A stretch of DNA of 64,000 nucleotides. Origin: Clostridiales bacterium. Lineage in GTDB: Bacteria; Bacillota; Clostridia; Christensenellales; Borkfalkiaceae. Below are positions 1 through 64,000 of this stretch, piece by piece. The stretch lies in assembly GCA_015055615.1 (NCBI GenBank), contig SVHT01000009.1, positions 1 through 64,000 of the forward strand, given 5' to 3'. Both the position numbers and the translations under genes were made by a program. Each line of letters begins with the position of its first letter. The first letter of the stretch is position 1. The notes beneath the pieces are model-generated. The model made no database searches. It had not been told where the DNA came from and worked only from the letters and a program-made list of their open reading frames with translations.

Positions 1-678
1 TATAAGAATTATCATAGAGCGGCTGAATTCGTAGATAAAAATATGAAACGGCGCAGGCATAACAAAAACAGCCGTTATTTGCGTGCGTTTAGAAAATGCA
101 CCATGAACCGTTTTAATTATTTTGTTACGTTCACGTATGACGATAAAAAGATAAACGTGGATGAATTTAAGCAGCGGTTGAGGGATTATCTTTCCAATAA
201 AGTAAAGCGTGACGGTTGGAAATATCTTGGCGTATGGGAAGGCTGGGACGGAAGTGTTCGATTGCATTTTCACGCTTTGATTTTTATCCCCGACGGGACT
301 TTGCCAGGGGAAAACTTTGTGGAAACAAAATACAATCCCGTTACTAAACAAGTGGAAACGCATACGCGCAACACGGAGTTTAATGAAAAGTTTGGTCTTT
401 CGACAATAGAAGACGTCATTCCGCAGTTGGCTGGGTGCGCGTATCATTACGTATTGAAATATTTGGATAAGGGCGGAAAATTGATGGTGTCCAAGAATTG
501 TCCTGGTTACGTAACGGGGTATATAAAGAAAAGAGAATTGTTTGTCCCTATGTTGTCTAATGAAAATAAATTCGTTTTAGGGGTGAAAACGGAAATCGTA
601 ACGTTGAACGGCGAGATCATCACGATAGACGAAGATGAACCGCACAAATGTCTGCCTAATGCGACAACCTGCAATTGA
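1..678 (+). CDS. HUH rolling-circle replication protein, 5'-partial
   Basis: Replication initiator of the HUH endonuclease type used by rolling-circle plasmids and phage-like elements; such proteins nick the origin and stay bound to the 5' end. The frame is open to the left edge of the window, so the true start may lie outside; the first internal ATG is at 43. Counted from that ATG, FVTFTYDD (27-34) fits motif 1, HFH (75-77) is the metal-binding HUH pair, and YHYVLKYLDK (134-143) fits the catalytic-tyrosine motif. The spacing resembles the family annotated as rolling circle replication-associated protein in Firmicutes. It is AT-richer than the core genes to the right. It is followed by a hairpin-rich spacer that could hold its origin. 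The fold call is fairly sure; the kind of element (plasmid, phage or IME) is inferred. Confidence 0.72.
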   Translation, partial: YKNYHRAAEFVDKNMKRRRHNKNSRYLRAFRKCTMNRFNYFVTFTYDDKKINVDEFKQRLRDYLSNKVKRDGWKYLGVWEGWDGSVRLHFHALIFIPDGTLPGENFVETKYNPVTKQVETHTRNTEFNEKFGLSTIEDVIPQLAGCAYHYVLKYLDKGGKLMVSKNCPGYVTGYIKKRELFVPMLSNENKFVLGVKTEIVTLNGEIITIDEDEPHKCLPNATTCN

Positions 679-721
679 TACACAAAAGACTGTTGATTGT
701 AAATAAAAGGCAAAAAAGATC

Positions 722-760
722 GCGCCCAATCGCCAAGCGGTTCAGCGGCGATGGGCGTGC
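722..760. repeat. Inverted repeat after rep
   Basis: A GCGCCCAATCGCC arm (722-734) pairs with GGCGATGGGCGTGC (747-760) with one bulged base, around a 12-nt loop, and is followed by TTTTA. It may end the rep transcript or form part of a replication origin. Confidence 0.5.
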
Positions 761-804
761 TTTTACCGATTTCAATCACTTTTGCCTAATTGCTTTGTCG
801 GTTA

Positions 805-867
805 GCAGAATGTGCCTATTCGGCGGCGCGAAGCGCCGACGACTTGTATTATATAGGCACATTCTGC
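805..867. repeat. Nested 15-bp inverted repeat with inner hairpin
   Basis: The 15-base arm at 805-819 (GCAGAATGTGCCTAT) is perfectly complementary to 853-867. Inside it lies a second tight hairpin, CGGCGC-GAA-GCGCCG, at 824-838. No U-tract follows, so it is not a normal terminator. Its place just after a rolling-circle rep gene makes a single- or double-strand origin a reasonable guess, but no nick site was identified. Confidence 0.55.
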
Positions 868-906
868 GGTCATTTGTCATTTTAAATAAATTTATGATAT
901 GTTTCT

Positions 907-996
907 ATATTCGAAAATTTGTTGATTTACGGTAAAAGTTATGTTCGAAAATTTGTTGATTTCAAATGAAAAGCATATTCAAAAATTTGTTGACAT
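907..996 (+). repeat. Three direct repeats at exact 34-bp spacing
   Basis: Near-identical 22-mers start at 907, 941 and 975, with the shared core TTCRAAAATTTGTTGA. The start-to-start distance is 34 bp both times, about three helical turns, so a bound protein would contact one face. The last copy ends in TTGACA, the -35 box of the promoter for the ATPase gene at 1050. They could be operators or replication iterons. Confidence 0.75.
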
Positions 997-1018
997 TCTA
1001 ATTGAAATGTGCTATAAT
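990..1018 (+). promoter_or_regulatory. Consensus sigma-A promoter for the ATPase gene
   Basis: TTGACA (990-995), 17-bp spacer, TATAAT (1013-1018): a perfect match to the housekeeping consensus. The -35 is built into the third 34-bp-spaced repeat, so whatever binds the repeats would probably repress this promoter. Confidence 0.85.
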
Positions 1019-1049
1019 ATGCAGTACAAATTGATGAGGAGTTAAATAA

Positions 1050-2396
1050 ATGTTATTAGAAAGAAAGTCGTACAAAGAATTGTTGGACTGGAAAAACAGT
1101 TCTACGGAAGCGAAAGCGATATTGATAAAAGGCGCAAGACGTGTAGGCAAAAGCTTCTTGGCAGAACAGTTTGCGAAAAATGAATATAAATCGTATATCC
1201 TTATTGATTTTTCGCGCCCTTTACCTGGCACTTTACAGATATTCAAAAAGTATGGCAATCCAAGAATGTTGGATGAATTTTTTAATCAGCTTTCTTTGTT
1301 GTACTCTGTCCCATTGTTTGTAAGGAATTCCGTTTTTATCTTTGATGAAATACAGAAATATCCACAAGCGCGAGAACTTATTAAGCATCTCGTTGCGGAT
1401 GGGCGATACGATTATATTGAAACAGGTTCTTTAATCTCTATTAAGAAGAACACAAAAGATATTCTCATTCCGTCCGAAGAAGAGGAAATGAGAATGTATC
1501 CGTTGGATTTTGAAGAATTTTTAAACGCTATTGGAGATAAGGTTACGTTTAACTTTTTAAAAAACTCTTTTGAGCAGAAAAAGCCACTTGGCAATTTACT
1601 TAAAGTTGTTAATGAGAAGTTGCGTATTTATATGGTCGTAGGCGGTATGCCACAAGCAGTTTTAAAATATGTAGAAACAAAAAATTATAATGATGTAGAA
1701 AAATCAAAACGTACTATTATAAAACTATATCGCGAAGATATCGTTAAATATGCGGAAAATTATGTTGCAGAAGCTACGGCGATATTTAATGCAATCCCTT
1801 CACAACTCGCGCATCATGATAAGAAAATTAAATATTCCTCTTTGAAAGAAGGCGATCGTTTCTCTTCCTATAAGGACGCTATTAACTGGATAAACGATTC
1901 AATGGTTGGTTGCTTATGTTATGGGCTTGATGAGCCGACTATGTTTGACGGTTTTTCCTTACAAACCGATAAGATTAAATGCTATATGGTAGATACAGGC
2001 TTATTGTTGACCTTAGCGGCTGGTGACAATTATTTAACAAGCGATTTGTATAAATCGTTTGTGTTGGGAAAACTTTCTGTGAATAAAGGTATGATGACAG
2101 AAAATCTGATAGCGCAAATATTTACCACAAACGGAAAGCCGCTTCGATTTTATGAAATTTATGATAAAGCAAATGCCGATAATAAAAAATACGAGGTTGA
2201 TTTCTTAATCAAACAACAAAATAAAACAACCCCTATTGAAGTAAAAAGTGGCAATGCAAAAGAACATGCTTCTTTAGATTATTTTAGTAAAAAATACAAA
2301 AAAGAAACAACCAAGCCTATTGTTTTAACTAAGGGTGATTTAAGAGAAACTGACGAGTATTTGTATCTTCCACTTGCGATGGCAATGTTTTTATAA
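1050..2396 (+). CDS. AAA family ATPase with DUF4143 domain
   Basis: A 448-residue protein of the AAA_14 plus DUF4143 type, common in prokaryotes and of unknown cellular role. Walker A is GARRVGKS (28-35), the Walker B region reads VFIFDEIQKY near residue 95, and a sensor-like ETGS follows. The C-terminal domain carries YEVDFLIKQ and PIEVKSGN near 383-404, the D...E-x-K pattern of a PD-(D/E)XK nuclease-like fold. The start is supported by GAGGAG upstream and by the perfect promoter at 990-1018. It is AT-rich like the rep gene and sits inside the presumed integrated element, so it is probably cargo. Family assignment is strong; a role in defence or element stability is only a guess. Confidence 0.88.
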   Translation: MLLERKSYKELLDWKNSSTEAKAILIKGARRVGKSFLAEQFAKNEYKSYILIDFSRPLPGTLQIFKKYGNPRMLDEFFNQLSLLYSVPLFVRNSVFIFDEIQKYPQARELIKHLVADGRYDYIETGSLISIKKNTKDILIPSEEEEMRMYPLDFEEFLNAIGDKVTFNFLKNSFEQKKPLGNLLKVVNEKLRIYMVVGGMPQAVLKYVETKNYNDVEKSKRTIIKLYREDIVKYAENYVAEATAIFNAIPSQLAHHDKKIKYSSLKEGDRFSSYKDAINWINDSMVGCLCYGLDEPTMFDGFSLQTDKIKCYMVDTGLLLTLAAGDNYLTSDLYKSFVLGKLSVNKGMMTENLIAQIFTTNGKPLRFYEIYDKANADNKKYEVDFLIKQQNKTTPIEVKSGNAKEHASLDYFSKKYKKETTKPIVLTKGDLRETDEYLYLPLAMAMFL

Positions 2397-2404
2397 AGGA
2401 AACT

Positions 2405-2433
2405 CATTTTGGGGACTTTTCGGGAACAAAATG
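2405..2433. repeat. Short inverted repeat near element end
   Basis: CATTTTG (2405-2411) and CAAAATG (2427-2433) face each other just left of the tRNA fragment. Such repeats can be integrase arm sites; this is inference from position only. Confidence 0.3.
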
Positions 2434-2475
2434 CCTGAAAGCCTTTAAAGTAAAGGGATTGGAAATTTCCGACCT

Positions 2476-2501
2476 GGGTTCAATTCCTGTCGACCGCACC
2501 A
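2476..2501 (+). other. tRNA 3'-end fragment, probable attachment site
   Basis: The stretch reads as the T-loop (GGTTCAATTCC), the 3' acceptor strand (CGACCGC) and ACCA of a tRNA. No matching 5' half (GCGGTCG, D-arm, anticodon arm) is found in the preceding 100 bases, and the 5' side of the T-stem does not pair, so it is not a working gene. Integrases of plasmids, ICEs and phages often recombine at the 3' end of tRNA genes and leave such a copy at the far end. The intact tRNA, perhaps a leucine tRNA judging by the acceptor, would then lie left of the window. Confidence 0.6.
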
Positions 2502-2538
2502 AAAACAGCGGATAACCATCGGTTGTCCGCTGTTTTTA
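2501..2538 (+). terminator. Hairpin terminator behind the tRNA fragment
   Basis: AAACAGCGGATAACC pairs with GGTTGTCCGCTGTTT around ATC, with one wobble, followed by a short T-run. It is likely the original terminator of the tRNA locus or of the integrated element. Confidence 0.75.
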
Positions 2539-2541
2539 TAC

Positions 2542-2580
2542 AAAAAGAGCGGCTTGCCATTAGGCGAGCCGCTCTTTTAT
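2542..2580 (-). terminator. Terminator of the GH94 gene
   Basis: AAAGAGCGGCTTGCC and GGCGAGCCGCTCTTT form a 15-bp stem around ATTA with A/T flanks on both sides. It lies 14 bases past the stop of the minus-strand gene ending at 2594 and can act in both directions. Confidence 0.75.
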
Positions 2581-2593
2581 TACAATATATTTC

Positions 2594-4945
2594 TCATCCA
2601 AGGGTTATACGGATAAGGTATTCTGCCTTGCCGTCAAACGTCGATTTACCAATGCGTACTCCGCCGTTTTCCACCGCGAGCGCCACGCCGTCCAAGGTCG
2701 CCGCCGTAACAACCGAGCCGCTCCCGATATATTCGATACGCAAGCGCGCGTTGCCGTATTCCACGTTTGCCGCCGTGTCCGCATAACAACTAGGCATACA
2801 AGGCTTTATCACGATTTCGTCCAAGCCAAACCGTATCCCCAGCATCCACGAATAAATCGCGCGTTCAATCATAGCCACGCTCCCCGTCAAAAACGAGAAA
2901 CCCGTTCTGCCATGGAAAGAGGGGACGAGGTGATAGCAGTTCGTGATTGCGTACGGAGCACCGCACAGCGCGTCGGGCGCGTGGTAATCCGCATATAAAG
3001 GCAGAGCAAAATTCAAAACGTCCGAGAAGGTTTCGCTGTCGCCCACTTCCGCTAAGGCGCGGAGTAAGAAACATTGCGAGCCGTGGTTGTATACGCTCCC
3101 GTTTTCCGCAAAGAAAGGCTGAAAATCGCCCGTGCCCATTTTGCCGATACCGTTTATCTGTTTAAAACCGAACGGCGTCGAGAACAGCTTGTAACCGTTT
3201 TCCGTCCGCAAGGCTTTGAGGTTATTAAGAACCGCTTGTTCCTTGTTTTTGGCTACGCCAGAAATAATGGCGTAGGCATTGGTGGGTGCGTATACACGGC
3301 GTTCCCCGTCGGGGTCCTTCGTGGAAAAAATCCACTCGCCCTCGTCCGTAAACACACCGTTATAGAAACCTTGCTCGTTGTAGCTACATCTGTTGATTGT
3401 CTTTTCAATCTCGTTTGCAAAAGCAAGGTATTTTTCCTCCTTAACGCCCCGTTTTGCCAAAATTTCCGTCAGGTATTTCAGACACATAACGAGCTGACAG
3501 GAAACCATAACCGTTTCGCCTCTGCCCTTGATGCCTGCAGAGCTAAGACAATCCAGCCAATCGCCACCCTGCATTTTAACAAGACCGTGCTCGCCGATGT
3601 TTTCGGGACGCATCAGATATTCCATGCCCGCAATCAGGTGCGCCAGTCCGCTTTCCTTTTTGCTCGGCGTATCGTAATAGGGGAAAACTTCGTCCAAAAT
3701 CGAATTATCGTCGGTGAACGCCAAATAATCGTATACAAATTCGGTGAAGAAACACGCCGAATCGACAAAGTGTCGCAAATCGAACTTATCGCTGTCGCCA
3801 AAGGGGACTTGGCGGGGGTACCAACCGTCGCTACGCTGTTTGGAAAAGATATTCGCAATCACGCTGCGACACAGCGCCTTATCGTATGCCAAAAAGCCTT
3901 GGAAATCGTTTGCCGCGTCCCGTACGCCGCGCATACCCGTGGGCCAACCTCGATCGAGCGCCGACACCCAATCGAGCTCCAAGGGCAAAAATCCGTTGAC
4001 GAAACGGTTAAAATCGTCGTCCTTCGTTTCAATGGTGCGTTTACTGAAAATGCCGTTATATTTTTCGCGCAGAGCGGAAAGCTCCGTCTCCACAGCGTCG
4101 CCGTTAAAGTAGGCAAGGGAGTTTGCAACCGCTCCGTCTACGTCCTCTTCCCTTTCCGCGCAGGCAAAGGCAAGGGTGAGCGCGCGCGATTTTCCGCCCT
4201 CCAAAGCAAAGCTTGTCACCGCCGAAAAGCATTGTTCAAAGGCGTAGAGGACGTTTTCCGTTTTACCGCTGAACGCGTCGGGAATACGGGTGAAATTGTC
4301 CGTGTCCGCAAGCAGTCGTTCGCTACTCAATTCAAATCCGTCAAAGGGGGTATCGGAAAGGCAAGTGAAATATCTGCGTTCTTCCTTTTTTCCGCTCACG
4401 CTGTATCTCGTAGTTTTAAAGAGGGGCGTTTCGCCGTTGCAGAACTCTGTTTTCGTATACCACTCGGGCTTGTCCCAAGGCGCCATCAAAAGGGCGTTGA
4501 CGTAGGGATAAACGCAAGGCAAAACCTTGATATCCAAACGCTTGTCGCTAAGGTTGGAAAAGGTCGTTTTTAACACAAAGCGCATGCCTTTGGCGGCGAC
4601 AAAGAGCTCGGTCGTTACCTTTAAATCGCCAAAGCGCAGGGCGTAGGTCGCCTTTTCGGGCGTGAAATCGATTTGCAAGCTATCGGCGTGAAATACGTCG
4701 AAAGTGTGAAAAACCCCCGTACCGTATTCAAAATATACCTTGGCAGGGGAACCGACTTCTCTCTTTTCGCGCTTGAAAAGAGCCTCGCCGACGGGGGGAC
4801 GGATCTGCGCCGTCTGCAAGCCGAATTGGTCCACCTTTACAAGCAGTTCGTCGTTTTTGTATATGTATTCGTAAGAGCCGACCTTGGGTAAATCCGTAAT
4901 GGTATAACTGCCCAACGCCTTGTTAAAATAGCCGTAATTACTCAT
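2594..4945 (-). CDS. GH94-type glycoside phosphorylase
   Basis: A 783-residue cytoplasmic enzyme of glycoside hydrolase family 94, which splits beta-linked glucosides with phosphate to give a sugar 1-phosphate. The N-terminus has the typical YGYF opening and beta-sandwich. The (alpha/alpha)6 part shows RGVRDAANDFQG, equivalent to the family's RDxNQD substrate site, then GDWLD with the catalytic aspartate position, GRGETVMVSCQ, NHGSQCFLLRA, and the C-terminal FHGRTGFSFLTG and LGIRFGLDEIVIKPCMPS phosphate-side motifs. GAGGTGATTTT stands before the ATG. It follows the GNAT gene at 34 bases and shares its promoter. Cellobiose is the best-known substrate of the family, but cellodextrin, chitobiose or other specificity is equally possible. 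Confidence 0.85.
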   Translation of the reverse strand: MSNYGYFNKALGSYTITDLPKVGSYEYIYKNDELLVKVDQFGLQTAQIRPPVGEALFKREKREVGSPAKVYFEYGTGVFHTFDVFHADSLQIDFTPEKATYALRFGDLKVTTELFVAAKGMRFVLKTTFSNLSDKRLDIKVLPCVYPYVNALLMAPWDKPEWYTKTEFCNGETPLFKTTRYSVSGKKEERRYFTCLSDTPFDGFELSSERLLADTDNFTRIPDAFSGKTENVLYAFEQCFSAVTSFALEGGKSRALTLAFACAEREEDVDGAVANSLAYFNGDAVETELSALREKYNGIFSKRTIETKDDDFNRFVNGFLPLELDWVSALDRGWPTGMRGVRDAANDFQGFLAYDKALCRSVIANIFSKQRSDGWYPRQVPFGDSDKFDLRHFVDSACFFTEFVYDYLAFTDDNSILDEVFPYYDTPSKKESGLAHLIAGMEYLMRPENIGEHGLVKMQGGDWLDCLSSAGIKGRGETVMVSCQLVMCLKYLTEILAKRGVKEEKYLAFANEIEKTINRCSYNEQGFYNGVFTDEGEWIFSTKDPDGERRVYAPTNAYAIISGVAKNKEQAVLNNLKALRTENGYKLFSTPFGFKQINGIGKMGTGDFQPFFAENGSVYNHGSQCFLLRALAEVGDSETFSDVLNFALPLYADYHAPDALCGAPYAITNCYHLVPSFHGRTGFSFLTGSVAMIERAIYSWMLGIRFGLDEIVIKPCMPSCYADTAANVEYGNARLRIEYIGSGSVVTAATLDGVALAVENGGVRIGKSTFDGKAEYLIRITLG

Positions 4946-4978
4946 AAAATCACCTCAATTTTTCGTTTAATGTTCGAT

Positions 4979-5440
4979 TTATTTTTCTTGTCGCTTGCGC
5001 ATAACGTAGTCTTGGTTGACCATGCCGTCGCCCAAGTCGATATCGACGGTTTCTTCAATGAAAAAGCCGTTCTTTTTGTAGCACGACACCGCGCGCTGAT
5101 TGCCTTTGTTGACGTTCAAAAGAATATCCTTGCCACGCTTTAACAGCTCGGAAAACACCCTTTGGGGGTAGCCTTTTCCGCGGTCGGTGGGCAAGAGATA
5201 GAGCTTGTCCAAATAGATTTCGTTTTCCCGCTCGACAATCACCAAAACGCCGACGTTGTCGATTTTGAAATACTCATAGCCTTGCGCAAGGTAGGCTTGC
5301 AAACTCTGTGCTGAGAAGTATTTTTCGAGCAAAAAATCAATTTGCGTCGGCGGTAAAATTTCGCCGTACGTTTCATGCCAAATCGGGCGCATAAACGCGT
5401 ACAAGCCGTCAAAATCTTGCTTTGCAAAAGGGTTCAGCAT
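4979..5440 (-). CDS. GNAT family N-acetyltransferase
   Basis: A 153-residue acetyl-CoA dependent acetyltransferase of the GNAT fold. The acetyl-CoA pyrophosphate loop (motif A) reads LLPTDRGKGYPQ near 90-102, and motif B reads NKGNQRAVSCYKKNGF near 118-133, as in RimI-like and small-molecule acetyltransferases. AGGAGG lies seven bases before the ATG and a good promoter at 5467-5495 points into it. It is the first gene of a likely two-gene unit with the GH94 phosphorylase; a joint role is not evident. The substrate cannot be told. Confidence 0.85.
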   Translation of the reverse strand: MLNPFAKQDFDGLYAFMRPIWHETYGEILPPTQIDFLLEKYFSAQSLQAYLAQGYEYFKIDNVGVLVIVERENEIYLDKLYLLPTDRGKGYPQRVFSELLKRGKDILLNVNKGNQRAVSCYKKNGFFIEETVDIDLGDGMVNQDYVMRKRQEK

Positions 5441-5466
5441 CGTTTCCTCCTAAGGACGTCATGTTT

Positions 5467-5495
5467 ATTATATACAAAAAATCGGAGATTGTCCA
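5467..5495 (-). promoter_or_regulatory. Promoter for GNAT-GH94 unit
   Basis: On the minus strand TGGACA, 17 bp, TATAAT, placed 27 bases before the GNAT start. The only departure from consensus is one base in the -35. Confidence 0.75.
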
Positions 5496-5515
5496 TAGTT
5501 TTTTTTAAAAAGTAG

Positions 5516-8185
<2,670 letters not shown>

Positions 8186-8213
8186 ATCAAACCTACCATT
8201 TCTTAGCTTGGTG

Positions 8214-8245
8214 CGCCCCTTGTTCTTTACAAGGGGCGTTTTTTT
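8214..8245 (+). terminator. Terminator of lacZ
   Basis: A perfect 10-bp stem, CGCCCCTTGT against ACAAGGGGCG, with a 5-nt loop and seven Ts. Confidence 0.92.
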
Positions 8246-8263
8246 GTATAGTATTTTATTCGG

Positions 8264-8292
8264 TTGACAAAAAAAGGAAAGCGTGGTATACT
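8264..8292 (+). promoter_or_regulatory. Promoter for the yfhO-aminotransferase unit
   Basis: TTGACA (8264-8269), 17 bp, TATACT (8287-8292). Because it overlaps the first in-frame ATG of the reading frame at 8283, translation must start later, at 8334. Confidence 0.88.
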
Positions 8293-8333
8293 ATATGCTG
8301 ATAACCAAGAGCCAAAAGGCAACGGAGGATAGT

Positions 8334-11114
8334 ATGTCGGCGGAAATCAACGAAAAAAAGACCTTTAAAGCGCGTATGCAAGCTTTTTACGGAAAGTGCG
8401 TAAGGGGTATGGAAAAATTAGATAGTATGAAAGCGGTAAAGGCTTGGCTGTGGATGGTTTTAATTTCGGCGGTCAGCTTGCTCTTCGTGTTGTTGCCTTT
8501 CGTTTTCCGCAATACGTACACCGTTTGGACGGGTGGGAGCGGGGACGGCGCAACCCAGTTTGTTACCTTCTTTGAACACATGAAAGGGTTGGGCTGGTTA
8601 CGCGCAATCGGGAGCTATGATTTTTACGTAGGTTTGGGTGGCGATTATCTCACGTCCTTTTCCTTCTATTCGCTCTTCGACCCGTTTAACTGTATTCTGT
8701 TCGGCTTGCCTTTTAACGCAATGGCGAATTATACGATTACCATGGCGCTTAAACAGCTCGCCTGCGCGCTTACGATGTTTGCGTATTTGCGCTATAAAAA
8801 GGTGCGTAATTCCCGCGCGATGATGCTCTCGGTGGCGTATATGTTGTCGGGCTTTGTGGCGTTTACGTTCGTGCGCCACTACAATTTGGCGGTCGGGCCT
8901 ATCTACCTGCCCTTGGCGATTATGGGCGTAGACAAGCTCTTTAACAAAGAACGCCCCTACGTCTTTATTGTGGCGGTGTTCCTTTGCTTGGTTTCCAATT
9001 TCTACGTATTCTTCTCGATGAGCGTATTTGTCGTAGCGTATGCGATTGCGTACTATTTCCACAACGCATCGTTGCGTGAGGAAAAGAAGACGGTGAAGGG
9101 GTTCTTTTGCAAGCTCTTGCCCGTTGGCGCGTATTATCTGTTGGCGGTTGCGTTAGCGGGGGTTGTGCTCCTTCCCAATCTTTACGGATATATGCACGCG
9201 GCGAGAAACGGCTCTAAGGGTGTGCAAATTTTCAATTTCCAAATGTTTTTGACGCAGGGCGCGTCTCTGATGGTGCCGATGACGGCAAAAAATTACAGCG
9301 TCGTTTCTATCAACGTTGCCAATGCGGTGCTCGTTTTATACGCGCTGTTTAAAAAGGACAAACGCACGCGCCTGCACGCTTGGTTTGTGATTTTGCTGAC
9401 AATCGGGTATTTGATGCCGTTGTTCGGCTATGCGATGAACATTTTCAATTACAGCAACAACCGTTGGTCGTACGGGCTGAATTTCTTTGCGTACGTTTTG
9501 ATTGCATTGCAATCGACGGACGGCAACGAAGAGGAATACGACGATACTTCCGTGAAGAAAATCAACGGTTTCTTCGTGGCGTATATCGCGGTGCTCGCGG
9601 CGAGCGCGTTGCCTTGCGTGATGACGATTGCGCAGTTGACGGAGTGGTGGTATTACGTGTTGTCCGTGGCGATTGCCATTGGCGTTGGTTATGCGGCGTA
9701 TCGCGTTATTCGACTTATCAAGAGTAAGGGCGTTCCCAAAATTTTCAAAAAAATCTATCAGCCCACTATTTTATTCGTGCTGGGCTTTGCGTTGACGATT
9801 GGGTATTGCGTTAGCTATTACGCCATCTATTCCTCGCAACACGACGGCAAAGAGCGTTACGCAACGCTGTTCTCCCAAGAAGAGCTGTATATCGCGGAGC
9901 AGAGCAAGGGGGAATATTTCCGTGGCGACGCGGCGGCGACGGGGGAATGGTATAATAACTTCGGTACGCGCGGTATGAACAACGGCTACTACGGCACTTC
10001 GCTCTACAACACCATTTCCGACAGCGGTGTGCACGAATTTTTAAAGGAAAACGGCGTGTATAATCCCGAGCAGAATTTGGGTATGTCCGGTTTGGATAGC
10101 CGTTACGCATTGCAAACCTTGCTGTCTGTCAAATACAGCTACGACGTGTTCGGGAACCCGTACGGGTTTAGCAAAGTAGACGGCTATGCGAATTTGTACG
10201 AAAACGACAATTATCTGCCGTTTGGGTTTGTGACGGACAAGGTCTATTCCCGTCAGCAGTATTTAAGCTTGCCCGTTTTGGAACGGCAGTATATGCTGCT
10301 CAACGGCGTTGTACTCGACGGCGCGCAGGACAATGAAACGGAGTTTACGTCCAAGCTGGTCGTTTGTCCCGTTGAGGATAACCAAGGCATGCAGGTATTG
10401 CGTACGATACCCAAGAAAACGCCGAGAATCATCACGGTGGATATGGACGAAACGGATTTGCGCGGACACGAAGTATATTTCGTAATCAAAGGCGTAAAGG
10501 GCGTGAAGAAAAATACGCTGATTATCGTTGAGCACGACGGCGTGCAAAAGGAATATTCCTTCTCGCCCAAAGGGAATTTGATGTATAGCGATATGCGGGA
10601 TATCTATTTGCATTTCGGCGTGGTGGACGCGAACGTGTCCGAGCTTACCTTTAAGGTTTGGGTAGAAGAAGGGGACGAAATGGTTCGCTTTGACGACATG
10701 GCAATCCACGCCGCGCCCGTATCGGAATATCAAGCCTCGCTGAATAAGCTCGCCACGGCTACGACCTTGCAAAACGTGAAACTTAGCAGAAACGCTGTGA
10801 AAGGACACCTCGTACAGCAAACGGACGGATATTTGTTGCTCACGTTGCCTTACTCGGAAGGGTGGACGGCGTACGTGAACGGCAAGGAAACGCAAATTTT
10901 GAAGGCGGACACGGCGTTTATGGCGCTGAAAATTACGGGCAGTAACGAAACGCAGACGGTGGTGCTTCGCTATGAAACGCCGTATTTGAAAGAGGGTAAA
11001 GCGGTTACGTTTTTGGGCGTTGGCGCGCTCGGCGGTGTGATTTTGTGCGACTCGGCGGTGCGTTGGTTGAAGAAGAGAAAAGATAAAAAACAAGAGGAAA
11101 ACGAAAATGTATAA
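8334..11114 (+). CDS. YfhO family multi-spanning membrane protein
   Basis: A 926-residue integral membrane protein of the YfhO family (GT-C-like fold), linked in Bacilli to glycosylation of teichoic-type polymers. About a dozen hydrophobic helices fill residues 35-560, beginning WLWMVLISAVSLLFVLLPF. A conserved TWTGGSGDGATQ-like loop follows the first helix, with FSFYSLFDPF next. A large extracellular domain covers about 560-890, and one last helix (FLGVGALGGVILC) precedes a lysine-rich tail. The start at 8334 has GGAGGA four bases upstream and is preferred over 8283, which lies in the promoter. Its last codons overlap the next gene by 8 bases, so the two are translated together. Substrate unknown. 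Confidence 0.85.
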   Translation: MSAEINEKKTFKARMQAFYGKCVRGMEKLDSMKAVKAWLWMVLISAVSLLFVLLPFVFRNTYTVWTGGSGDGATQFVTFFEHMKGLGWLRAIGSYDFYVGLGGDYLTSFSFYSLFDPFNCILFGLPFNAMANYTITMALKQLACALTMFAYLRYKKVRNSRAMMLSVAYMLSGFVAFTFVRHYNLAVGPIYLPLAIMGVDKLFNKERPYVFIVAVFLCLVSNFYVFFSMSVFVVAYAIAYYFHNASLREEKKTVKGFFCKLLPVGAYYLLAVALAGVVLLPNLYGYMHAARNGSKGVQIFNFQMFLTQGASLMVPMTAKNYSVVSINVANAVLVLYALFKKDKRTRLHAWFVILLTIGYLMPLFGYAMNIFNYSNNRWSYGLNFFAYVLIALQSTDGNEEEYDDTSVKKINGFFVAYIAVLAASALPCVMTIAQLTEWWYYVLSVAIAIGVGYAAYRVIRLIKSKGVPKIFKKIYQPTILFVLGFALTIGYCVSYYAIYSSQHDGKERYATLFSQEELYIAEQSKGEYFRGDAAATGEWYNNFGTRGMNNGYYGTSLYNTISDSGVHEFLKENGVYNPEQNLGMSGLDSRYALQTLLSVKYSYDVFGNPYGFSKVDGYANLYENDNYLPFGFVTDKVYSRQQYLSLPVLERQYMLLNGVVLDGAQDNETEFTSKLVVCPVEDNQGMQVLRTIPKKTPRIITVDMDETDLRGHEVYFVIKGVKGVKKNTLIIVEHDGVQKEYSFSPKGNLMYSDMRDIYLHFGVVDANVSELTFKVWVEEGDEMVRFDDMAIHAAPVSEYQASLNKLATATTLQNVKLSRNAVKGHLVQQTDGYLLLTLPYSEGWTAYVNGKETQILKADTAFMALKITGSNETQTVVLRYETPYLKEGKAVTFLGVGALGGVILCDSAVRWLKKRKDKKQEENENV

Positions 11115-12297
11115 TCAAAAAATGTATCAGCTTGGCAGTAAGCGTTCGACGATTAGAGAGATTTTCGAATACGCCAAAAAACGCAGCGCGGAAATCGGCG
11201 CGGAAAACGTGTTTGATTTTTCCATTGGCAACCCGTCCGTGCCCGCGCCCGACGCAGTCAACGAAAGCATTTGCCGTATCGTAAACGAAATGCCGTCGGT
11301 GGCGTTGCACGGTTATACTTCCGCGCAGGGGGATAAAGCCGTCCGCGATACGATTGCGGAAAAGTTTACGGCGCGCTTTGGCGTAGCGCTTTCGGGCGAC
11401 GATTTGTATATGACGTGCGGAGCGGCGGCGTCCTTGACGATTACCTTCCACGCTTTGGCAAACGACGGGGACGAATTTATCGTGTTTGCCCCCTATTTCC
11501 CCGAATACGCAGTGTTCGTTTCGGGTACGGGAGCAAAGCTCACCGTTCTGCCCTCGGACGAAAAGACGATGCTACCCGATTTCGACGCCTTGGAAAAGGC
11601 GATGAATCCCCGCGTGAAAGGGGTGTTAATCAATTCCCCGAACAATCCCTCGGGGGTTGTGTATAACGGCGCAACGATTGCCCGTCTTGCCGAGATTTTG
11701 CAAAAATACTCTGCGGAGTACGGCGCGCCGATTTATCTTATCTCCGACGAACCCTATCGCGAATTGGTGTACGACAAGGAAACCCTCGTGCCCTGCGTGA
11801 TGAAATATTATAACAACACGATTATTTGTTATTCGTACTCAAAATCGCTGTCCATGCCGGGCGAGCGCGTGGGCTATATCGCGGTCAATCCAAAGGCGGA
11901 GGACGCCAAGGCCTTGTACGCGGCGGTATGTGGCGCGGGGCGTATTTTGGGCTTTGTTTGCGCGCCTGCGCTTTTTCAGCGTGTGGCGGCGGAATGCGAC
12001 GGTATGACGGCGGATTTGAGCGTTTATAAACGCAACCGCGACCTGTTGTATAACGCCTTGACCGAGTACGGTTTTACCTGCGTGTATCCCGATGGCGCGT
12101 TTTATCTGTTTGTAAAGGCGGCGGAAGAGGACGCGGCGGCGTTCTGCGAACGCGCGAAAAAGTACGAACTGCTCCTTGTCAACGGCGCGGATTTTGGATA
12201 CAAAGGCTGGGTGCGTATCGCCTATTGCGTGCAGACCGAGCGCATTGAAAAGGCGTTGCCGTTGTTTGAAAAGCTGGCGAAAGAATACGGCTTATAA
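11107..12297 (+). CDS. PLP-dependent class I/II aminotransferase
   Basis: A 396-residue fold-type I aminotransferase resembling aspartate or aromatic aminotransferases. NSPNNPSGVVY (near 180-190) is the classic PLP and substrate segment, SDEPYRELVY binds the PLP pyridine nitrogen, and the Schiff-base lysine lies in YSYSKSLSMPGERVGY near 240-255. A C-terminal arginine for the substrate carboxylate is expected in GWVRIAYC. It begins inside the end of the yfhO gene (8-base overlap) with no separate promoter. Which amino acid it uses cannot be read from the motifs. No obvious hairpin terminator follows; about 240 bases separate it from the next gene. Confidence 0.88.
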   Translation: MYNQKMYQLGSKRSTIREIFEYAKKRSAEIGAENVFDFSIGNPSVPAPDAVNESICRIVNEMPSVALHGYTSAQGDKAVRDTIAEKFTARFGVALSGDDLYMTCGAAASLTITFHALANDGDEFIVFAPYFPEYAVFVSGTGAKLTVLPSDEKTMLPDFDALEKAMNPRVKGVLINSPNNPSGVVYNGATIARLAEILQKYSAEYGAPIYLISDEPYRELVYDKETLVPCVMKYYNNTIICYSYSKSLSMPGERVGYIAVNPKAEDAKALYAAVCGAGRILGFVCAPALFQRVAAECDGMTADLSVYKRNRDLLYNALTEYGFTCVYPDGAFYLFVKAAEEDAAAFCERAKKYELLLVNGADFGYKGWVRIAYCVQTERIEKALPLFEKLAKEYGL

Positions 12298-12377
12298 ATT
12301 CCCTTTTTCGGCATAAAGGAACAAATTTTTTTATAAAAAACTACAAAAAGGCGTACCGTTTGCCAAAGAAAATTCCC

Positions 12378-12397
12378 GTTCGACAAAGTTCGACAAA
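12378..12397 (+). repeat. Tandem 10-bp repeat upstream of a promoter
   Basis: GTTCGACAAA occurs twice head to tail (12378-12387 and 12388-12397), followed by the looser AGACAAA and AGACAGG. It sits 50 bases before a -35 box, a normal place for activator sites. Confidence 0.45.
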
Positions 12398-12446
12398 AGT
12401 AGTGCGGATTAGACAAAAACAGACAGGCGAATTTCGGGGAAAAAGG

Positions 12447-12475
12447 TTGAAATACGCAATTTCTTCTGTTATACT
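12447..12475 (+). promoter_or_regulatory. Promoter for the 70-aa small protein
   Basis: TTGAAA, 17 bp, TATACT. An imperfect palindrome, TACAATAT to ATATTGTA, lies in the 5' leader just downstream. Confidence 0.7.
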
Positions 12476-12535
12476 ATATATACAATATAATATATAAAAT
12501 ATTGTACGCGCGAAAAAACAACGGGAGGAATTTAT

Positions 12536-12748
12536 ATGCAAACAACGGTATTTCAAGAAAAAACGGCAACGGCAAAGGATTTTGCTGAGGCGCTTTGCGC
12601 GCTGGTTAGAGAAGAGATGGTAGGACTGGTAACAGAGGTGGGAGAAAACGGATTTACCTTTTCTCTTCCGGGTGAAACGGCGATTTTTCGCGTTTGTGTG
12701 ACCGAGGAAAAGGCGGGTAAAAACACCGAAAAAACCGCCGAAAAATAA
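12536..12748 (+). CDS. Small hypothetical protein
   Basis: A 70-residue acidic protein not recognised as a member of a named family. A strong GGGAGGAA site and a promoter at 12447 support it as a real gene. The N-terminal half (FAEALCALVREEMVG) should be helical; the middle (VTEVGENGFTFSLPGETAIFRVCVTEE) looks like three beta strands; the tail is lysine and glutamate rich. No signal peptide. It is transcribed alone upstream of the rpmG operon. Confidence 0.65.
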   Translation: MQTTVFQEKTATAKDFAEALCALVREEMVGLVTEVGENGFTFSLPGETAIFRVCVTEEKAGKNTEKTAEK

Positions 12749-12792
12749 TTTTGTAAAAATGCAAAAAAAATTGAAAAAGCTTTAAAAAAAGA

Positions 12793-12821
12793 TTGACATC
12801 CCCTTGAAAGTGTGATAAACT
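12793..12821 (+). promoter_or_regulatory. Promoter for rpmG-secE-nusG operon
   Basis: TTGACA (12793-12798), 17 bp, TAAACT (12816-12821). The transcript begins with a small hairpin, CACCC-AAGAGG-GGGTG near 12835-12850, followed by six Ts, which could be an attenuator. Confidence 0.72.
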
Positions 12822-12874
12822 TAATTGCACGCACCCAAGAGGGGGTGTAATTTTTTGTATGGAGTTTTTTGATT

Positions 12875-13045
12875 ATGGCAGGTAAAGCTAAAACCGCTAG
12901 AGCGAAAATCACGTTTGAATGTACGGAATGCAAGCACAGAAATTACGACAGCATTAAGAACAAAAAGAACGATCCCGACAGACTCGTTATGAGCAAATAC
13001 TGTCCTTTCTGCAGAAAGCACACCGAACACAAAGAGTCTAAATAA
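12875..13045 (+). CDS. rpmG: 50S ribosomal protein L33
   Basis: A 56-residue bL33 of the zinc-binding (C+) type, with CTEC near residue 16 and CPFC near residue 43 as the metal ligands. It binds at the 50S E-site. Basic residues fill both ends. It is the first gene of the rpmG-secE-nusG run, the usual order in Firmicutes. No strong Shine-Dalgarno is present apart from TATGGAG nine to ten bases upstream of the ATG. Confidence 0.93.
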
Positions 13046-13053
13046 TCCATTTT

Positions 13054-13087
13054 TGCGCAAGGTAAGCACGGCTTATCCGATTGCGCA
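13054..13087 (+). other. Intercistronic hairpin between rpmG and secE
   Basis: TGCGCAA (13054-13060) pairs with TTGCGCA (13081-13087), with a second short helix inside. No T-run follows, so it may stabilise or process the message rather than end it. Confidence 0.5.
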
Positions 13088-13100
13088 CGCGAGGTAACAA

Positions 13101-13328
13101 ATGGCAAACGCAACTAAGACAAAGAATAAAAAACCCAATTGGTTTAAGCGCGTTGGCGCAAAGCTCAAGGAAACGTTCTCCGAAATCAAGAGAGTAACGT
13201 GGCCTAAATTCCCCACGGTTTTAAAAACGACGGGCGTTGTTCTCGTTGTTGTTACGGCATTCCTTTTGATTATTATGGGTGTTGACCGTGGCTTGATGGA
13301 GCTGTTAGGGCTTTTGACGAACAAATAA
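13101..13328 (+). CDS. secE: Protein translocase subunit SecE
   Basis: A 75-residue single-span subunit of the SecYEG channel. The amphipathic segment ending SEIKRVTWP (28-36) is the family hallmark, followed by one transmembrane helix, GVVLVVVTAFLLIIMGV. The lysine-rich N-terminus is cytoplasmic. Length is normal for Gram-positive SecE. It is followed by nusG after 16 bases, as in most Firmicutes. Confidence 0.95.
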   Translation: MANATKTKNKKPNWFKRVGAKLKETFSEIKRVTWPKFPTVLKTTGVVLVVVTAFLLIIMGVDRGLMELLGLLTNK

Positions 13329-13344
13329 GTCGGAGGGACTGTAT

Positions 13345-13905
13345 ATGCCAATGAACGAAGAGCCTAAATGGTATATCCTGCATACCTATTCCGGGTATGA
13401 GGCTATGGTAAAGGACAACCTGGAAAAGTTGATCGAGAACAACAATCTCGGCGACTACATCGTGGATTTGAAAATTCCGATGGAACAGGTAATCGAGGAG
13501 AAGAACGGTAAGAAAAAAATCGTTGAAAAGAAACTTCTTCCTTGCTACGTCTTTATCAAAATGATTTATACCAATCAGATTTGGTATTACGTAACCAGCA
13601 CGCGCGGCGTAACGGGTTTCTGTGGCCCTCAGGGCAGACCTATCCCGATGAAAGCGGAAGAAATTCGCAAAATGCGCTTGGAAGAATTCGTGTCCGACGA
13701 AGTATTTGCTATCGGCGATACCGTTTCGATTGAGGACGGTCCTTTGAAGGGCTTCTTCGGTACGGTAAAGGAACTCAATTCTACCGCGCAAAAGGCGAAG
13801 ATTGCGACCACCATGTTCGGCAGAACGACGGACGTGGAAGTGGAATATATCCAAATCCGCAAGGTGGACGCGCCGTTGCCCGAAGAAAAGACGGACGAAG
13901 AATAA
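13345..13905 (+). CDS. nusG: Transcription termination/antitermination factor NusG
   Basis: A 186-residue NusG. The N-terminal NGN domain (WYILHTYSGYE, then CYVFIKM and TRGVTGF near 65-95) binds the RNA polymerase clamp. The C-terminal KOW domain starts at FAIGDTVSIEDGPLKGFFGTV near 122. GGAGG precedes the ATG. Downstream, a GAACCGC/GCGGTTC hairpin at 13918-13940 with a T-rich tail may partly end transcription before rplK. Confidence 0.96.
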   Translation: MPMNEEPKWYILHTYSGYEAMVKDNLEKLIENNNLGDYIVDLKIPMEQVIEEKNGKKKIVEKKLLPCYVFIKMIYTNQIWYYVTSTRGVTGFCGPQGRPIPMKAEEIRKMRLEEFVSDEVFAIGDTVSIEDGPLKGFFGTVKELNSTAQKAKIATTMFGRTTDVEVEYIQIRKVDAPLPEEKTDEE

Positions 13906-13956
13906 TCCGTCGAAACCGAACCGCATAAAAGACGCGGTTCTTGATTTTGTTAAATA

Positions 13957-14002
13957 AGTGGGAGAGACGTCAAATCTTTTAAGGCGTCTTGCAAAAACCA
14001 CT
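13957..14002 (+). promoter_or_regulatory. Putative L1-binding leader of rplKA
   Basis: AGTGG (13957-13961) and CCACT (13998-14002) close a stem; just inside, AGACGTC pairs with GGCGTCT. The GTGGGAG ... CCAC arrangement right before the rplK Shine-Dalgarno is the usual form of the mRNA site through which ribosomal protein L1 represses its own operon. Confidence 0.6.
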
Positions 14003-14018
14003 AAGGAGAAATTTTATT

Positions 14019-14444
14019 ATGGCAAAGAAGATTACAGCAGTCGTAAAATTGCAACTTCCCGCCGGTAAAGCTACCCCGGCCCCTCCCGTAGGTTCTACGC
14101 TTGGTCCGTTCGGTATCAACCTTCCCGGTTTCACGAAGGAATTCAATGCAAAGACGGCAGACAAACCCGGTCTCATCATCCCCGTAGTCGTAACGATCTA
14201 TCAAGACCGTTCGTTTACGTTCATTTTGAAGACCCCTCCCGCACCCGTTCTTATCAAGAAAGCTCTTGGTTTGGACACGGCAAGCGCAAAACCCAACTCC
14301 GTAAAAGTTGGTAAGTTGACGAAAGCGCAGGTAGAAGAAATCGCTAAGACAAAGATGCCTGACTTGAACTGCACGTCGCTTGAAAGCGCAATGAGCATGG
14401 TTGCCGGTACCGCTCGCTCTATGGGCGTAACCGTCGAAGAGTAA
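14019..14444 (+). CDS. rplK: 50S ribosomal protein L11
   Basis: A 141-residue uL11 of the GTPase-associated stalk base. It opens [16 protein letters not shown] and contains the proline-rich hinge [15 protein letters not shown]; the C-terminal rRNA-binding domain ends [16 protein letters not shown] and SMGVTVEE. The start at 14019 follows TAAGGAG and gives the standard N-terminus; an in-frame ATG at 13989 lies inside the leader hairpin and is rejected. Confidence 0.97.
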
Positions 14445-14461
14445 TAAGGAGGCGGTAAAAG

Positions 14462-15148
14462 ATGAAACACGGCAAGAAATATCAGGATAGCGTAAAAGCA
14501 TTTGATTTGACGAAACAGTACGAAGCTGCAGAAGCAGTAAACGTACTTTTGGAAACGGCTAAGGCAAAGTTTGACGAAACGATCGAATTGCACGTTCGTT
14601 TGGGCGTTGACCCCCGTCAGGCTGACCAACAGGTTCGTGGCGTACTCGTATTGCCCCACGGTACCGGTAAAACGAAGAGAGTTTTGGTTATCGCAAAAGG
14701 TGCGAAAGCTGACGCGGCGCAGGCTGCAGGCGCAGATTTCGTAGGCGCAGAAGAACTCATCGCAAAAATTCAGAACGAAAACTGGTTCGACTTCGACGTA
14801 ATGATCACCACCCCCGACATGATGGGTATGGTAGGTCGTATCGGTCGTGTCCTCGGTCCCAAGGGCTTGATGCCCAACCCTAAATCGGGTACGGTTACGA
14901 TGGACGTTGAAAAGGCAATCGCAGAAGTTAAAGCTGGTAAAGTTGAATACAGACTTGACAAAACTGCAATTATCCACTGCCCTATCGGTAAGAAGAGCTT
15001 TGGCGCAGAAAAGTTGGTTGAAAACTACACCGCGCTTATGGACGCAATCGTTAAGGCGAAACCCGCTGCTGCAAAAGGTACGTATCTTAAGAGCGTAACG
15101 CTTGCATCGACGATGGGCCCTGGCATCAAAGTCGTTCCCAAACTCTAA
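14462..15148 (+). CDS. rplA: 50S ribosomal protein L1
   Basis: A 228-residue uL1, the L1 stalk protein and the likely repressor of this operon through the site before rplK. Typical elements are [17 protein letters not shown] (near 42-58), LPHGTGK, and [15 protein letters not shown] near 128-142. AAGGAGG precedes the ATG and the gap from rplK is 17 bases. The gene is followed by a tandem palindromic repeat rather than directly by rplJ. Confidence 0.97.
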
Positions 15149-15149
15149 T

Positions 15150-15360
15150 TAAAACAGATATATACGGCGCAATACGTCGTCGGCGCTCGGTTGCGTACGT
15201 CTTTGTACGCGCCCTTGCGACCTTCTCGTCTTGCTTGTATCTATCCGTTTTAAGAAAAACGTATATATACGGCGTATTTCAGCGTTGCCGTTCGGTCACG
15301 TACGTCTTTGTACGCGCCCTCGCGACCTTCTTGTCTTGCTTGTATCTATCCGTTTTAAGA
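15150..15360. repeat. Tandem pair of 105-nt palindromic repeat units
   Basis: Two copies lie head to tail at a constant 105-base offset (15150-15255 and 15256-15360); TACGTCTTTGTACGCGCCCT is identical in both. Each unit begins with a TTAAAACAGATATATAC-like end and closes with GTATCTATCCGTTTTAA, its imperfect reverse complement, so each could fold into a long hairpin. An inner GCGTAC/GTACGC stem is seen in the first copy. No convincing gene lies here. It looks like a dispersed intergenic repeat inserted between rplA and rplJ. Confidence 0.75.
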
Positions 15361-15419
15361 CCGTCCGAAGAAATTCGGCAAAAAAAGTAAAAATTTTCGT
15401 CAAAGGCGGTTAAAAACAG

Positions 15420-15448
15420 TTGACTGCCTTTGACGGAGATGCTATAAT
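15420..15448 (+). promoter_or_regulatory. Promoter for rplJ-rplL
   Basis: TTGACT, 17 bp, TATAAT, placing the start of transcription near 15455, at the beginning of the L10 leader. Confidence 0.85.
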
Positions 15449-15454
15449 AGCATA

Positions 15455-15590
15455 GTAAAAATCAGCCGCAGAAAGTGAGTACCGCAAGGTTTGAAGGGGA
15501 AACCGCTCGCCGAGGTTAAGGAATACGAAACTTTTTAAAAAAGTGTAATTACGTCCTTATGCCGATTGCGGTATAAGGTATTTTTTATGT
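15455..15590 (+). ncRNA. Ribosomal protein L10 leader with attenuator
   Basis: A structured 5' leader of rplJL in the expected position and length. GCCGCAGAAAGTGAGTACCG, then GGGGAAACCGC and GCCGAGGTTAAGG, resemble the L10(L12)4 binding region known in Firmicutes. It ends in a terminator: CCTTATGCC (15555-15563) pairs with GGTATAAGG (15570-15578), then six Ts. Free L10-L12 complex would favour termination. Confidence 0.8.
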
Positions 15591-15618
15591 CAGGCGGAAA
15601 CGCTTAAAGGAGGTAACT

Positions 15619-16122
15619 ATGTCGGCTAACGTAGAATCTAAGAAACTTATCGTAGAAGAAATCAAGGCGAAAATTCAAGGCAGCAAGTCCATCGTTTTCG
15701 CAGATTACAACAAGCTTACCGTTTTGGAAGTAACGGACCTTAGAAGAAAATTCAAGGAAGCTGGTTGCGAATACAAAGTATACAAGAACACGCTTGTAAG
15801 AAAAGCGCTCAACGATCTCGGTATTACCGATTTCGACAACGACCTCAACGGTACGACCGCGACGGTCTTCTGCTCGGACGAAACGAGCGGTGCAGCGATT
15901 TTCGCAAAGGAAACCAAGGCAAACCCTGCGCTTGTGGAAAAAATCGTTCCCAAATGCGCATACGTGGAACAGAAGTATCTTGACAAAGACGGTGTTAAGG
16001 CATTGTCGGCGATCCCTTCGAAAGAAGTCCTTATCGCAAAGATGCTCGGCTGCTTCCAGTCGTCGCTTTCCAAGTTCGTTGGCGTTCTCGATCAGATCGC
16101 AAAGGCGAAAGAAAGCAACTAA
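15619..16122 (+). CDS. rplJ: 50S ribosomal protein L10
   Basis: A 167-residue uL10, base of the L7/L12 stalk. The N-terminal rRNA-binding half includes KSIVFADYNKLTVLEVTDLR (19-38) and YKVYKNTLVRKAL near 53-65; the C-terminal helix that carries the L12 dimers is FVGVLDQIAKAKES. AAAGGAGG precedes the ATG. It is controlled by the leader directly upstream. Confidence 0.96.
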   Translation: MSANVESKKLIVEEIKAKIQGSKSIVFADYNKLTVLEVTDLRRKFKEAGCEYKVYKNTLVRKALNDLGITDFDNDLNGTTATVFCSDETSGAAIFAKETKANPALVEKIVPKCAYVEQKYLDKDGVKALSAIPSKEVLIAKMLGCFQSSLSKFVGVLDQIAKAKESN

Positions 16123-16184
16123 TTTTTGAGCACTACCTAAAATCATTAAAAAATCATTATTAAAAATCGGAGGATTAAAAAATC

Positions 16185-16553
16185 ATGGATGTACAGAAAC
16201 TCATTGAAGAAGTAAAAGCTATGACCGTTCTTGAATTGAACGAACTTGTAAAAGCACTTGAAGCAGAATTCGGCGTAAGCGCAGCAGTTGCAGCAGCTCC
16301 CGCAGCAGGTGGCGCAGCAGAAGCAGCTCCCGCAGCAGAAGAAAAGACGGAATTCGACGTTGTTCTTAAAGATATCGGCGCTAACAAAATCGCTGTTATC
16401 AAAGTGGTTAAGGAAGCTACCGGCCTTGGTCTTGCTGACGCTAAGAAAGCAGTTGAAGCTATGGGCGTTATCAAAGAAAACGCTCCCAAAGCAGATGCTG
16501 AAGACCTCGTTAACAAACTTAAGGAAGCTGGCGCTACCGCTGAACTTAAATAA
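16185..16553 (+). CDS. rplL: 50S ribosomal protein L7/L12
   Basis: A 122-residue bL12. The N-terminal dimerisation domain ([20 protein letters not shown]) is joined by an alanine-rich hinge ([20 protein letters not shown] near 36-55) to the globular domain that contacts translation factors ([32 protein letters not shown]). GGAGG precedes the ATG. Codon use is strongly biased toward GCA and GTT, as expected of a very highly expressed gene. Confidence 0.97.
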
Positions 16554-16572
16554 GTTTTTACTTGACGAAAAA

Positions 16573-16606
16573 AGCAGCTTGTCCAATCGGGCAGGCTGTT
16601 TTTTTT
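16573..16606 (+). terminator. Terminator of rplJL
   Basis: AGCAGCTTGTCC against GGGCAGGCTGTT with wobble pairs, 4-nt loop, then eight Ts. Confidence 0.85.
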
Positions 16607-16647
16607 GCGTAAAGTAGCGGAACTTTTGATAGGAAAGAAAAGCGCGC

Positions 16648-16795
16648 TTGACTTTTTTTGCGATATGCGTTATAATAAAGCGTACGGAAAATCGTGGTAA
16701 ACCGACAAAAATATTCCGCCCTTTGTGTAAAATGGGCAAAAATCGGGAAAAATTTGCTAAAACCGCTTGACGGATAGCAAAATAACACTTATAAT
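16648..16795 (+). promoter_or_regulatory. Two tandem promoters for the lipoprotein gene
   Basis: P1: TTGACT (16648-16653), 17 bp, TATAAT (16671-16676). P2: TTGACG (16767-16772), 17 bp, TATAAT (16790-16795). No gene lies between them, so both serve the gene at 16831 with long and short leaders. Confidence 0.72.
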
Positions 16796-16830
16796 AATAT
16801 ACGAATAAAATGGAATACGGAGAAAAGACT

Positions 16831-17664
16831 ATGCTTAAAAAAATCGTGAAAAAGATAGCGTTGGGCGCGTTGGCACTTACGTGTACGTTCGGTTGCGTAG
16901 GCACCTTTACGGCGTGTGACGAGGGTAGCCCCGAGGCGATGATTGTTTTGGAATTCAACGGGCAGGACTACGTACTCAGCTACCAACTGCACAACGATAA
17001 AACGCCTAAAACGGTAAATCATTTCATTTGGTTGGTGCAAAACCAATACTATGACGGAATGTGTATTCACGATTATCAAATGTCGAAGAATCGTCTGTTC
17101 ACGGGCGCGTACTCGTTGGACGAAAACGGCGACCTCGAATACGAAGATTATTACGAAACGGTAACGTCGAGCCCGATGTTAGCGTCCTTCCCGCATACGG
17201 TATGGGGGGATAAATCGCAGGAAAACCCGCGTTACACCCTTTACGGCGAATTTAAAGAAAACAATTATTCGGTTGGCTTTGAAAACAGCGGCGTGTTGAA
17301 ACAGCAATACGGCTCGTTGTCTATGTACTACGATACCGAGGGCGATGAAAACGCTAAGGTATGGGTGCAGAATATGCAAGGGCAGCTCATCGAAAGAAAG
17401 GAAATGCATAACTCTGCAACGTCGATTTTCTATATTTCGACGATAACCTCGGCGACGACGAACAGATCCCATTGTACGTTTGCAACGCTGAACAACCCGT
17501 ACACGTTGGAGACCTTAGAGGACGCCATTGAAGAGTATATCGGGGACAACGAAGAGGATTGGTTTGTAACGGAAACGCCCGACAGTAATAATTCGGAAAT
17601 CATCTATCAGCTCCCGAACGAGCCGATTATCGTCAAGAGCGTTCGTATCACCAAATACGCATAA
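16831..17664 (+). CDS. Cyclophilin-like lipoprotein, divergent
   Basis: A 277-residue predicted lipoprotein: basic MLKKIVKKI, a hydrophobic stretch, then a lipobox-like FTAC with the cysteine near residue 29. The following region, DKTPKTVNHFIWLVQNQYYD, matches the start of cyclophilin-type peptidyl-prolyl isomerases (the APxTVxNFxxLxxxGYYD pattern), so it may act as a foldase on the outer face of the membrane. The usual catalytic FHR is replaced by CIHDYQ, and the expected QGG/FANAG motifs are not obvious, so activity is uncertain. The start at 16831 has CGGAG upstream; an in-frame ATG at 16810 is less likely. Transcribed alone. Confidence 0.65.
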   Translation: MLKKIVKKIALGALALTCTFGCVGTFTACDEGSPEAMIVLEFNGQDYVLSYQLHNDKTPKTVNHFIWLVQNQYYDGMCIHDYQMSKNRLFTGAYSLDENGDLEYEDYYETVTSSPMLASFPHTVWGDKSQENPRYTLYGEFKENNYSVGFENSGVLKQQYGSLSMYYDTEGDENAKVWVQNMQGQLIERKEMHNSATSIFYISTITSATTNRSHCTFATLNNPYTLETLEDAIEEYIGDNEEDWFVTETPDSNNSEIIYQLPNEPIIVKSVRITKYA

Positions 17665-17676
17665 GCAATATAAAAA

Positions 17677-17717
17677 AACACCTTACGACCTTGCGGTTGT
17701 AGGGTGTTCTTTTTTTT
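17677..17717 (+). terminator. Terminator of the lipoprotein gene
   Basis: AACACCTTACGACC against GGTTGTAGGGTGTT, TTGC loop, eight Ts. The A-run on the left also lets it end the minus-strand gene at 17730. Confidence 0.88.
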
Positions 17718-17729
17718 GTTTGTAAAGTC

Positions 17730-17963
17730 TTACGAATTTGCTTTCAGCCAAGCGTCTTTTTTGTCAGCGCCCATACGGGTAATGTCTTCTTTGGTATACT
17801 TGCTTTCCGCGCCACCGTTGGTGTAAAGGAAAAAATGACCGCTTTCCGTTTGGTACAAGCTTTCTTCATAGCCCTTAGGGTCGCCGTAAACGCCAAACGT
17901 TACTTTCTTAACGAGCGTAGCCGTTGCGGTGTCGTAAACTTTTTTACAAATAATCTTTTGCAT
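17730..17963 (-). CDS. Small conserved protein of unknown function
   Basis: A 77-residue protein with the pattern KKVYDTATATLV, then ESLYQTESGHFFLYTNGGAESKY, which I recall from a widespread uncharacterised family of gut bacteria, often near mobile genes. It is probably a small beta-rich domain; the C-terminus is helical (DKKDAWLKANS). AAGGAGG precedes the ATG and a TTGACA-18-TACAAT promoter lies at 18002-18031. No named function. Confidence 0.75.
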   Translation of the reverse strand: MQKIICKKVYDTATATLVKKVTFGVYGDPKGYEESLYQTESGHFFLYTNGGAESKYTKEDITRMGADKKDAWLKANS

Positions 17964-18001
17964 AACTGCTATCCTCCTTGTTTGATTTTTTTCCGTAGAG
18001 T

Positions 18002-18031
18002 ATTGTACAACAAAGAGGAGGGACTTGTCAA
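18002..18031 (-). promoter_or_regulatory. Promoter of the 77-aa protein gene
   Basis: Minus strand TTGACA, 18 bp, TACAAT, ending 39 bases before the start codon. Confidence 0.7.
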
Positions 18032-18060
18032 CTGTGTGAAGATAAATATTATTGGAAATT

Positions 18061-18990
18061 TTAGCCGTTTACGTCGATAATTTTCCCGTTTTGTATCTTT
18101 ACGCGATAATAGGAAAGAGAAAACAGCCGTTCGGCCCTTTTACGTACCAAACCGCAGACGAGGGGGTCGTCCGTCAAAACGACGTCGATAAAATCCCCCA
18201 AAAAACCGACGATTTTGTCCTTGTCGGGCGCTAACTCGTCCGAGAGGAAATCGGCGTAATCCGCCCCGATTAACACACTCTCAAAAAAGGCGTAGGCAAG
18301 TAAATCGTCGGGGATTTGCAAGGCGTTTTTACCGTCCGTTGCTTGCGCGCTCGCGCGGGCGCGCAAAGAAAATTCCGTCCTTTGAAAATCGCCACTTAAA
18401 GACCAAGCGCAAACCGCCGTTCTGCCCAAACGCTCGGATAAAGGCAATTCCGCGCGCAAGATTTCCCCCGAAAGGGTGTAGGACAAAACGTGTTCGTCCA
18501 AAACCCTTTCGCCGTTTTTGCGGAAAACGAGTAGGCGTTTGCCCGCGCGCGTGTTCCCGCTAAGCGCGATATATTCGCCGTGGATTTCCGTGTTGGGCTC
18601 GCAAAAGGTAGGGGGAAGGTATGCGGTGAAAGCATACTCGGGCGATTCAACCGCGAGTTGTAGCTGTCCTTGCGAAAAGAGGGTAAAAAGGGTATCGTCC
18701 AACCGTTTTTGCCACAAGGTCTTTAAGGTAAAATCGGTGGGGATAAACTCCGCGGCGTAGATAGCAATACCGTCGGCAAGCAGATACACTTCGCAATGTA
18801 ATGGCGGGGAAAAGCGGATATTATCCGTCAAAAAGAAAGTGACGGGCAGGGCGTTTTCGGGTAAGAATTCCACGAAAACGTTATCTTTTAACGAAATTTC
18901 GGCGTAGCGTTCAAAACGGTCGGTCATACCGAAAAAGACCCCGCCGAGGCGCAGAGCGCAAGGGATAGCAGATAAAAAATAAATTTTCAT
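18061..18990 (-). CDS. Hypothetical protein, 309 aa
   Basis: Not recognised. It opens MKIYFLSAIPCALRLGGVFFG, moderately hydrophobic but with no clear signal-cleavage site, followed by a beta-rich section (ISLKDNVFVEFLPEN, PVTFFLTD) to about residue 230 and a more helical C-terminus (LLAYAFFESVLIGADYADFLSDEL). No transmembrane helices beyond the possible N-terminal one. AGGA lies six bases before the ATG. It is divergently arranged with the Myb-like coiled-coil gene at 19085, with 94 bases between the starts, so the two may be coregulated. Confidence 0.7.
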   Translation of the reverse strand: MKIYFLSAIPCALRLGGVFFGMTDRFERYAEISLKDNVFVEFLPENALPVTFFLTDNIRFSPPLHCEVYLLADGIAIYAAEFIPTDFTLKTLWQKRLDDTLFTLFSQGQLQLAVESPEYAFTAYLPPTFCEPNTEIHGEYIALSGNTRAGKRLLVFRKNGERVLDEHVLSYTLSGEILRAELPLSERLGRTAVCAWSLSGDFQRTEFSLRARASAQATDGKNALQIPDDLLAYAFFESVLIGADYADFLSDELAPDKDKIVGFLGDFIDVVLTDDPLVCGLVRKRAERLFSLSYYRVKIQNGKIIDVNG

Positions 18991-19084
18991 ATTGTATCCT
19001 ATGTTTTTTTCATTTTAAAAAGTATAAAAAGGAAAAAATAAGTAAATAATTTCCACGCAACTTAAAAAAGCGGAGGAAAAAACC

Positions 19085-19723
19085 ATGAACAAAATCAACG
19101 GTTACACGGAAGAAGAGGCGAAAAATTTGGTGGAATACATCAAGGAAGGAAAACGCAAGGGAAAAACGCTTACTTATTTGTTTGAAACGTACGGTATCAA
19201 CAACGGCAGAGCAAAGGGGAGCGTTCGGAATTACTACTATGCCCTGATGAAAAACGAAAAGGGCGACGCGCGTATCGCAAAGCTCGTGGACGGCTCGGAG
19301 CTGTCCGTAGAGAAAATCCGTGAATTTACCGAAGAGGAAACGGACGAGGCAATCCGCAGTATCTTGGCGGAAAAGAGCAAGGGCTTGTCGGTGCGGAAGG
19401 CGATTTTTAATTTGGCGAACGGGGACGACAAGCTGATGCTCCGTTTGCAGAACAAATACCGCAACACCTTAAAAAAGGAGCCGGGACGTATCGCAAGCAT
19501 TGCAAAAAAAATGGGTTTGGCGGAGGAACAATTTTTCTCTGCAAGGCAAGCCAAAAGGGAAATTCCCCAACCGCGTTTGCCCGAAAAAGATTTTTTGCAA
19601 AGACGGTTAGAGAAGGAAATTAACGGGCTTTATAACCGTTTGGCGCAGGCGTTAAAAGAGGAAAACGAACGTTTGCGTGAAGAAAACGCGCGGTTAAAAG
19701 CGGAAAAGCAAAAGGCGAAATAA
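19085..19723 (+). CDS. Myb/HTH-like and coiled-coil DNA-binding protein
   Basis: A 212-residue protein with two similar helical repeats: GYTEEEAKNLVEYIKEGKRK ... YGINNGRAKGSVRNYYY (6-53) and FTEEETDEAIRSILAEKSKG ... LQNKYRNTL (80-131). This spacing of tryptophan-less Myb-type repeats resembles RsfA-like prespore regulators. A long coiled coil closes the protein (EKEINGLYNRLAQALKEENE to the end), suited for dimerisation. GGAGGAA precedes the ATG. A regulatory role in sporulation is a guess by architecture only. Confidence 0.65.
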   Translation: MNKINGYTEEEAKNLVEYIKEGKRKGKTLTYLFETYGINNGRAKGSVRNYYYALMKNEKGDARIAKLVDGSELSVEKIREFTEEETDEAIRSILAEKSKGLSVRKAIFNLANGDDKLMLRLQNKYRNTLKKEPGRIASIAKKMGLAEEQFFSARQAKREIPQPRLPEKDFLQRRLEKEINGLYNRLAQALKEENERLREENARLKAEKQKAK

Positions 19724-19755
19724 TCAAAAAAAATCAAAAACAAGGAAAATGGATA

Positions 19756-19792
19756 AAAACGGCTCCACGATATTTAGGCGGAGCCGTTTTTG
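19756..19792 (+). terminator. Terminator after the coiled-coil gene
   Basis: AAAACGGCTCC (19756-19766) and GGAGCCGTTTT (19780-19790), perfect 11-bp stem with T-run. Confidence 0.9.
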
Positions 19793-19849
19793 CTGTGAAA
19801 AAAGAAAAATCGGCGAAGGAATTTGCGTGTATTTAATAACAAAAAACGA

Positions 19850-19878
19850 TTGACAGATACTGCTAAATGCGTTATAAT
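19850..19878 (+). promoter_or_regulatory. Consensus promoter for the membrane protein at 19909
   Basis: TTGACA (19850-19855), 17 bp, TATAAT (19873-19878). It shares GTTATAATAATAG-like -10 surroundings with the next gene's promoter. Confidence 0.88.
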
Positions 19879-19908
19879 AATAGAAATCAATAGGATATGG
19901 AGAGCGAA

Positions 19909-21003
19909 ATGGACGATAAAAGCGTTATGCAAAAAAAGACGATTTTGCAAAGGGCGACGGTTGGCGTAGCGTTGGTGGCTATGCTGACGGCGGTTGTGTG
20001 CATGTTTTTTGTCGGTTTGGAAGGACAAAAGAGCGTCTTTTATTATTTCAATGATCCCATTTTGGAAACGAAAGCAAATAATTGGGACGAGTATTGGAGC
20101 TTTTTGGATAAGTCGACCGATTTGGTCAACGCGTGTAAGTCGTTGGATATCACCTATATGGTTGCAACGTGCGGTATTTCCGTCGTTATGCTGTTGGGTG
20201 TGGCAATCTTTGCGGGTTTTGCGATTTTCTTCTTCGTGCGCGATTTCAAGAAACAGGAATTTGGAAAATGTATTTTGTTTGCGATGATCGCGGTGATTGT
20301 TTACTGCACGTGCACGGTAGGCTTGTATGCGATGGAAAATATGGCGATTACCCTGCCTCTTATGGGGACGGATACCGTTGCGATGAACGCGATGACGGTG
20401 GTAGGGCTGATTGTCGGCTGTGTGGCTGTGCTTGCAATTATCGGCAGTAAGGTTTACGAAACGTTGGGCTTTGAGCATACGCGCGCTCGCGCTGTAAAGA
20501 CGCTGTGCGCGGTGTCCTGTCTTGTTGCGACGTTGGCAACCTTCTTGTTTACGGCGTTGACGACGGTAGAGGCAAAGGTAAACGGCGCGGTATATAAGGG
20601 CTCGCCCTTCACGTTTACGTTTTTGACGGTAGCAGGCTTTGGCGACAGAGTAAGCGATTTGTCCAAATCCATGGAACTCAAAGCGCAATTTGCGCAGATT
20701 TTCTTTGGACTTGTGCTGATTTTCTCGGTGCTTGGTTGGGTTAGACAGTCCCAAAACCTTATGAGAATCGGCAAGCATAAGAGCGGTATTTGTTGGGCGG
20801 TTTTGGCGACGCTTTGCGCGTTATTGGCGTGGCTGTTTACGGCGTCGGTTGCCTCGTCGGCAGAAAAGCTTGTGGGGAGCGGTTGCACGGCAACTTCGGT
20901 ATTCCCCGTTCTCGCTTTCTTGTTCAGCGCAATGAATTGGGTGGTGACCTATCTTTGTAAAAAACGTTGCGAAAAGGAAAGAGTAAAATTCTTGGATAGA
21001 TGA
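19909..21003 (+). CDS. Multi-spanning membrane protein, unknown
   Basis: A 364-residue protein with about eight hydrophobic helices, including VGVALVAMLTAVVCMFFVG, a pair near 90-160, and CAVSCLVATLATFLFTAL. A short extracellular segment with FYYFNDPILETKANNWDEYW lies between the first two. The C-terminus is basic and cytoplasmic (CKKRCEKERVKFLDR). ATG 19909 sits five bases after GGAGAG and is preferred over the ATG at 19897. The general plan, including the YF-rich first loop and paired helices, is like that of the following zinc-ribbon gene, which suggests distant paralogues. Function unknown. Confidence 0.75.
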   Translation: MDDKSVMQKKTILQRATVGVALVAMLTAVVCMFFVGLEGQKSVFYYFNDPILETKANNWDEYWSFLDKSTDLVNACKSLDITYMVATCGISVVMLLGVAIFAGFAIFFFVRDFKKQEFGKCILFAMIAVIVYCTCTVGLYAMENMAITLPLMGTDTVAMNAMTVVGLIVGCVAVLAIIGSKVYETLGFEHTRARAVKTLCAVSCLVATLATFLFTALTTVEAKVNGAVYKGSPFTFTFLTVAGFGDRVSDLSKSMELKAQFAQIFFGLVLIFSVLGWVRQSQNLMRIGKHKSGICWAVLATLCALLAWLFTASVASSAEKLVGSGCTATSVFPVLAFLFSAMNWVVTYLCKKRCEKERVKFLDR

Positions 21004-21029
21004 TAAAAAGAATACAAAGCAAACAAAAG

Positions 21030-21057
21030 GCGGGAACGTAACGTTCCCGCTATTTTT
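21030..21057 (+). terminator. Terminator
   Basis: GCGGGAACG-TAA-CGTTCCCGC, a perfect 9-bp stem, then TATTTTTT. Confidence 0.88.
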
Positions 21058-21119
21058 TGCCTTGCCTGTCTATAAACTTGACGAATAATTTTTTATTGTG
21101 ATAAATAGATGAAAAAGTA

Positions 21120-21148
21120 TTGACAAGTGAAATAAAAAATATTATAAT
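21120..21148 (+). promoter_or_regulatory. Consensus promoter for the zinc-ribbon membrane protein
   Basis: TTGACA (21120-21125), 17 bp, TATAAT (21143-21148), 33 bases before the ATG. Confidence 0.9.
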
Positions 21149-21180
21149 AATGGTATCAAATTATTTTTTGGAGGTAATTT

Positions 21181-22428
21181 ATGAATTGTGAAACGTGCGG
21201 TGCCGTTCTTGAAGACGGCGCAAGTTTCTGCCCCGAATGCGGTAGCGCAGTAGGCGGAAACAAAACGATTTGCAAGGAATGCGGTTATGCGTTCGATGGC
21301 GATTTCTGTCCCATCTGTGGCGCGGCTGCAGACGGTGCATTGGCGGCTGAGGAATCGGCGGAAGAAGAGGTTGCTGTAAAGAGCGGCAGCTCGAACAGCT
21401 TGATGAAGATGTTGGGTAAAGTGTTTGCGTTTGCTGGCGCGGCGTTGGCGCTCATCCTTATGTTCTTCATTGGTACGCGTATGGTAGAAGTAGAATTTGG
21501 CATGAAGGTAAAGGTACCTATGGCAAAGAACATCTTCTGGTATTTTGGCGACAACTTTAAAGAACTTAGCAAATACCTTGACTATGCTGATATGAACGCT
21601 GGGTATATTGATGCTGGGGAAATGCTGGCGGCAATATTTAGTAGACTGTTTAGTTTCTTTGTTGCTCTTGTAACGTTGGTGTTGGTAATTGTCTTCGGGA
21701 TTATTGCGATTATTAAGTTTATCAAGTCCTTCTCGCAGGAAAACGATACGGTTAAGGCGTCCATTAAGGTTATGCTCGTTTACGTATTGGGCGCTACGTT
21801 GTTGTCTGCGCTTTCGCTTTATTCCTATAAAGGTGGTATGAGTGAAGAGGCTATAACGCTTAACGGCGCTACGATTTTCGGTTTGATTTTCTGTACGATT
21901 GCGATTGTTGGCGCGTTTGTTTGCAAGCTTTTGGACGGTGCGTCCAGCTTCAACACCGGCAAGATTCTCGGCATTGCTTGCGCTGTCGTAAGCTTTGTAG
22001 TATTGCTTATCGCGGCACACACGGGCCTTTCGTTCAAAGCAAATGGATATTGGGGCGAAATGAAGTATAACATGAGCGCGTTCTCGGCTATGGCTGATAC
22101 GGCAAATGACGGCGCGGCGATTGTGTTGATGTTTGCGCAGTTTATGCTTCTCGTGGCAGTAATTTTCTTCGTGCTTTCCTTGTTCAGAAACGTTGGTAAC
22201 CTTGTCAACGACAAGCAAAACAGCTGCTTGCCTTGGGCAATTATCTGCTTGATTTTCTCGACGATAGCGGTTATCTTCTTGGCTACGGCTGGCAAGACGA
22301 TGGTGGCTGAAAGCGGTGGTTCTGCGAAGGCTGACCTTCTTAGACCTATCTTGTTGATCGTATTCAGCATTGCAAACTTGGTTGTAACGATTGTAAGCAA
22401 ATCTATTAACGCGAAAAAATCCAACTAA
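21181..22428 (+). CDS. Double zinc-ribbon membrane protein
   Basis: A 415-residue protein. The N-terminus holds two zinc ribbons: CETCG/CPECG (3-20) and CKECG/CPICG (31-46). An acidic linker (EESAEEEVAVKSG) leads into roughly eight transmembrane helices from residue 80 onward (VFAFAGAALALILMFFIG, FFVALVTLVLVIVFGIIAIIKFI and others). The C-terminus is lysine-rich. GGAGG precedes the ATG. Zinc-ribbon plus membrane-helix proteins of this type are frequent in gut Clostridia and unassigned. It follows a similar membrane gene, each with its own promoter and terminator. Confidence 0.78.
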   Translation: MNCETCGAVLEDGASFCPECGSAVGGNKTICKECGYAFDGDFCPICGAAADGALAAEESAEEEVAVKSGSSNSLMKMLGKVFAFAGAALALILMFFIGTRMVEVEFGMKVKVPMAKNIFWYFGDNFKELSKYLDYADMNAGYIDAGEMLAAIFSRLFSFFVALVTLVLVIVFGIIAIIKFIKSFSQENDTVKASIKVMLVYVLGATLLSALSLYSYKGGMSEEAITLNGATIFGLIFCTIAIVGAFVCKLLDGASSFNTGKILGIACAVVSFVVLLIAAHTGLSFKANGYWGEMKYNMSAFSAMADTANDGAAIVLMFAQFMLLVAVIFFVLSLFRNVGNLVNDKQNSCLPWAIICLIFSTIAVIFLATAGKTMVAESGGSAKADLLRPILLIVFSIANLVVTIVSKSINAKKSN

Positions 22429-22451
22429 GGAATAACAAAACATAAAAAGCG

Positions 22452-22484
22452 GGGGAGCGTTGTATGCGCTCCCCTAATTTTTTT
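22452..22484 (+). terminator. Terminator
   Basis: GGGGAGCG against CGCTCCCC with a 7-nt loop, followed by a T-run. Confidence 0.88.
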
Positions 22485-22550
22485 GTTTGTCCCTTTGGCG
22501 TTAGGCGTATTTGCGGTACGCATTGTTGCACCGTGGCGTAAAACAAAAAA

Positions 22551-22829
22551 TTATTCTGCTTTTTTCGTCGCCTTTTTGGCGGCTTTTTTCATTTTAGAAA
22601 GGGTTTCTTCGCCCTTGGCCACGGCGCTTTTAACCGCGTCTTCCGCGCTGTCTTTAATTTCTTCCGTCAGCTCTTCCGCTGCCTGAATTTTTTCGTCCAT
22701 CATCTTATCGAATTTCGCCTTCATTTCTTCCTGTGTTTTGCGTACCAACGTCCGCATTTTATAATTATTGGCGGTGACGAGCGCGCCGACAACGCAACCA
22801 ATCGCCAACCCGCAAGCAAATTTCTCCAT
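22551..22829 (-). CDS. YtxH-like small membrane-anchored protein
   Basis: A 92-residue protein: MEKFACGLAIGCVVGALVTA is a glycine-rich N-terminal membrane anchor, followed by a long charged helix (VRKTQEEMKAKFDKMMDEK and on) ending in a lysine/alanine tail KKAAKKATKKAE. This is the layout of YtxH/gas-vesicle-like general stress proteins, though similarity is by layout only. GGGGAGG precedes the ATG. It is divergent from ruvX. Confidence 0.7.
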   Translation of the reverse strand: MEKFACGLAIGCVVGALVTANNYKMRTLVRKTQEEMKAKFDKMMDEKIQAAEELTEEIKDSAEDAVKSAVAKGEETLSKMKKAAKKATKKAE

Positions 22830-22921
22830 AAAAACCTCCCCGACGGCAATCCGTCAAAGGGAGTATGTGAAAAAAATCGTCTTTACATACCCAAAAACGT
22901 CAATTTTTTTTGCGATAAGTA

Positions 22922-22950
22922 TAGACGGACAAAGTTTTTTGTGGTATAAT
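22922..22950 (+). promoter_or_regulatory. Promoter for ruvX, immediately before the start codon
   Basis: TAGACG (22922-22927), 17 bp, TATAAT (22945-22950). The ATG begins at 22957, only six bases after the -10, so transcription should start at or within a base or two of the ATG. Confidence 0.75.
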
Positions 22951-22956
22951 AGAGGT

Positions 22957-23727
22957 ATGATAGGAAAGAGAGCAATCGCCTTTGATATAGGCAATAAAAG
23001 AATCGGCGTGGCGGTTTCCGACCCGTTCAACGAATACGCAATGCCCTGCGAAACGTACGTCCGCACCAGAGATTTTGCGGTAGACGTGGCGGCAATCGCC
23101 AAAATTGCAAAGGATAAGGGCGTGGGCGTAATCGTGTGCGGTATGCCCGTCAATTACGACGGCACGGAGAGTATCCAAACGGTAAAAACGCGGGAGTTTG
23201 TAGAGGCGCTGACAAAAGCGACCGACCTCCCGATTGTGTTGGAGGACGAACGGTTTACGACGATGCAGGCGCGCGAAACGCAAATTATGGGCGGTATCAA
23301 GCGCGACGATCGGAAAAAGACGATTGATTCGATTGCGGCGTCCTATATTTTGGAGAGCTATCTTTCCCGAGAAAACATGAAAAATAAAAAGGCGGAGGAA
23401 CAAGCCATGAGTGAAATGAAAGACGAAATTTACGAAGAAGACGACCGTATTTTTGAGGTGGAAGCGGACGACGGTACTATTGAAAAATTATATCACATCG
23501 CAACCATCGAATACCGCAAAAATATGTATTGCGTATTCCAAAAGGCAGAGCCCGAAACGGAAGAGGAAGAGGACGAAGTTATCATCTTTGCGTTGGAAGG
23601 CGAGGGGGACGACGCTATGCTCGTGCCCATTGAGGACGTACAGCTCTTAGACGAGGTGTTCGCGGAATTCTGCCACCAATACGAAGCGTTTGAAAACAGC
23701 GAAGAGGCGGAAAGCTTGGACGACTAA
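22957..23727 (+). CDS. ruvX: RuvX/YqgF resolvase fused to DUF1292
   Basis: A 256-residue fusion. Residues 1-145 are a YqgF/RuvX RNase H-fold nuclease (pre-16S rRNA processing or Holliday junction resolution): AFDIGNKRIGVAVSD with the first catalytic aspartate, VLEDERFTT with the glutamate, and DSIAASYIL with the last aspartate. Residues 151-256 are an acidic DUF1292 (YrzB-like) domain of unknown role. In Bacilli these are two adjacent genes; here no stop separates them. GGCGGAGGAACAAGCC before Met151 (codon at 23407) is a good Shine-Dalgarno, so a separate 106-residue DUF1292 protein may also be made. The first ATG has no usable Shine-Dalgarno; see promoter. Confidence 0.88.
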   Translation: MIGKRAIAFDIGNKRIGVAVSDPFNEYAMPCETYVRTRDFAVDVAAIAKIAKDKGVGVIVCGMPVNYDGTESIQTVKTREFVEALTKATDLPIVLEDERFTTMQARETQIMGGIKRDDRKKTIDSIAASYILESYLSRENMKNKKAEEQAMSEMKDEIYEEDDRIFEVEADDGTIEKLYHIATIEYRKNMYCVFQKAEPETEEEEDEVIIFALEGEGDDAMLVPIEDVQLLDEVFAEFCHQYEAFENSEEAESLDD

Positions 23728-23748
23728 ATGCCAAAAAGGGGATAAGAT

Positions 23749-24798
23749 ATGAGAAAGTGGTTATGCGCGTTGCTTGCGCTCGGTATGACGCTTGGCGTGG
23801 CGGTTGTTTCCGCTTGCGGTTCGGACGGCGCTGGCGTTGGCATGTCCGCGGTTTCAAGCCCGATGGAAAGCGGTAGCGAAAACAGCGACGTGGAAAGCGA
23901 CGAAAGTAGCAACGTGGACAGCGACGTAAGTAGCGAAGATACAAGCGATACAAGTAGCGATGCGGACGACAGTTCTTCGGAAGAGGAAATTTTTGTGCCC
24001 GATTATTCGTCCGAGGAAGAATTGACGGAATATTTTGCAGAAAAAACGGGCGAGGTTACCTACAATACGGGGAAGGATTTGACGATTGAATCGGTTGCTA
24101 TGGATACGCCCATTTATCTTGGCGGGTACAGCGAGGACAACGTGTTCACGGTGGACGGTGGGCCGTACAGCGAAAGAAAGCTGACGGTTGTTGGCGCTGG
24201 CGGTGGCGTCGTGCAGGCGTACGGGGGCGTTTTGGTGTTTAGGAATTTGACCATCGAAAACAATACGCACGGCTTTGAAATGAACGAATATCGAAAATAT
24301 TATGCGGAATTCGGCGGAAAAGTACGCTTTGAAAACTGCAAAATCGATTGTTCGATTCAGCTTAGAAACGACGCGGAAGCGGAGTTTATCAACTGCGAAA
24401 TTAAATCGGTTGCTACCGACCAATACAGCGTTTGGGTGGCGGACGGCTCGGCGAGATTCGACGGCTGTACGTTCACGGGGTATCGCGCGCTGAAAGTGCA
24501 TGAAATTAACGGTATGGACGTCATCAACGTGACGGTGGAAAATTGCGTGTTTGAGAGCATCAGCGTAAAACCCGCGATTGCGATTGATATTGCGGAAGAA
24601 ACGTCCACGACGGCGATTACGTTTACGGGTTGCGATATCTATAACTGCGGACCTTGGGCGCAGGATTCGTTGGAGGGCGTGGACGGCTTTTACGAATCGG
24701 ACCAAGACACGACGAGCTTTGATTTTAGCGCAACCGCGTGTTATTTGGATAACGCGCTGTTCGATTTTTGTGACGGCGAAATGATTTTTGCTGTGTGA
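23749..24798 (+). CDS. Beta-helix lipoprotein with Ser/Asp linker
   Basis: A 349-residue surface lipoprotein. MRKWLCALLALGMTLGVAVV leads to the lipobox VSAC (Cys near 23). Residues 30-80 form a low-complexity serine, aspartate and glutamate stalk. From about 110 to 330 the sequence is a right-handed parallel beta-helix: recurrent VVGAGGG, LTIENNTHGFEMNE, FENCKIDCS, FINCEIKS, FDGCTFTGY, VENCVFES and FTGCDIYNC turns with N/C ladders. Beta-helix proteins often bind or cleave polysaccharides, but no catalytic residues of a lyase could be assigned. It follows the ruvX fusion by 21 bases and may be cotranscribed. Confidence 0.78.
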   Translation: MRKWLCALLALGMTLGVAVVSACGSDGAGVGMSAVSSPMESGSENSDVESDESSNVDSDVSSEDTSDTSSDADDSSSEEEIFVPDYSSEEELTEYFAEKTGEVTYNTGKDLTIESVAMDTPIYLGGYSEDNVFTVDGGPYSERKLTVVGAGGGVVQAYGGVLVFRNLTIENNTHGFEMNEYRKYYAEFGGKVRFENCKIDCSIQLRNDAEAEFINCEIKSVATDQYSVWVADGSARFDGCTFTGYRALKVHEINGMDVINVTVENCVFESISVKPAIAIDIAEETSTTAITFTGCDIYNCGPWAQDSLEGVDGFYESDQDTTSFDFSATACYLDNALFDFCDGEMIFAV

Positions 24799-24819
24799 AA
24801 ATCAGAATAGAAAATATAC

Positions 24820-24853
24820 GCCCTGCGGAACAACCCTTCCGCGGGGCTTTTTT
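24820..24853 (+). terminator. Terminator
   Basis: GCCCTGCGGAA against TTCCGCGGGGC, 6-nt loop, six Ts. Confidence 0.9.
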
Positions 24854-24917
24854 CATAGAAAAACCTGCAAAAATTTCCAAAAAAGCAAAAAAATCATTGA
24901 TTTTGCTGTAAAATAAC

Positions 24918-24946
24918 TTGCGCTTTGGTTGGCTTTGTGCTAAAAT
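24918..24946 (+). promoter_or_regulatory. Promoter for rpsB-tsf
   Basis: TTGCGC (24918-24923), 17 bp, TAAAAT (24941-24946) with an upstream TG giving an extended -10. Confidence 0.6.
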
Positions 24947-24979
24947 AGAAAGGCTGAAAATTCACACTCGCTCATTGTG

Positions 24980-25023
24980 CGTAATCCGTGTCCGTAAAAT
25001 CTTTCAATGCGGACGTCATTACG
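24980..25023 (+). promoter_or_regulatory. Structured rpsB leader, possible S2 site
   Basis: CGTAAT (24980-24985) pairs with ATTACG (25018-25023), and inside it GTCCG (24990-24994) pairs with CGGAC (25010-25014). It lies in the 5' leader of rpsB, where S2 autoregulation is known in other bacteria. Match to that class is not established. Confidence 0.4.
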
Positions 25024-25063
25024 AGCCAACACAAGGCGGGGAGGAAAAACGGAGGTTTGAATT

Positions 25064-25831
25064 ATGGCAGTTATTACTATGAAGCAGCTCTTGGAAGCAG
25101 GCGTTCACTTCGGTCACCAAACCAGAAAGTGGAACCCCAAAATGAAGAAGTACATCTTCGCGGCAAGAAACGATATCCACATCATCGACTTGCAGCTCAC
25201 CGCGAACTTGATTGAAGAAGCTTACGCTTTCGTATGCGACAGCGTTAAAGCTGGCAAGACGGTACTCTTCGTTGGTACGAAGAAACAGGCGCAGGACGCT
25301 ATCAAGGAAGAAGCGGAACGTTGCGGTCAGTACTACGTAAACAACCGTTGGTTGGGTGGTTGCTTGACGAACTTTAAGACGATGAGAAGCCGCGTAGAAT
25401 ACCTTGAAAAGCTCGAAGCTATGGAAGCAAACGGCGACTTTGAAAATCTTCCCAAGAAAGAAGTTATCCTTTTGAAGAAGGAAATGGGCAAATTGCAGGC
25501 GAACTTGAACGGTATCAAAGCGATGAAGGCTATGCCCGGCGTAATGTTCGTGGTTGACCCTCACAACGAAGATATCGCTATCAAAGAAGCGAAAAAGCTC
25601 GGCATTAAGATTGTTGCAATCACCGATACCAACTGCGATCCCGACGAAATCGATTACGTTATCCCCGGTAACGACGACGCTATCCGCGCAATCAAGCTCA
25701 TCTCTTCCGTAATTGCAAACGCGGTTATCGAAGCGAACCAGGGCGAAGAAGCGTTCGTTGCTCCCGCAGAGGAAGAAGTAGCTCCCGAATCCATTGAAGA
25801 AGTGGTTGCGGCAGCGGAAGAAAACGCGTAA
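25064..25831 (+). CDS. rpsB: 30S ribosomal protein S2
   Basis: A 255-residue uS2. [20 protein letters not shown] (near 12-31), [12 protein letters not shown] near 95-106, and [19 protein letters not shown] are diagnostic. The C-terminus is an acidic alanine-rich tail. CGGAGG precedes the ATG. Strong codon bias. It is followed by tsf after 69 bases, the near-universal pair. Confidence 0.97.
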
Positions 25832-25900
25832 GTTTTTGACAATACCCAAACGGACGGATTTGTCCGTTTCTTGAAATTAAAAAATAAGGAGAAAATAATT

Positions 25901-26794
25901 ATGGCAATTTCGGCAAAAGACGTAATGGCGCTCCGCGAAAAGACGGGCGCAGGCGTTATGGACTGCAAAAAGGCACTTACCGACGCTGACGGCGATATGA
26001 GCAAAGCGGCAGACCTTCTTCGTGAAAGAGGTATTGCAAAGGCAGACAAAAAAGCGTCCCGTATCGCAGCGGAAGGTATCGTTGCTTGCTACGTAGAAGG
26101 CAACGTAGGCGTTTTGATCGAACTCAACTGCGAATCCGACTTCGTTGCGAAGAACCCTCAGTTCCTTGAAATCGCAAACGAATGCGCAAAGGTCGTTGTA
26201 AAATGCAACCCCGCAGACGTAGAAACGTTGCTCGGTTGCGCGGTAGCAGACGGTAGCTCGGTTGAAGAATATTTGAAGGGCAAAATCGCGGTTATCGGCG
26301 AAAAGATTGCGGTTAGAAGATTCGTACGTTATGAATCCAACGGTTTCTTGGAAAGCTATATTCACCTTGGCGGTAAGCTCGGCGTTATGCTCGACATGAA
26401 CGGCGAAGCTACGGACGCGGCAAAGGAAGTTGCGCACGATATTACGTTGCAAATCGCTTTCACGAAGCCCGCATACCTTACCAAGGACGAAGTTTCCGCG
26501 GAAGTTGTTGAAAAGGAAAAGGAAGTTTTGAAACAGCAGGCGATGAACGAAGGCAAGCCCGAGGCAATCGCTGAAAAGATGGTTATGGGTAGAATTAAGA
26601 AATTCTACGAAGAAAACTGCCTTGTTGAACAGGCGTTCATCAAAGACGATTCCAAGAAGATTGCAGAACTTTTGAGCGGCGCAAAGACGTCCATCAACAA
26701 GTTTGCGTTCTTCGTAATGGGCGAAGGTCTTGAAAAGAAGAGCGAAGATTTGAGCGAAGAAGTTGCAAAGCAAGTTGCGGCAATGAAGAACTAA
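25901..26794 (+). CDS. tsf: Translation elongation factor Ts
   Basis: A 297-residue nucleotide exchange factor for EF-Tu. It opens MAISAKDVMALREKTGAGVM (UBA-like domain, 1-40), with CKKALTDADGDM as the signature and the core domains ending ELNCESDFVAKNPQF and VAHDITLQIAF. The start at 25901 follows TAAGGAG; an in-frame ATG at 25871 is rejected. Length is near normal. Confidence 0.97.
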   Translation: MAISAKDVMALREKTGAGVMDCKKALTDADGDMSKAADLLRERGIAKADKKASRIAAEGIVACYVEGNVGVLIELNCESDFVAKNPQFLEIANECAKVVVKCNPADVETLLGCAVADGSSVEEYLKGKIAVIGEKIAVRRFVRYESNGFLESYIHLGGKLGVMLDMNGEATDAAKEVAHDITLQIAFTKPAYLTKDEVSAEVVEKEKEVLKQQAMNEGKPEAIAEKMVMGRIKKFYEENCLVEQAFIKDDSKKIAELLSGAKTSINKFAFFVMGEGLEKKSEDLSEEVAKQVAAMKN

Positions 26795-26818
26795 AATCTT
26801 TGCAAAAAAGAAAAACGG

Positions 26819-26851
26819 ACGTCCCGACTGTAAAAGGTCGGGACGTTTTTT
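26819..26851 (+). terminator. Terminator of rpsB-tsf
   Basis: ACGTCCCGAC against GTCGGGACGT, perfect 10-bp stem, 8-nt loop, T-run. Confidence 0.92.
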
Positions 26852-26898
26852 ACGTCCTTTTGCTGCGTCGCGAAAAACGTCGAAAAAATCTTCCAATT

Positions 26899-26952
26899 TT
26901 GACGATTTTTTTTGCAAATAGTATAGATTTATTCGCAAAAATATGTTATAAT
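26899..26952 (+). promoter_or_regulatory. Promoter region of pyrH operon
   Basis: One promoter reads TTGACG (26899-26904), 17 bp, TATAGA (26922-26927). A second -10, TATAAT (26947-26952), has only a weak -35 (TAGATT). Either could drive pyrH. Confidence 0.6.
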
Positions 26953-26999
26953 GTTTAGGATAGAATATTATGGCTTTTGATAAGGAGGAAAATCTATCC

Positions 27000-27707
27000 A
27001 TGCAGCCTAAATACAAAAGAATTTTGTTGAAACTTTCGGGCGAGGCACTTGCCGGCAATCAGCGTTTTGGCTTGAACCACGAAGTGATTGCGCCCGTAGT
27101 AGACCAAATCGTACAGCTCCATAACATGGGGGTACAGGTTGGCTTGGTTATCGGTGGCGGTAACTTCTGGCGTGGCAGACAGGGCACGAACATGGACCGC
27201 ACAACGGCGGACCAAATGGGGATGCTTGCAACGGTTATGAACTCGCTTGCGATGATGGACGCGATTGAACAGCACGGCGTGCCCGTACGTGTACAGACGG
27301 CGCTGAGCATGGTGTCCTTAGCAGAGCCCTTTATTCTGCGCAAGGCGTTGCGTCATTTCGAGCAGGGCAGAATCGTTATTTTCGCTTGCGGTACGGGCAA
27401 TCCTTACTGTTCGACGGATACGGCGGCGGCGCTTAGAGCCTGCGAAATCGGCGCGGATATTTTGTTGATGGCAAAGAACGTAGACGGCATTTACGATTCC
27501 GACCCTAAAACCAATCCCTACGCCAAGAAATACGAGTCGCTTAAATACGCGGACATTATCAACCGCAATTTGAAGGTCATCGATTTTACGGCGGCGACGA
27601 TGTGTATGGAAAACAACGTTCCGACGTTGGCGTTTGGTTTAAACGAAGAAAATTCGATTGTGCGCGCGGTCTGCGGTGAAGATCTCGGCACGATGATTTC
27701 CGTATAA
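27000..27707 (+). CDS. pyrH: UMP kinase
   Basis: A 235-residue amino-acid-kinase-fold enzyme making UDP from UMP and ATP. ILLKLSGEALAG (7-18), VIGGGNFWRG near 47-56 and MDRTTADQMGMLATVMNSLA near 62-81 are the UMP kinase signatures; TGNPYCSTDTAAALRACE is the phosphate-side loop. The start at 27000 is preceded by AAGGAGG at a slightly long spacing; an in-frame ATG at 26970 is possible but unlikely. First gene of pyrH-frr-uppS-cdsA-dxr-rseP. Confidence 0.96.
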   Translation: MQPKYKRILLKLSGEALAGNQRFGLNHEVIAPVVDQIVQLHNMGVQVGLVIGGGNFWRGRQGTNMDRTTADQMGMLATVMNSLAMMDAIEQHGVPVRVQTALSMVSLAEPFILRKALRHFEQGRIVIFACGTGNPYCSTDTAAALRACEIGADILLMAKNVDGIYDSDPKTNPYAKKYESLKYADIINRNLKVIDFTAATMCMENNVPTLAFGLNEENSIVRAVCGEDLGTMISV

Positions 27708-27736
27708 TTAACAAATAAAGCATAAGGAGAAGAACT

Positions 27737-28309
27737 ATGATTGAAAACGAAAAGATTGAAGAGATGATGTTAGAGTTTGAAGAAAAGTGTGAAAATACGC
27801 TGAATGCCTTGGAAAGAGATTACGGCGCTATCCGTACGGGCAGAGCAAATCCCCGCATTTTGGATAGATTGGAAGTGGAGGCGTACGGCGGTATGAGCAA
27901 GCTTGTAGAGCTTGGCAACGTTTCGGCGTTGGACGCAAAATGCTTGCAAATCAGCCTTTGGGATAAGTCCCTTTTGAAAGCGGTAGAAAAGGCGATTTTG
28001 TGCTCGAACATCGGCTTGAATCCCTCCAACGACGGTAACGTGATTCGTTTGGTCTTCCCCGATATGACGGAAGAACGCCGTCGCGAGCTTGTAAAACAGG
28101 CGAAGAAGATGGGCGAAGAATCCAAGGTTGCCGTACGTAACCACCGTCGCGAAGCGATGGACGTTATTAAAAAGGCGAAGACGGCAAAAGAAATTTCCGA
28201 GGACGAAGCAAGCGGTTGCGAGGCGGACGTTGAAAAGACGGTTTCGGGCTATATGACGAAGGTGGAAGCGGTTATTGCGGCAAAAGAAAAGGAACTTATG
28301 TCCGTTTAA
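27737..28309 (+). CDS. frr: Ribosome recycling factor
   Basis: A 190-residue factor that splits post-termination ribosomes with EF-G. IRTGRANPRILDRLEVEAYG (near 33-52) and LSLWDKSLLKAVEKAI-like text at 71-86 are typical; RREAMDVIKKAKTAKEISED is the long C-terminal helix. AAGGAG precedes the ATG. It lies 29 bases after pyrH, as in most bacteria. Confidence 0.97.
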   Translation: MIENEKIEEMMLEFEEKCENTLNALERDYGAIRTGRANPRILDRLEVEAYGGMSKLVELGNVSALDAKCLQISLWDKSLLKAVEKAILCSNIGLNPSNDGNVIRLVFPDMTEERRRELVKQAKKMGEESKVAVRNHRREAMDVIKKAKTAKEISEDEASGCEADVEKTVSGYMTKVEAVIAAKEKELMSV

Positions 28310-28378
28310 TCGGAAAAAGTATCGGTTGTCTTTCACTGCTGAGGTTTTGTCTGCAAACTGCGTTTTGGGAGGTCTAAT

Positions 28379-29113
28379 GTGGCTCTGCGCAAGAATAAAA
28401 TAACAAAGGACACCAAAATCCCCCGTCATATCGCAATTATTATGGACGGAAACGGCCGTTGGGCGCAAAAACGTTTGATGCCCCGTTCGTTTGGGCATAA
28501 AATGGGTATGGAGCGTATGATTGGCTTGATGGAGCATGCTTTTGATTTGGGCGTGGAATACATCACCGTGTACGCGTTATCCACAGAAAATTTGAAACGC
28601 CCGAAGGAAGAGCTGGAAGGGTTGTTCAATCTGTTCCGCAATCATTTTAAGGAATATATGGCGCGTGTATGCGACCGTGGGGTACGTCTTCGCGCGCTCG
28701 GCGACGTTTCGTTGCTCCCCGAGGACGTGCAGAAAATTTTGCGACAATCGGAAAAAGATACCTCGGCGTTTGTCGGTAAGGGTATTAACGTGGCGGTTGC
28801 GTACGGCGCTCGCGATGAAATTGTGCATGCGGTTAACAAAGCGGTGGAAACGGGTGAAAAGGTAACGGAAGAGAGCTTTTCGCGGTTGCTCTATACGGGT
28901 GAAGTGCCCGACCCCGACCTCATTATCCGTACGGGGAAGGAAGTGCGACTTTCCAATTTCCTACTCTATCAGGCGGCGTATGCCGAATTGTATTTTTCGG
29001 ATAAAATGTTCCCTGAATTTTCGGACAAGGAATTGGACAAAGCGATTGTAGAGTTTTCCCGCCGCACCCGCAGATTTGGGAAGACGGACGAACAGATAGA
29101 ACAGAAAGAATAG
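28379..29113 (+). CDS. uppS: Undecaprenyl diphosphate synthase
   Basis: A 244-residue cis-prenyltransferase that makes the C55 lipid carrier for peptidoglycan. IPRHIAIIMDGNGRWAQKR (near 13-31) holds the catalytic aspartate, YALSTENLKRP follows, and DLIIRTGKEVRLSNFLLYQA with FSDKMFPEFSDKEL closes the active site. In the usual RTSGE(x)RxSNF motif this protein has RTGKEVRLSNF. The start codon is GTG at 28379, behind GGGAGG. Confidence 0.95.
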   Translation: MALRKNKITKDTKIPRHIAIIMDGNGRWAQKRLMPRSFGHKMGMERMIGLMEHAFDLGVEYITVYALSTENLKRPKEELEGLFNLFRNHFKEYMARVCDRGVRLRALGDVSLLPEDVQKILRQSEKDTSAFVGKGINVAVAYGARDEIVHAVNKAVETGEKVTEESFSRLLYTGEVPDPDLIIRTGKEVRLSNFLLYQAAYAELYFSDKMFPEFSDKELDKAIVEFSRRTRRFGKTDEQIEQKE

Positions 29114-29133
29114 ATATCACGGAAGGGGCAGGT

Positions 29134-29193
29134 ATGCGACGGCTGAAATGTACGGCGTGCGCCGCCCTTGCGTTTTTTACCAAGGTCCTCTAA
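29134..29193 (+). CDS. Possible 19-residue leader peptide before cdsA
   Basis: An ATG at 29134, six bases after GGAAGGGG, opens a 19-codon frame (MRRLKCTACAALAFFTKVL) ending 15 bases before cdsA. It is basic at the start and hydrophobic after. It may be a translated leader or chance; no other support. Confidence 0.25.
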   Translation: MRRLKCTACAALAFFTKVL

Positions 29194-29208
29194 AAAGGAG
29201 AAATACTT

Positions 29209-30132
29209 ATGAAAATTCGTTTATTATCGGGTACGGTATACATTGCGATTTTGGTTGCGTTTTTCTGCTTGAAAATCGTTGTGCCGACCGTAAACGGCGT
29301 GCCGTACGGCGATTTTTGTTTCGACGTTTTAATCTATGCCTTTGCATTGCTTGGCACGTTTGAAATGCTCCGCGCGGTAAAAGAAAAAACCTCTAAAATC
29401 GAGCGCGGTATCGTATATGCGTTTACGGCGGTGATTATACCCGCCTTGGCAATTTGCCAATGGAAATGGGGGAACGGTTGGACGGTAATTGGTATAGGCG
29501 TTTTTGCGCTTGCCGTTGCGCTCTTTTCCTTGCTTGTAATCGCGCATGAAAAAGTGACGCTCGAAAGCCTGGGGCTTTCCCTCTTTTCGGCGGTATATCC
29601 TACGCTTTTGCTTTGCTTGTTGGTGTTGACCAATCACGCGACGGGCGACGGGCGGTTGGCTCGTTTTGCGCTTGATTCTCGCGTAATGATACTGTTCATT
29701 TTTGTCATTTCCCCTTGCGCAGACTCGATTGCGTATCTGTTCGGGCGGTATATGAAAGGCAAATTCCCCAAGAAAATGGCGCCAAAGCTCAGCCCCAATA
29801 AAACGGTAATTGGCGGTATCGGCGGACTTGTCGGCGGTATTCTCGGCGCGGTAGCGTTGTATTTTATCTATAACGCGTGCGTGGGTACGTACGAAAAAAT
29901 GGCGATTGTTCTGCCCGTGTATATCGGTATCGGTCTGCTGGCGGCGGTGGCGACGGCGTTTGGCGATTTGGTGGAAAGTAGCATCAAACGCAAAGTCGGC
30001 TTAAAGGATATGGGCAATATTATGCCTGGACACGGCGGCGCGCTCGACCGTTTGGACGGAACGTTTTTTGCGACGGTGGCGGTGTATATTGCGTTTACCG
30101 CAATACATTGGCTTGCGGGGATGGTTTTGTAA
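29209..30132 (+). CDS. cdsA: Phosphatidate cytidylyltransferase
   Basis: A 307-residue membrane enzyme that makes CDP-diacylglycerol. About eight transmembrane helices; the catalytic end reads SPCADSIAYLFGRYMKGK, then KLSPNKTVIGGIGGLVGG and FGDLVESSIKRKVGLKDMG...MPGHGGALDRLDG, the CDS family signature. AAAAGGAG precedes the ATG. It sits between uppS and dxr in the conserved order. Confidence 0.95.
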   Translation: MKIRLLSGTVYIAILVAFFCLKIVVPTVNGVPYGDFCFDVLIYAFALLGTFEMLRAVKEKTSKIERGIVYAFTAVIIPALAICQWKWGNGWTVIGIGVFALAVALFSLLVIAHEKVTLESLGLSLFSAVYPTLLLCLLVLTNHATGDGRLARFALDSRVMILFIFVISPCADSIAYLFGRYMKGKFPKKMAPKLSPNKTVIGGIGGLVGGILGAVALYFIYNACVGTYEKMAIVLPVYIGIGLLAAVATAFGDLVESSIKRKVGLKDMGNIMPGHGGALDRLDGTFFATVAVYIAFTAIHWLAGMVL

Positions 30133-30144
30133 GGAACAAAGACG

Positions 30145-31287
30145 ATGAAAACGATATCCTTGATCGGTTCGACGGGGTCTATCGGGCGACAGGTTTGCTC
30201 GGTCGTCCGTCGGTATCCCGAAAAATTCAAAATCAAAAGTATCGTTGCCAATTCCTCTGCGGAGCTGTTTTTACAGCAGGTAAACGAATTTCGTCCCGAA
30301 TACGCCGCTTTGGCGGATGAAAAAATCGGCAAACAAATTGTGGATAAAATCCCCGAGGGCGTAACGTTTGGCTACGGCGAACGGGCGGCGGAAGAGGCGA
30401 TTGCCTACGGCGACGTTGCTTTTGTGGCGGCGACGGGTTTTGCGGGGTTGAAATACTCCCTAAAAGCGGCGGAGCTGCAAAAAAACATCGCCCTTGCCAA
30501 CAAGGAAACTCTCGTTTGCGGTGGCGAATTGGTAATGCAAAAAATCAAAGAGGCAGGCATTGATTTGATGCCCGTGGACAGCGAGCATTCTGCCCTTTGG
30601 CAGGCGCTCCATTTCCGTACGGACGCGCCCTTTAAACGTCTAATTATCACGGCGAGTGGCGGTCCGTTTTACGCGTACACGCCCGAACAACTCCAAAAGG
30701 TAACGGCAAAAGACGCTTTGAAACACCCGACCTGGCAAATGGGCGCGAAGATTACGATTGACAGCGCAACCCTGCTCAACAAGGGCTTTGAAGTGATTGA
30801 GGCGAAGTGGCTCTACAATGCCCCGCTTGAAAAAATCGACACGGTTGTGCAACCTGAAAGCATTATCCACTCGATGGTGGAATTCGACGACGGCGGGATT
30901 TTGGCGCAGATGAGCTACCCGACGATGGAATTGCCTATACAGTTGGCGCTGACCTATCCCGACCGCTTTGATTGCGCGTTAAAACCGCTCGATTTCGTAT
31001 CGCTTGGCGCAATACGGTTTTTGCCCTTGGAGCGAAAGCGTTTCAGGTGCTACGATTTGGCGTTGACGTCGGCGGAAATGGGGGATAATTATCCTTGCGC
31101 GCTCAACGGCGCGGGTGAAATTGCCGTGCGCGCATTTTTAGAAGGACGGATATCTTTTACAAAAATAGCGGACACTATTGAGGACGCTTTGAAGAAGACG
31201 GAACGGGCAAAACCCGATTCCTACGCCGCGCTCGTGGACACGGATACCCGCGCCCGCGCGTTGGCGAGAGAGTATATTAAAGGCTAA
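30145..31287 (+). CDS. dxr: 1-deoxy-D-xylulose 5-phosphate reductoisomerase
   Basis: A 380-residue NADPH enzyme of the MEP isoprenoid pathway. GSTGSIGRQ (7-15) is the nucleotide loop, ANKETLVCGGELVM near 117-130, and PVDSEHSALWQAL near 142-154 holds metal-binding D and E residues. ITASGGPFY and HPTWQMGAKITIDSATLLNKG (the latter near 190-210) complete the active site. Twelve bases separate it from cdsA. With uppS it links isoprenoid supply to the cell-wall lipid carrier. Confidence 0.96.
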   Translation: MKTISLIGSTGSIGRQVCSVVRRYPEKFKIKSIVANSSAELFLQQVNEFRPEYAALADEKIGKQIVDKIPEGVTFGYGERAAEEAIAYGDVAFVAATGFAGLKYSLKAAELQKNIALANKETLVCGGELVMQKIKEAGIDLMPVDSEHSALWQALHFRTDAPFKRLIITASGGPFYAYTPEQLQKVTAKDALKHPTWQMGAKITIDSATLLNKGFEVIEAKWLYNAPLEKIDTVVQPESIIHSMVEFDDGGILAQMSYPTMELPIQLALTYPDRFDCALKPLDFVSLGAIRFLPLERKRFRCYDLALTSAEMGDNYPCALNGAGEIAVRAFLEGRISFTKIADTIEDALKKTERAKPDSYAALVDTDTRARALAREYIKG

Positions 31288-31310
31288 ACGGTTAAAAAAG
31301 GGGAAGAGCA

Positions 31311-32597
31311 TTGAACGTATCTAATCTCTTGATAAGTGCAGGAACGTGGAAAACGATTGGCGGTGTGGCGCTGGCAATCGTAATTTTGCTTGCAATGATT
31401 ACCATCCACGAATTCGGGCATTACGTTGCGGGGAAAATTCTCGGCTTTAAAATCAACGAATTTTCCATTGGTTTCGGTCCCGCGCTCTTTAAAAAACGGA
31501 GCAAAAAGACGGGGGAAACCTTTGCCTTGCGCCTTGTTCCGTTAGGGGGGTATTGCGCCTTTGACGGCGAGGACGGAATTGAGGAAGAAACGCCCGCTGA
31601 GAAAGAGGAAGAGCCCTTTGCGGAAATGCAGTCGGATACGAGCGTGGAAAAGGAAAGCGAGGAGGAAGAAAAGACGCCCCCTAAGGACGAATATCCCGAA
31701 CCTAAAGGCGCGCGCTTTACCGACCAAGCCCCTTGGAAACGCATTATCGTTTTGATTGCGGGCGCGCTGATGAATTACCTTTTGGCGCTGACCTTGATTA
31801 TTGTGATGTTCGGCTGTTACGGCAGACCCGTGTATATGGTGGAAAAGCAAAAACCCATTGAGGGGGCAAGCGAAGAGGCGTGGGAAGTATACGAAAACGG
31901 ATTGCAAACGGGCGATATTATCTTGGAAATCAACGGAAAAGATTTGTACCTTATCACCGATTATATGTCCGCATTGGACGGTAAAAAGGCGGGGCAAGTC
32001 GTACACGTTTTGGTAATCCGCGAGGGTAGAAAACAATTAGTGGACGTTACCTTGGCGCAAGACTCCAACCCCAGAAATATGTCGGACAGCGGTTCGGTAT
32101 TATACCCCCTTGGCTTGGCGTACCGTGAGAATATTCCAAACGAGGACGGGGAATTGGAAAACACGCTCATCAACGGCGGAGGGCTTGTGCCCACGGACGT
32201 CAAGGACGGCTTTTTCGGTACGATTGGACACTCGTTCGTATACTCCTTTAAAATCGGCGGAACGGTATTGCGCTCTTTGGGCGAACTTCTCACGGGTAAG
32301 CTCGGGCTTAGCGCGGTGGGCGGTCCTGCCACGACGATAAAGCTTACCTCGGAAGTAGCGGCGAGCGGTTTCCAAAACTTCCTTTCTATTGCTGCCTTTA
32401 TTGGCGTCAACCTCGCCGTATTCAACCTATTGCCCGTACCGGCGTTAGACGGGTGCAAAGTCATCTTCTGCTTAATCGAGTGGATATTTAAAAAACCGGT
32501 AAACCGCAAGGTAGAGGCGATTATCAATTTCATCGGCTTAATTGCGCTGTTCGGTTTCGCCATTTTGGTGGACTTGTTGCAATTTGCAAGGTTTTAG
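31311..32597 (+). CDS. rseP: Site-2 protease RseP/RasP with acidic insert
   Basis: A 428-residue intramembrane zinc metalloprotease. HEFGH (33-37) in the first helix binds zinc and PVPALDGCKV in a C-terminal helix gives the LDG aspartate. A PDZ domain lies at about 185-275 (GLQTGDIILEINGKDL). Residues 86-132, right after the membrane-embedded YCAF loop, form a low-complexity insert rich in Glu, Lys and Pro (EEETPAEKEEE, SVEKESEEEEK) not usual for the family. The start codon is TTG at 31311, behind GGGGAAGAG; no ATG is in a suitable place. Last gene of its operon. Confidence 0.93.
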   Translation: MNVSNLLISAGTWKTIGGVALAIVILLAMITIHEFGHYVAGKILGFKINEFSIGFGPALFKKRSKKTGETFALRLVPLGGYCAFDGEDGIEEETPAEKEEEPFAEMQSDTSVEKESEEEEKTPPKDEYPEPKGARFTDQAPWKRIIVLIAGALMNYLLALTLIIVMFGCYGRPVYMVEKQKPIEGASEEAWEVYENGLQTGDIILEINGKDLYLITDYMSALDGKKAGQVVHVLVIREGRKQLVDVTLAQDSNPRNMSDSGSVLYPLGLAYRENIPNEDGELENTLINGGGLVPTDVKDGFFGTIGHSFVYSFKIGGTVLRSLGELLTGKLGLSAVGGPATTIKLTSEVAASGFQNFLSIAAFIGVNLAVFNLLPVPALDGCKVIFCLIEWIFKKPVNRKVEAIINFIGLIALFGFAILVDLLQFARF

Positions 32598-32639
32598 CGT
32601 AGGCACGCCGTAAATTGGGGAATAAAAAGAAAAAAATTG

Positions 32640-32676
32640 CGCCTGTCAAGTAAAAATGCTTGACAGGCGTTTTTTT
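32640..32676 (+). terminator. Terminator of pyrH-rseP operon, overlapping next promoter
   Basis: CGCCTGTCAAG (32640-32650) and CTTGACAGGCG (32659-32669) form a perfect 11-bp stem with an 8-nt loop and seven Ts. The right arm contains TTGACA, the -35 of the next promoter. Confidence 0.93.
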
Positions 32677-32688
32677 ATGGTGTATAAT
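32660..32688 (+). promoter_or_regulatory. Promoter for ylxM-ffh-rpsP operon
   Basis: TTGACA (32660-32665), 17 bp, TATAAT (32683-32688): perfect consensus, with its -35 inside the upstream terminator stem. Confidence 0.9.
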
Positions 32689-32718
32689 AGGCTACGGAAA
32701 ACGGAGAGGAGGCGAAAA

Positions 32719-32991
32719 ATGAAAGACGATTTGCATTTTTTGCAGCTTCTGGACTTGTATTCGCCCTTGCTTACGGCGACGCAGAGAGAAATTTCCGATT
32801 TGTATTTTAATTACGACCTGTCCTTGGGCGAGATTGCCGAACAGAAAGGGGTGTCCCGTCAGAGCGTTTCCGATTGCTTGCAGAAATGCCGTAAGCAGTT
32901 GGAAAAGTACGAAGAAAAGCTTGGCTTTGCGCGTACGGTAGAGGAAATGCAGGCGCAGATTGACGCTTTGCAAAAGGGCGTAAACGTTTAA
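32719..32991 (+). CDS. ylxM: YlxM-like SRP-associated HTH protein
   Basis: A 90-residue helix-turn-helix protein of the YlxM/p13 family, which binds Ffh or the SRP RNA in some Gram-positives. LLTATQREISDLYFNYDLSL and GEIAEQKGVSRQSVSDCLQK (near 36-55) form a sigma-region-4-like HTH; the C-terminus is a short coiled coil. The start at 32719 follows GAGGAGG. It lies 12 bases before ffh, the standard partner. Confidence 0.92.
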   Translation: MKDDLHFLQLLDLYSPLLTATQREISDLYFNYDLSLGEIAEQKGVSRQSVSDCLQKCRKQLEKYEEKLGFARTVEEMQAQIDALQKGVNV

Positions 32992-33003
32992 AAAGAGGAC
33001 GAT

Positions 33004-34323
33004 ATGGCATTATTCGGTGGATTAGCGGAACGCTTAAATCATATATTTTCCAAGCTGACGAAACGTGGCAAACTGACGGAGCTTGAAATCCGCACGGCGA
33101 TGCGAGAGGTTCGTGTTGCGCTCTTGGAGGCGGACGTCAACTTAAAGGTTGCCAAGCAGTTTATTGCGGACGTTTCCGAAAAGGCGGTAGGACAAGAAAT
33201 TTTGGCGTCGCTCAACCCTGCGCAGCAGGTTATCAAAATCGTCAATGAAGAATTGATTGATTTGATGGGCTCAAAAAACGCAAAATTGGAAGTGGCCCCC
33301 CGCTTGCCGACCGTGATTATGATGTGCGGTTTGCAGGGCGCGGGTAAAACGACGCTCTGCGGAAAGCTTGCGTTACATTTGAAAAAGCAGGGCAAACGCC
33401 CCTTGCTCGTGGCGGGCGACGTATACCGTCCCGCGGCGATTACCCAGCTCCAAGTCGTGGGCAAAAACGTGCAGGTGGAAGTGTTTGAAAAGGGCACGCA
33501 AAACCCCGTAAAAACGGCAAAACAAGCGATTGATTACGCGCGTTCGATGAACTACGATACCGTGATTTTGGACACGGCAGGGCGTTTGCAAATCGACGAT
33601 ACGTTGATGCAAGAGCTTGAAAATATTAAAAAGGAAGTGGACGTTACCGAAACGCTCTTGATTGTCGATGCGATGACGGGGCAAGAGGCGGTAAACGTTG
33701 CCGAAACGTTCAATTCCCGTTTGGACGTCACGGGTGTGATTTTGACAAAGCTCGACGGCGACACGCGCGGCGGCGCTTGTCTTTCAATTAAGGCAGTTAC
33801 GGGCAAGCCTATCAAATTTATCGGCGTAGGCGAAATGGCGGGGGATTTAGAGCCTTTCTATCCCGACCGTATGGCGTCGAGAATTTTGGGTATGGGCGAC
33901 GTTCTGTCCTTGATAGAAAAAGCGCAGCAAGCTATCACCGAAGAAGACGCGAAGAAAATGCAGCAAAAAATGCTCGCCAACACCTTTACGCTCAACGATT
34001 ATTTAGAGCAGTTTTCGATGATGAAAAAGATGGGTGGCGCACAGGCAATGCTCTCGATGCTCCCGGGCGCGGGAAAATTCAAGGTCAACGAGGGGGATGT
34101 GGACGAAAAGCGTATCGAACGCACGAAAGCGATTATCCTTTCGATGACGAAACAAGAGCGTGACAACCCCGCCATTATCGACAGCAAGAGAAAACGCCGT
34201 ATTGCGGCGGGCTCGGGTACGAGCGTGCAAGAGGTCAATCAGCTGTTAAAGCAATTCGACCAAACGAAGATGCTGATGAAACAGCTCAAAGGCGGCAAAG
34301 GGAAGTTCAAGCTTCCGTTCTAA
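33004..34323 (+). CDS. ffh: Signal recognition particle GTPase Ffh
   Basis: A 439-residue SRP54. N domain 1-90 (ALLEADVNLKVAKQF); G domain with GLQGAGKTT (G1), DTAGRLQ (G3), TKLDGDTRGG (G4) and GVGEMAGDLEPF; methionine-rich M domain from about 300 (DAKKMQQKMLANTFTLNDYL, SMLPG) ending in a lysine-rich tail. It binds signal peptides on ribosomes and docks them to FtsY at the membrane. The start directly follows ylxM. Confidence 0.97.
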   Translation: MALFGGLAERLNHIFSKLTKRGKLTELEIRTAMREVRVALLEADVNLKVAKQFIADVSEKAVGQEILASLNPAQQVIKIVNEELIDLMGSKNAKLEVAPRLPTVIMMCGLQGAGKTTLCGKLALHLKKQGKRPLLVAGDVYRPAAITQLQVVGKNVQVEVFEKGTQNPVKTAKQAIDYARSMNYDTVILDTAGRLQIDDTLMQELENIKKEVDVTETLLIVDAMTGQEAVNVAETFNSRLDVTGVILTKLDGDTRGGACLSIKAVTGKPIKFIGVGEMAGDLEPFYPDRMASRILGMGDVLSLIEKAQQAITEEDAKKMQQKMLANTFTLNDYLEQFSMMKKMGGAQAMLSMLPGAGKFKVNEGDVDEKRIERTKAIILSMTKQERDNPAIIDSKRKRRIAAGSGTSVQEVNQLLKQFDQTKMLMKQLKGGKGKFKLPF

Positions 34324-34410
34324 CCAATTTAACAAGAGAAAACAAACGGCGGAAAACGCCGATTGGAATAAAAAAGAAAAAATTTTTAAGATACTTTGGA
34401 GGTATTTATC

Positions 34411-34704
34411 ATGGTAAAAATGAGACTTTTGAGAATGGGCGACAAGAAGAACCCTATCTACCGTATCGTAGTTGTTGACAGCAGAAAGGCTGCAACGGGC
34501 GAATACATCGATTGCGTTGGTCATTACAGACCTACCTGCGATCCCATCGAACTTGACGTTAAGGCAGACCTTGCGAAAGATTGGCTTTCCAAAGGCGTTC
34601 AGCCCACGGAAACGGTTAAGAACTTGCTTGTAAAGGCAGGCGTTGTTGAAAAGAGCGAAAAGCTCAGCCCTTCCAAGACGAAAGGCAAGAAATCGAACAA
34701 ATAA
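34411..34704 (+). CDS. rpsP: 30S ribosomal protein S16
   Basis: A 97-residue bS16: MRLLRMGDKKNPIYRIVVVD near the start and YIDCVGHYRP next are diagnostic. The C-terminal tail is lysine-rich. GGAGG precedes the ATG at 34411; a frame-internal ATG at 34396 overlaps that site and is rejected. Confidence 0.96.
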   Translation: MVKMRLLRMGDKKNPIYRIVVVDSRKAATGEYIDCVGHYRPTCDPIELDVKADLAKDWLSKGVQPTETVKNLLVKAGVVEKSEKLSPSKTKGKKSNK

Positions 34705-34774
34705 TCGTTAGGGCGTGTGCCGAGTTGCTTGATAAAAACGGCTCGGCGCGTCAACCAAACTTAGGAGGCAAACT

Positions 34775-35032
34775 ATGCTTGATTTAATCAAATACATCGT
34801 TGGCCAATTCGCAGAGGATAAGGAAAACGTCGAATATATCGTTAACGAAAAAGAACGCGTTATCGAGGTGACGGTTGTCCTTTCTCCCTCGGATATGGGC
34901 AAGGTGATTGGCAAGCAGGGTAAAATTGCAAAGGCGATGCGCACCATCGTTCGTTTGGTAACCCCTGCAAGCAGTAAGAGATACGTGATTGAGATTCGCG
35001 AACGCGGTGGCGACGCCGTAGACGCAGAGTAA
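34775..35032 (+). CDS. khpA: KH-domain RNA-binding protein KhpA
   Basis: An 85-residue single KH-domain protein (YlqC/KhpA). The KH loop reads GKVIGKQGKIAKAMRTI near 46-62. It binds RNA, usually as a partner of KhpB, and affects cell length and small RNAs in pneumococci. TTAGGAGG precedes the ATG. It sits between rpsP and rimM as in most Firmicutes. Confidence 0.94.
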   Translation: MLDLIKYIVGQFAEDKENVEYIVNEKERVIEVTVVLSPSDMGKVIGKQGKIAKAMRTIVRLVTPASSKRYVIEIRERGGDAVDAE

Positions 35033-35055
35033 ACGACGTATCTAAAAACCAATAA

Positions 35056-35088
35056 AAAAAGGCTTTTTCCGTAAAGCCTTTTTTTTGC
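35056..35088 (+). terminator. Hairpin between khpA and rimM
   Basis: AAAAAGGCTTT against AAAGCCTTTTT followed by Ts. It would end or reduce transcription before rimM. Confidence 0.8.
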
Positions 35089-35168
35089 CATTTGATTAAA
35101 AGGGTAGGGGTATGTCCGCGTTGAACGGATTTTTTCCTACGCCGTTTGCAATTTTTAAGGAGTAAACT

Positions 35169-35669
35169 ATGGATCGTCTAATCATCGGCGAAGTATTAAA
35201 ACCGCAAGGTATCCGCGGCGAATTAAAGATAAAGACGTTTACCGATTTTCCCGAAGACGTCAAGGCGTTCGGCACGGTATACATCGACGACAAGCCCTAT
35301 AAAATTCTTTCCTTCCGCGTCGGTAACGACGGGGCGGCGTATTTGGGCTTGCGCGGTATTCCCGATAGAAACGCGGCGGAGCTTTTCCGCGGTAAAAAGC
35401 TGGAAGGGGAACGCGAGGACGCGCCCGCTTTGGAAGAGGGACGGTATTATATCGTCGATATTTTAGGGCTGACTTGCGTTACGAAGGAAGGGGAAGAACT
35501 CGGCGTGGTTACGGACGTGCGCAATCTTTCTTCCGACGTATACACCATAGAAAAAGCAGGGAAAAGTATCCTCTTCCCTGCCGTAAAAGGCGTTATTGTC
35601 AAGGTTGACCTCGACGAAAAGAAATTGATTGTCAACAAATCCGTTTTCGACGAGATTGCCGTGTATTAA
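35169..35669 (+). CDS. rimM: 16S rRNA maturation factor RimM
   Basis: A 166-residue protein that helps fold the head of the 30S subunit and binds S19. The N-terminal RimM domain starts IIGEVLKPQGIRGELKIKTF (4-23); the PRC-barrel domain starts YYIVDILGLTCVT near 96. TTTAAGGAG precedes the ATG. In most Firmicutes trmD and rplS follow; here the strand switches to thiT instead, so the operon is cut short. Confidence 0.95.
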   Translation: MDRLIIGEVLKPQGIRGELKIKTFTDFPEDVKAFGTVYIDDKPYKILSFRVGNDGAAYLGLRGIPDRNAAELFRGKKLEGEREDAPALEEGRYYIVDILGLTCVTKEGEELGVVTDVRNLSSDVYTIEKAGKSILFPAVKGVIVKVDLDEKKLIVNKSVFDEIAVY

Positions 35670-35683
35670 CCCTCAGCGTTTTT

Positions 35684-36844
35684 TTAGTTCTTGCTTTCCG
35701 TCGGTGTAGTTTTGCTGTTTTGAAGGGAAAGAAGCGTTTTTACAAAAGTCTTAGAGGACAAAACAAAGATTCCTGCAACCACGACCAGCGCGACGTCGAT
35801 AAACACGTAGGCATTATAGCCTAAGCTGTATGCCCAGACGTTTTGTCCCTCGGCATATGCCTCAAAGGCGAGCGCGCCCGAAAGGACGTGGCAGACGAAA
35901 CGCATTGTTCCTGCAAGGCATGCGCCGAGCGCGAATTTGACCTGCGGAGCTTTGCGCAAGGCGTGAAGGGAACGGAAAATCCCTGCCAAGCCAACGGCGG
36001 AAAAGGCGATAGGATAATCGAGCAAAAATTGGGCGGGATGAATAATCCACGGGTCTTGCAGCGCTTGCAACGTGCCGTACACAAACCCGACGAATACGCC
36101 TTTTTTCATGCCGAAAATGTAGGCGTAGAGCATTACGGGGAAAAGGCTGACGAGGGTGACGCTACCTCCTGCGGGCATATCCCACAGCTTGATATAGGAC
36201 AGAGCGTAGCTCATGGCGACGCAAATCCCCGCATAGGCGAGCGCGCGACTGTTAAACCCAAGTTTTTCCTTGTCGATAAAGGTCAATCCGACGATAAGGA
36301 CGACGGTAAAGCCCGCCGAAAGATACAAGGCGACTTGTTTTACCGTAGCGGAATCGGAATTGTAATACCCGTCGTTTGCGATTTTTTCTTTGTAGTAAAG
36401 CGCAAGGCAAATCAACACGAAAAGGAGCGCGAGCGCGCAGAGGATTCCGCCGACAAGCCCAACGAGTTTTTTCTTGCTCGGGGCGCATTTTGCGACGATA
36501 GAAAACGTCGTCAGAGCGCACAGAGCTACGGACGTCAATACGATTAAGGGCAGTAAAACCAACCGCACTAAAATCCGTTTGTCCAGCCAATTTTCTTCTG
36601 CGTAGCTATCGCTGTAATTTTTGGCGATATCCAAGGCGAAAAAGACGATGGCAAGGACGAGCAGAAAAGCCGCCAAACCGAACGCAAGCCATTTGCAAAC
36701 GGGCGCGAAAGCCGTTCGTTTGACAAGAAAGATAATCAATCCGCAAAGCAGTACTGCGGCGATTACGCCAATGGTCAGCCATTTTGCAATGGGCTCGAAC
36801 TTTTCAACGGCATACACCGCAGAAAGAAGGGAAGAGAGAAACAT
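35684..36844 (-). CDS. thiT: ThiT thiamine transporter with extra N-terminal membrane region
   Basis: A 386-residue membrane protein. The C-terminal 190 residues are the thiamine-binding S component ThiT of ECF transporters: YIKLWDMPAGGSVTLVSLFP near 220-239, FGMKKGVFVGFVYGTLQA, HPAQFLLDYPIAF and GTMRFVCHVLSG. About 200 residues with five or six extra helices precede it (IGVIAAVLLCGLIIFLV and on), twice the usual length. A TPP riboswitch with terminator lies in its leader. AAGGAGG precedes the ATG. The ECF energy module is not in the window. Confidence 0.9.
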   Translation of the reverse strand: MFLSSLLSAVYAVEKFEPIAKWLTIGVIAAVLLCGLIIFLVKRTAFAPVCKWLAFGLAAFLLVLAIVFFALDIAKNYSDSYAEENWLDKRILVRLVLLPLIVLTSVALCALTTFSIVAKCAPSKKKLVGLVGGILCALALLFVLICLALYYKEKIANDGYYNSDSATVKQVALYLSAGFTVVLIVGLTFIDKEKLGFNSRALAYAGICVAMSYALSYIKLWDMPAGGSVTLVSLFPVMLYAYIFGMKKGVFVGFVYGTLQALQDPWIIHPAQFLLDYPIAFSAVGLAGIFRSLHALRKAPQVKFALGACLAGTMRFVCHVLSGALAFEAYAEGQNVWAYSLGYNAYVFIDVALVVVAGIFVLSSKTFVKTLLSLQNSKTTPTESKN

Positions 36845-36884
36845 AAAAAACCTCCTTTTTTCCGCCGTACGCGCTTTTTAGAAA

Positions 36885-36930
36885 AAGAAAAACGCCCCTG
36901 TTTGCGAACAATCGCAAAATCGTCGGGCGT
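36885..36930 (-). terminator. Expression-platform terminator of the TPP riboswitch
   Basis: On the minus strand ACGCCC (36930-36925) pairs with GGGCGT (36897-36892), with a second helix TTTGCGA/TCGCAAA inside, followed by a T-rich run. It sits between aptamer and thiT. Confidence 0.78.
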
Positions 36931-36987
36931 GCAATTTCTTCTTTACCCCCCTATACGTGTTGCAACGAACACGGAAAAAGGGAAAAA

Positions 36988-37071
36988 CGGTTATCGATCT
37001 CTCGCTCAAGTATTACCTTGCCGATTCAAATGGTATAATCTCAGCCTTTGACAGGCACCCACGACGGATAA
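36988..37071 (-). promoter_or_regulatory. TPP riboswitch (THI element)
   Basis: Read on the minus strand it has P1 TTATC...GATAA, then GGGTGCC, GGCTGAGAT, ACCATTTGAATCGG, GGTAATAC and TTGAGCGAGAGATCG, in the order of the TPP aptamer. High TPP should favour the downstream terminator and shut off thiamine uptake. Confidence 0.9.
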
Positions 37072-37127
37072 TTAAATTTTTTTGGTTTTGCCCCAACGCA
37101 TTTGTTGTGGCGTTACCTTTATATGTT

Positions 37128-37157
37128 TATTATAGACCACAAAGGACCAAAAGTCAA
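37128..37157. promoter_or_regulatory. Divergent promoters for thiT and yfbR
   Basis: Minus strand: TTGACT (37157-37152), 17 bp, TATAAT (37134-37129), for the thiT leader. Plus strand: TATTAT at 37128-37133 with TTGTGG at 37105-37110 and a 17-bp spacer could drive the nucleotidase gene. The two -10 boxes occupy almost the same bases. Confidence 0.7.
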
Positions 37158-37187
37158 GCCTTTGGGTAAAAAAAGGAGTAAAAAATT

Positions 37188-37772
37188 ATGCGCCACGATT
37201 TTTACGCTTATATGGACAGAATGAAATACATCAAACGTTGGCAGTTGATGCGTTCCACGCGCGAAGAAAATATCATGGAACACTCGCAATCGGTTGCGCT
37301 TTTGTCCCACGCGCTCGTCACCATACACAACGACGTGTTCGGTGGCAAGGCAGACGTTTTGAAGACGGTGCTGTATGCGATGTATCACGAAACGAGCGAA
37401 GTTTTGACGGGGGATTTGCCCACGCCGATTAAGTATTACAACAACAGCATTCACGGCGCGTATAAGGAATTGGAAAAGAGCGCTTGCGAAAAAATGGCGG
37501 GTATGCTCCCCGAAGAAATGCAAAAAGGGATTGCCCCTTTCGTACTTGCAGATGAGAGTAGTGTAGAGTACCGCCTCGTCAAGGCGGCGGACCGTTTGGC
37601 GGCGTATATCAAATGCGCGGAAGAGCTCCGCAGCGGTAACAGCGAATTTATTAAGGCGAAAAAGAGCATCGAGGAGGATTTGCATGCGCGCAATATGCCC
37701 GAGGTGGAATATTTCTTCGAGCATTTTGTTCCGTCTTTTGAACTGTCTTTGGACGAATTGGAAGGATTTTAA
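37188..37772 (+). CDS. YfbR-like HD-family 5'-deoxynucleotidase
   Basis: A 194-residue HD-superfamily enzyme resembling YfbR, which removes phosphate from deoxynucleoside monophosphates. RW (17-18), EHS (31-33), the metal motif near 67 and TGDLPTPIKYY (74-84) align with YfbR, and AADRLAAY supplies a later aspartate. The metal motif reads HETSE (67-71) rather than the classic HDxSE, so the defining Asp of HD is Glu. AAAGGAG precedes the ATG. It is followed by the beta-mannosidase after 18 bases, a likely two-gene unit without clear functional link. Confidence 0.85.
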   Translation: MRHDFYAYMDRMKYIKRWQLMRSTREENIMEHSQSVALLSHALVTIHNDVFGGKADVLKTVLYAMYHETSEVLTGDLPTPIKYYNNSIHGAYKELEKSACEKMAGMLPEEMQKGIAPFVLADESSVEYRLVKAADRLAAYIKCAEELRSGNSEFIKAKKSIEEDLHARNMPEVEYFFEHFVPSFELSLDELEGF

Positions 37773-37790
37773 ACAAGAGAGGAGAGCGTT

Positions 37791-40193
37791 ATGGAAAAGT
37801 TTTTACTTAACGGGAAATGGAAGATTCAGAGCAATACTTACGATACGGTAGGGGACGTACCCGGTTCGGTGTATTCTGCGTTATTGCAAAACGGGCTGAT
37901 GGAAGACCCCTTTTATCGGGATAACGAAAGAAAAGCTTTGGCAATTATGGACGAAGAATTCGTCTTCACCAAGGAGTTTTCGTACGCGAAAAAATCGAAA
38001 AATATCCTGCTCGTTTGCGAGGGGATAGACACTCTTTGCGATTTGTATATCAACGGGCGTTTCGTCGCGCATACGGACAATATGCACCGCGCTTACTATT
38101 TTGACGTTACGCAGTATTTGGTAGACGGCAACAACGTAATCAAGGCAGTTTTCCCTCCGTACGACGCATACATTAAAGCGAAACATAAGGAAAAGAGCAT
38201 CAGCAGCGGTTCGTGTGCAACGATGGTGGGCTTTTCTTACGTGCGCAAAGCCAGTTATATGAGTGGTTGGGATTGGGGCCCTATGCTCCCCGACGCAGGG
38301 ATATGGAAGGATATCTATCTTATCGACGGCGACCTGCCCCGCATTACGGACGTGCGAATTTTGCAACGGCACGAAAACGGACGGGTGTTCGTTAGCGTTA
38401 CGGCGGAAACGAGTATTCCTACGGAAACAAACTTGAAAATCATTACTCCCGACGGCGAAGAAATTTCGATTGCAAACGGCGTGGAAACGGAGATAAAAAA
38501 TCCCCAGCTTTGGTGGCCGAACGGATATGGAAAACAACCCCTTTACCGCGTGGTTGCCGAGTGTTTATTCGGCGGAAAAGCCGTGGACGTCAGCGAGAAA
38601 AAAATCGGGCTTCGCACGCTTGTTGTCAGCCGTGAAAAGGACGAGTGGGGGGAAGAATTCTGCTACAAAATCAACGGTGTAAAAATCTTTGCAATGGGCG
38701 CGGATTATATCCCCGAGGATAATATTTTAAGCAGACTCAATCGCGATAGAACGAAAAAGCTGTTGGAAGATTGTATCTTTGCCAACTTTAACTCTATTCG
38801 CGTTTGGGGAGGCGGTTTTTATCCGCACGACTACTTCTTTGAACTGTGCGACGAAATGGGTATTATCGTCTTTATGGATATGATGTTCGCTTGTTCCGCC
38901 TATCCTTGGGACGAAGAGTTTTTTGAAAACATATCCGTTGAGGTGGAAGAAAACTTAAAGCGTATCCGTCATCACGCGTGCATAGGCGTTCTTTCTGGCA
39001 ATAACGAAATCGAAGAAGAGGCGGGGATTCCCGATTGGTGGACGAAGGAAGAAAAGGCGGGCTATTTAACGATGGCAGAGTTTGTAATTCCGCATATCGT
39101 GAAAAAAGTGTGTCCTGAAATATCCTTTGTGTCGTCCTCCCCGTCGTCGCATGGCTTTTATGATAATCCGCAAGATGAAAACGTAGGCGACCAGCATTAT
39201 TGGCAGGTATGGCACGGAAATCTGCCTTTTAGCGAATATCGAAAGCATTATTTCAGATTTTTAAGCGAATTTGGATTCCAATCCTTCCCGTCGATAAAAA
39301 CGATTGAGGAATTTACGTTGCCCGAGGATAGAAACCCGTTTAGCGCGGTGATGGAATTGCACCAGAGAAACGCGTCGGCAAACGGCAAAATCTTAAATTA
39401 CCTTTCGCAAACCTATCTGTACCCGTCCAAGTTTGAAAATTTGGTATATGCGTCGCAACTTTTGCAAGCGGAAGCAATCAAATACGGCGTAGAGCATTTG
39501 CGTCGCAACCGCGGTAGGTGTATGGGTGCGCTGTATTGGCAGCTCAACGATTGCTGGCCCGTTGCAAGCTGGTCGAGCGTTGACGGCAACGGCAGATATA
39601 AGGCGTTGCATTACGAAGCGAAACGGTTTTTCGAGCCGATACATATCTCTTGCGAAGAAACGGGCGAATATTCCACGCGTAAGGATATCACGGACGAGCG
39701 GTATTACGGCTATGAAACCAAGGCGAAAATTTTCGTCAACAACGATACGCTGACGGACGTTGCGGGCGAAGTCGAGTGGTCACTCCGCGCAAACGACGGC
39801 GCAGTTTTGCAGAGCGGTAAGGCAGATTTGTCGGTGAAAGCGCTCTCGTACGCAAGCTTGGACGAAATCGATTTTTGCAAAACGGACGTTAGAAGAAACT
39901 ACTTATCGTTCTCGTTCAGGGTAAACGGGGGAATCGTTTCTGCGGGAACGGTGTTGTTTACGAAACCCAAGCATTATCAATTCCTCGATCCGAAAATCAA
40001 AGTGGAAAAGAGCGGGGACGAATTGATTATTACCGCCGACGCTTTCGCAAAATACGTTTATATCCGTAACGATAACGACAATTTGGTTTTGTCCGATAAC
40101 TTCTTCGATATGGATAAGGGGCAAAAGCGGGTAAAAATTATATCGGGCGAGGCGACCGATTTGAAGGCAAAATCGGTATACAATATCCGATAA
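37791..40193 (+). CDS. GH2 beta-mannosidase
   Basis: An 800-residue cytoplasmic GH2 enzyme. The N-terminal sandwich includes VPGSVYSALLQNGLMEDPFY and the region SYMSGWDWGPMLPDAGIWK typical of beta-mannosidases. The barrel has RVWGGGFYPHDYFFELCDE, the acid/base Glu406 in LSGNNEIEE and the nucleophile Glu493 in FLSEFGFQSFPS, then GALYWQLNDCWPVASW. No signal peptide, so it should act on imported manno-oligosaccharides. GAGGAG precedes the ATG. With the GH94 and LacZ genes it points to use of plant or host glycans. Confidence 0.92.
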   Translation: MEKFLLNGKWKIQSNTYDTVGDVPGSVYSALLQNGLMEDPFYRDNERKALAIMDEEFVFTKEFSYAKKSKNILLVCEGIDTLCDLYINGRFVAHTDNMHRAYYFDVTQYLVDGNNVIKAVFPPYDAYIKAKHKEKSISSGSCATMVGFSYVRKASYMSGWDWGPMLPDAGIWKDIYLIDGDLPRITDVRILQRHENGRVFVSVTAETSIPTETNLKIITPDGEEISIANGVETEIKNPQLWWPNGYGKQPLYRVVAECLFGGKAVDVSEKKIGLRTLVVSREKDEWGEEFCYKINGVKIFAMGADYIPEDNILSRLNRDRTKKLLEDCIFANFNSIRVWGGGFYPHDYFFELCDEMGIIVFMDMMFACSAYPWDEEFFENISVEVEENLKRIRHHACIGVLSGNNEIEEEAGIPDWWTKEEKAGYLTMAEFVIPHIVKKVCPEISFVSSSPSSHGFYDNPQDENVGDQHYWQVWHGNLPFSEYRKHYFRFLSEFGFQSFPSIKTIEEFTLPEDRNPFSAVMELHQRNASANGKILNYLSQTYLYPSKFENLVYASQLLQAEAIKYGVEHLRRNRGRCMGALYWQLNDCWPVASWSSVDGNGRYKALHYEAKRFFEPIHISCEETGEYSTRKDITDERYYGYETKAKIFVNNDTLTDVAGEVEWSLRANDGAVLQSGKADLSVKALSYASLDEIDFCKTDVRRNYLSFSFRVNGGIVSAGTVLFTKPKHYQFLDPKIKVEKSGDELIITADAFAKYVYIRNDNDNLVLSDNFFDMDKGQKRVKIISGEATDLKAKSVYNIR

Positions 40194-40213
40194 AACAAAA
40201 ACATAAAAGGCGA

Positions 40214-40250
40214 AGTGCGCTCGGCGGATAGTCGGGCGCGCTTTTTTTGC
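40214..40250 (+). terminator. Terminator of the beta-mannosidase gene
   Basis: AGTGCGCTCG against CGGGCGCGCT with wobble pairs, followed by seven Ts. Confidence 0.8.
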
Positions 40251-40257
40251 GGAACAC

Positions 40258-40286
40258 TTGACATTTTCTTGTGGATATGTTACACT
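40258..40286 (+). promoter_or_regulatory. Promoter for the FtsK-like/mutY unit
   Basis: TTGACA (40258-40263), 17 bp, TACACT (40281-40286). Confidence 0.7.
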
Positions 40287-40317
40287 TAAAAGAAGAAAAA
40301 AGAAAGGAAACACGACG

Positions 40318-41067
40318 ATGAATATGGAAGAATACGTGGCGTCCTTGGCGAATTTGTGCGCGGACGAAACGAAGTTAAAGGAATTGCGAAAAGGCTTGCC
40401 TTTGGGTAGGGACGTTGTGGAAAATATCGTGCTTGCGCAAAAGCGCGAACGGCCCTTAACCGTGCGCCATACCTGCGTGACGGGGGGACAGCGCTCCAAT
40501 TTTATCTGCCGTATGCTGTTGACGATTTCCCGTTTGTATACCCGCGAAGAGGCGTGTTTTTTGATAATATCGCCTAAGACGGAATATGGGGAATTGATGC
40601 GCGCAAACGCAATGGACGTTGCCGTGCCGTACATTTTTACCAAAGAAGATTTGGCGTTGGCGGTTGCTACGGTTAAGGAATTGCTCTCGCAACGTCAAAC
40701 GGGGCGCGGATATCCTAGGCTCTTCCTTGTATTGGACGGTTTAGAGCGTATTGACGGCTGTAACGTAAACGGCGATTTGGAGGAATATCGCGAAATTTTT
40801 GATTTGTTCAAGCGTAACGCGGACGTGGACGTCATCACGGGCGTGGATTTGATGAAGAGTATTTTCAGCGGTTATCCCGGCGCGTTTGTCGGCGTGGGGA
40901 ACTGTCTTGTCAGCCTGCGCGAGGAGGGCAAGGCGGACGTGACGTACGTCAACGAGGAAGGCGGGTTATCCTTGCCTACGCCCATTTCTTATCCAGCGCA
41001 ACCCTCTATTACGGAAACGGTCATTTTCTTGAATTCGCTTTCAAAGGCCGAGCCGAAAGCCGAATAA
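40318..41067 (+). CDS. FtsK/HerA-like protein lacking a P-loop
   Basis: A 249-residue protein whose course follows the ATPase core of FtsK/SpoIIIE-type proteins: RPLTVRHTCVTGGQRSNFIC where FtsK has a nucleotide loop, a helix ISRLYTREEACFLIISPKTEYGELM like the FILIDPKxxEL strand, a TKEDLALAVATVKELLSQR stretch, and LFLVLDGLERI (near 135-145) as a Walker B-like strand. The Walker A is missing: TGGQRSNF (55-62) lacks GKS/T. It probably cannot bind ATP in the normal way. It starts after AAAGGAAACACGACG and is followed seven bases later by mutY. Relation to FtsK is my reading, not proven. Confidence 0.55.
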   Translation: MNMEEYVASLANLCADETKLKELRKGLPLGRDVVENIVLAQKRERPLTVRHTCVTGGQRSNFICRMLLTISRLYTREEACFLIISPKTEYGELMRANAMDVAVPYIFTKEDLALAVATVKELLSQRQTGRGYPRLFLVLDGLERIDGCNVNGDLEEYREIFDLFKRNADVDVITGVDLMKSIFSGYPGAFVGVGNCLVSLREEGKADVTYVNEEGGLSLPTPISYPAQPSITETVIFLNSLSKAEPKAE

Positions 41068-41073
41068 GTACAT

Positions 41074-42123
41074 ATGGAAAAAACAGCGAAATTTGACTTT
41101 CATTGCATACCGTCCCCCCTCCTTTCGTGGTATGGGGAGAACAAACGCGACCTTCCGTGGCGAAGAGAGCCCACCCCGTATCGGGTATGGGTGTCCGAGA
41201 TTATGCTCCAACAAACGCGTGTGGAGGCGGTTAAGGAATACTATCTTCGCTTTATGGAGCAGTTGCCCACGGTGTACGACCTTGCCACGTGCGAAGAGGA
41301 AAAGCTGTTAAAGCTGTGGGAAGGCTTGGGGTATTACAGCCGAGCAAGAAACCTGCAAAAGGCGGCGCAACAAATTGTGAGGGAACACGACGGCGTTTTT
41401 CCGACGACGGTGGAATCCTTAAAAACGCTACCCGGGGTAGGGTCTTATACGGCAGGCGCGATTGCGTCGATTGCCTACGGAATGCCCGTGGCGGCGGTGG
41501 ACGGCAACGTTTTTCGTGTGTGTTCGCGTTTGGAGGAAAACGGCGCGGTGATATCCGACCCGAAATACCGTAAATATTTAGAGGAAACTTTGTCGGGCGT
41601 GTATCCGCCCGCGGGAAAGGCTTGCGCCGATTTCACGCAGAGCTTGTTCGAGCTTGGCGCACTCGTATGCAAACCGCAAAACCCCGATTGCGCGCGGTGT
41701 CCCTTAAAGGGGATTTGTCGAGCCTATCAAAACGGCACGCAAAGCGAATACCCCGTCCTTCCGCGAAAGGCGGAAAAAAGGCAAGAACGGGTATACGTGT
41801 ACCTGATTGAAACGCCCGAGGGCTTTTGTATCCGTCGCCGTGAAGAGGGCGTTTTGCGCGGTATGAACGAGTTTCCGTCTGCGGTAATAACGGACGGTGA
41901 AACACCCGAAAATATCCTTAGTGAGTGGGGCGTGACCGCGTTCACCGAGATAAGACGACAAAAATTCACGCATATTTTCACGCATATCCGTTGGGAAATG
42001 CTGTGCGTTTGGGTGCGGACGGATTTTGCGCCGTTCGATACGTATACGTTAGACGAAATTTTAGACGAAATATCCCTGCCGACGGCGTTTAAACAATGCC
42101 TGCGGATTTTGGGCGAAAGATAA
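41074..42123 (+). CDS. mutY: A/G-specific adenine glycosylase MutY
   Basis: A 349-residue DNA repair enzyme that removes adenine opposite 8-oxoguanine. WVSEIMLQQTRVEAV holds the catalytic glutamate; LPGVGSYTAGAI is the helix-hairpin-helix and AVDGNVFRV holds the catalytic aspartate; CKPQNPDCARCPLKGIC carries 4Fe-4S ligands. The C-terminal Nudix-like 8-oxoG domain covers about 230-345. No good Shine-Dalgarno is seen; the ATG is seven bases after the previous stop, so it may be translated by coupling. Confidence 0.95.
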   Translation: MEKTAKFDFHCIPSPLLSWYGENKRDLPWRREPTPYRVWVSEIMLQQTRVEAVKEYYLRFMEQLPTVYDLATCEEEKLLKLWEGLGYYSRARNLQKAAQQIVREHDGVFPTTVESLKTLPGVGSYTAGAIASIAYGMPVAAVDGNVFRVCSRLEENGAVISDPKYRKYLEETLSGVYPPAGKACADFTQSLFELGALVCKPQNPDCARCPLKGICRAYQNGTQSEYPVLPRKAEKRQERVYVYLIETPEGFCIRRREEGVLRGMNEFPSAVITDGETPENILSEWGVTAFTEIRRQKFTHIFTHIRWEMLCVWVRTDFAPFDTYTLDEILDEISLPTAFKQCLRILGER

Positions 42124-42155
42124 AGGATAAAATAAAACAAACGGGAGATATAAAA

Positions 42156-42773
42156 ATGAAAGTATTGCTTGTAAACGGAAGCTGTCACGAAAAAGGTTGC
42201 ACGTACACCGCGCTTGCGGAAGTGGCAAAGGCGCTCAATGCAAACGGCGTAGAAACGGAAATTTATCAGCTTGGCGGTAAAAAAATCAGCGGCTGTAACG
42301 GCTGTTGGGCTTGCAAAAAAATCAAAAAATGCGTGGTGGAAGACGGTGTAAACGAGTTTGTGGAAAAGGCGGCGCAGTTCGACGGTTTCGTGTTCGGCTC
42401 GCCCGTATATTACGCGTCGGCGTCGGGGAACCTCGTCAGCTTTATGGACAGAGTTTTTTATAGCGGCGGCAAATTTTTGGCGTACAAGCCTGCTGCGGCG
42501 GTCGTTAGTTGCCGTAGAGCGGGCGCAAGCACGACCTTTGACGTAATTAATAAGTATTTTACGATTAACAATATGCCTATCGTGGGCTCTAATTATTGGA
42601 ACGAAATCCACGGCAACACGGCGGAAGAGGCGGAAAAGGACGAAGAGGGCTTGCAAACGATGCGTATCCTTGGCAACAATATGGCGTGGCTGTTAAAATG
42701 TCTGCAACTTGGTAAGGATGCAGGGGTGGAACCCGTCAAAGAACGCAAAATTATGACGAATTTTATCCGTTAA
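42156..42773 (+). CDS. Flavodoxin-fold NAD(P)H FMN reductase
   Basis: A 205-residue flavoprotein of the NADPH-dependent FMN reductase/WrbA-like group. VLLVNGSCHEKGCTYTALAE (3-22) is the FMN phosphate loop, SGCNGCWACKKIKKCVVEDG carries conserved cysteines, and VFGSPVYYASASGNLVSFMDR near 74-94 is the flavin region. The start at 42156 follows GGGAGA; an upstream ATG at 42096 lies inside mutY. A paralogue lies at 59680. Substrate unknown. Confidence 0.87.
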   Translation: MKVLLVNGSCHEKGCTYTALAEVAKALNANGVETEIYQLGGKKISGCNGCWACKKIKKCVVEDGVNEFVEKAAQFDGFVFGSPVYYASASGNLVSFMDRVFYSGGKFLAYKPAAAVVSCRRAGASTTFDVINKYFTINNMPIVGSNYWNEIHGNTAEEAEKDEEGLQTMRILGNNMAWLLKCLQLGKDAGVEPVKERKIMTNFIR

Positions 42774-42794
42774 AAGCGGAGTAGGAAACGACGA

Positions 42795-42825
42795 AAACGC
42801 TCCTATAAAAGGGGCGTTTCGCTTT
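42795..42825 (+). terminator. Weak terminator
   Basis: AAACGCTCC against GGGGCGTTT, with CGCTTTTT after it. Confidence 0.55.
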
Positions 42826-42835
42826 TTACAAAACG

Positions 42836-42878
42836 TTAACATTTTTTTAACGTGGCGATAATAGCGACGGGGTATAAT
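42836..42878 (+). promoter_or_regulatory. PhoP-like direct repeat and -10 before the response regulator
   Basis: TTAACA (42836-42841) and TTAACG (42847-42852) are 11 bp apart, the spacing of PhoP/PhoB-family boxes. TATAAT follows at 42873-42878, with no clear -35 of its own, as in activator-dependent promoters. It probably serves the response regulator gene at 42921. Confidence 0.65.
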
Positions 42879-42920
42879 TGGACTGTAAAATAGGAAAAAA
42901 GGCAAGGACGGTGCGAAATC

Positions 42921-43592
42921 ATGATAAAAATTTTGGTGGCGGAAGACGATAAAGCGATTAACGGCTTGGTCTGCACGTATTTGCGGAACAAAGGGTACGC
43001 GCCGACGGCGTGTTATGACGGCGAAGAGGCGCTTTCCGCTATGGAAAACAACACGTTTTCGATGATTATCAGCGATATTATGATGCCGAAAATGGACGGT
43101 TTTGAGCTTGCCGAGGCGATTCGCGCGGTGGATAAGCAGACGCCGATTTTATTTATGACGGCAAAGGACGACAAGCCTTCCAAGCTCTTTGCTTACACCC
43201 TCGGGGTGGACGATTACGTGGTAAAGCCCTTTGATATGGACGTGTTTATGATGAAAGTGGGGGCGCTGTTGCGTCGCGCGGGGATTGCTGAAACGCAGAG
43301 CTTGACGGTGGGCAATCTCACCATGGACGCCGAGGAACATACCGCGTATTTAGGGGGGAGCGAACTGCCCTTGACGGTGCGCGAATTCGACCTCTTGTTC
43401 AAGCTTTTGTCCTACCCCAAAAAGACGTTTACCCGTTCGGCGCTCATGTCCGAATTTTGGGATTACGATTCGTCGGCGACCTCGCGGACGGTGGACGTGT
43501 ATATGGCAAAGCTCCGTGAAAAGACGTCCGAATGCGACGGGTTCGAGATTGTGACGGTACACGGGCTGGGATACAAGGCGGTATTAAAATGA
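42921..43592 (+). CDS. OmpR/PhoB-family response regulator
   Basis: A 223-residue two-component regulator. Receiver domain 1-120 with the acidic pair EDD (8-10), phospho-acceptor Asp52 in IISDIMMPKMDG and MTAKDD; C-terminal winged helix from about 130 (LTVREFDLLFKLLSYPKKTFTR, SRTVDVYMAKLREK, TVHGLGYKA). The Shine-Dalgarno is weak. The stop overlaps the kinase start by four bases (ATGA). The direct repeat upstream suggests self-regulation. Confidence 0.95.
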   Translation: MIKILVAEDDKAINGLVCTYLRNKGYAPTACYDGEEALSAMENNTFSMIISDIMMPKMDGFELAEAIRAVDKQTPILFMTAKDDKPSKLFAYTLGVDDYVVKPFDMDVFMMKVGALLRRAGIAETQSLTVGNLTMDAEEHTAYLGGSELPLTVREFDLLFKLLSYPKKTFTRSALMSEFWDYDSSATSRTVDVYMAKLREKTSECDGFEIVTVHGLGYKAVLK

Positions 43593-44635
43593 AGAAACGG
43601 CGCACGGAAATATCCATCGGGGGCATAGTCGCGTTTTTCCTTTTGATAGCGGGGACGGTAACGGTGTCTATGTTTATTTTCCACGTCGTCAACAAGAAGA
43701 GCGCGGGGGACGTCAAGACGATTGCCAGCGTAATGCTTGTGACGATACTCTTTTTGTCGATTGTCTGCACGGTTTGCGATTTAATACGCAGACGTATTAT
43801 GATTGACGCTCCGACAAAGCAGATTTTGGAGGCGACGGAACGCATCGCCACGGGGGATTTTTCGGTACGTTTAACGCCCCGACACCGCTATGAAAAATAC
43901 GACCAATACGACGTGATTATGGAAAATCTCAACGTTATGGCGGCAGAGCTTAGAAAATCGGAAGTGTTAAAGACGGACTTCATCTCCAACGTCTCGCACG
44001 AATTAAAAACGCCGTTGACGGTAATTCGCAGTTATTCGGAGCTTATGCAGACGGAAACGGACGAGGAATTGCGTAATAAATACGCCGAAACAGTGGTATT
44101 GGCGGCAAAACGTTTGTCCAATTTGACGGGCAACATCTTGCAACTGAGCAAGCTCGAAAACCAAAAAATAGTTCCCCAAAAACAGCGTTTTCGCTTGGAC
44201 GAGAGCCTTGCAGAGTGCATTTTGGGCTTTGAGGAGAGTATAGAAAAGAAGGGAATAGAGCTTGATTGCGAGTTGGAAGAGATGGAGATTTTTTCTTCGC
44301 AGAGCTATTTGGAGTTGGTATGGAACAACCTGCTTTCCAACGCCGTCAAATTCACAAACGACGGGGGACGTATCGCAATCACGCTGAAAAAACAGGGCAA
44401 AAACGCGGTGATTTCGGTGTCGGACAGCGGTTGCGGAATCTCTGCGGAGGCAGGCGAACGGCTGTTTGACAAATTCTATCAAGGCGAAACTTCGCACGCG
44501 CACGAGGGAAATGGATTAGGGCTTGCGCTCGTCAAAAAGGTAATCGATATTTTGGGCGGTAAAATTTCGGTCAAGAGCGAATTGGGCAAGGGCAGTACCT
44601 TTACCGTCGCTATCCACGAAGACGTGAACGAGTAA
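43589..44635 (+). CDS. Sensor histidine kinase
   Basis: A 348-residue membrane kinase, partner of the preceding regulator. Two helices (about 12-34 and 45-66) are separated by only some ten residues, so there is no extracellular sensor domain; such kinases sense in the membrane or through partners. A HAMP-like linker follows. Phosphorylation site His137 in FISNVSHELKTPL; ATP domain with NAVKFTNDGG, DSGCGIS and GNGLGLALVKKVIDILGG. The true start at 43589 overlaps the regulator's stop codon. Confidence 0.95.
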   Translation: MKKRRTEISIGGIVAFFLLIAGTVTVSMFIFHVVNKKSAGDVKTIASVMLVTILFLSIVCTVCDLIRRRIMIDAPTKQILEATERIATGDFSVRLTPRHRYEKYDQYDVIMENLNVMAAELRKSEVLKTDFISNVSHELKTPLTVIRSYSELMQTETDEELRNKYAETVVLAAKRLSNLTGNILQLSKLENQKIVPQKQRFRLDESLAECILGFEESIEKKGIELDCELEEMEIFSSQSYLELVWNNLLSNAVKFTNDGGRIAITLKKQGKNAVISVSDSGCGISAEAGERLFDKFYQGETSHAHEGNGLGLALVKKVIDILGGKISVKSELGKGSTFTVAIHEDVNE

Positions 44636-44645
44636 GGTAATCACT

Positions 44646-45650
44646 ATGGAGCAAAGTTTTTGGGCAAAATGTAAAAACTTTTGGATAAAGGCATGGAGTG
44701 CAATAAAACGTTTCACGTGGAATATTTGGCAAAAAATTAAGAAACCTAAGGCGGGTATATTGGCGCTCGTCTATGCTTTAACGGTATTGGTTTGCGGGTT
44801 TTCCATTGCGGTTGCAATTTTAACGACGTTGGATAGGTGTAAACCATGGTTGGCGATAATCGGGTACGTATCTTACGGCGTAGCGACGGTGTTACTGACG
44901 TACGCCGTCTATACCCTCGTTACGGTATTGCCAAAACAATTCCGTGCGGTCAAGGGGAAACTCCGTAGCCACAAATACATTGGGAAACTCATGGAAAATT
45001 ACGAGCTTAGAACGGTTATTTTTGCGGTGTTTTCCGTGGCGGTAACCCTTGCGTTCGTTGCCTACCACGCCGTCGCCTCGTGGTTATACCACTCCGTTTG
45101 GTTTGGCGCGCTGGCGACCTATTATATCATTTTGCTCATTATCCGAGGCGGCATTGTATTGTACCATGGCAAGCATCGGAAAAGGGAACGGGAAAAGGAA
45201 AGGGGAATTCGCAAATACCGCGCTTGCGGTATCGGATTGATGATTACGATTTCGGCATTGTCCGCGACCATTTGGGAAATGGTGCAAAACGGCGCGGCAA
45301 CGAGGCGCGCGGGCTTGATGATTTACGTCGTAGCGACGTATACGTGTTACAAAATCGCCATGTCTATCGTCCATTTTATCAAGGCGAAAAAGCAGGACGA
45401 TTATACCGTTGACGCCCTTCGTAACGTCAATTTAGCGGATGCGGCGGTGGCGTTGCTTGCGATGCAAGCGTCGATGTTGCAAGAATTTTCCGAAACAGGC
45501 TTGCCTATTTTCAATATCCTTACGGGGGCGGGCGTGTGCTTGTTCGTGTTCGGGTTGGGGCTGTATATGGTGATACGCTCGCAACGTTTTAAAAGAGAAG
45601 TACAAGAAGAATTCACGGGAGATAAAGGAGATAAATCAGATGGATACTAA
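44646..45650 (+). CDS. Multi-spanning membrane protein downstream of the two-component system
   Basis: A 334-residue protein, not recognised. A basic, tryptophan-rich N-terminus (KNFWIKAWSAIKRFTWNIW) precedes eight or so helices (ILALVYALTVLVCGFSIAVAI, VIFAVFSVAVTLAFVAYHAV and others), with a cytoplasmic HGKHRKREREKERGIRKY loop near 170-187. It begins ten bases after the kinase stop and overlaps the next gene by 11 bases, so it is part of the same operon and might serve as signal partner of the loop-less kinase. Confidence 0.75.
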   Translation: MEQSFWAKCKNFWIKAWSAIKRFTWNIWQKIKKPKAGILALVYALTVLVCGFSIAVAILTTLDRCKPWLAIIGYVSYGVATVLLTYAVYTLVTVLPKQFRAVKGKLRSHKYIGKLMENYELRTVIFAVFSVAVTLAFVAYHAVASWLYHSVWFGALATYYIILLIIRGGIVLYHGKHRKREREKERGIRKYRACGIGLMITISALSATIWEMVQNGAATRRAGLMIYVVATYTCYKIAMSIVHFIKAKKQDDYTVDALRNVNLADAAVALLAMQASMLQEFSETGLPIFNILTGAGVCLFVFGLGLYMVIRSQRFKREVQEEFTGDKGDKSDGY

Positions 45651-46041
45651 CAAACCGTACGAGTATACGTATACCGCGCCGACGGAATCAGAGCGCAAAG
45701 TGGCGGAAGATATTCGCCGTCGCTATCAGCCGACCGAAAAGAAAGACACGGCGTTTATGCAACTAAAAAAATTGGACCAAAAAGCGCGTTCCGTGCCAAT
45801 GATCGTCGCATTGTCGTTGGGGATACTCGGCACGTTGCTTTTTGGCGGTGGCATGGCAATCGTTTTGGAAAAGCTTTTGTCGCACTACTTGTTTGTGGGG
45901 ATTAGCTTGTCCGTGGTGGGCTTAGCGCCGATTTTATCGGCGTACCCCACGTACTGTAAGCTTTCTAAAAAATACAAGGATAAATACGGCGATGAAATTA
46001 TACGGCTCAGCGATGAAATTTTGAACGAAAGCGAGGAATAA
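45640..46041 (+). CDS. Conserved two-helix membrane protein
   Basis: A 133-residue protein with the start YEYTYTAPTESERKVAEDIRRRY, a linker with LKKLDQKARSVP, two helices (MIVALSLGILGTLLFGGGMAIV and LFVGISLSVVGLAPILSAYP), and the charged end KKYKDKYGDEIIRLSDEILNE. This pattern is frequent in gut Clostridia as an uncharacterised family, sometimes misnamed a reductase. Its start lies inside the previous gene with GGGAGATAAAGGAG upstream. Last gene of the operon. Confidence 0.78.
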   Translation: MDTNKPYEYTYTAPTESERKVAEDIRRRYQPTEKKDTAFMQLKKLDQKARSVPMIVALSLGILGTLLFGGGMAIVLEKLLSHYLFVGISLSVVGLAPILSAYPTYCKLSKKYKDKYGDEIIRLSDEILNESEE

Positions 46042-46063
46042 ACAGAGAAATGCATAAAGAAAG

Positions 46064-46089
46064 CGCGTCTTGAAAGGGGCGCGTTTTTT
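46064..46089 (+). terminator. Terminator of the two-component operon
   Basis: CGCGTCTT against AGGGGCGCG with wobble pairs, then six Ts. Confidence 0.75.
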
Positions 46090-46188
46090 CGTGCTTTTAC
46101 AACCAATCTTTTCCGCTTGTATGAAAATAAAAAAACAGAAAATACTATAAAGGCGTGGGGACGCGCCTGCGAAAACGAGGGGGGACGT

Positions 46189-46545
46189 GTGTTAAACAAA
46201 CGGGAAACGGAAGTGATGAACGTCATATTTTCACTCTGCCACGATAAGGGCGTGGGGTTGGTTTCGCCTACGGAAATTTTGGATATGCTCCCCAAAAAAC
46301 GCCGTTACACGGAGGAACGCGTCGAAGGGATTTTAAACGAGCTCGCCCTCGATAACTATTTCGAGCTGTTATCTTCCGAGCGCAAGGGCGAGAAGATGTA
46401 CGTGATTTCGTTGCGCACCAACGGCTACGCCTTTAAAAGGGGGTATGTGCAAAGACGTCGGGACGCGTTGTTTAAGGTGTTTTGGGCGGTCGTATCGGCG
46501 GTGATTGCGTTTACGGTCGGGGTGCTGCTTAAACGGATATTTTAA
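46189..46545 (+). CDS. Winged-helix protein with C-terminal membrane helix
   Basis: A 118-residue protein. Residues 1-85 form a winged-helix-like domain (NKRETEVMNVIFSLCHDKG, SPTEILDMLPKKRRYTEERV, ILNELALDNYFELLSSERKG); a helix at the end, VFWAVVSAVIAFTVGVLLKRIF, would tether it to the membrane. The GTG at 46189, five bases after GAGGGGGG, is the best start. The last codons are also part of the terminator stem at 46531-46560. Known as a hypothetical family in Clostridia; a membrane-bound regulator is a guess. Confidence 0.72.
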   Translation: MLNKRETEVMNVIFSLCHDKGVGLVSPTEILDMLPKKRRYTEERVEGILNELALDNYFELLSSERKGEKMYVISLRTNGYAFKRGYVQRRRDALFKVFWAVVSAVIAFTVGVLLKRIF

Positions 46546-46566
46546 AGAAAATATCCGTTTTTTGTT
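46531..46566 (+). terminator. Terminator overlapping the end of the winged-helix gene
   Basis: AAACGGATATTTT (46531-46543) and AAAATATCCGTTT (46548-46560), perfect 13-bp stem, AAAG loop, Ts after. The left arm encodes the last residues and the stop codon lies at the loop. Confidence 0.88.
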
Positions 46567-46593
46567 TACATTTTCGCACGGCTGTGGTATAAT
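46565..46593 (+). promoter_or_regulatory. Promoter for uvrB-uvrA
   Basis: TTTACA (46565-46570), 17 bp, TATAAT (46588-46593). No clear LexA-type palindrome (GAAC-N4-GTTC) is seen over it. Confidence 0.82.
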
Positions 46594-46643
46594 ATATTGG
46601 CAAACATTTGTTTGAAGAAAAAACGCCCAAGGAGGACGACAAA

Positions 46644-48608
46644 ATGGAATTTAAATTGCACGCGCCGTACGCTCCGACGGGCGACCAACCGCAAGCGATT
46701 GAAAAGCTGACGGAAGGGGTTTTGGACGGTATTCGCACCCAAGTTCTCGTCGGCGTGACGGGGAGCGGTAAAACCTTCACGATGGCAAACGTCATCAAAA
46801 ACGTCAACCGTCCTACCCTCGTGATTGCGCATAATAAGACGTTGGCGGCGCAGCTCTGCAACGAATTTCGGGAGTTTTTCCCCGAAAACCGCGTGGAATA
46901 TTTCGTGTCCTATTACGATTATTATCAGCCCGAAAGCTATATTCCGTCCACCGATACGTATATCGAAAAGGACCTGAGCATGAACGACGAAATCGACAAG
47001 CTTAGAAACAGCGCGACGGGCTCGCTGATGGAGCGGAAAGACGTCATCGTGGTGGCGTCGGTGTCCTGCATTTACGGGCTTGGCGCGCCCGAGGAGTACT
47101 TCCGTTTGTCCTTATCCTTGCGCCCGGGTATGGAGTGGGAACGCAACGAGCTGATGCGAAAGCTTATCGAATTGCAGTATTCCCGCAACGATACGGATTT
47201 TCACCGCGCGACCTTCCGCGTCCGTGGCGACGCGCTGGAAATTTTCCCCGCCTCCAACTCCGAGGTGGCGATTCGCTTGGAATTTTGGGGGGACGAAATT
47301 GAAAAAATTTACGAGGTGGAGGCGCTGACGGGCGACAAGATTAACGAGCTGTCGCACGTGGCGATTTTTCCCGCCAGCCAGTACGCTGTGGGGACGGAAA
47401 AACTGCGCGGGGCCTTAGCGATGATTGAAGAAGATTTGCGGGGCGAGGTGCGCGCCTTTGAAGAAGAGGGCAAAATTTTGGAGGCGCAACGCCTTAAACA
47501 GCGTACCGAACACGACCTTGAAATGATGCGTGAAATCGGGTATTGCAGCGGCATTGAAAATTACAGCCGTTATTTTGACGGCAGACAGCCGGGACAACCG
47601 TCCTTTACCTTGCTCGATTATTTCCCGTCGGGGGAATTTTTGGTATTTATTGACGAGAGCCATATGACAATTCCCCAGATTCGCGCGATGTACCACGGCG
47701 ACCTATCCCGCAAGAAGAATTTGGTAGAATACGGTTTCCGTATGCAAGCGGCGTTTGACAACCGTCCGTTGACGTTTGCAGAGTTTGACGCGCGCGTACC
47801 GCAACTCGTCTGCGTGTCTGCAACTCCCGCCCCGTACGAGCTGGAACAAGCGGGGCAAACGGTGGAACAGCTCATCCGACCGACGGGCTTGCTCGATCCC
47901 GAAATCACGGTAAAACCGACCAAAGGACAGATTGACGATTTGCTCTCCGAAATCAAAAGGACGGTAAACGACGGGGGACGTGTCTTAATCACGACCTTGA
48001 CAAAGCGTATGGCAGAAGAGCTTACCGACTATTTAAAGGAGCATTCTATCAAGGTCAAATACATGCACAGCGACATCGACACGTTGGAGCGTATCGACAT
48101 CGTCAACGGTTTGCGCCTTGGCGAATTCGACGTGCTTTGCGGTATCAATTTGCTCCGCGAGGGGTTGGACTTGCCCGAGGTAAAATTGGTGGCGATTTTG
48201 GACGCGGATAAGGAAGGCTTTTTGCGTAGCGATACTTCGCTTATCCAAACGATTGGGCGCGCGGCGCGAAACAGCGAAGGGCGAGTGATTATGTACGCCG
48301 ACGCGGTGACGGACAGTATGAAACGCGCGATTGGGGAAACGAATCGCCGCCGCAGTATTCAGGACGAATACAACAAGGCGCACGGCATCGTGCCCAAGAC
48401 GATTATCAAGGACGTTAAATCAACCCTTGTGATTACGAAGAAAAAGACGGACGAGGATATCAAGATGCAGGATATCCCCGATGAGATTGAAAAGCTGAAA
48501 GCGCTGATGAAAATGGCAAGCGCGCAGCTCGATTTTGAACGGGCGATTGAGATACGCGAAAAGATAGCTTCGTTGAAGATGAAACTGCACAAAGCGATGC
48601 GCAAATAA
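46644..48608 (+). CDS. uvrB: Excinuclease ABC subunit B
   Basis: A 654-residue damage-verifying helicase of nucleotide excision repair. Walker [16 protein letters not shown] (near 36-50), the DNA-clamping hairpin [21 protein letters not shown] near 92-112, DESHMT, motif [17 protein letters not shown] and QTIGRAARN, and a C-terminal UVR helix pair ([17 protein letters not shown]) that contacts UvrA and UvrC. The start at 46644 follows AAGGAGGAC. It lies 19 bases before uvrA. Confidence 0.97.
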
Positions 48609-48627
48609 CGGCGCAAAGGAAAACTGT

Positions 48628-51444
48628 ATGCAAGAAAATATTGTTATCAAAGGCGCAAAAGAGAACAATTTAAAAAACGTCGACTTGACGATTCCCCGCA
48701 ACCAACTGACGGTGTTTACGGGGCTTTCGGGGAGCGGTAAATCGACTTTGGCGTTCGACACCATTTTTGCCGAGGGGCAAAGACGGTACGTGGAGAGCCT
48801 TTCTTCCTACGCCCGCCAATTTTTAGGGCAAATGGAAAAACCGGACGTCGAGAGTATCGACGGGCTTTCGCCTGCGATTTCTATCGACCAAAAAACGACC
48901 TCGCGCAACCCCCGCTCGACGGTGGGTACGGTTACGGAAGTATACGATTATTTTCGTTTGCTGTTTGCGCGGATTGGCGTGCCCCATTGCCCGCAATGTG
49001 GCAGAGAGATTCGCCGTCAGACGGTGGACGAGATATGCGATCGGGTTATGGCGATGCCCGAGGGGAGCAAAATCCTTGTCAACGCCCCCGTCGTTCGCGG
49101 TAGAAAAGGGGAGTACGTCAAAGAGCTGAAAGGCTTTAAAAAGAGCGGTTACGGCAGAGTAAAAATCGACGGAATCGTATACGATTTGCAAGAAGAAATC
49201 AAGCTGGAAAAGAATATCAAACACAATATTTCGGTCGTAGTGGACCGTTTGGTGGTAAAACCGACGGTGCAAAAGCGTTTGACGGACAGCTTAGAGGCGG
49301 CGTTAAAGCTTGCCGACGGCTTGGTGGTGATTGATTGCGAGGGGCAAGAGGACCTTTATTCGGTCAATTACGCTTGTCCCGATTGCGGTATTTCGTTGGA
49401 AGAAATCGAACCGAGAATGTTTTCGTTCAATACCGTGTATGGGGCTTGCCCCGTTTGCTCGGGCTTGGGATTTAAGAGCTTTGTCGACCCCGACTTGATT
49501 TGTCCCGACAAAACCAAAACCTTGCGCGAGGGCGCGATGCGGGTCACGGGCTGGAATTTGGGCTCGGGCACAATGGCGCTGATGGAACTTTCCGCGCTGT
49601 CGAAAGCGTACGGTTTTTCGTTGGACGTGCCTGTGCAGGACTTGCCCGAAGAAGTCTACGATATGTTGATGTACGGTAGCGACAGAGCGGTGGATATGCA
49701 CTACCAAACCCGCTCCTTTTCGGGGAGCTTTAAAAAGCATTGGGAAGGGTATGTCAACAACCTGCAACGACGCTACGGCACGACGACCTCGGACGGGGTA
49801 AAGAGCGATATCGAACGGCTGATGCGTAGCGCGCCCTGCGACGGTTGTAACGGTAAACGTCTGAAAAAGGAGGCGCTGTCGGTATACGTCGGCGGTAAAA
49901 ATATTTGGGAACTTTGCGAGATGTCCGTGGACAATCTTTGTGATTTCATGGACGAGTTGCTCCCCAAACTTACGCAAACGGAACACTTGATTGCCGACGC
50001 CATTATCAAAGAAATCAACAGCCGTTTGGGCTTTTTGCGGAACGTGGGGCTGAACTATTTGACGCTCACCCGTACGGCGGTCACCCTTTCGGGGGGCGAA
50101 AGTCAGCGTATCCGTCTTGCTACGCAAATTGGTAGCGCGTTGACGGGGGTGCTGTATATTTTGGACGAGCCGAGTATCGGTCTGCACCAACGCGACAACG
50201 AAAAGCTGTTAAATTCCCTCAAAGGCTTGCGTGATTTGGGCAATACGTTGATTGTGGTTGAACACGACGAGGACACCATGCGCGCGGCGGATTATATCGT
50301 GGATATTGGTCCGAAAGCGGGGGTACACGGTGGCGAAATCGTGGCTTGCGGTACGCAAGCGGATATCATGAACGAGCCCCGCTCTATTACGGGCGACTAC
50401 CTTGCGGGTAGACGGAAAATCGAAACGCCCCTCGTGCGTAAACAGCCGTCGGATAAGTGGTTAAAACTCTACGGTTGCAAACAGAACAACCTGAAAAATA
50501 TCGACGTGAAAGTACCCGTGGGCTTGATAACGGCGGTGACGGGGGTATCGGGGAGCGGTAAATCGAGCTTCGTCAACGAAATCGTATATCCGTTGCTCGC
50601 CAACACGCACAACGGCGCGAAACACAAACTCGGCGCGTATGAAAGGGTGGAGGGGTTGGATTATTTTGATAAAGTAATCGCCATCGACCAATCGCCGATT
50701 GGCAGAACGCCACGCAGTAATCCCGCCACGTATACGGGGGTTTTCAATGCAATCCGTGATTTGTTTGCAATGACGCCCGACGCCAAGGAGCGCGGTTACA
50801 AGGCGGGACGGTTCTCCTTTAACGTGTCCGGCGGTCGGTGTGAGCATTGCTTTGGCGACGGTATTATCAAGATAGAAATGCACTTCTTGCCCGACATTTT
50901 CGTGCCTTGCGAAGTGTGCGGGGGGAAACGTTATAACCGCGAAACGATTGAAGTTAAATACAAGGGCAAGAGCATTGCCGACGTGCTGGATATGACGGTG
51001 GAAGAGGCATGCGAGTTCTTCGCGCCCGTACCGACCATATATAATAAGATTAAGACTCTCAACGACGTGGGGCTTGGGTATATCAAATTGGGGCAGAGCT
51101 CTACGACGCTGTCTGGGGGCGAGGCGCAGCGCGTCAAGCTTGCGACGGAGCTTGCAAAACGTTCTACGGGCAAGACGTTGTATATCTTGGACGAGCCGAC
51201 GACGGGGTTGCATAGCTATGACGTGGACAAGCTGATTAAGATTTTACTGCAACTGCGAGAGGGTGGAAACAGCGTATTGATTATCGAGCATAATTTGGAC
51301 GTTATCAAGACGGCGGATTATATCGTTGACCTTGGTCCCGAGGGGGGCGACGGCGGCGGAACGATTGTCTGCGAGGGCACGCCCGAAGAGGTAGCGCAGG
51401 TGGAAAACAGCTACACGGGTCAGTTCTTAAAAAAGGTATTATAA
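48628..51444 (+). CDS. uvrA: Excinuclease ABC subunit A
   Basis: A 938-residue damage-recognition ATPase. Two ABC modules: Walker A GLSGSGKSTLAFDTI (near 32-46) and GVSGSGKSSFVNEIV (near 640); signatures LSGGESQRIRLA and LSGGEAQRVKLATELAKR; zinc knuckles CPQCG, CPDC/CPVC, and CEHCFGDG/CEVCGGKR. Q-loop and YVESLSSYARQFL are intact. It completes the UvrBA operon; uvrC is not in the window. Confidence 0.97.
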   Translation: MQENIVIKGAKENNLKNVDLTIPRNQLTVFTGLSGSGKSTLAFDTIFAEGQRRYVESLSSYARQFLGQMEKPDVESIDGLSPAISIDQKTTSRNPRSTVGTVTEVYDYFRLLFARIGVPHCPQCGREIRRQTVDEICDRVMAMPEGSKILVNAPVVRGRKGEYVKELKGFKKSGYGRVKIDGIVYDLQEEIKLEKNIKHNISVVVDRLVVKPTVQKRLTDSLEAALKLADGLVVIDCEGQEDLYSVNYACPDCGISLEEIEPRMFSFNTVYGACPVCSGLGFKSFVDPDLICPDKTKTLREGAMRVTGWNLGSGTMALMELSALSKAYGFSLDVPVQDLPEEVYDMLMYGSDRAVDMHYQTRSFSGSFKKHWEGYVNNLQRRYGTTTSDGVKSDIERLMRSAPCDGCNGKRLKKEALSVYVGGKNIWELCEMSVDNLCDFMDELLPKLTQTEHLIADAIIKEINSRLGFLRNVGLNYLTLTRTAVTLSGGESQRIRLATQIGSALTGVLYILDEPSIGLHQRDNEKLLNSLKGLRDLGNTLIVVEHDEDTMRAADYIVDIGPKAGVHGGEIVACGTQADIMNEPRSITGDYLAGRRKIETPLVRKQPSDKWLKLYGCKQNNLKNIDVKVPVGLITAVTGVSGSGKSSFVNEIVYPLLANTHNGAKHKLGAYERVEGLDYFDKVIAIDQSPIGRTPRSNPATYTGVFNAIRDLFAMTPDAKERGYKAGRFSFNVSGGRCEHCFGDGIIKIEMHFLPDIFVPCEVCGGKRYNRETIEVKYKGKSIADVLDMTVEEACEFFAPVPTIYNKIKTLNDVGLGYIKLGQSSTTLSGGEAQRVKLATELAKRSTGKTLYILDEPTTGLHSYDVDKLIKILLQLREGGNSVLIIEHNLDVIKTADYIVDLGPEGGDGGGTIVCEGTPEEVAQVENSYTGQFLKKVL

Positions 51445-51454
51445 AATAGCATAA

Positions 51455-51491
51455 AAAAGGGCGTTACCGTATCGCGGTGAACGCTCTTTTT
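51455..51491 (+). terminator. Terminator of uvrA
   Basis: AAAGGGCGTTACCG against CGGTGAACGCTCTTT with one bulge, then Ts. Confidence 0.78.
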
Positions 51492-51499
51492 AATGAGAA

Positions 51500-51535
51500 A
51501 AAACGGAGTATTGCAAAAATGCAAAACTCCGTTTT
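51500..51535. terminator. Bidirectional terminator between uvrA and proC
   Basis: AAAACGGAGT (51500-51509) and ACTCCGTTTT (51526-51535), with a second helix TTGCA/TGCAA inside and A/T runs on both sides. It lies five bases past the proC stop. Confidence 0.85.
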
Positions 51536-51539
51536 GTTT

Positions 51540-52337
51540 TTATTTCTTCAATTCCAAGGTGCGTTTATACGCTGCGGTGACCGCCTCAATCGTCGCCCCC
51601 CTAAACCCAGCCTTTTCCAAAGCGTGGATACCCGCAATCGTCGTACCGCCAGGGGAGCATACCGCGTCCTTTAAATCGGCGGGGTGACCGTATTCTAAAA
51701 GCATTTCCGCCGCCCCGAGCAAGGTCTGCGCCGCATACAAAGCCGCCTTATCGCGGGGTACGCCGCATTCCACGCCACCGTCGGCAAGCGCCTCGGCAAA
51801 CGCATACACGAACGCAGGTCCGCAACCGGACAACGCGCTGCCCGCGTCAATTTTATCTTCGGGGATTTTATCGAAAACGCCCGCCTTCGCAAACGCCGTC
51901 AAAAATTCCCGCTCTGCGCCCTCGCACACGTCCGCCGTCGTGTATAAAATCATACCTTGCCCCAACGCAACGGGGGTGTTGGGCATAATACGTATCACGG
52001 GCAACGCCGCGCCGATAAAGGAACGAATCGCCCCAATCGACAAGCCCGCGGCAATCGTCACCACGACCACGTCCTTACGCGCGCGTAAAACCTCCGCAAA
52101 ATCCGCAATCGCGCTTTCCATGACCTGCGGTTTTACCGCCAAAACGATAAACTTCGCGTTTTCAGCGATATCCTGCGCCGTCGTACCGACCGCGCCCAAG
52201 GTCTTTTCAAACTTTTCCACCTTTGCTTTGTCAAAATCACAAACGGCGATTTTATTTCCGTCCACGGTTTTTGCGGCGGCTTGCACCAGCGCCCCACCCA
52301 TATTACCGCAACCGATAAACCCAAGCGTATATTTCAT
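51540..52337 (-). CDS. proC: Pyrroline-5-carboxylate reductase
   Basis: A 265-residue NADPH enzyme, last step of proline synthesis. GFIGCGNMGGALVQAA (7-22) is the Rossmann loop, VKPQVMESAI follows, PNTPVALGQGM near 118-128 and SALSGCGPAFVYAFAEALADGGV near 165-187 form the active site and dimer helix. It follows proA after 12 bases. Confidence 0.96.
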   Translation of the reverse strand: MKYTLGFIGCGNMGGALVQAAAKTVDGNKIAVCDFDKAKVEKFEKTLGAVGTTAQDIAENAKFIVLAVKPQVMESAIADFAEVLRARKDVVVVTIAAGLSIGAIRSFIGAALPVIRIMPNTPVALGQGMILYTTADVCEGAEREFLTAFAKAGVFDKIPEDKIDAGSALSGCGPAFVYAFAEALADGGVECGVPRDKAALYAAQTLLGAAEMLLEYGHPADLKDAVCSPGGTTIAGIHALEKAGFRGATIEAVTAAYKRTLELKK

Positions 52338-52349
52338 ATCCCGTACTCC

Positions 52350-53621
52350 TTATCGAATTTGTCCGTCGCCCTTGACGATATATTTATAAGAACAGAGCTC
52401 TTCCAAGCCCATCGGTCCGCGCGCATGCAATTTCTGCGTAGAAATCCCAATTTCGCAACCCTTACCAAATTCCCCGCCGTCGGTGAAACGGGTGGACGCG
52501 TTGATATACACCGCCGCGCTGTCCACGTAAAGGGCGAACTTTTCGCAAAGCGCGTTATCCTCGCTGACGATACAATCGCTATGCCCCGTCGAGTGTGCGC
52601 CGATATGCGCAATCGCCTCGTCGCCGCTCTCAACCACCTTGACCGCCAAAATATAATTCAAAAATTCGGTATCGAAATCTTTTTCGTTCGCTTGAACAAC
52701 GGAGCTCTTACCGCCCAAAACCGCCCACGCCTTTTCATCGCAACGCAGCTCCACGGGGGGCAAGCCCTTTTCCTCGCGCTCCACGCACAGCCGTTCGTGC
52801 AAGAGGGGCAGAAAATCTTCTGCAATATTTTCGTGTATCAAGCAAACCTCTTCGGCGTTGCATACGGACGGGCGGGACGTCTTTGCGTTTTCAATAATGC
52901 GGAGAGCCTTTTCAATCGCCGCGCATTTATCCACGTACACGTGGCAAATCCCCGTACCCGTTTCAATGCAAGGGACTTTTGCGTTTTCCACGCAAGCCTT
53001 AATCAACCCTGCGCCGCCGCGCGGTATCAAGGCGTCTATGTAACCGACCGCCGTCATCATTTCGTTTGCGCTTTGACGGGAAGTATCTTCCACGATATTG
53101 ATAAAATCGGGGTTTAAACCCTCGCCCAGCAAAGCGTTTTTCATCGTTTCGACAATGGCGAAAGAGGAGTTGAACGCGTCCTTGCCCCCGCGCAATACGC
53201 ACACGTTACCGCTCTTAAAGCACAGCGCGCCCGCGTCGGAGGTTACGTTGGGACGGCTCTCGTAAATGATACCGACCACGCCGAGGGGAACCCGTTTTTT
53301 GGTGACGATTAAACCGTTTTTCAAGGTCGTTTCGTCCAAGACCGTACCCACGGGGTCGGGCAAATCGGCAACTTCGCGGATACCTTGCGCCATGCCCGCA
53401 ATACGTTTTTTGTCCAAGCGCAATCTGTCAATCATAACGTCGGGCAAAACGCCTTTCGCGTTTTCCACGTCCACGGCGTTCGCCGTCAAAATTTTGTCCG
53501 CGTTCTCTTCCAAAGCGTCCGCCATAGCAAGCAACGCTTTGTTTTTGACGACGGGGGATAAAATGCCCAAACCAACCGCCGCCGCTTTTGCGCTTTTTAA
53601 GATTTCAAGAGTCGTTTTCAT
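52350..53621 (-). CDS. proA: Glutamate-5-semialdehyde dehydrogenase
   Basis: A 423-residue gamma-glutamyl phosphate reductase. [20 protein letters not shown] near 112-131 is the family signature, [12 protein letters not shown] binds NADP, and the catalytic cysteine lies in [14 protein letters not shown] near 250-263. The C-terminus has [21 protein letters not shown]. It follows proB after six bases, so the kinase and dehydrogenase that share an unstable intermediate are coupled. Confidence 0.97.
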
Positions 53622-53627
53622 ATTCTT

Positions 53628-54395
53628 TCACTCCGCAAAAAATCGGGTGTAACCGCCCAAATTTCCGTTGACGATTTCGTACAAAACTTCGGGGTTTTCG
53701 CCGTTGGCAATCACCATATCCGCGCCGTTTTCCACGCACAATTTTGCCGCTTTGATTTTTGTCCGCATGCCACCCGTACCAAGCGCCGAGCCTTCTCCGC
53801 CCGCCAAATCAAACAACTCGGCGGGACAGCCCTGTACCCGCTCGATAAGTTTTGCGTTCGTATCCTTATGCGGGTCGGCGGAATACAAGCCGTCCACGTC
53901 GGACAAAATCACCAAAAGATCGGCTTTTGCGCTCACCGCCACGAGGGCAGAGAGGGTATCGTTGTCGCCCACCTTAATTTCCTCGGTGGCAATCGTGTCG
54001 TTCTCGTTGATAATCGGCAACACGCCAAGCTCCAACAACTTAAAAAGGGTGTTCGTGAAATTTTCGTGCCTATCTTCGGCGGAAAAGTCAGAACCCGTCA
54101 ACAGAATTTGCGCCACCGTCTGTCCAAACTCGGTAAAATTACGGTCGTAGGTATACATCAGCTCGCATTGTCCAACGGCAGCCGCCGCCTGTTTTGTGGG
54201 GATATCCTTCGGTTTTTCCGATAAGCCGAGCTTTCCAACTCCCATACCGATTGCGCCCGAGGATACCAAAATGACTTCGTGCCCCGCATTTTTTAAATCG
54301 CTAAGCACGCCGCAAAGGTCGGTGGTGCGTTTGATGTTCAATTTTCCCGTTTCGTGCGCGAGCGTCGAAGTGCCCACTTTGATAACAATTCTCAT
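53628..54395 (-). CDS. proB: Glutamate 5-kinase without PUA domain
   Basis: A 255-residue amino-acid kinase that phosphorylates glutamate in the first step of proline synthesis. VIKVGTSTLA (3-12), VSSGAIGMG near 44-52, INENDTI near 133-139, SDVDGLYSADP near 166-176 and LGTGGMRTKIKAAK near 208-221 are complete. The C-terminal PUA domain of the longer form (about 367 residues in E. coli) is absent, as in many Gram-positives; proline feedback resides in the kinase domain. First gene of proBAC. Confidence 0.96.
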   Translation of the reverse strand: MRIVIKVGTSTLAHETGKLNIKRTTDLCGVLSDLKNAGHEVILVSSGAIGMGVGKLGLSEKPKDIPTKQAAAAVGQCELMYTYDRNFTEFGQTVAQILLTGSDFSAEDRHENFTNTLFKLLELGVLPIINENDTIATEEIKVGDNDTLSALVAVSAKADLLVILSDVDGLYSADPHKDTNAKLIERVQGCPAELFDLAGGEGSALGTGGMRTKIKAAKLCVENGADMVIANGENPEVLYEIVNGNLGGYTRFFAE

Positions 54396-54457
54396 TTTTT
54401 AATTCCCTTTTTCGATAAAAAACGGCAAAGCAAACCATTTTTTCGATTATATCATAT

Positions 54458-54486
54458 AGTATAACGGGAAAAAGCGCGTTTGTCAA
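54458..54486 (-). promoter_or_regulatory. Promoter of proBAC
   Basis: Minus strand TTGACA (54486-54481), 17 bp, TATACT (54463-54458). The leader is about 60 bases, too short for a T-box. Confidence 0.87.
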
Positions 54487-54559
54487 GCGAGAAAAACCCG
54501 CAAAGGGAGCAAAAAACGGGAAAATCGTATGAAATTATGAAAAATAACACAAAATACGG

Positions 54560-54862
54560 TTATCCGCCCGTTTTTTTGCGTTGAAAAGCAAGGGCGGCGG
54601 CGTACTCGGCAATCAAGGCGCGGTCGCGGGAATTGTTCTCGTTCAGTACCCGAAAATCGTGCAGACGCAAAGGCGTTTCCGCCCGTTCGCCGTTGGAGAG
54701 CGACAGCAGAGCGTAAAAGGGACGGCGCTTGCCGGTGTACGAATAGGTGAGCGTACCAATGGTCCCACAGGGAAACCCTTGGGCGCGCAAAGCGTTGTTT
54801 TTTAAAACGATTAAATCGAATTCTTCGGCAAGACGGTTGTCCGAATATTTTGTTTTTTCCAT
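54560..54862 (-). CDS. Small hypothetical protein
   Basis: A 100-residue protein, not firmly recognised. EFDLIVLKNNALRAQGFPCGTIGTLTY (14-40) has the look of an SH3-like DUF4926-type module with its G-x-x-GTI turn; the C-terminus DRALIAEYAAALAFQRKK is helical and basic. AAGGAG precedes the ATG and a TTGACA-16-TATAAT promoter lies about 105 bases upstream. No terminator was clear after it. Confidence 0.62.
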   Translation of the reverse strand: MEKTKYSDNRLAEEFDLIVLKNNALRAQGFPCGTIGTLTYSYTGKRRPFYALLSLSNGERAETPLRLHDFRVLNENNSRDRALIAEYAAALAFQRKKTGG

Positions 54863-54966
54863 GGCAGAACTCCTTAATTTCCAATATGTGCAAAAATTCC
54901 CAAAAAATACCGCGCGATGGGGGAGAAAGGGCGTGTTTTTTGAGATAAGTTTCGCGTTGGACGAGC

Positions 54967-54994
54967 ATTATAACACCGAAAAAAATTCTGTCAA
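54967..54994 (-). promoter_or_regulatory. Promoter for the 100-aa protein
   Basis: Minus strand TTGACA (54994-54989), 16 bp, TATAAT (54972-54967). Confidence 0.75.
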
Positions 54995-55046
54995 GGGGGG
55001 ACTGCCATGTTTTTTTCCAAAAACGGAAATTTTTTCAATAAAACTG

Positions 55047-55075
55047 TTTACTTTCCGTTTTTTTTGTGATATAAT
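55047..55075 (+). promoter_or_regulatory. Promoter of pckA
   Basis: TTTACT (55047-55052), 17 bp, TATAAT (55070-55075). The leader to the ATG is about 85 bases with no clear fold. Confidence 0.82.
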
Positions 55076-55165
55076 ATACTTGGCATACAAGGGCGAACTT
55101 TTGCTTGCGGATATGCCAAAAACAAAAAAGAGAAAAAGAAAATTCATTTTCAAAGGAGATACATT

Positions 55166-56944
55166 ATGACTAACAACAAAAAAGTTCTTCAATTTGTTGC
55201 AGACGTTGAGGCTTTTGCGCAGCCCGACAAAGTGGTTTGGATTGACGGGAGCGATTGCCAGCGCGACGCGCTTCGCGAAGAAGCTTGCGCTACGGGCGAA
55301 ATGATTAAGCTCAACCAAGAAAAGCTTCCCGGCTGCTACTATCACAGAACGGCTGAAAACGACGTTGCTCGTGTAGAAGACAGAACCTTTATTTGCTGCG
55401 AAAACGAAGCAGACGCACTTCCCCACTCGATTGTTAAGTGGAAGGCGCCCAAGGAAGCTTACGCAATGGTAAACGAAATTGCAAAGGGCGCATACAAGGG
55501 CAGAACGATGTACGTTATTCCCTATTCGATGGGCGTTGTAGGCTCGCCTTTCTCGAAAATCGGTATTGAAATTACCGACTCCATCTACGTTGTACTCAAC
55601 ATGATGATTATGACGCGCGTTGGCAAAATGTGCCTTGACCAGCTTGGCGCCGACGGCGATTTCGTTAAGGGTTTCCACGCAAAATGTAACGTAGATCCCG
55701 AAAAGAGATATATCATGCACTTCCCCGAAGACAACACGATTATTTCCGTAAACTCGGCTTACGGCGGTAACGTATTGCTCGGTAAAAAATGTTTCGCGCT
55801 TCGTATCGCTACCAACCTCGGCAGAAAGGAAGGTTGGATGGCAGAACACATGCTTATCCTCGGCGTAAAACGTCCTCAGGACAAGGAAATGAAATACGTT
55901 GCGGCTGCGTTCCCTTCCGCTTGCGGTAAGACGAACCTTGCCATGTTGATTCCTCCCAAGCAGTACCTTGACGCAGGCTATCAGGTACAATGCGTCGGCG
56001 ACGATATCGCTTGGATTAGAGTAGGCGAAGACGGTAGATTGTGGGCATGTAACCCCGAAAACGGTTTCTTCGGCGTTGCGCCCGGTACCAACGAAAAATC
56101 CAACCCCAACGCATTGGCGTCCACGATGAAAGGCACGATTTTCACCAACGTTGCCCTCAACCCCGCGGACAACACCGTTTGGTGGGAAAAACTCACGAAA
56201 CAGGCTCCTGCAGAGCTTATCGATTGGACGGGTAAACCTTGGACGCCCGACTGCGGCAGAAACGCAGCGCATCCCAACTCCCGTTTCACGGCTCCCGCTG
56301 AAAACTGCCCTTGCATTTCGCCCGCGTTCAACTCGAAGGAAGGCGTTCCTCTTTCCGCAATCATCTTCGGTGGCAGAAGAGCAACGACGACCCCGCTCGT
56401 TTATCAGTCCAGAGATTGGAACCACGGTACGTTCGTAGGTACGATTATGTCCTCCGAAACGACGGCGGCGGCTACGGGCGCAGTTGGCGTACTTCGTCAC
56501 GACCCTATGGCAATGAAACCCTTCATGGGCTACTCGGTTGACCGTTACTTCCAGCATTGGATTGACATGGGCGCGAAAGTTCCCGCTGAAAAACAGCCTA
56601 AGATTTTCAACGTGAACTGGTTCCGTCAGGACGAAAACGGCAACTTCATGTGGCCCGGTTTCGGCGACAACATGCGTGTACTTGACTGGATTTTGGACCG
56701 TTGCGAAGGCAGCGTTGATGCTCGCGAAACGGCAATCGGTTACCTTCCTTACGCAAAGGATATCAACATCGAAAACTGCGATATCGATGCAGAAACGCTC
56801 GACAAATTGCTCGTTGTTGACAAAGCTCGTTGGGCTGCGGAAGCAGAAGAAATCACCAACTACTACGCAGAAAATTTCGGCGACAAGATGCCCAAGGAAA
56901 TTATGGATAACCTTGCAATCTTGAAAGCAAACTGCGCAAAATAA
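55166..56944 (+). CDS. pckG: Phosphoenolpyruvate carboxykinase (GTP)
   Basis: A 592-residue GTP-type PEPCK, which interconverts oxaloacetate and PEP; in anaerobes it often runs toward oxaloacetate. PGCYYHRTAENDVARVEDRT near 57-76 and GVVGSPFSKIGIEITDSIYV near 124-143 bind PEP and metal; AAFPSACGKTNLAMLIPPK near 249-267 is the P-loop with the reactive cysteine; WRWGVFVG-like text here reads RDWNHGTFVGTIMSSETTAA. AAAGGAG precedes the ATG. Strong codon bias implies high expression. Confidence 0.96.
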   Translation: MTNNKKVLQFVADVEAFAQPDKVVWIDGSDCQRDALREEACATGEMIKLNQEKLPGCYYHRTAENDVARVEDRTFICCENEADALPHSIVKWKAPKEAYAMVNEIAKGAYKGRTMYVIPYSMGVVGSPFSKIGIEITDSIYVVLNMMIMTRVGKMCLDQLGADGDFVKGFHAKCNVDPEKRYIMHFPEDNTIISVNSAYGGNVLLGKKCFALRIATNLGRKEGWMAEHMLILGVKRPQDKEMKYVAAAFPSACGKTNLAMLIPPKQYLDAGYQVQCVGDDIAWIRVGEDGRLWACNPENGFFGVAPGTNEKSNPNALASTMKGTIFTNVALNPADNTVWWEKLTKQAPAELIDWTGKPWTPDCGRNAAHPNSRFTAPAENCPCISPAFNSKEGVPLSAIIFGGRRATTTPLVYQSRDWNHGTFVGTIMSSETTAAATGAVGVLRHDPMAMKPFMGYSVDRYFQHWIDMGAKVPAEKQPKIFNVNWFRQDENGNFMWPGFGDNMRVLDWILDRCEGSVDARETAIGYLPYAKDINIENCDIDAETLDKLLVVDKARWAAEAEEITNYYAENFGDKMPKEIMDNLAILKANCAK

Positions 56945-56972
56945 TTTCGAGATAAAAGCTGAATAAAACAAA

Positions 56973-57005
56973 AAAATCCCGTTGGTCTTTCCAGCGGGAT
57001 TTTTG
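56973..57005. terminator. Bidirectional terminator after pckA
   Basis: AAAATCCCGTTGG against CCAGCGGGATTTT around TCTTT; serves pckA and the minus-strand gene ending at 57006. Confidence 0.87.
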
Positions 57006-57269
57006 CTACTTATCTGTTAAAATATCCATAGCCAAACGAAAGGCAGTTTTAAAAGCGGTGCGGTATACCTCGGCGTCAAAGTCGCATTGCATGGCGTTAT
57101 TCTTTTCCTCATAGACAAAAAACAGCGCTTTTTGTTTATCGGATAACGTGGAAAGTAGGTTTTGATAAGCAAGAAGAACGCTGTTATGCGCGTCGCCCTT
57201 TTTATGCAAAAGAAGTTCTTCGTTTTCTTCCAACTCCGTATAATACAACGTTTTTAAAATATCTTTCAT
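57006..57269 (-). CDS. DUF6809-like small protein
   Basis: An 87-residue, all-helical protein: MKDILKTLYYTELEENEELL, then AYQNLLSTLSDKQKALFFVYEEKNN and AFKTAFRLAMDILTD. The layout (short ILxxLYYG-like start, KALFxxxEE helix, FxxAFRLAxxIL end) matches the DUF6809 family often found on mobile elements of Clostridia. Its promoter is covered by the palindromic operator of the divergent Xre gene, so it is likely the regulator's target. Function unknown. Confidence 0.72.
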   Translation of the reverse strand: MKDILKTLYYTELEENEELLLHKKGDAHNSVLLAYQNLLSTLSDKQKALFFVYEEKNNAMQCDFDAEVYRTAFKTAFRLAMDILTDK

Positions 57270-57301
57270 AGGTAGTCCTGCCCTTGCAATTAGATAAAAA
57301 T

Positions 57302-57330
57302 ATTATACTACCCAAAATGGGTATTGTCAA
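57302..57330 (-). promoter_or_regulatory. Consensus promoter for the DUF6809-like gene
   Basis: Minus strand TTGACA (57330-57325), 17 bp, TATAAT (57307-57302). Perfect consensus, overlaid by the operator. Confidence 0.88.
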
Positions 57331-57345
57331 CCCATTTTGGGTAGT
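57307..57345. promoter_or_regulatory. Double palindromic operator of the Xre regulator
   Basis: ACTACCCAAAATGGGT (57307-57322) and its exact reverse complement (57330-57345) are 7 bases apart. Each half is itself a near-palindrome ACCCAAAATGGGT, so two dimers could bind side by side. The sites flank the -35 of the leftward promoter; a rightward extended -10, TGGTAAAAT, lies at 57349-57357. Confidence 0.88.
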
Positions 57346-57374
57346 ATGTGGTAAAATATTTTTAGAGGTGTATT

Positions 57375-57575
57375 ATGAAATTTTGTGAAAGATTGAAAGC
57401 GGTTAGAATAGAGTGTGATTTATTGCAGAAGGACGTTTGCGAAAGGTTGGGGGTTTCGGCGAATTGCTATGCGAGTTACGAGCAAGGTCGGACAGAACCG
57501 AGTTTAGAAATGCTGAAACGGTTATGTAAGCTGTTTGACGTTAGCGCGGATTATTTACTTGGATTGAGCGATTGA
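57375..57575 (+). CDS. Xre-family HTH regulator
   Basis: A 66-residue Cro/CI-type regulator: RLKAVRIECDLLQKDVCERL, recognition helix region GVSANCYASYEQGRTEPSLE, and LCKLFDVSADYLLGLSD. It is a single HTH domain without a sensor. AGAGGTG precedes the ATG. It stands divergent to the DUF6809-like gene across a strong palindrome and should repress both itself and that gene. Confidence 0.9.
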   Translation: MKFCERLKAVRIECDLLQKDVCERLGVSANCYASYEQGRTEPSLEMLKRLCKLFDVSADYLLGLSD

Positions 57576-57608
57576 AAATGACTTCTATTGTGACCGTAAA
57601 GAAAGAGC

Positions 57609-57653
57609 TGTGTCATACCGACCGAGCAAACGCGAGTGGAGCGTATCTAAAAA
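57609..57653 (+). repeat. Left direct repeat of the GIY-YIG cassette (DR1)
   Basis: 45 bases starting TGTGTCATACCGACCGAGCA, ending just before the GIY-YIG start codon. It differs from DR2 (58061-58105) at one position. In the middle GACCGAGCAAACGCGAGTGG has imperfect hairpin potential. Confidence 0.88.
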
Positions 57654-57654
57654 T

Positions 57655-57939
57655 ATGAAACAATATTACGTATATATATTGACCAATAAAACGAACAAAG
57701 TTTTATATATTGGCATAACAAATGACTTGGCTCGGCGAGTATATCAGCATAAAAATAAAGAAGTGGAAGGATTTACGGCAAAATATAACGTTGATAAATT
57801 AGTATATTTTGAAACAACAACGGACGTAAACGCTGCAATCGAGAGAGAAAAAGTATTAAAGAAATGGTCTCGAAGAAAAAAGGATTGGTTGATTGCGTTG
57901 AATAATCCTTCGTGGGAAGAAATCAGCGTGGATAATTAG
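57655..57939 (+). CDS. Small GIY-YIG nuclease-domain protein
   Basis: A 94-residue protein that is a single GIY-YIG domain of the UPF0213/YhbQ-like kind. YYVYILTNKTNKVLYIGITN (4-23) carries the two GIY/YIG tyrosines, LARRVYQHK (25-33) the arginine and histidine, and AAIEREKVLKKWSRRKK the metal-binding glutamate. The fold cuts DNA in several families; small solitary members are unassigned. The ATG at 57655 immediately follows the direct repeat DR1, with only GAGTGGAG within it as a possible ribosome site. The gene is bracketed by direct and inverted copies of the repeat, suggesting a mobile or repeat-linked cassette. Confidence 0.85.
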   Translation: MKQYYVYILTNKTNKVLYIGITNDLARRVYQHKNKEVEGFTAKYNVDKLVYFETTTDVNAAIEREKVLKKWSRRKKDWLIALNNPSWEEISVDN

Positions 57940-57980
57940 AGATACACTCGACTGCGGCTACGCCTCCGCTCGGTATGACG
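57938..57980 (-). repeat. Inverted copy of the cassette repeat
   Basis: Begins AGATACACTCGACTGCGG and ends CCGCTCGGTATGACG; on the other strand this is the same element as DR1 with a changed centre. So the GIY-YIG gene has inverted repeats at its two ends. Confidence 0.75.
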
Positions 57981-58044
57981 TGGTGAGATGGGGCTACGCC
58001 TCCGCTCGGTATGACGTGGTGAGATGGGACCACGCCTCCGCTGG
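57958..58044 (+). repeat. 36-bp tandem repeats
   Basis: CTACGCCTCCGCTCGGTATG starts at 57958 and 57994, and a diverging copy at 58030, giving a 36-base period with GACGTGGTGAGATGGGG as the rest of the unit. The units contain the inner half of the cassette's inverted repeat. Confidence 0.85.
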
Positions 58045-58060
58045 GAAATAGTCTGCTACT

Positions 58061-58105
58061 TGTGTCATACCGACCGAGCAAACGCGAGTGGAGTGTATCT
58101 AAAAA
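58061..58105 (+). repeat. Right direct repeat of the cassette (DR2)
   Basis: Copy of DR1 with one base change, 452 bp away, lying 20 bases before the aldo/keto reductase gene. Confidence 0.88.
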
Positions 58106-58124
58106 ATAATACAAAGGTAACAAT

Positions 58125-59252
58125 ATGATTTATAAGAATTTCCAAGACAAAAAATTGTCCTTTTTGGGTATGGGTTGTATGCGTTTTCCGACGGTGGACG
58201 GGAATATCGCAAACGTCGATATGGAAAAGACGGCGGAAATTTTCGATTACGCCATCAAAAACGGCGTCAATTATTTTGATACCGCGTGGGGCTACCACAA
58301 CGGTCAATCGGAAATCGTCACGGGTAAAATTTTATCCAAATACCCCCGCGATAGCTATTATCTCGCCGATAAATTCCCCGGGTACGATTTGGCGAATATG
58401 GACAAAGTGGAAGAAATTTTTGAAAAACAGCTCGAAAAAACGGGCGTTGAGTATTTCGATTTTTACTTAATCCACAACGTCTGCGAACGGAACGTCAACG
58501 AATATCTCGACGAAAAATACCGCATTTTCAAGCATTTGGTTGCGCAAAAAGAAAACGGGCGTATTAAGCACCTCGGCTTTTCCGCGCACGCCGATATCCC
58601 CGCCTTAAAACGCTTTTTGGAAAAATACGGCCACGCCATGGAGTTTTGTCAGCTCCAAATTAATTGGGTGGATTGGTCCTTTCAGCGCGCGAAGGAAAAA
58701 GTGGAACTGCTAAAAGCGTACAATATTCCCGTGTGGGTAATGGAGCCCGTCCGTGGTGGCAAGCTTGCGCGCCTTTCGCCCAAGCACGAGGCGAAATTAA
58801 AGGCGCTCCGTCCCGATGAAAGCGTCGCGGCGTGGTGTTTCCGTTTTTTACAGACGGCGCTCGATTGCAAGGTGGTTTTGTCGGGAATGTCCGATATGTC
58901 GCAGGTGCAAGACAACGTCAAAACTTGCGCGGAAGAAAAGCCGTTGACGGCGGAAGAACTCCGCGTTTTGCAGGAAATTACAGCGGAAATGATGACGGAT
59001 AGCGTGCCTTGTACGGCGTGTCGCTACTGCACGGAATACTGCCCGCAGGGGCTGAATATTCCCGAACTTTTAGAGCTGTATAACGAGCATAAATTTACGG
59101 GCGGTGGGTTTATTTCGCCCATGCGTATCAGCGTAATGCCCGAGGATAAACGTCCGTCCGCGTGTTTGGGCTGTCGGGCGTGCGAAGAGGTTTGCCCGCA
59201 GAAAATCAAGATTGCCGACGTTTTGGCGGCGTATGCGGAGCTACTCAAATGA
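58125..59252 (+). CDS. Aldo/keto reductase with 4Fe-4S domain
   Basis: A 375-residue protein. Residues 1-275 are an aldo/keto reductase barrel with the catalytic set in GVNYFDTAWGYHNGQSE (Asp, Tyr), ADKFPG (Lys) and FYLIHNV (His). The C-terminus holds two iron-sulfur motifs, CTACRYCTEYCP near 295 and CLGCRACEEVCP near 347, as in clostridial ferredoxin-coupled reductases. It overlaps the DUF1893 gene by four bases. A possible ribosome site AAAGGTAA lies before the ATG. Substrate unknown. Confidence 0.93.
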   Translation: MIYKNFQDKKLSFLGMGCMRFPTVDGNIANVDMEKTAEIFDYAIKNGVNYFDTAWGYHNGQSEIVTGKILSKYPRDSYYLADKFPGYDLANMDKVEEIFEKQLEKTGVEYFDFYLIHNVCERNVNEYLDEKYRIFKHLVAQKENGRIKHLGFSAHADIPALKRFLEKYGHAMEFCQLQINWVDWSFQRAKEKVELLKAYNIPVWVMEPVRGGKLARLSPKHEAKLKALRPDESVAAWCFRFLQTALDCKVVLSGMSDMSQVQDNVKTCAEEKPLTAEELRVLQEITAEMMTDSVPCTACRYCTEYCPQGLNIPELLELYNEHKFTGGGFISPMRISVMPEDKRPSACLGCRACEEVCPQKIKIADVLAAYAELLK

Positions 59253-59683
59253 CGGCGAATTGGCGAGAAAAAGCCCTTGCCTTTTTAGGCGAGGGGGACA
59301 CTTGCGCGATTGTGGGCGAGAAGGTTGTTTTGCGCTCGAAAGAGCGTGGCGTAAAACCGCTGATGACGTGGCTTGGCGCAGGCGAAAACTGTGTGGGGGC
59401 TGTCGCGGCGGATAAGGTCGTGGGCAAAGCGGCGGCGTATCTATACGTGTTGCTCGGCGTGGCGGAGGTCCACGCAAAGGTGCTTAGCGAAATGGCGGAA
59501 GAGGTGTTCGTGCGCTTTGGTATTGCGTACACGTTTGCGGAAAGAGTGGGGGCGATTCGCAATCGGACGAACACGGGTTTTTGCCCGATGGAACAGGCGG
59601 TTTTGGAAGTGGATAACCCGAAAAGGGCATACACGGTATTAAACGAACGAATAAATACAATAAAAAAGGAAGAAACAAAATGA
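59249..59683 (+). CDS. DUF1893 protein
   Basis: A 144-residue protein of the DUF1893 kind, in which a cysteine lies in a CAIV segment (here GDTCAIVGEKVVLRSKERGVKPLM, 16-39) followed by ADKVVGKAAAYLYVLLGVAEV. The C-terminus NTGFCPMEQAVLEVD keeps the conserved CPMExxV. Some members resemble cytidine-deaminase folds. The ATG at 59249 overlaps the stop of the reductase gene (ATGA), and its own stop overlaps the next start in the same way. Confidence 0.83.
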   Translation: MTANWREKALAFLGEGDTCAIVGEKVVLRSKERGVKPLMTWLGAGENCVGAVAADKVVGKAAAYLYVLLGVAEVHAKVLSEMAEEVFVRFGIAYTFAERVGAIRNRTNTGFCPMEQAVLEVDNPKRAYTVLNERINTIKKEETK

Positions 59684-60222
59684 AGAAAGTTTTGATTTTG
59701 TCGGGGAGCCCTAGAAAGGGTGGAAACTCGGACGTTTTGTGCGATGAATTTGCAAAGGGCGCGCGTGAGGCGGGGCACGAAGTGGAAAAAATTCGCGTGG
59801 TAGAAAAGAAGATTGCCCCCTGCACGGGGTGCTATTATTGCAAAGACCACGGCGGGAAATGCGCCTTTAACGACGATATGGCGGACGTGTTGCAAAAGAT
59901 TATCGATTGCGACGTGTTGGTGTTGTCCAGCCCCGTGTATTTCTATTCGATTTGCGCGCAGTTAAAGGCGGTGATTGACCGCACGGTGGCGCGTTGGACG
60001 GAGATTGCGAACAAGGATTTGTATTATATCGCCACGGCGGCGGAGGACGAACGGGATACGCTGGATATTACCCTTTCGTGTTTCCACGGTTTTGCGATGT
60101 GCATTGACGGATACGAGGAAAAGGGTACGCTGTACGGTAGAGGCGTATATGAAAAAGGGGACGTTTTGCAACGTCCCGAGCTTATGACGATTGCCTACGA
60201 AATGGGCAATTCTATTCGTTAA
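59680..60222 (+). CDS. Flavodoxin-fold NAD(P)H FMN reductase
   Basis: A 180-residue flavoprotein. VLILSGSPRKGGNSDVLCDE (4-23) is the FMN phosphate loop; CTGCYYCKDHGGKCAFNDDM near 48-67 holds four cysteines, as in iron-sulfur or redox-active flavoproteins; VLSSPVYFYSICAQLKAVIDR near 87-107 is the flavin face. Last gene of the reductase-DUF1893-flavoprotein run with 4-base overlaps, so the three are made together and may form one redox route. Confidence 0.9.
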   Translation: MKKVLILSGSPRKGGNSDVLCDEFAKGAREAGHEVEKIRVVEKKIAPCTGCYYCKDHGGKCAFNDDMADVLQKIIDCDVLVLSSPVYFYSICAQLKAVIDRTVARWTEIANKDLYYIATAAEDERDTLDITLSCFHGFAMCIDGYEEKGTLYGRGVYEKGDVLQRPELMTIAYEMGNSIR

Positions 60223-60236
60223 TTTTAGGATATAGA

Positions 60237-60869
60237 TTAGCGGAAACGCACAATCCAATAGATAGGCGCGGTGCGGAAAACGGCGATATGGATACCCATA
60301 ATTGTTGTATCGAGAAGAATCAAAGCTCCCAACGTATACCCCAAGATTTTGGCGGTTTTACGGGGGAGTTTTTTAATTAGCCGAAAGAGGGGCGCAAAAA
60401 TCAAGCGGAAGAACAGATACCCCCCAGCGCCGTAAAGAAGGGTGGTCGAAAGACAGGTATAACGGGTAACGCAATAGGGGTGATTGGTATAATCCCAAAG
60501 GATAACCCCGAAAGCCTTTTCCCAAAGATTGCCGACAATCAATTCGCCGACGAAAACAGCGGCGGTGATAACGACAAGACAGTACAGATTGGACCAAATA
60601 CGCGTGCCAACGGTGTCCTTTTTAAAGAGCGGTTTGCCAAAAAAGGTGGCTCTGTCCACGTCGCGAAAGGCGGCGTATAACAGGATGACGATTAGACCGT
60701 ACGGAGAGATAAAGGGCAAGAGGTGAAATCGGGAATCGATTTTCCTGCTCCCAATCAGCGTAGCGATATTTTCGCCCACCCAGCCCGCGAAAGAGACGAT
60801 GACTGCCAAAACGCAAAGGTAGGGAAGATTTTCGAGGAAAACACTTGTTTTATTCTTGTTTTTTCGCAT
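60237..60869 (-). CDS. CmpB-type putative ABC transporter permease
   Basis: A 210-residue membrane protein of the PF06541 type. GELIVGNLWEKAFGVILWDYTNHPYCVTRYTC near the middle is the family hallmark (GxLxxxxxxWDYxxxPxNxxGxIC in relatives, here split). Five helices, with RxxP-like HLLPFISPYGLIVILL after the second. The ATG at 60869 has GGAG upstream; a GTG at 60881 would overlap that site. No ATPase partner is adjacent, so a transport role is only by family name. Confidence 0.8.
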   Translation of the reverse strand: MRKNKNKTSVFLENLPYLCVLAVIVSFAGWVGENIATLIGSRKIDSRFHLLPFISPYGLIVILLYAAFRDVDRATFFGKPLFKKDTVGTRIWSNLYCLVVITAAVFVGELIVGNLWEKAFGVILWDYTNHPYCVTRYTCLSTTLLYGAGGYLFFRLIFAPLFRLIKKLPRKTAKILGYTLGALILLDTTIMGIHIAVFRTAPIYWIVRFR

Positions 60870-60979
60870 AGAGAGTAACACTCCTTGATTATAAACATTA
60901 TATTTTTAAGATAAACACGCAACGTTCTTTGTCGAAAAGGACGGATAGGGCGTGGCGTGTTGCGTTGCATGGTAATATG

Positions 60980-61267
60980 CTATTTTTTTAAGGCGAGTAG
61001 GTCTTGGATAATGGCGCGTACGTGCGCGATTTCTTGGTCGCTTAAACCGTCTACGGACAGCGTTTTTGTCGTCGCCAAACCAAGTACGGAATCGGTAGAA
61101 ACCGAAAAATACGCGGCAATTTTAATCAGCATTTCGATGGACGGCAAAATATTGTCGTTTTCCCAATTCGATACACATTGTTTGGTAACGCCGAGGTGTT
61201 TGGCAAATTCTACTTGACTAATGCCTTTCGCCGTGCGTAATTTCCGTATATTTTCGTTTAAACTCAT
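60980..61267 (-). CDS. Xre-family HTH regulator
   Basis: A 95-residue regulator: NIRKLRTAKGISQVEFAKHL, recognition region GVTKQCVSNWENDNILPSIE and IAAYFSVSTDSVLGLA, then a short helical tail (LSDQEIAHVRAIIQDLLALKK) likely for dimerisation. GGAAGGG precedes the ATG. It is divergent from the zinc-ribbon membrane gene at 61399, and the space between carries repeated TTGNCAA sites and an inverted repeat around the rightward -10. Confidence 0.9.
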   Translation of the reverse strand: MSLNENIRKLRTAKGISQVEFAKHLGVTKQCVSNWENDNILPSIEMLIKIAAYFSVSTDSVLGLATTKTLSVDGLSDQEIAHVRAIIQDLLALKK

Positions 61268-61283
61268 TTGTTTTCCCTTCCTT

Positions 61284-61367
61284 AGTTGTCAATATCTACT
61301 TTACCATTATATAAAAAATAGTTGACAATCTAAAAATACTATGGTATACTAATCATTGACCATAGTA
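61284..61367. promoter_or_regulatory. Operator region between Xre gene and zinc-ribbon gene
   Basis: AGTTGTCAATATCTA (from 61284) and AGTTGACAATCTA (from 61320) are similar direct sites. TTGACA (61322-61327), 17 bp, TATACT (61345-61350) is the rightward promoter. TACTATGG (61337-61344) and CCATAGTA (61360-61367) form an 8-bp inverted repeat bracketing the -10. Confidence 0.75.
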
Positions 61368-61398
61368 TATGGAAATTAAACAAAGGAGAAAGGGAAAA

Positions 61399-62382
61399 AT
61401 GGCATTAGTCAGATGTCCAGAGTGTGGAGAATCTATTTCAAGCACGGCAAAGAAATGTATTCATTGTGGTGCGAATTTTCACGGTACGTGCTTTGAGTGC
61501 GGTGGCTTGATTGTGGAGGGTGAAAGCGTATGCAGACAATGCGGCGCCAACCAAAACGCAACGGCGGAAGAAAGAGTTGCTGCAGCGGCGATAGCGGCAC
61601 CGTCTACGCAAGAGGCAAACAAGAAAGTAGAAGCAGATGACATAGCGGAAGGGGCAAAGATTGAAGCAGAAATGACTTCGATTATGCAAAAAAGAAAGGA
61701 ACGGGATAAAAAGTTTTATATGTGGAGAAGTATCCTTGATGTGCCTATGATTCTGTTCTGGGTAATTCCGCTTTTTATAATTCTTAAGAAAATTGACGAT
61801 ATGGCACAAGTACCTCTGTATATGAGAAGTGTAATTTGGATGGAGAATTCGTCAGTTTTGCTGTTTATGTTAATAATAAGCACTATGTGCATGATTGCAG
61901 ATGTTTGTCTAAATACCTATATATCATTTAATGGTGGCAAGGAACAAACGCAGGAAATGGAGGCACTTGGCAAAGAAAAATGGCGTTATTATATTAAACA
62001 AAACGCAAGTAAAAGCAGGGACAAGAAAGAACAGGCGGCTTTTAATAACGTATTGAGAATAGGATATTTCTTAGAAAATCCTGAGAAGAAAGAAAACCCT
62101 GTGTTTTCAAAAATTAAGGCAATAATTGGTGTGTGCAGTAATATAGGTTGGTGTATACTGATAATTGTACTTATTTATGGTATGGGTAAGCTTGGCATGG
62201 AAACTGGAATAGGAAGCAAGGGGAAATTGTTTGCTGCGAAATTGAAAGACCTATTGGTTCCCATCTTGATGTTGCTTATTATAAATTTACCCTTTGGAAT
62301 TAGAGGATTGATTTGTGAGTCCAAAACCAAGAAAGAAATAAAATTGTATCAAGAAAGTATTCTTGCGGAAGACAATAAATAA
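61399..62382 (+). CDS. Double zinc-ribbon membrane protein
   Basis: A 327-residue protein. Zinc ribbons at the start: CPECGESISSTAKKCIHCG and CFECG...CRQCG (6-50). A charged helical linker (GAKIEAEMTSIMQKRKERDKK) precedes four helices: SILDVPMILFWVIPLFIIL, SVLLFMLIISTMCMIADV, VCSNIGWCILIIVLIYG and LLVPILMLLIINLPFG. The start at 61399 has AAAGGAG and AAAGGG upstream; an in-frame ATG at 61369 lies within the operator. Base use is AT-richer than the core genes, hinting at transfer. Probably controlled by the divergent Xre protein. Function unknown. Confidence 0.77.
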   Translation: MALVRCPECGESISSTAKKCIHCGANFHGTCFECGGLIVEGESVCRQCGANQNATAEERVAAAAIAAPSTQEANKKVEADDIAEGAKIEAEMTSIMQKRKERDKKFYMWRSILDVPMILFWVIPLFIILKKIDDMAQVPLYMRSVIWMENSSVLLFMLIISTMCMIADVCLNTYISFNGGKEQTQEMEALGKEKWRYYIKQNASKSRDKKEQAAFNNVLRIGYFLENPEKKENPVFSKIKAIIGVCSNIGWCILIIVLIYGMGKLGMETGIGSKGKLFAAKLKDLLVPILMLLIINLPFGIRGLICESKTKKEIKLYQESILAEDNK

Positions 62383-62392
62383 GAGATGCAAA

Positions 62393-62422
62393 AAAAAGGT
62401 AATCGAAAGGTTGCCTTTTTTT
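62393..62422 (+). terminator. Terminator
   Basis: AAAAAGGTAATC against GGTTGCCTTTTT, GAAA loop, T-run. Confidence 0.85.
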
Positions 62423-62700
62423 GTTGCGCATAATCGAGCTTTGAAAAAGATAATCGCCCTAGAATCTTGCGATTCCAAGGCGGTTACCTATATGATAAGG
62501 GGGAAAATGATGAGCTGTTTCATGCAATCGGTTATCCACAACCGATTTACAAGTATATTTTAGCACGCTAATATAAAAAAGTAAAGAAAAAAATCAAAAA
62601 ATTTTTTTTCGACAAAAAAGGATAGCTATTGCGCAAAAAATGATAAAAATTAACATTTTCACATTTTTTCACGTAAAAAATGCGTGGCAAAATTGCAAAT
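62423..62700. other. Gene-free AT-rich spacer
   Basis: No gene with a believable ribosome site is seen. It holds TTATCCACA (62532-62540), a perfect DnaA-box match set in a short palindrome (ATCGGTT...AACCGAT), and a long A/T run at 62570-62690 with repeated CACATTTTTTCACG-like words. Confidence 0.5.
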
Positions 62701-63216
62701 TCACAGAATTTTGCATAATAAGCAACAGAATACCGCAGTTATGAGGTAAGTCACAACGGAAATTAACAGCGCCTTTGTCAAATTTTTTCGTTTTAATCCG
62801 GCGAAGTACACCGCGCCAATATAAAAAATCGTTTCAGACGAGCCGTAGATAACACACGCGCAACGGGAAACGTAACTGTCCGCGCCGTAAACTTCTAAAA
62901 TGTCCGACAACACCGCGATTGCGCCGCTCCCCGACAGCGGTTTTATCAATAGCAACGGGGAAAGCTCTTGCGGAACGCCAAAAAAGCGGAAAACAGGCGC
63001 AAGGCGCATGGAAATAGCGTTCCCCACACCGCTGACCTCTAACAATTTCGACAGCATCGTAACGGCGGCGATATAGGGAAAAATGGATAGGATAAGGGGA
63101 ATTGCGCCCTTTACGCCCTCGGTAAACGAATCGTACACGCGGACTTTACGGACGAACGCAACCGCAAACGACAGCAAAAAAATCGTTGGAATAAGAAAGG
63201 TGAGAACATGCGTCAT
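62701..63216 (-). CDS. spmB: Spore maturation protein B
   Basis: A 171-residue membrane protein, four or five helices, of the nucleoside-recognition (gate) domain kind. FTEGVKGAIPLILSIFPYIAA (near 31-51), FFGVPQELSPLLLIKPLSGSGA near 77-98 and YGSSETIFYIGAVYFAG near 127-143 are SpmB hallmarks. SpmA and SpmB help dehydrate the spore core in Bacillus. The ATG overlaps the stop of spmA by four bases. It supports a sporulating ancestry. Confidence 0.94.
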   Translation of the reverse strand: MTHVLTFLIPTIFLLSFAVAFVRKVRVYDSFTEGVKGAIPLILSIFPYIAAVTMLSKLLEVSGVGNAISMRLAPVFRFFGVPQELSPLLLIKPLSGSGAIAVLSDILEVYGADSYVSRCACVIYGSSETIFYIGAVYFAGLKRKNLTKALLISVVTYLITAVFCCLLCKIL

Positions 63217-63836
63217 CGCGTATACGTCCCCCCTGCTTTTGCTTTTTTACGGTGAAAACGGGGAGAAGTGGGCTTTTTGGCGACGGCTTTTTTTCGATAG
63301 GCGAGCATGGTCAACAATACGCCGAGCACGGTGGAAAAGACCGTGGCAAGGAAGGTGGGCAAAATAATATCGGTGGGGTTGGCGCTCTGCATGGCGACGC
63401 GGACGGCGACGAGGGAAGAGGGCAAAATCTGTAAGGACGTGGCGTTGAGCACGAAGAACATTGCCGAGGAATATTCGGCGTTGTCCGTTTGGTCTAGGAG
63501 TTGCGCTGCCTTGATACCGTACGGCGTTGCCGCGCCCGAAATGCCGAGTAGGTTGACGGAAACGTTCATACTGACAGCGGAAAGGGCTTTTTCGTCGTCC
63601 GTCTTTAAGAGCCGTTTGGCAACGGGTTTTATCAAACGCGAAACACCGCGCGCGACACCGCTGTCTTCCCACAATTTCATCAGCCCCATCCACACGGCGT
63701 AGGTGGCGATAAGGGATACGCAAAGGGTGGCGGATTTGCTTGCGCCGTCCAGCATGGCGGGCAGAAAGTTTTCGGGCGAAAAAAAGAGCAAGGATAGGGT
63801 ACATATCGTAAATACGATAAAAAAAAGGGCGTTCAT
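63213..63836 (-). CDS. spmA: Spore maturation protein A
   Basis: A 207-residue membrane partner of SpmB. MNALFFIVFTICTLSLLFFS opens the first helix; WMGLMKLWEDSGVARGVSRLIKPV near 50-73, NVSVNLLGISGAATPYGIKAA near 95-115 and LNATSLQILPSSLVAVR near 135-151 are typical. A longer frame begins at 63929, but the ATG at 63836 gives the normal N-terminus. No clear Shine-Dalgarno is present; CATATATT lies just six bases upstream. Confidence 0.92.
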   Translation of the reverse strand: MNALFFIVFTICTLSLLFFSPENFLPAMLDGASKSATLCVSLIATYAVWMGLMKLWEDSGVARGVSRLIKPVAKRLLKTDDEKALSAVSMNVSVNLLGISGAATPYGIKAAQLLDQTDNAEYSSAMFFVLNATSLQILPSSLVAVRVAMQSANPTDIILPTFLATVFSTVLGVLLTMLAYRKKAVAKKPTSPRFHRKKAKAGGTYTR

Positions 63837-64000
63837 ACCATAAATATATGCGCGGATTGTCGTTAAAATGTCATCTTGCAAACATACGGTCGATATACGG
63901 ATAGCCACCAATGCGGGGCTTATACACACACGAACGAAAAGGTAGTAAAGTTGGCTGCAAAATCATCTTGCCACAAAAAAACCTTTCGGGAGGGGGATCC

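Follow-up and report, generated by a model that had tools for sequence, protein, structure and literature searches.

A small GIY-YIG nuclease gene and the palindromic repeats on either side of it probably constitute a minimal REP-ended mobile element, a reading to which we give about two chances in three. Two unlike, inverted hairpin ends of the GTCAT/CGTC type would enclose the nuclease as sole gene, in a counterpart of the RAYT REPtron. Sequence comparison establishes the bracketing of such genes across phyla; the covariation of the repeat stems; the agreement of protein lineage with repeat class; the common borders of two gene copies and many gene-less units; and the presence or absence of the cassette among sister species. 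From these comparisons we infer that the nuclease itself would cut and move the unit.

The window is the whole stretch of DNA analysed (64,000 nucleotides), and the block in question lies at 57609-58105. The initial annotation described a 94-residue solo GIY-YIG gene following a 45-bp repeat. This description holds: the gene (57655..57939, + strand; Pfam PF01541, E 1.3e-19) has its ATG at 57655, one base past the first 45-bp copy, and its stop codon at 57937-57939. The direct copies (57609-57653 and 58061-58105) differ by the one mismatch reported for the closing copy. The left-end repeat (57612..57648, + strand) consists of the GTC tag, ATAC, an inner part, GTAT, and the tail CT; ATAC and GTAT form the outer stem, and the tag faces away from the gene. 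The second left-end repeat (58064..58100, + strand; repeat family D1) has one mismatch to the first across the 45-bp copy.

The right-end repeat (40 bp; 57940..57979, - strand) abuts the stop codon. It is inverted, as the annotation had it, but is a second type of end and no plain copy of the left one: both have the outer letters GTCATACCGA...GTATCT, whereas the inner part differs. The gene lies between two unlike hairpin ends of one family, whose GTCAT tags (in the form TGTCAT...GTATCT) turn their GTC outward. By analogy with the unit borders in a Moraniibacteriota bin (below), the proposed gene-bearing unit would span 368 bp from tag to tag (57612..57979, + strand). The "two to three" 36-bp tandem units noted earlier are two full units and a partial third (57953..58045, - strand; families D2 and D3), which comprise the right end's inner and outer part: 57953-57988 and 57989-58024 (97%), then 58025-58045 (81%, 21 bases).

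Hairpin folding, a check that the annotation had proposed, gave a divided answer: as DNA, the single 45-nt repeat folds no better than its shuffles (z -0.38), and the 175-nt block folds better (z -3.5), as inverted copies would in any case. The evidence for hairpins therefore rests on stem covariation. A described RNA was considered and rejected, in that Rfam returned three matches up to E 1 over 57300-58200, none near its gathering score and none on the repeat block. Elsewhere in the window, an inverted repeat (57305-57347) with perfectly matching 18-bp arms and a 7-bp centre separates the divergent genes 57375-57575 (+) and 57006-57269 (-), one encoding a Cro/C1-type helix-turn-helix protein and one a DUF6809 protein; it is likely an operator. 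A 105-bp tandem duplication, its second copy 85% identical, occupies 15146-15355.

The window's genome is a 1.69-Mb draft, 94% complete. Repeats beyond the block had been anticipated, and six credible copies occur at five other places (E below 0.002). Left ends recur at C6:24597, C1:164702, and C4:15761 (contig and position), and right ends at C6:24681, C7:62599, and C7:101883. The pair at C6:24597-24730 joins a left and a right end, of the kinds found in the block, across a short spacer that stands where the gene would be. A pattern scan allowing up to two mismatches found 23 places, against 10 for the reversed control; many pattern matches therefore are due to chance, and the E-scored copies form the credible list. 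Apart from the solo gene, PF01541 matches once in the genome, in a frame of 609 aa that is presumably UvrC; the Y1 transposase (PF01797) has no match.

A solitary GIY-YIG domain

The window protein is a GIY-YIG domain alone, above the PF01541 cut-off and with no further DNA-binding module. Among 41 chosen sequences 15 columns are invariant, including Y7, Y18, G20, R28, H32, E65, and N84; we take Y7, Y18, R28, E65, and N84 to be the active site. The structure model is confident (mean pLDDT 92.9). By both sequence and fold, the closest solved structure is UPF0213 protein BH0048 (1zg2; E 6.5e-5). Next, both above E 0.001, come Slx1, solved in a complex with Slx4 and said to process branched DNA, and UvrC. 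Relatives carry the database labels "GIY-YIG nuclease family protein," "hypothetical protein," and "excinuclease ABC subunit C." Purifying selection acts on the solo protein: the seven pairs for which dN/dS was computable gave 0.02-0.21, and three saturated pairs gave a pN/pS of 0.07-0.18.

Much the same traces might be left by a repair or hairpin-resolving nuclease that has been domesticated. Such an enzyme would control the repeats, the adjacent repeats would regulate its gene, and neither would move now. The selection on the protein and the place of the branched-DNA nuclease Slx1 among its nearest folds accord with this, as does the upstream repeat in the window, which occupies the position expected of the gene's ribosome site. 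Nevertheless, it is a highly improbable account, given that the gene is distributed patchily (in 33 of the 251 genomes of the family), resides also on replicons deposited as plasmids, occurs as two dispersed copies in one genome, and is missing with its cassette from near sisters in Azospirillum.

Tagged hairpins and protein lineage

Relatives were examined in two sets. Eighty named loci, fetched by protein similarity alone, are the best 80 of 339 confirmed; the family set comprises 30 loci, window included, from the 33 of 251 family genomes that have the solo gene. The scan looked within 300 bp of the gene for a GTCAT tag leading into a hairpin, with the tag's AT as the start of a stem of at least 5 bp. 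Such hairpins accompany 74 of the 80 named loci and 25 of the 30 family loci, compared with 2-9 and 0-1, respectively, in five dinucleotide shuffles of the loci, and with 0-9 and 0-4 when eight other head words replaced GTCAT. With a minimum stem of 4 the counts rise to 76 and 29 (shuffles, 13-21 and 4-9). Thus, the clustering of repeats around solo GIY-YIG genes, for which the annotation had asked, is borne out at 74 of 80 loci in 21 named phyla. The 80 loci represent 22 named phyla plus seven unplaced loci; the number falls to 21 because the sole Kerfeldiibacteriota locus has no motif at stem 5. Six named and five family loci lack the motif at that length. The window's own locus is among the latter: its copies have an uninterrupted outer stem of 4 bp, and it therefore scores at minimum stem 4 and not at 5.

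The motif belongs to the gene's immediate surroundings. Its density is 7.5 per kb within 150 bp of the gene and falls to 0.2-0.3 per kb beyond 600 bp. More than 1.5 kb away in the same 80 loci, it occurs at 64 of 347 other genes of at least 100 aa and in 29 of 227 intergenic gaps of at least 60 bp. Orientation of the nearest upstream motif is clear (51 +, 15 -, 14 without); downstream it is weaker (34 -, 20 +, 26 without). The complete "+ gene -" arrangement is present in 24 of the 80 named loci, and in seven of the 80 the reading frame meets an early stop. YhbQ-type GIY-YIG genes served as a control family (present in 66 of 199 phylum genomes; 30 loci read), and the motif was found at 2 of their 30 loci with a minimum stem of 5 and at 6 with a minimum of 4; the Escherichia coli yhbQ locus lacks it.

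Relatives of the gene also occur in 34 records of a plasmid collection. Ten of the 12 plasmid loci read have a [G/C]TCAT hairpin within 400 bp, in a setting that includes the CCTC tag form and carries no shuffle control. Several of these loci are near-copies, and the Spirosoma locus is mixed with chance-like matches; the Sphingobium (L196) and Novosphingobium (L258) plasmid loci yielded no tag hairpin. In Planktothrix agardhii plasmid p1 (L195, 1684-2600), tag repeats lie on both sides of the GIY-YIG gene, and the neighbours of this cassette are an MmeI-type restriction-modification gene and the DISARM gene drmA. A phage collection gave partial matches in 10 Rhizobium phage records. DUF559 nucleases were considered as a second repeat-linked family and set aside: five loci contained no credible tag repeat, only two chance-like matches.

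Stem pairing was evaluated between the gene's closest GTCAT and the ATC[T/C] that follows it, without demanding that the letters between them pair; 99 of 110 loci have this form. The three inner stem letters are fully paired in 74 of the 99, compared with a mean of 15.2 and a maximum of 27 when partners were swapped between loci (1000 shuffles), and twelve kinds of triplet pair occur. Judged by these pairings, the repeat stems co-vary. In 40 of the 74 paired loci the next two letters form tandem G-A mismatches (GA opposite GA). Two forms of stem occur: some are perfect, and others have a short outer stem that gives way to a mismatch zone. Of 225 motifs near genes, 129 contain CGNAG and 35 contain GCGNAGC, a sequence that forms a DNA hairpin of unusual stability. 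The stem is preceded by TGTC or another NGTC. In 29 of 47 loci the base before GTC does not vary within the locus, against a mean of 12.8 and a maximum of 20 in shuffles; this exceeds chance, so the base is probably part of the element. Neighbouring motif pairs distant from the gene (n = 49) are tag-outward in 28 cases, tag-inward in 12, and direct in 9.

Repeat class could be labelled at 103 of 110 loci (the seven unlabelled were left out of the class test): 28 have a perfect stem of 7 bp or more, and 75, including the window, have a short stem with mismatches. In the protein tree (FastTree; 140 rows, 96 columns; many inner forks open), a single branch with support 100 parts the 110 solo-family rows from 30 YhbQ-type rows. 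Over the 74 named loci, repeat class changes eight times on this tree. Free shuffling of the classes gave a mean of 22.7 changes (minimum 16), and shuffling within phyla a mean of 15.7 (minimum 11); none of 300 within-phylum shuffles was as low as 8. By this measure, repeat class tracks the protein tree and not the host phylum. Such agreement argues for specific recognition of the repeat by the protein.

Possible signs of movement

One Moraniibacteriota bin contains two copies of the gene, 96% identical over 357 columns, in unrelated flanks. Homology extends from about T-GTCATCCCGGGC to a few bases beyond GCCGGAATGAC-A, and the right repeat includes the end of the reading frame. These joint ends in unrelated flanks support the earlier suggestion that gene and repeats may travel as one unit. 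A search of the same bin with the left repeat, allowing three mismatches, gave 22 matches (reversed control, 0). They represent 20 distinct units, because two of the 22 rows are units seen from their other side: two units have the gene, and 18 are gene-less with like ends, the gene taking the spacer's place. Of the gene-less units, 16 measure 97-99 bp, one 77, and one 125; two have a variant right end. T precedes GTC and A follows GAC in all 22 rows, and no target duplication was seen in any of them. A DNA search with one unit returned 16 further long matches: ten start and end within three bases of its borders, five extend 6-18 bases further, and one stops 15 short. A search for genus relatives returned only the bin itself.

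An empty site in relatives, also sought by the annotation, was found at species level in Azospirillum. In A. lipoferum 4B the cassette, with repeats on either side of the gene, lies between sufB and sufC in a gap of 617 bp. The corresponding gaps in A. ramasamyi, A. oryzae, and Azospirillum sp. B510 are 91, 87, and 129 bp, respectively, and hold neither gene nor repeat, so cassette and repeats probably came or went together. These three are about 95-97% identical to A. lipoferum around the cassette; the spacer itself has diverged, and the joints therefore are not exact. A. argentinense lacks the cassette by alignment coordinates. In Shinella sp. PSBB067 the same spacer contains a cassette whose repeats differ and whose protein is 48% identical; it seems to have arrived separately. 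(In a Sphingomonas the sufB-sufC spacer contains a gene for a DUF559 nuclease, and in a Paracoccus a small gene with a heavy-metal-binding domain [L140, L193, L266, L267]; the spacer is possibly an insertion hot spot.)

No filled and empty pair was found at strain level. Four 50-kb stretches of Sinorhizobium meliloti pSymB have three motif matches each, and the one repeat pair read (L262) displayed no presence/absence difference in the alignments. A 292-bp presence/absence difference does separate two of these strains (L263, about 17872-18164; L265, about 17931-18223); it is not a tag repeat, and on the L265 side it ends just before an ltrA reverse transcriptase gene. The Sinorhizobium units may resemble RIME elements.

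Across the 251 family genomes, the core GTCATNNYGASCG occurs a median of 43 times in the 33 gene-bearing genomes, compared with 5 times in the other 218 (p 2e-8, a guide only, as the genomes are related). This correlation does not tell cause from consequence. Three gene-bearing genomes have no core of the pattern used. The annotation had counted against its own proposal the occurrence of many repeats near unrelated genes in relatives without any GIY-YIG gene, and to a degree such relatives exist: 17 gene-less family genomes have at least 30 cores. Each has one PF01541 match, in a frame of about 600-700 aa presumed to be UvrC; none has a solo GIY-YIG match above the cut-off, and one has an additional match below it. 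Nine genomes of the window's family (G128, G199, G185, G145, G204, G206, G150, G170, and G224) have 40 to 120 cores, no solo GIY-YIG gene, and no Y1 match.

The repeats could be moved by a different transposase, such as a Y1/RAYT enzyme that acts in trans, while the GIY-YIG gene rides between them. Y1 matches occur in 8 of the 17 REP-rich gene-less genomes, and there is one in the Moraniibacteriota bin. However, Y1 is absent from the window's genome and from 17 of the 18 gene-bearing genomes tested, and none of the seven Y1 loci read has a credible tag repeat (two matches, at 248 and 305 bp, resemble chance ones). Y1/RAYT thus is not supported as the mobiliser. A passenger gene also fits poorly with the purifying selection on the protein and with a repeat class that follows the GIY-YIG tree; moreover, PMC3733652 ties no transposase gene to CGTC repeats. 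We regard such a passenger as improbable.

The strongest rival, though itself unlikely, draws on the fact that GIY-YIG enzymes are classic homing endonucleases. The gene's product would cut repeat pairs, the gene would be copied into their spacers by way of the repeats as homology arms, and something else would move the repeats and the gene-less pairs. The Moraniibacteriota gene, which replaces the spacer between like ends, is as expected; the correlation of gene and repeat number fits equally well, and the REP-rich genomes without the gene fit too. The sister Azospirillum spacers hold neither gene nor repeats, which would call for two steps, and the spread of the repeats themselves is left unexplained.

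If instead the nuclease drives its own unit, it would recognise its cognate repeat folded as a hairpin (in single strand at a fork, or as a cruciform) and cut near the GTC tag. The freed or copied unit would then enter a new site through the replication or repair of the host. Joining is assigned to the host because GIY-YIG enzymes hydrolyse DNA and are not known to join it; the absence of target duplications fits repair-type joining. The gene-bearing unit and gene-less left-right pairs would be moved alike. The nuclease would thereby do for CGTC-type REPs what RAYT is thought to do for GTAG REPs.

Relation to known repeat systems

The initial annotation likened the block to a RAYT REPtron. The likeness holds for architecture: in REPtrons (RAYT, or TnpA-REP), too, one small nuclease gene sits beside inverted tagged palindromes, which are dispersed as singles and tag-outward pairs. 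It fails for enzyme and tag, which here are GIY-YIG and GTCAT/CGTC, whereas RAYT is a Y1 HUH enzyme and its REPs carry GTAG. Perfect and interrupted stems go with enzyme groups in both systems, for RAYT according to PMC8266576 and for GIY-YIG according to the tree. The paper states that evidence of mobility is lacking for tnpA-REP; the GIY-YIG gene, in contrast, occurs in two dispersed copies in one genome. The element can be set apart from REPtrons, since HUH enzyme and GTAG tag were both looked for and neither was found, although a stricter reading could treat it as a variant of the REPtron idea.

The CGTC REP superfamily is closer in sequence. As described by Di Nocera et al. 2013 (PMC3733652), these repeats have a CGTC, TGTC, or CCTC tag, AT pairs that start the stem, a stem of 8-9 bp, a loop of 4-5, a short unpaired tail, and a predominance of HH dimers; the paper reports no association with transposase genes. 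In the window and its relatives, likewise, AT forms the first stem pairs after the tag, and the perfect-stem loci match the superfamily's form. Dispersed copies and tag-outward pairs prevail here as well, if tag-outward is equated with HH, which is our own reading of that account. Unlike the 8-9-bp stems, many loci here, the window included, have a short outer stem and then a G-A mismatch zone, and all were found through a nuclease gene. In the same paper, the count of intragenic repeats omitted hypothetical proteins under 120 aa, and excinuclease ABC proteins are among the REP-carrying genes.

Other comparisons are more distant. Gene-less left-right units of about 98 bp recall REPINs and MITE-like units, but here the like ends are common to gene-bearing GIY-YIG copies in the same genome. 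Free-standing and intron-encoded GIY-YIG homing endonucleases have the same catalytic domain in a small mobile gene, whereas the solo protein has no added DNA-binding module and is flanked by tagged hairpins. UPF0213/YhbQ supplies the nearest solved relative (BH0048, 1zg2), yet it falls on the other side of the tree (support 100), with the motif at 2 of 30 loci. Among the open-access titles and beginnings of abstracts listed, none ties GIY-YIG genes to such repeats, and a word search of the 2025 RepRanger paper (PMC12306157) gave no hit for GIY, endonuclease, or RAYT.

The nuclease-linked REP system first suggested for this block thus is upheld in part, by the clustering, the joint ends, the absence of the cassette from sisters, and the dispersed copies. 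A wider proposal is evenly balanced between true and false: that these units form a class of transposable elements in some twenty phyla, with a GIY-YIG nuclease as sole gene and GTCAT/CGTC hairpin ends; that the CGTC REP superfamily has in this class its missing source and mobiliser; and that its enzyme lineages have co-evolved with perfect-stem and G-A-mismatch repeats.

Two puzzles meet here: a superfamily of palindromic repeats reported in PMC3733652 as being without a dedicated transposase, and a widespread, vaguely annotated family of solo GIY-YIG genes. If the link is causal, a mobile element would be driven by a type of enzyme that is not known to drive one by itself. At under 400 bp, the element would then be among the smallest autonomous ones. 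Moreover, it would offer an enzyme-substrate pair whose many natural variants could serve to study specificity.
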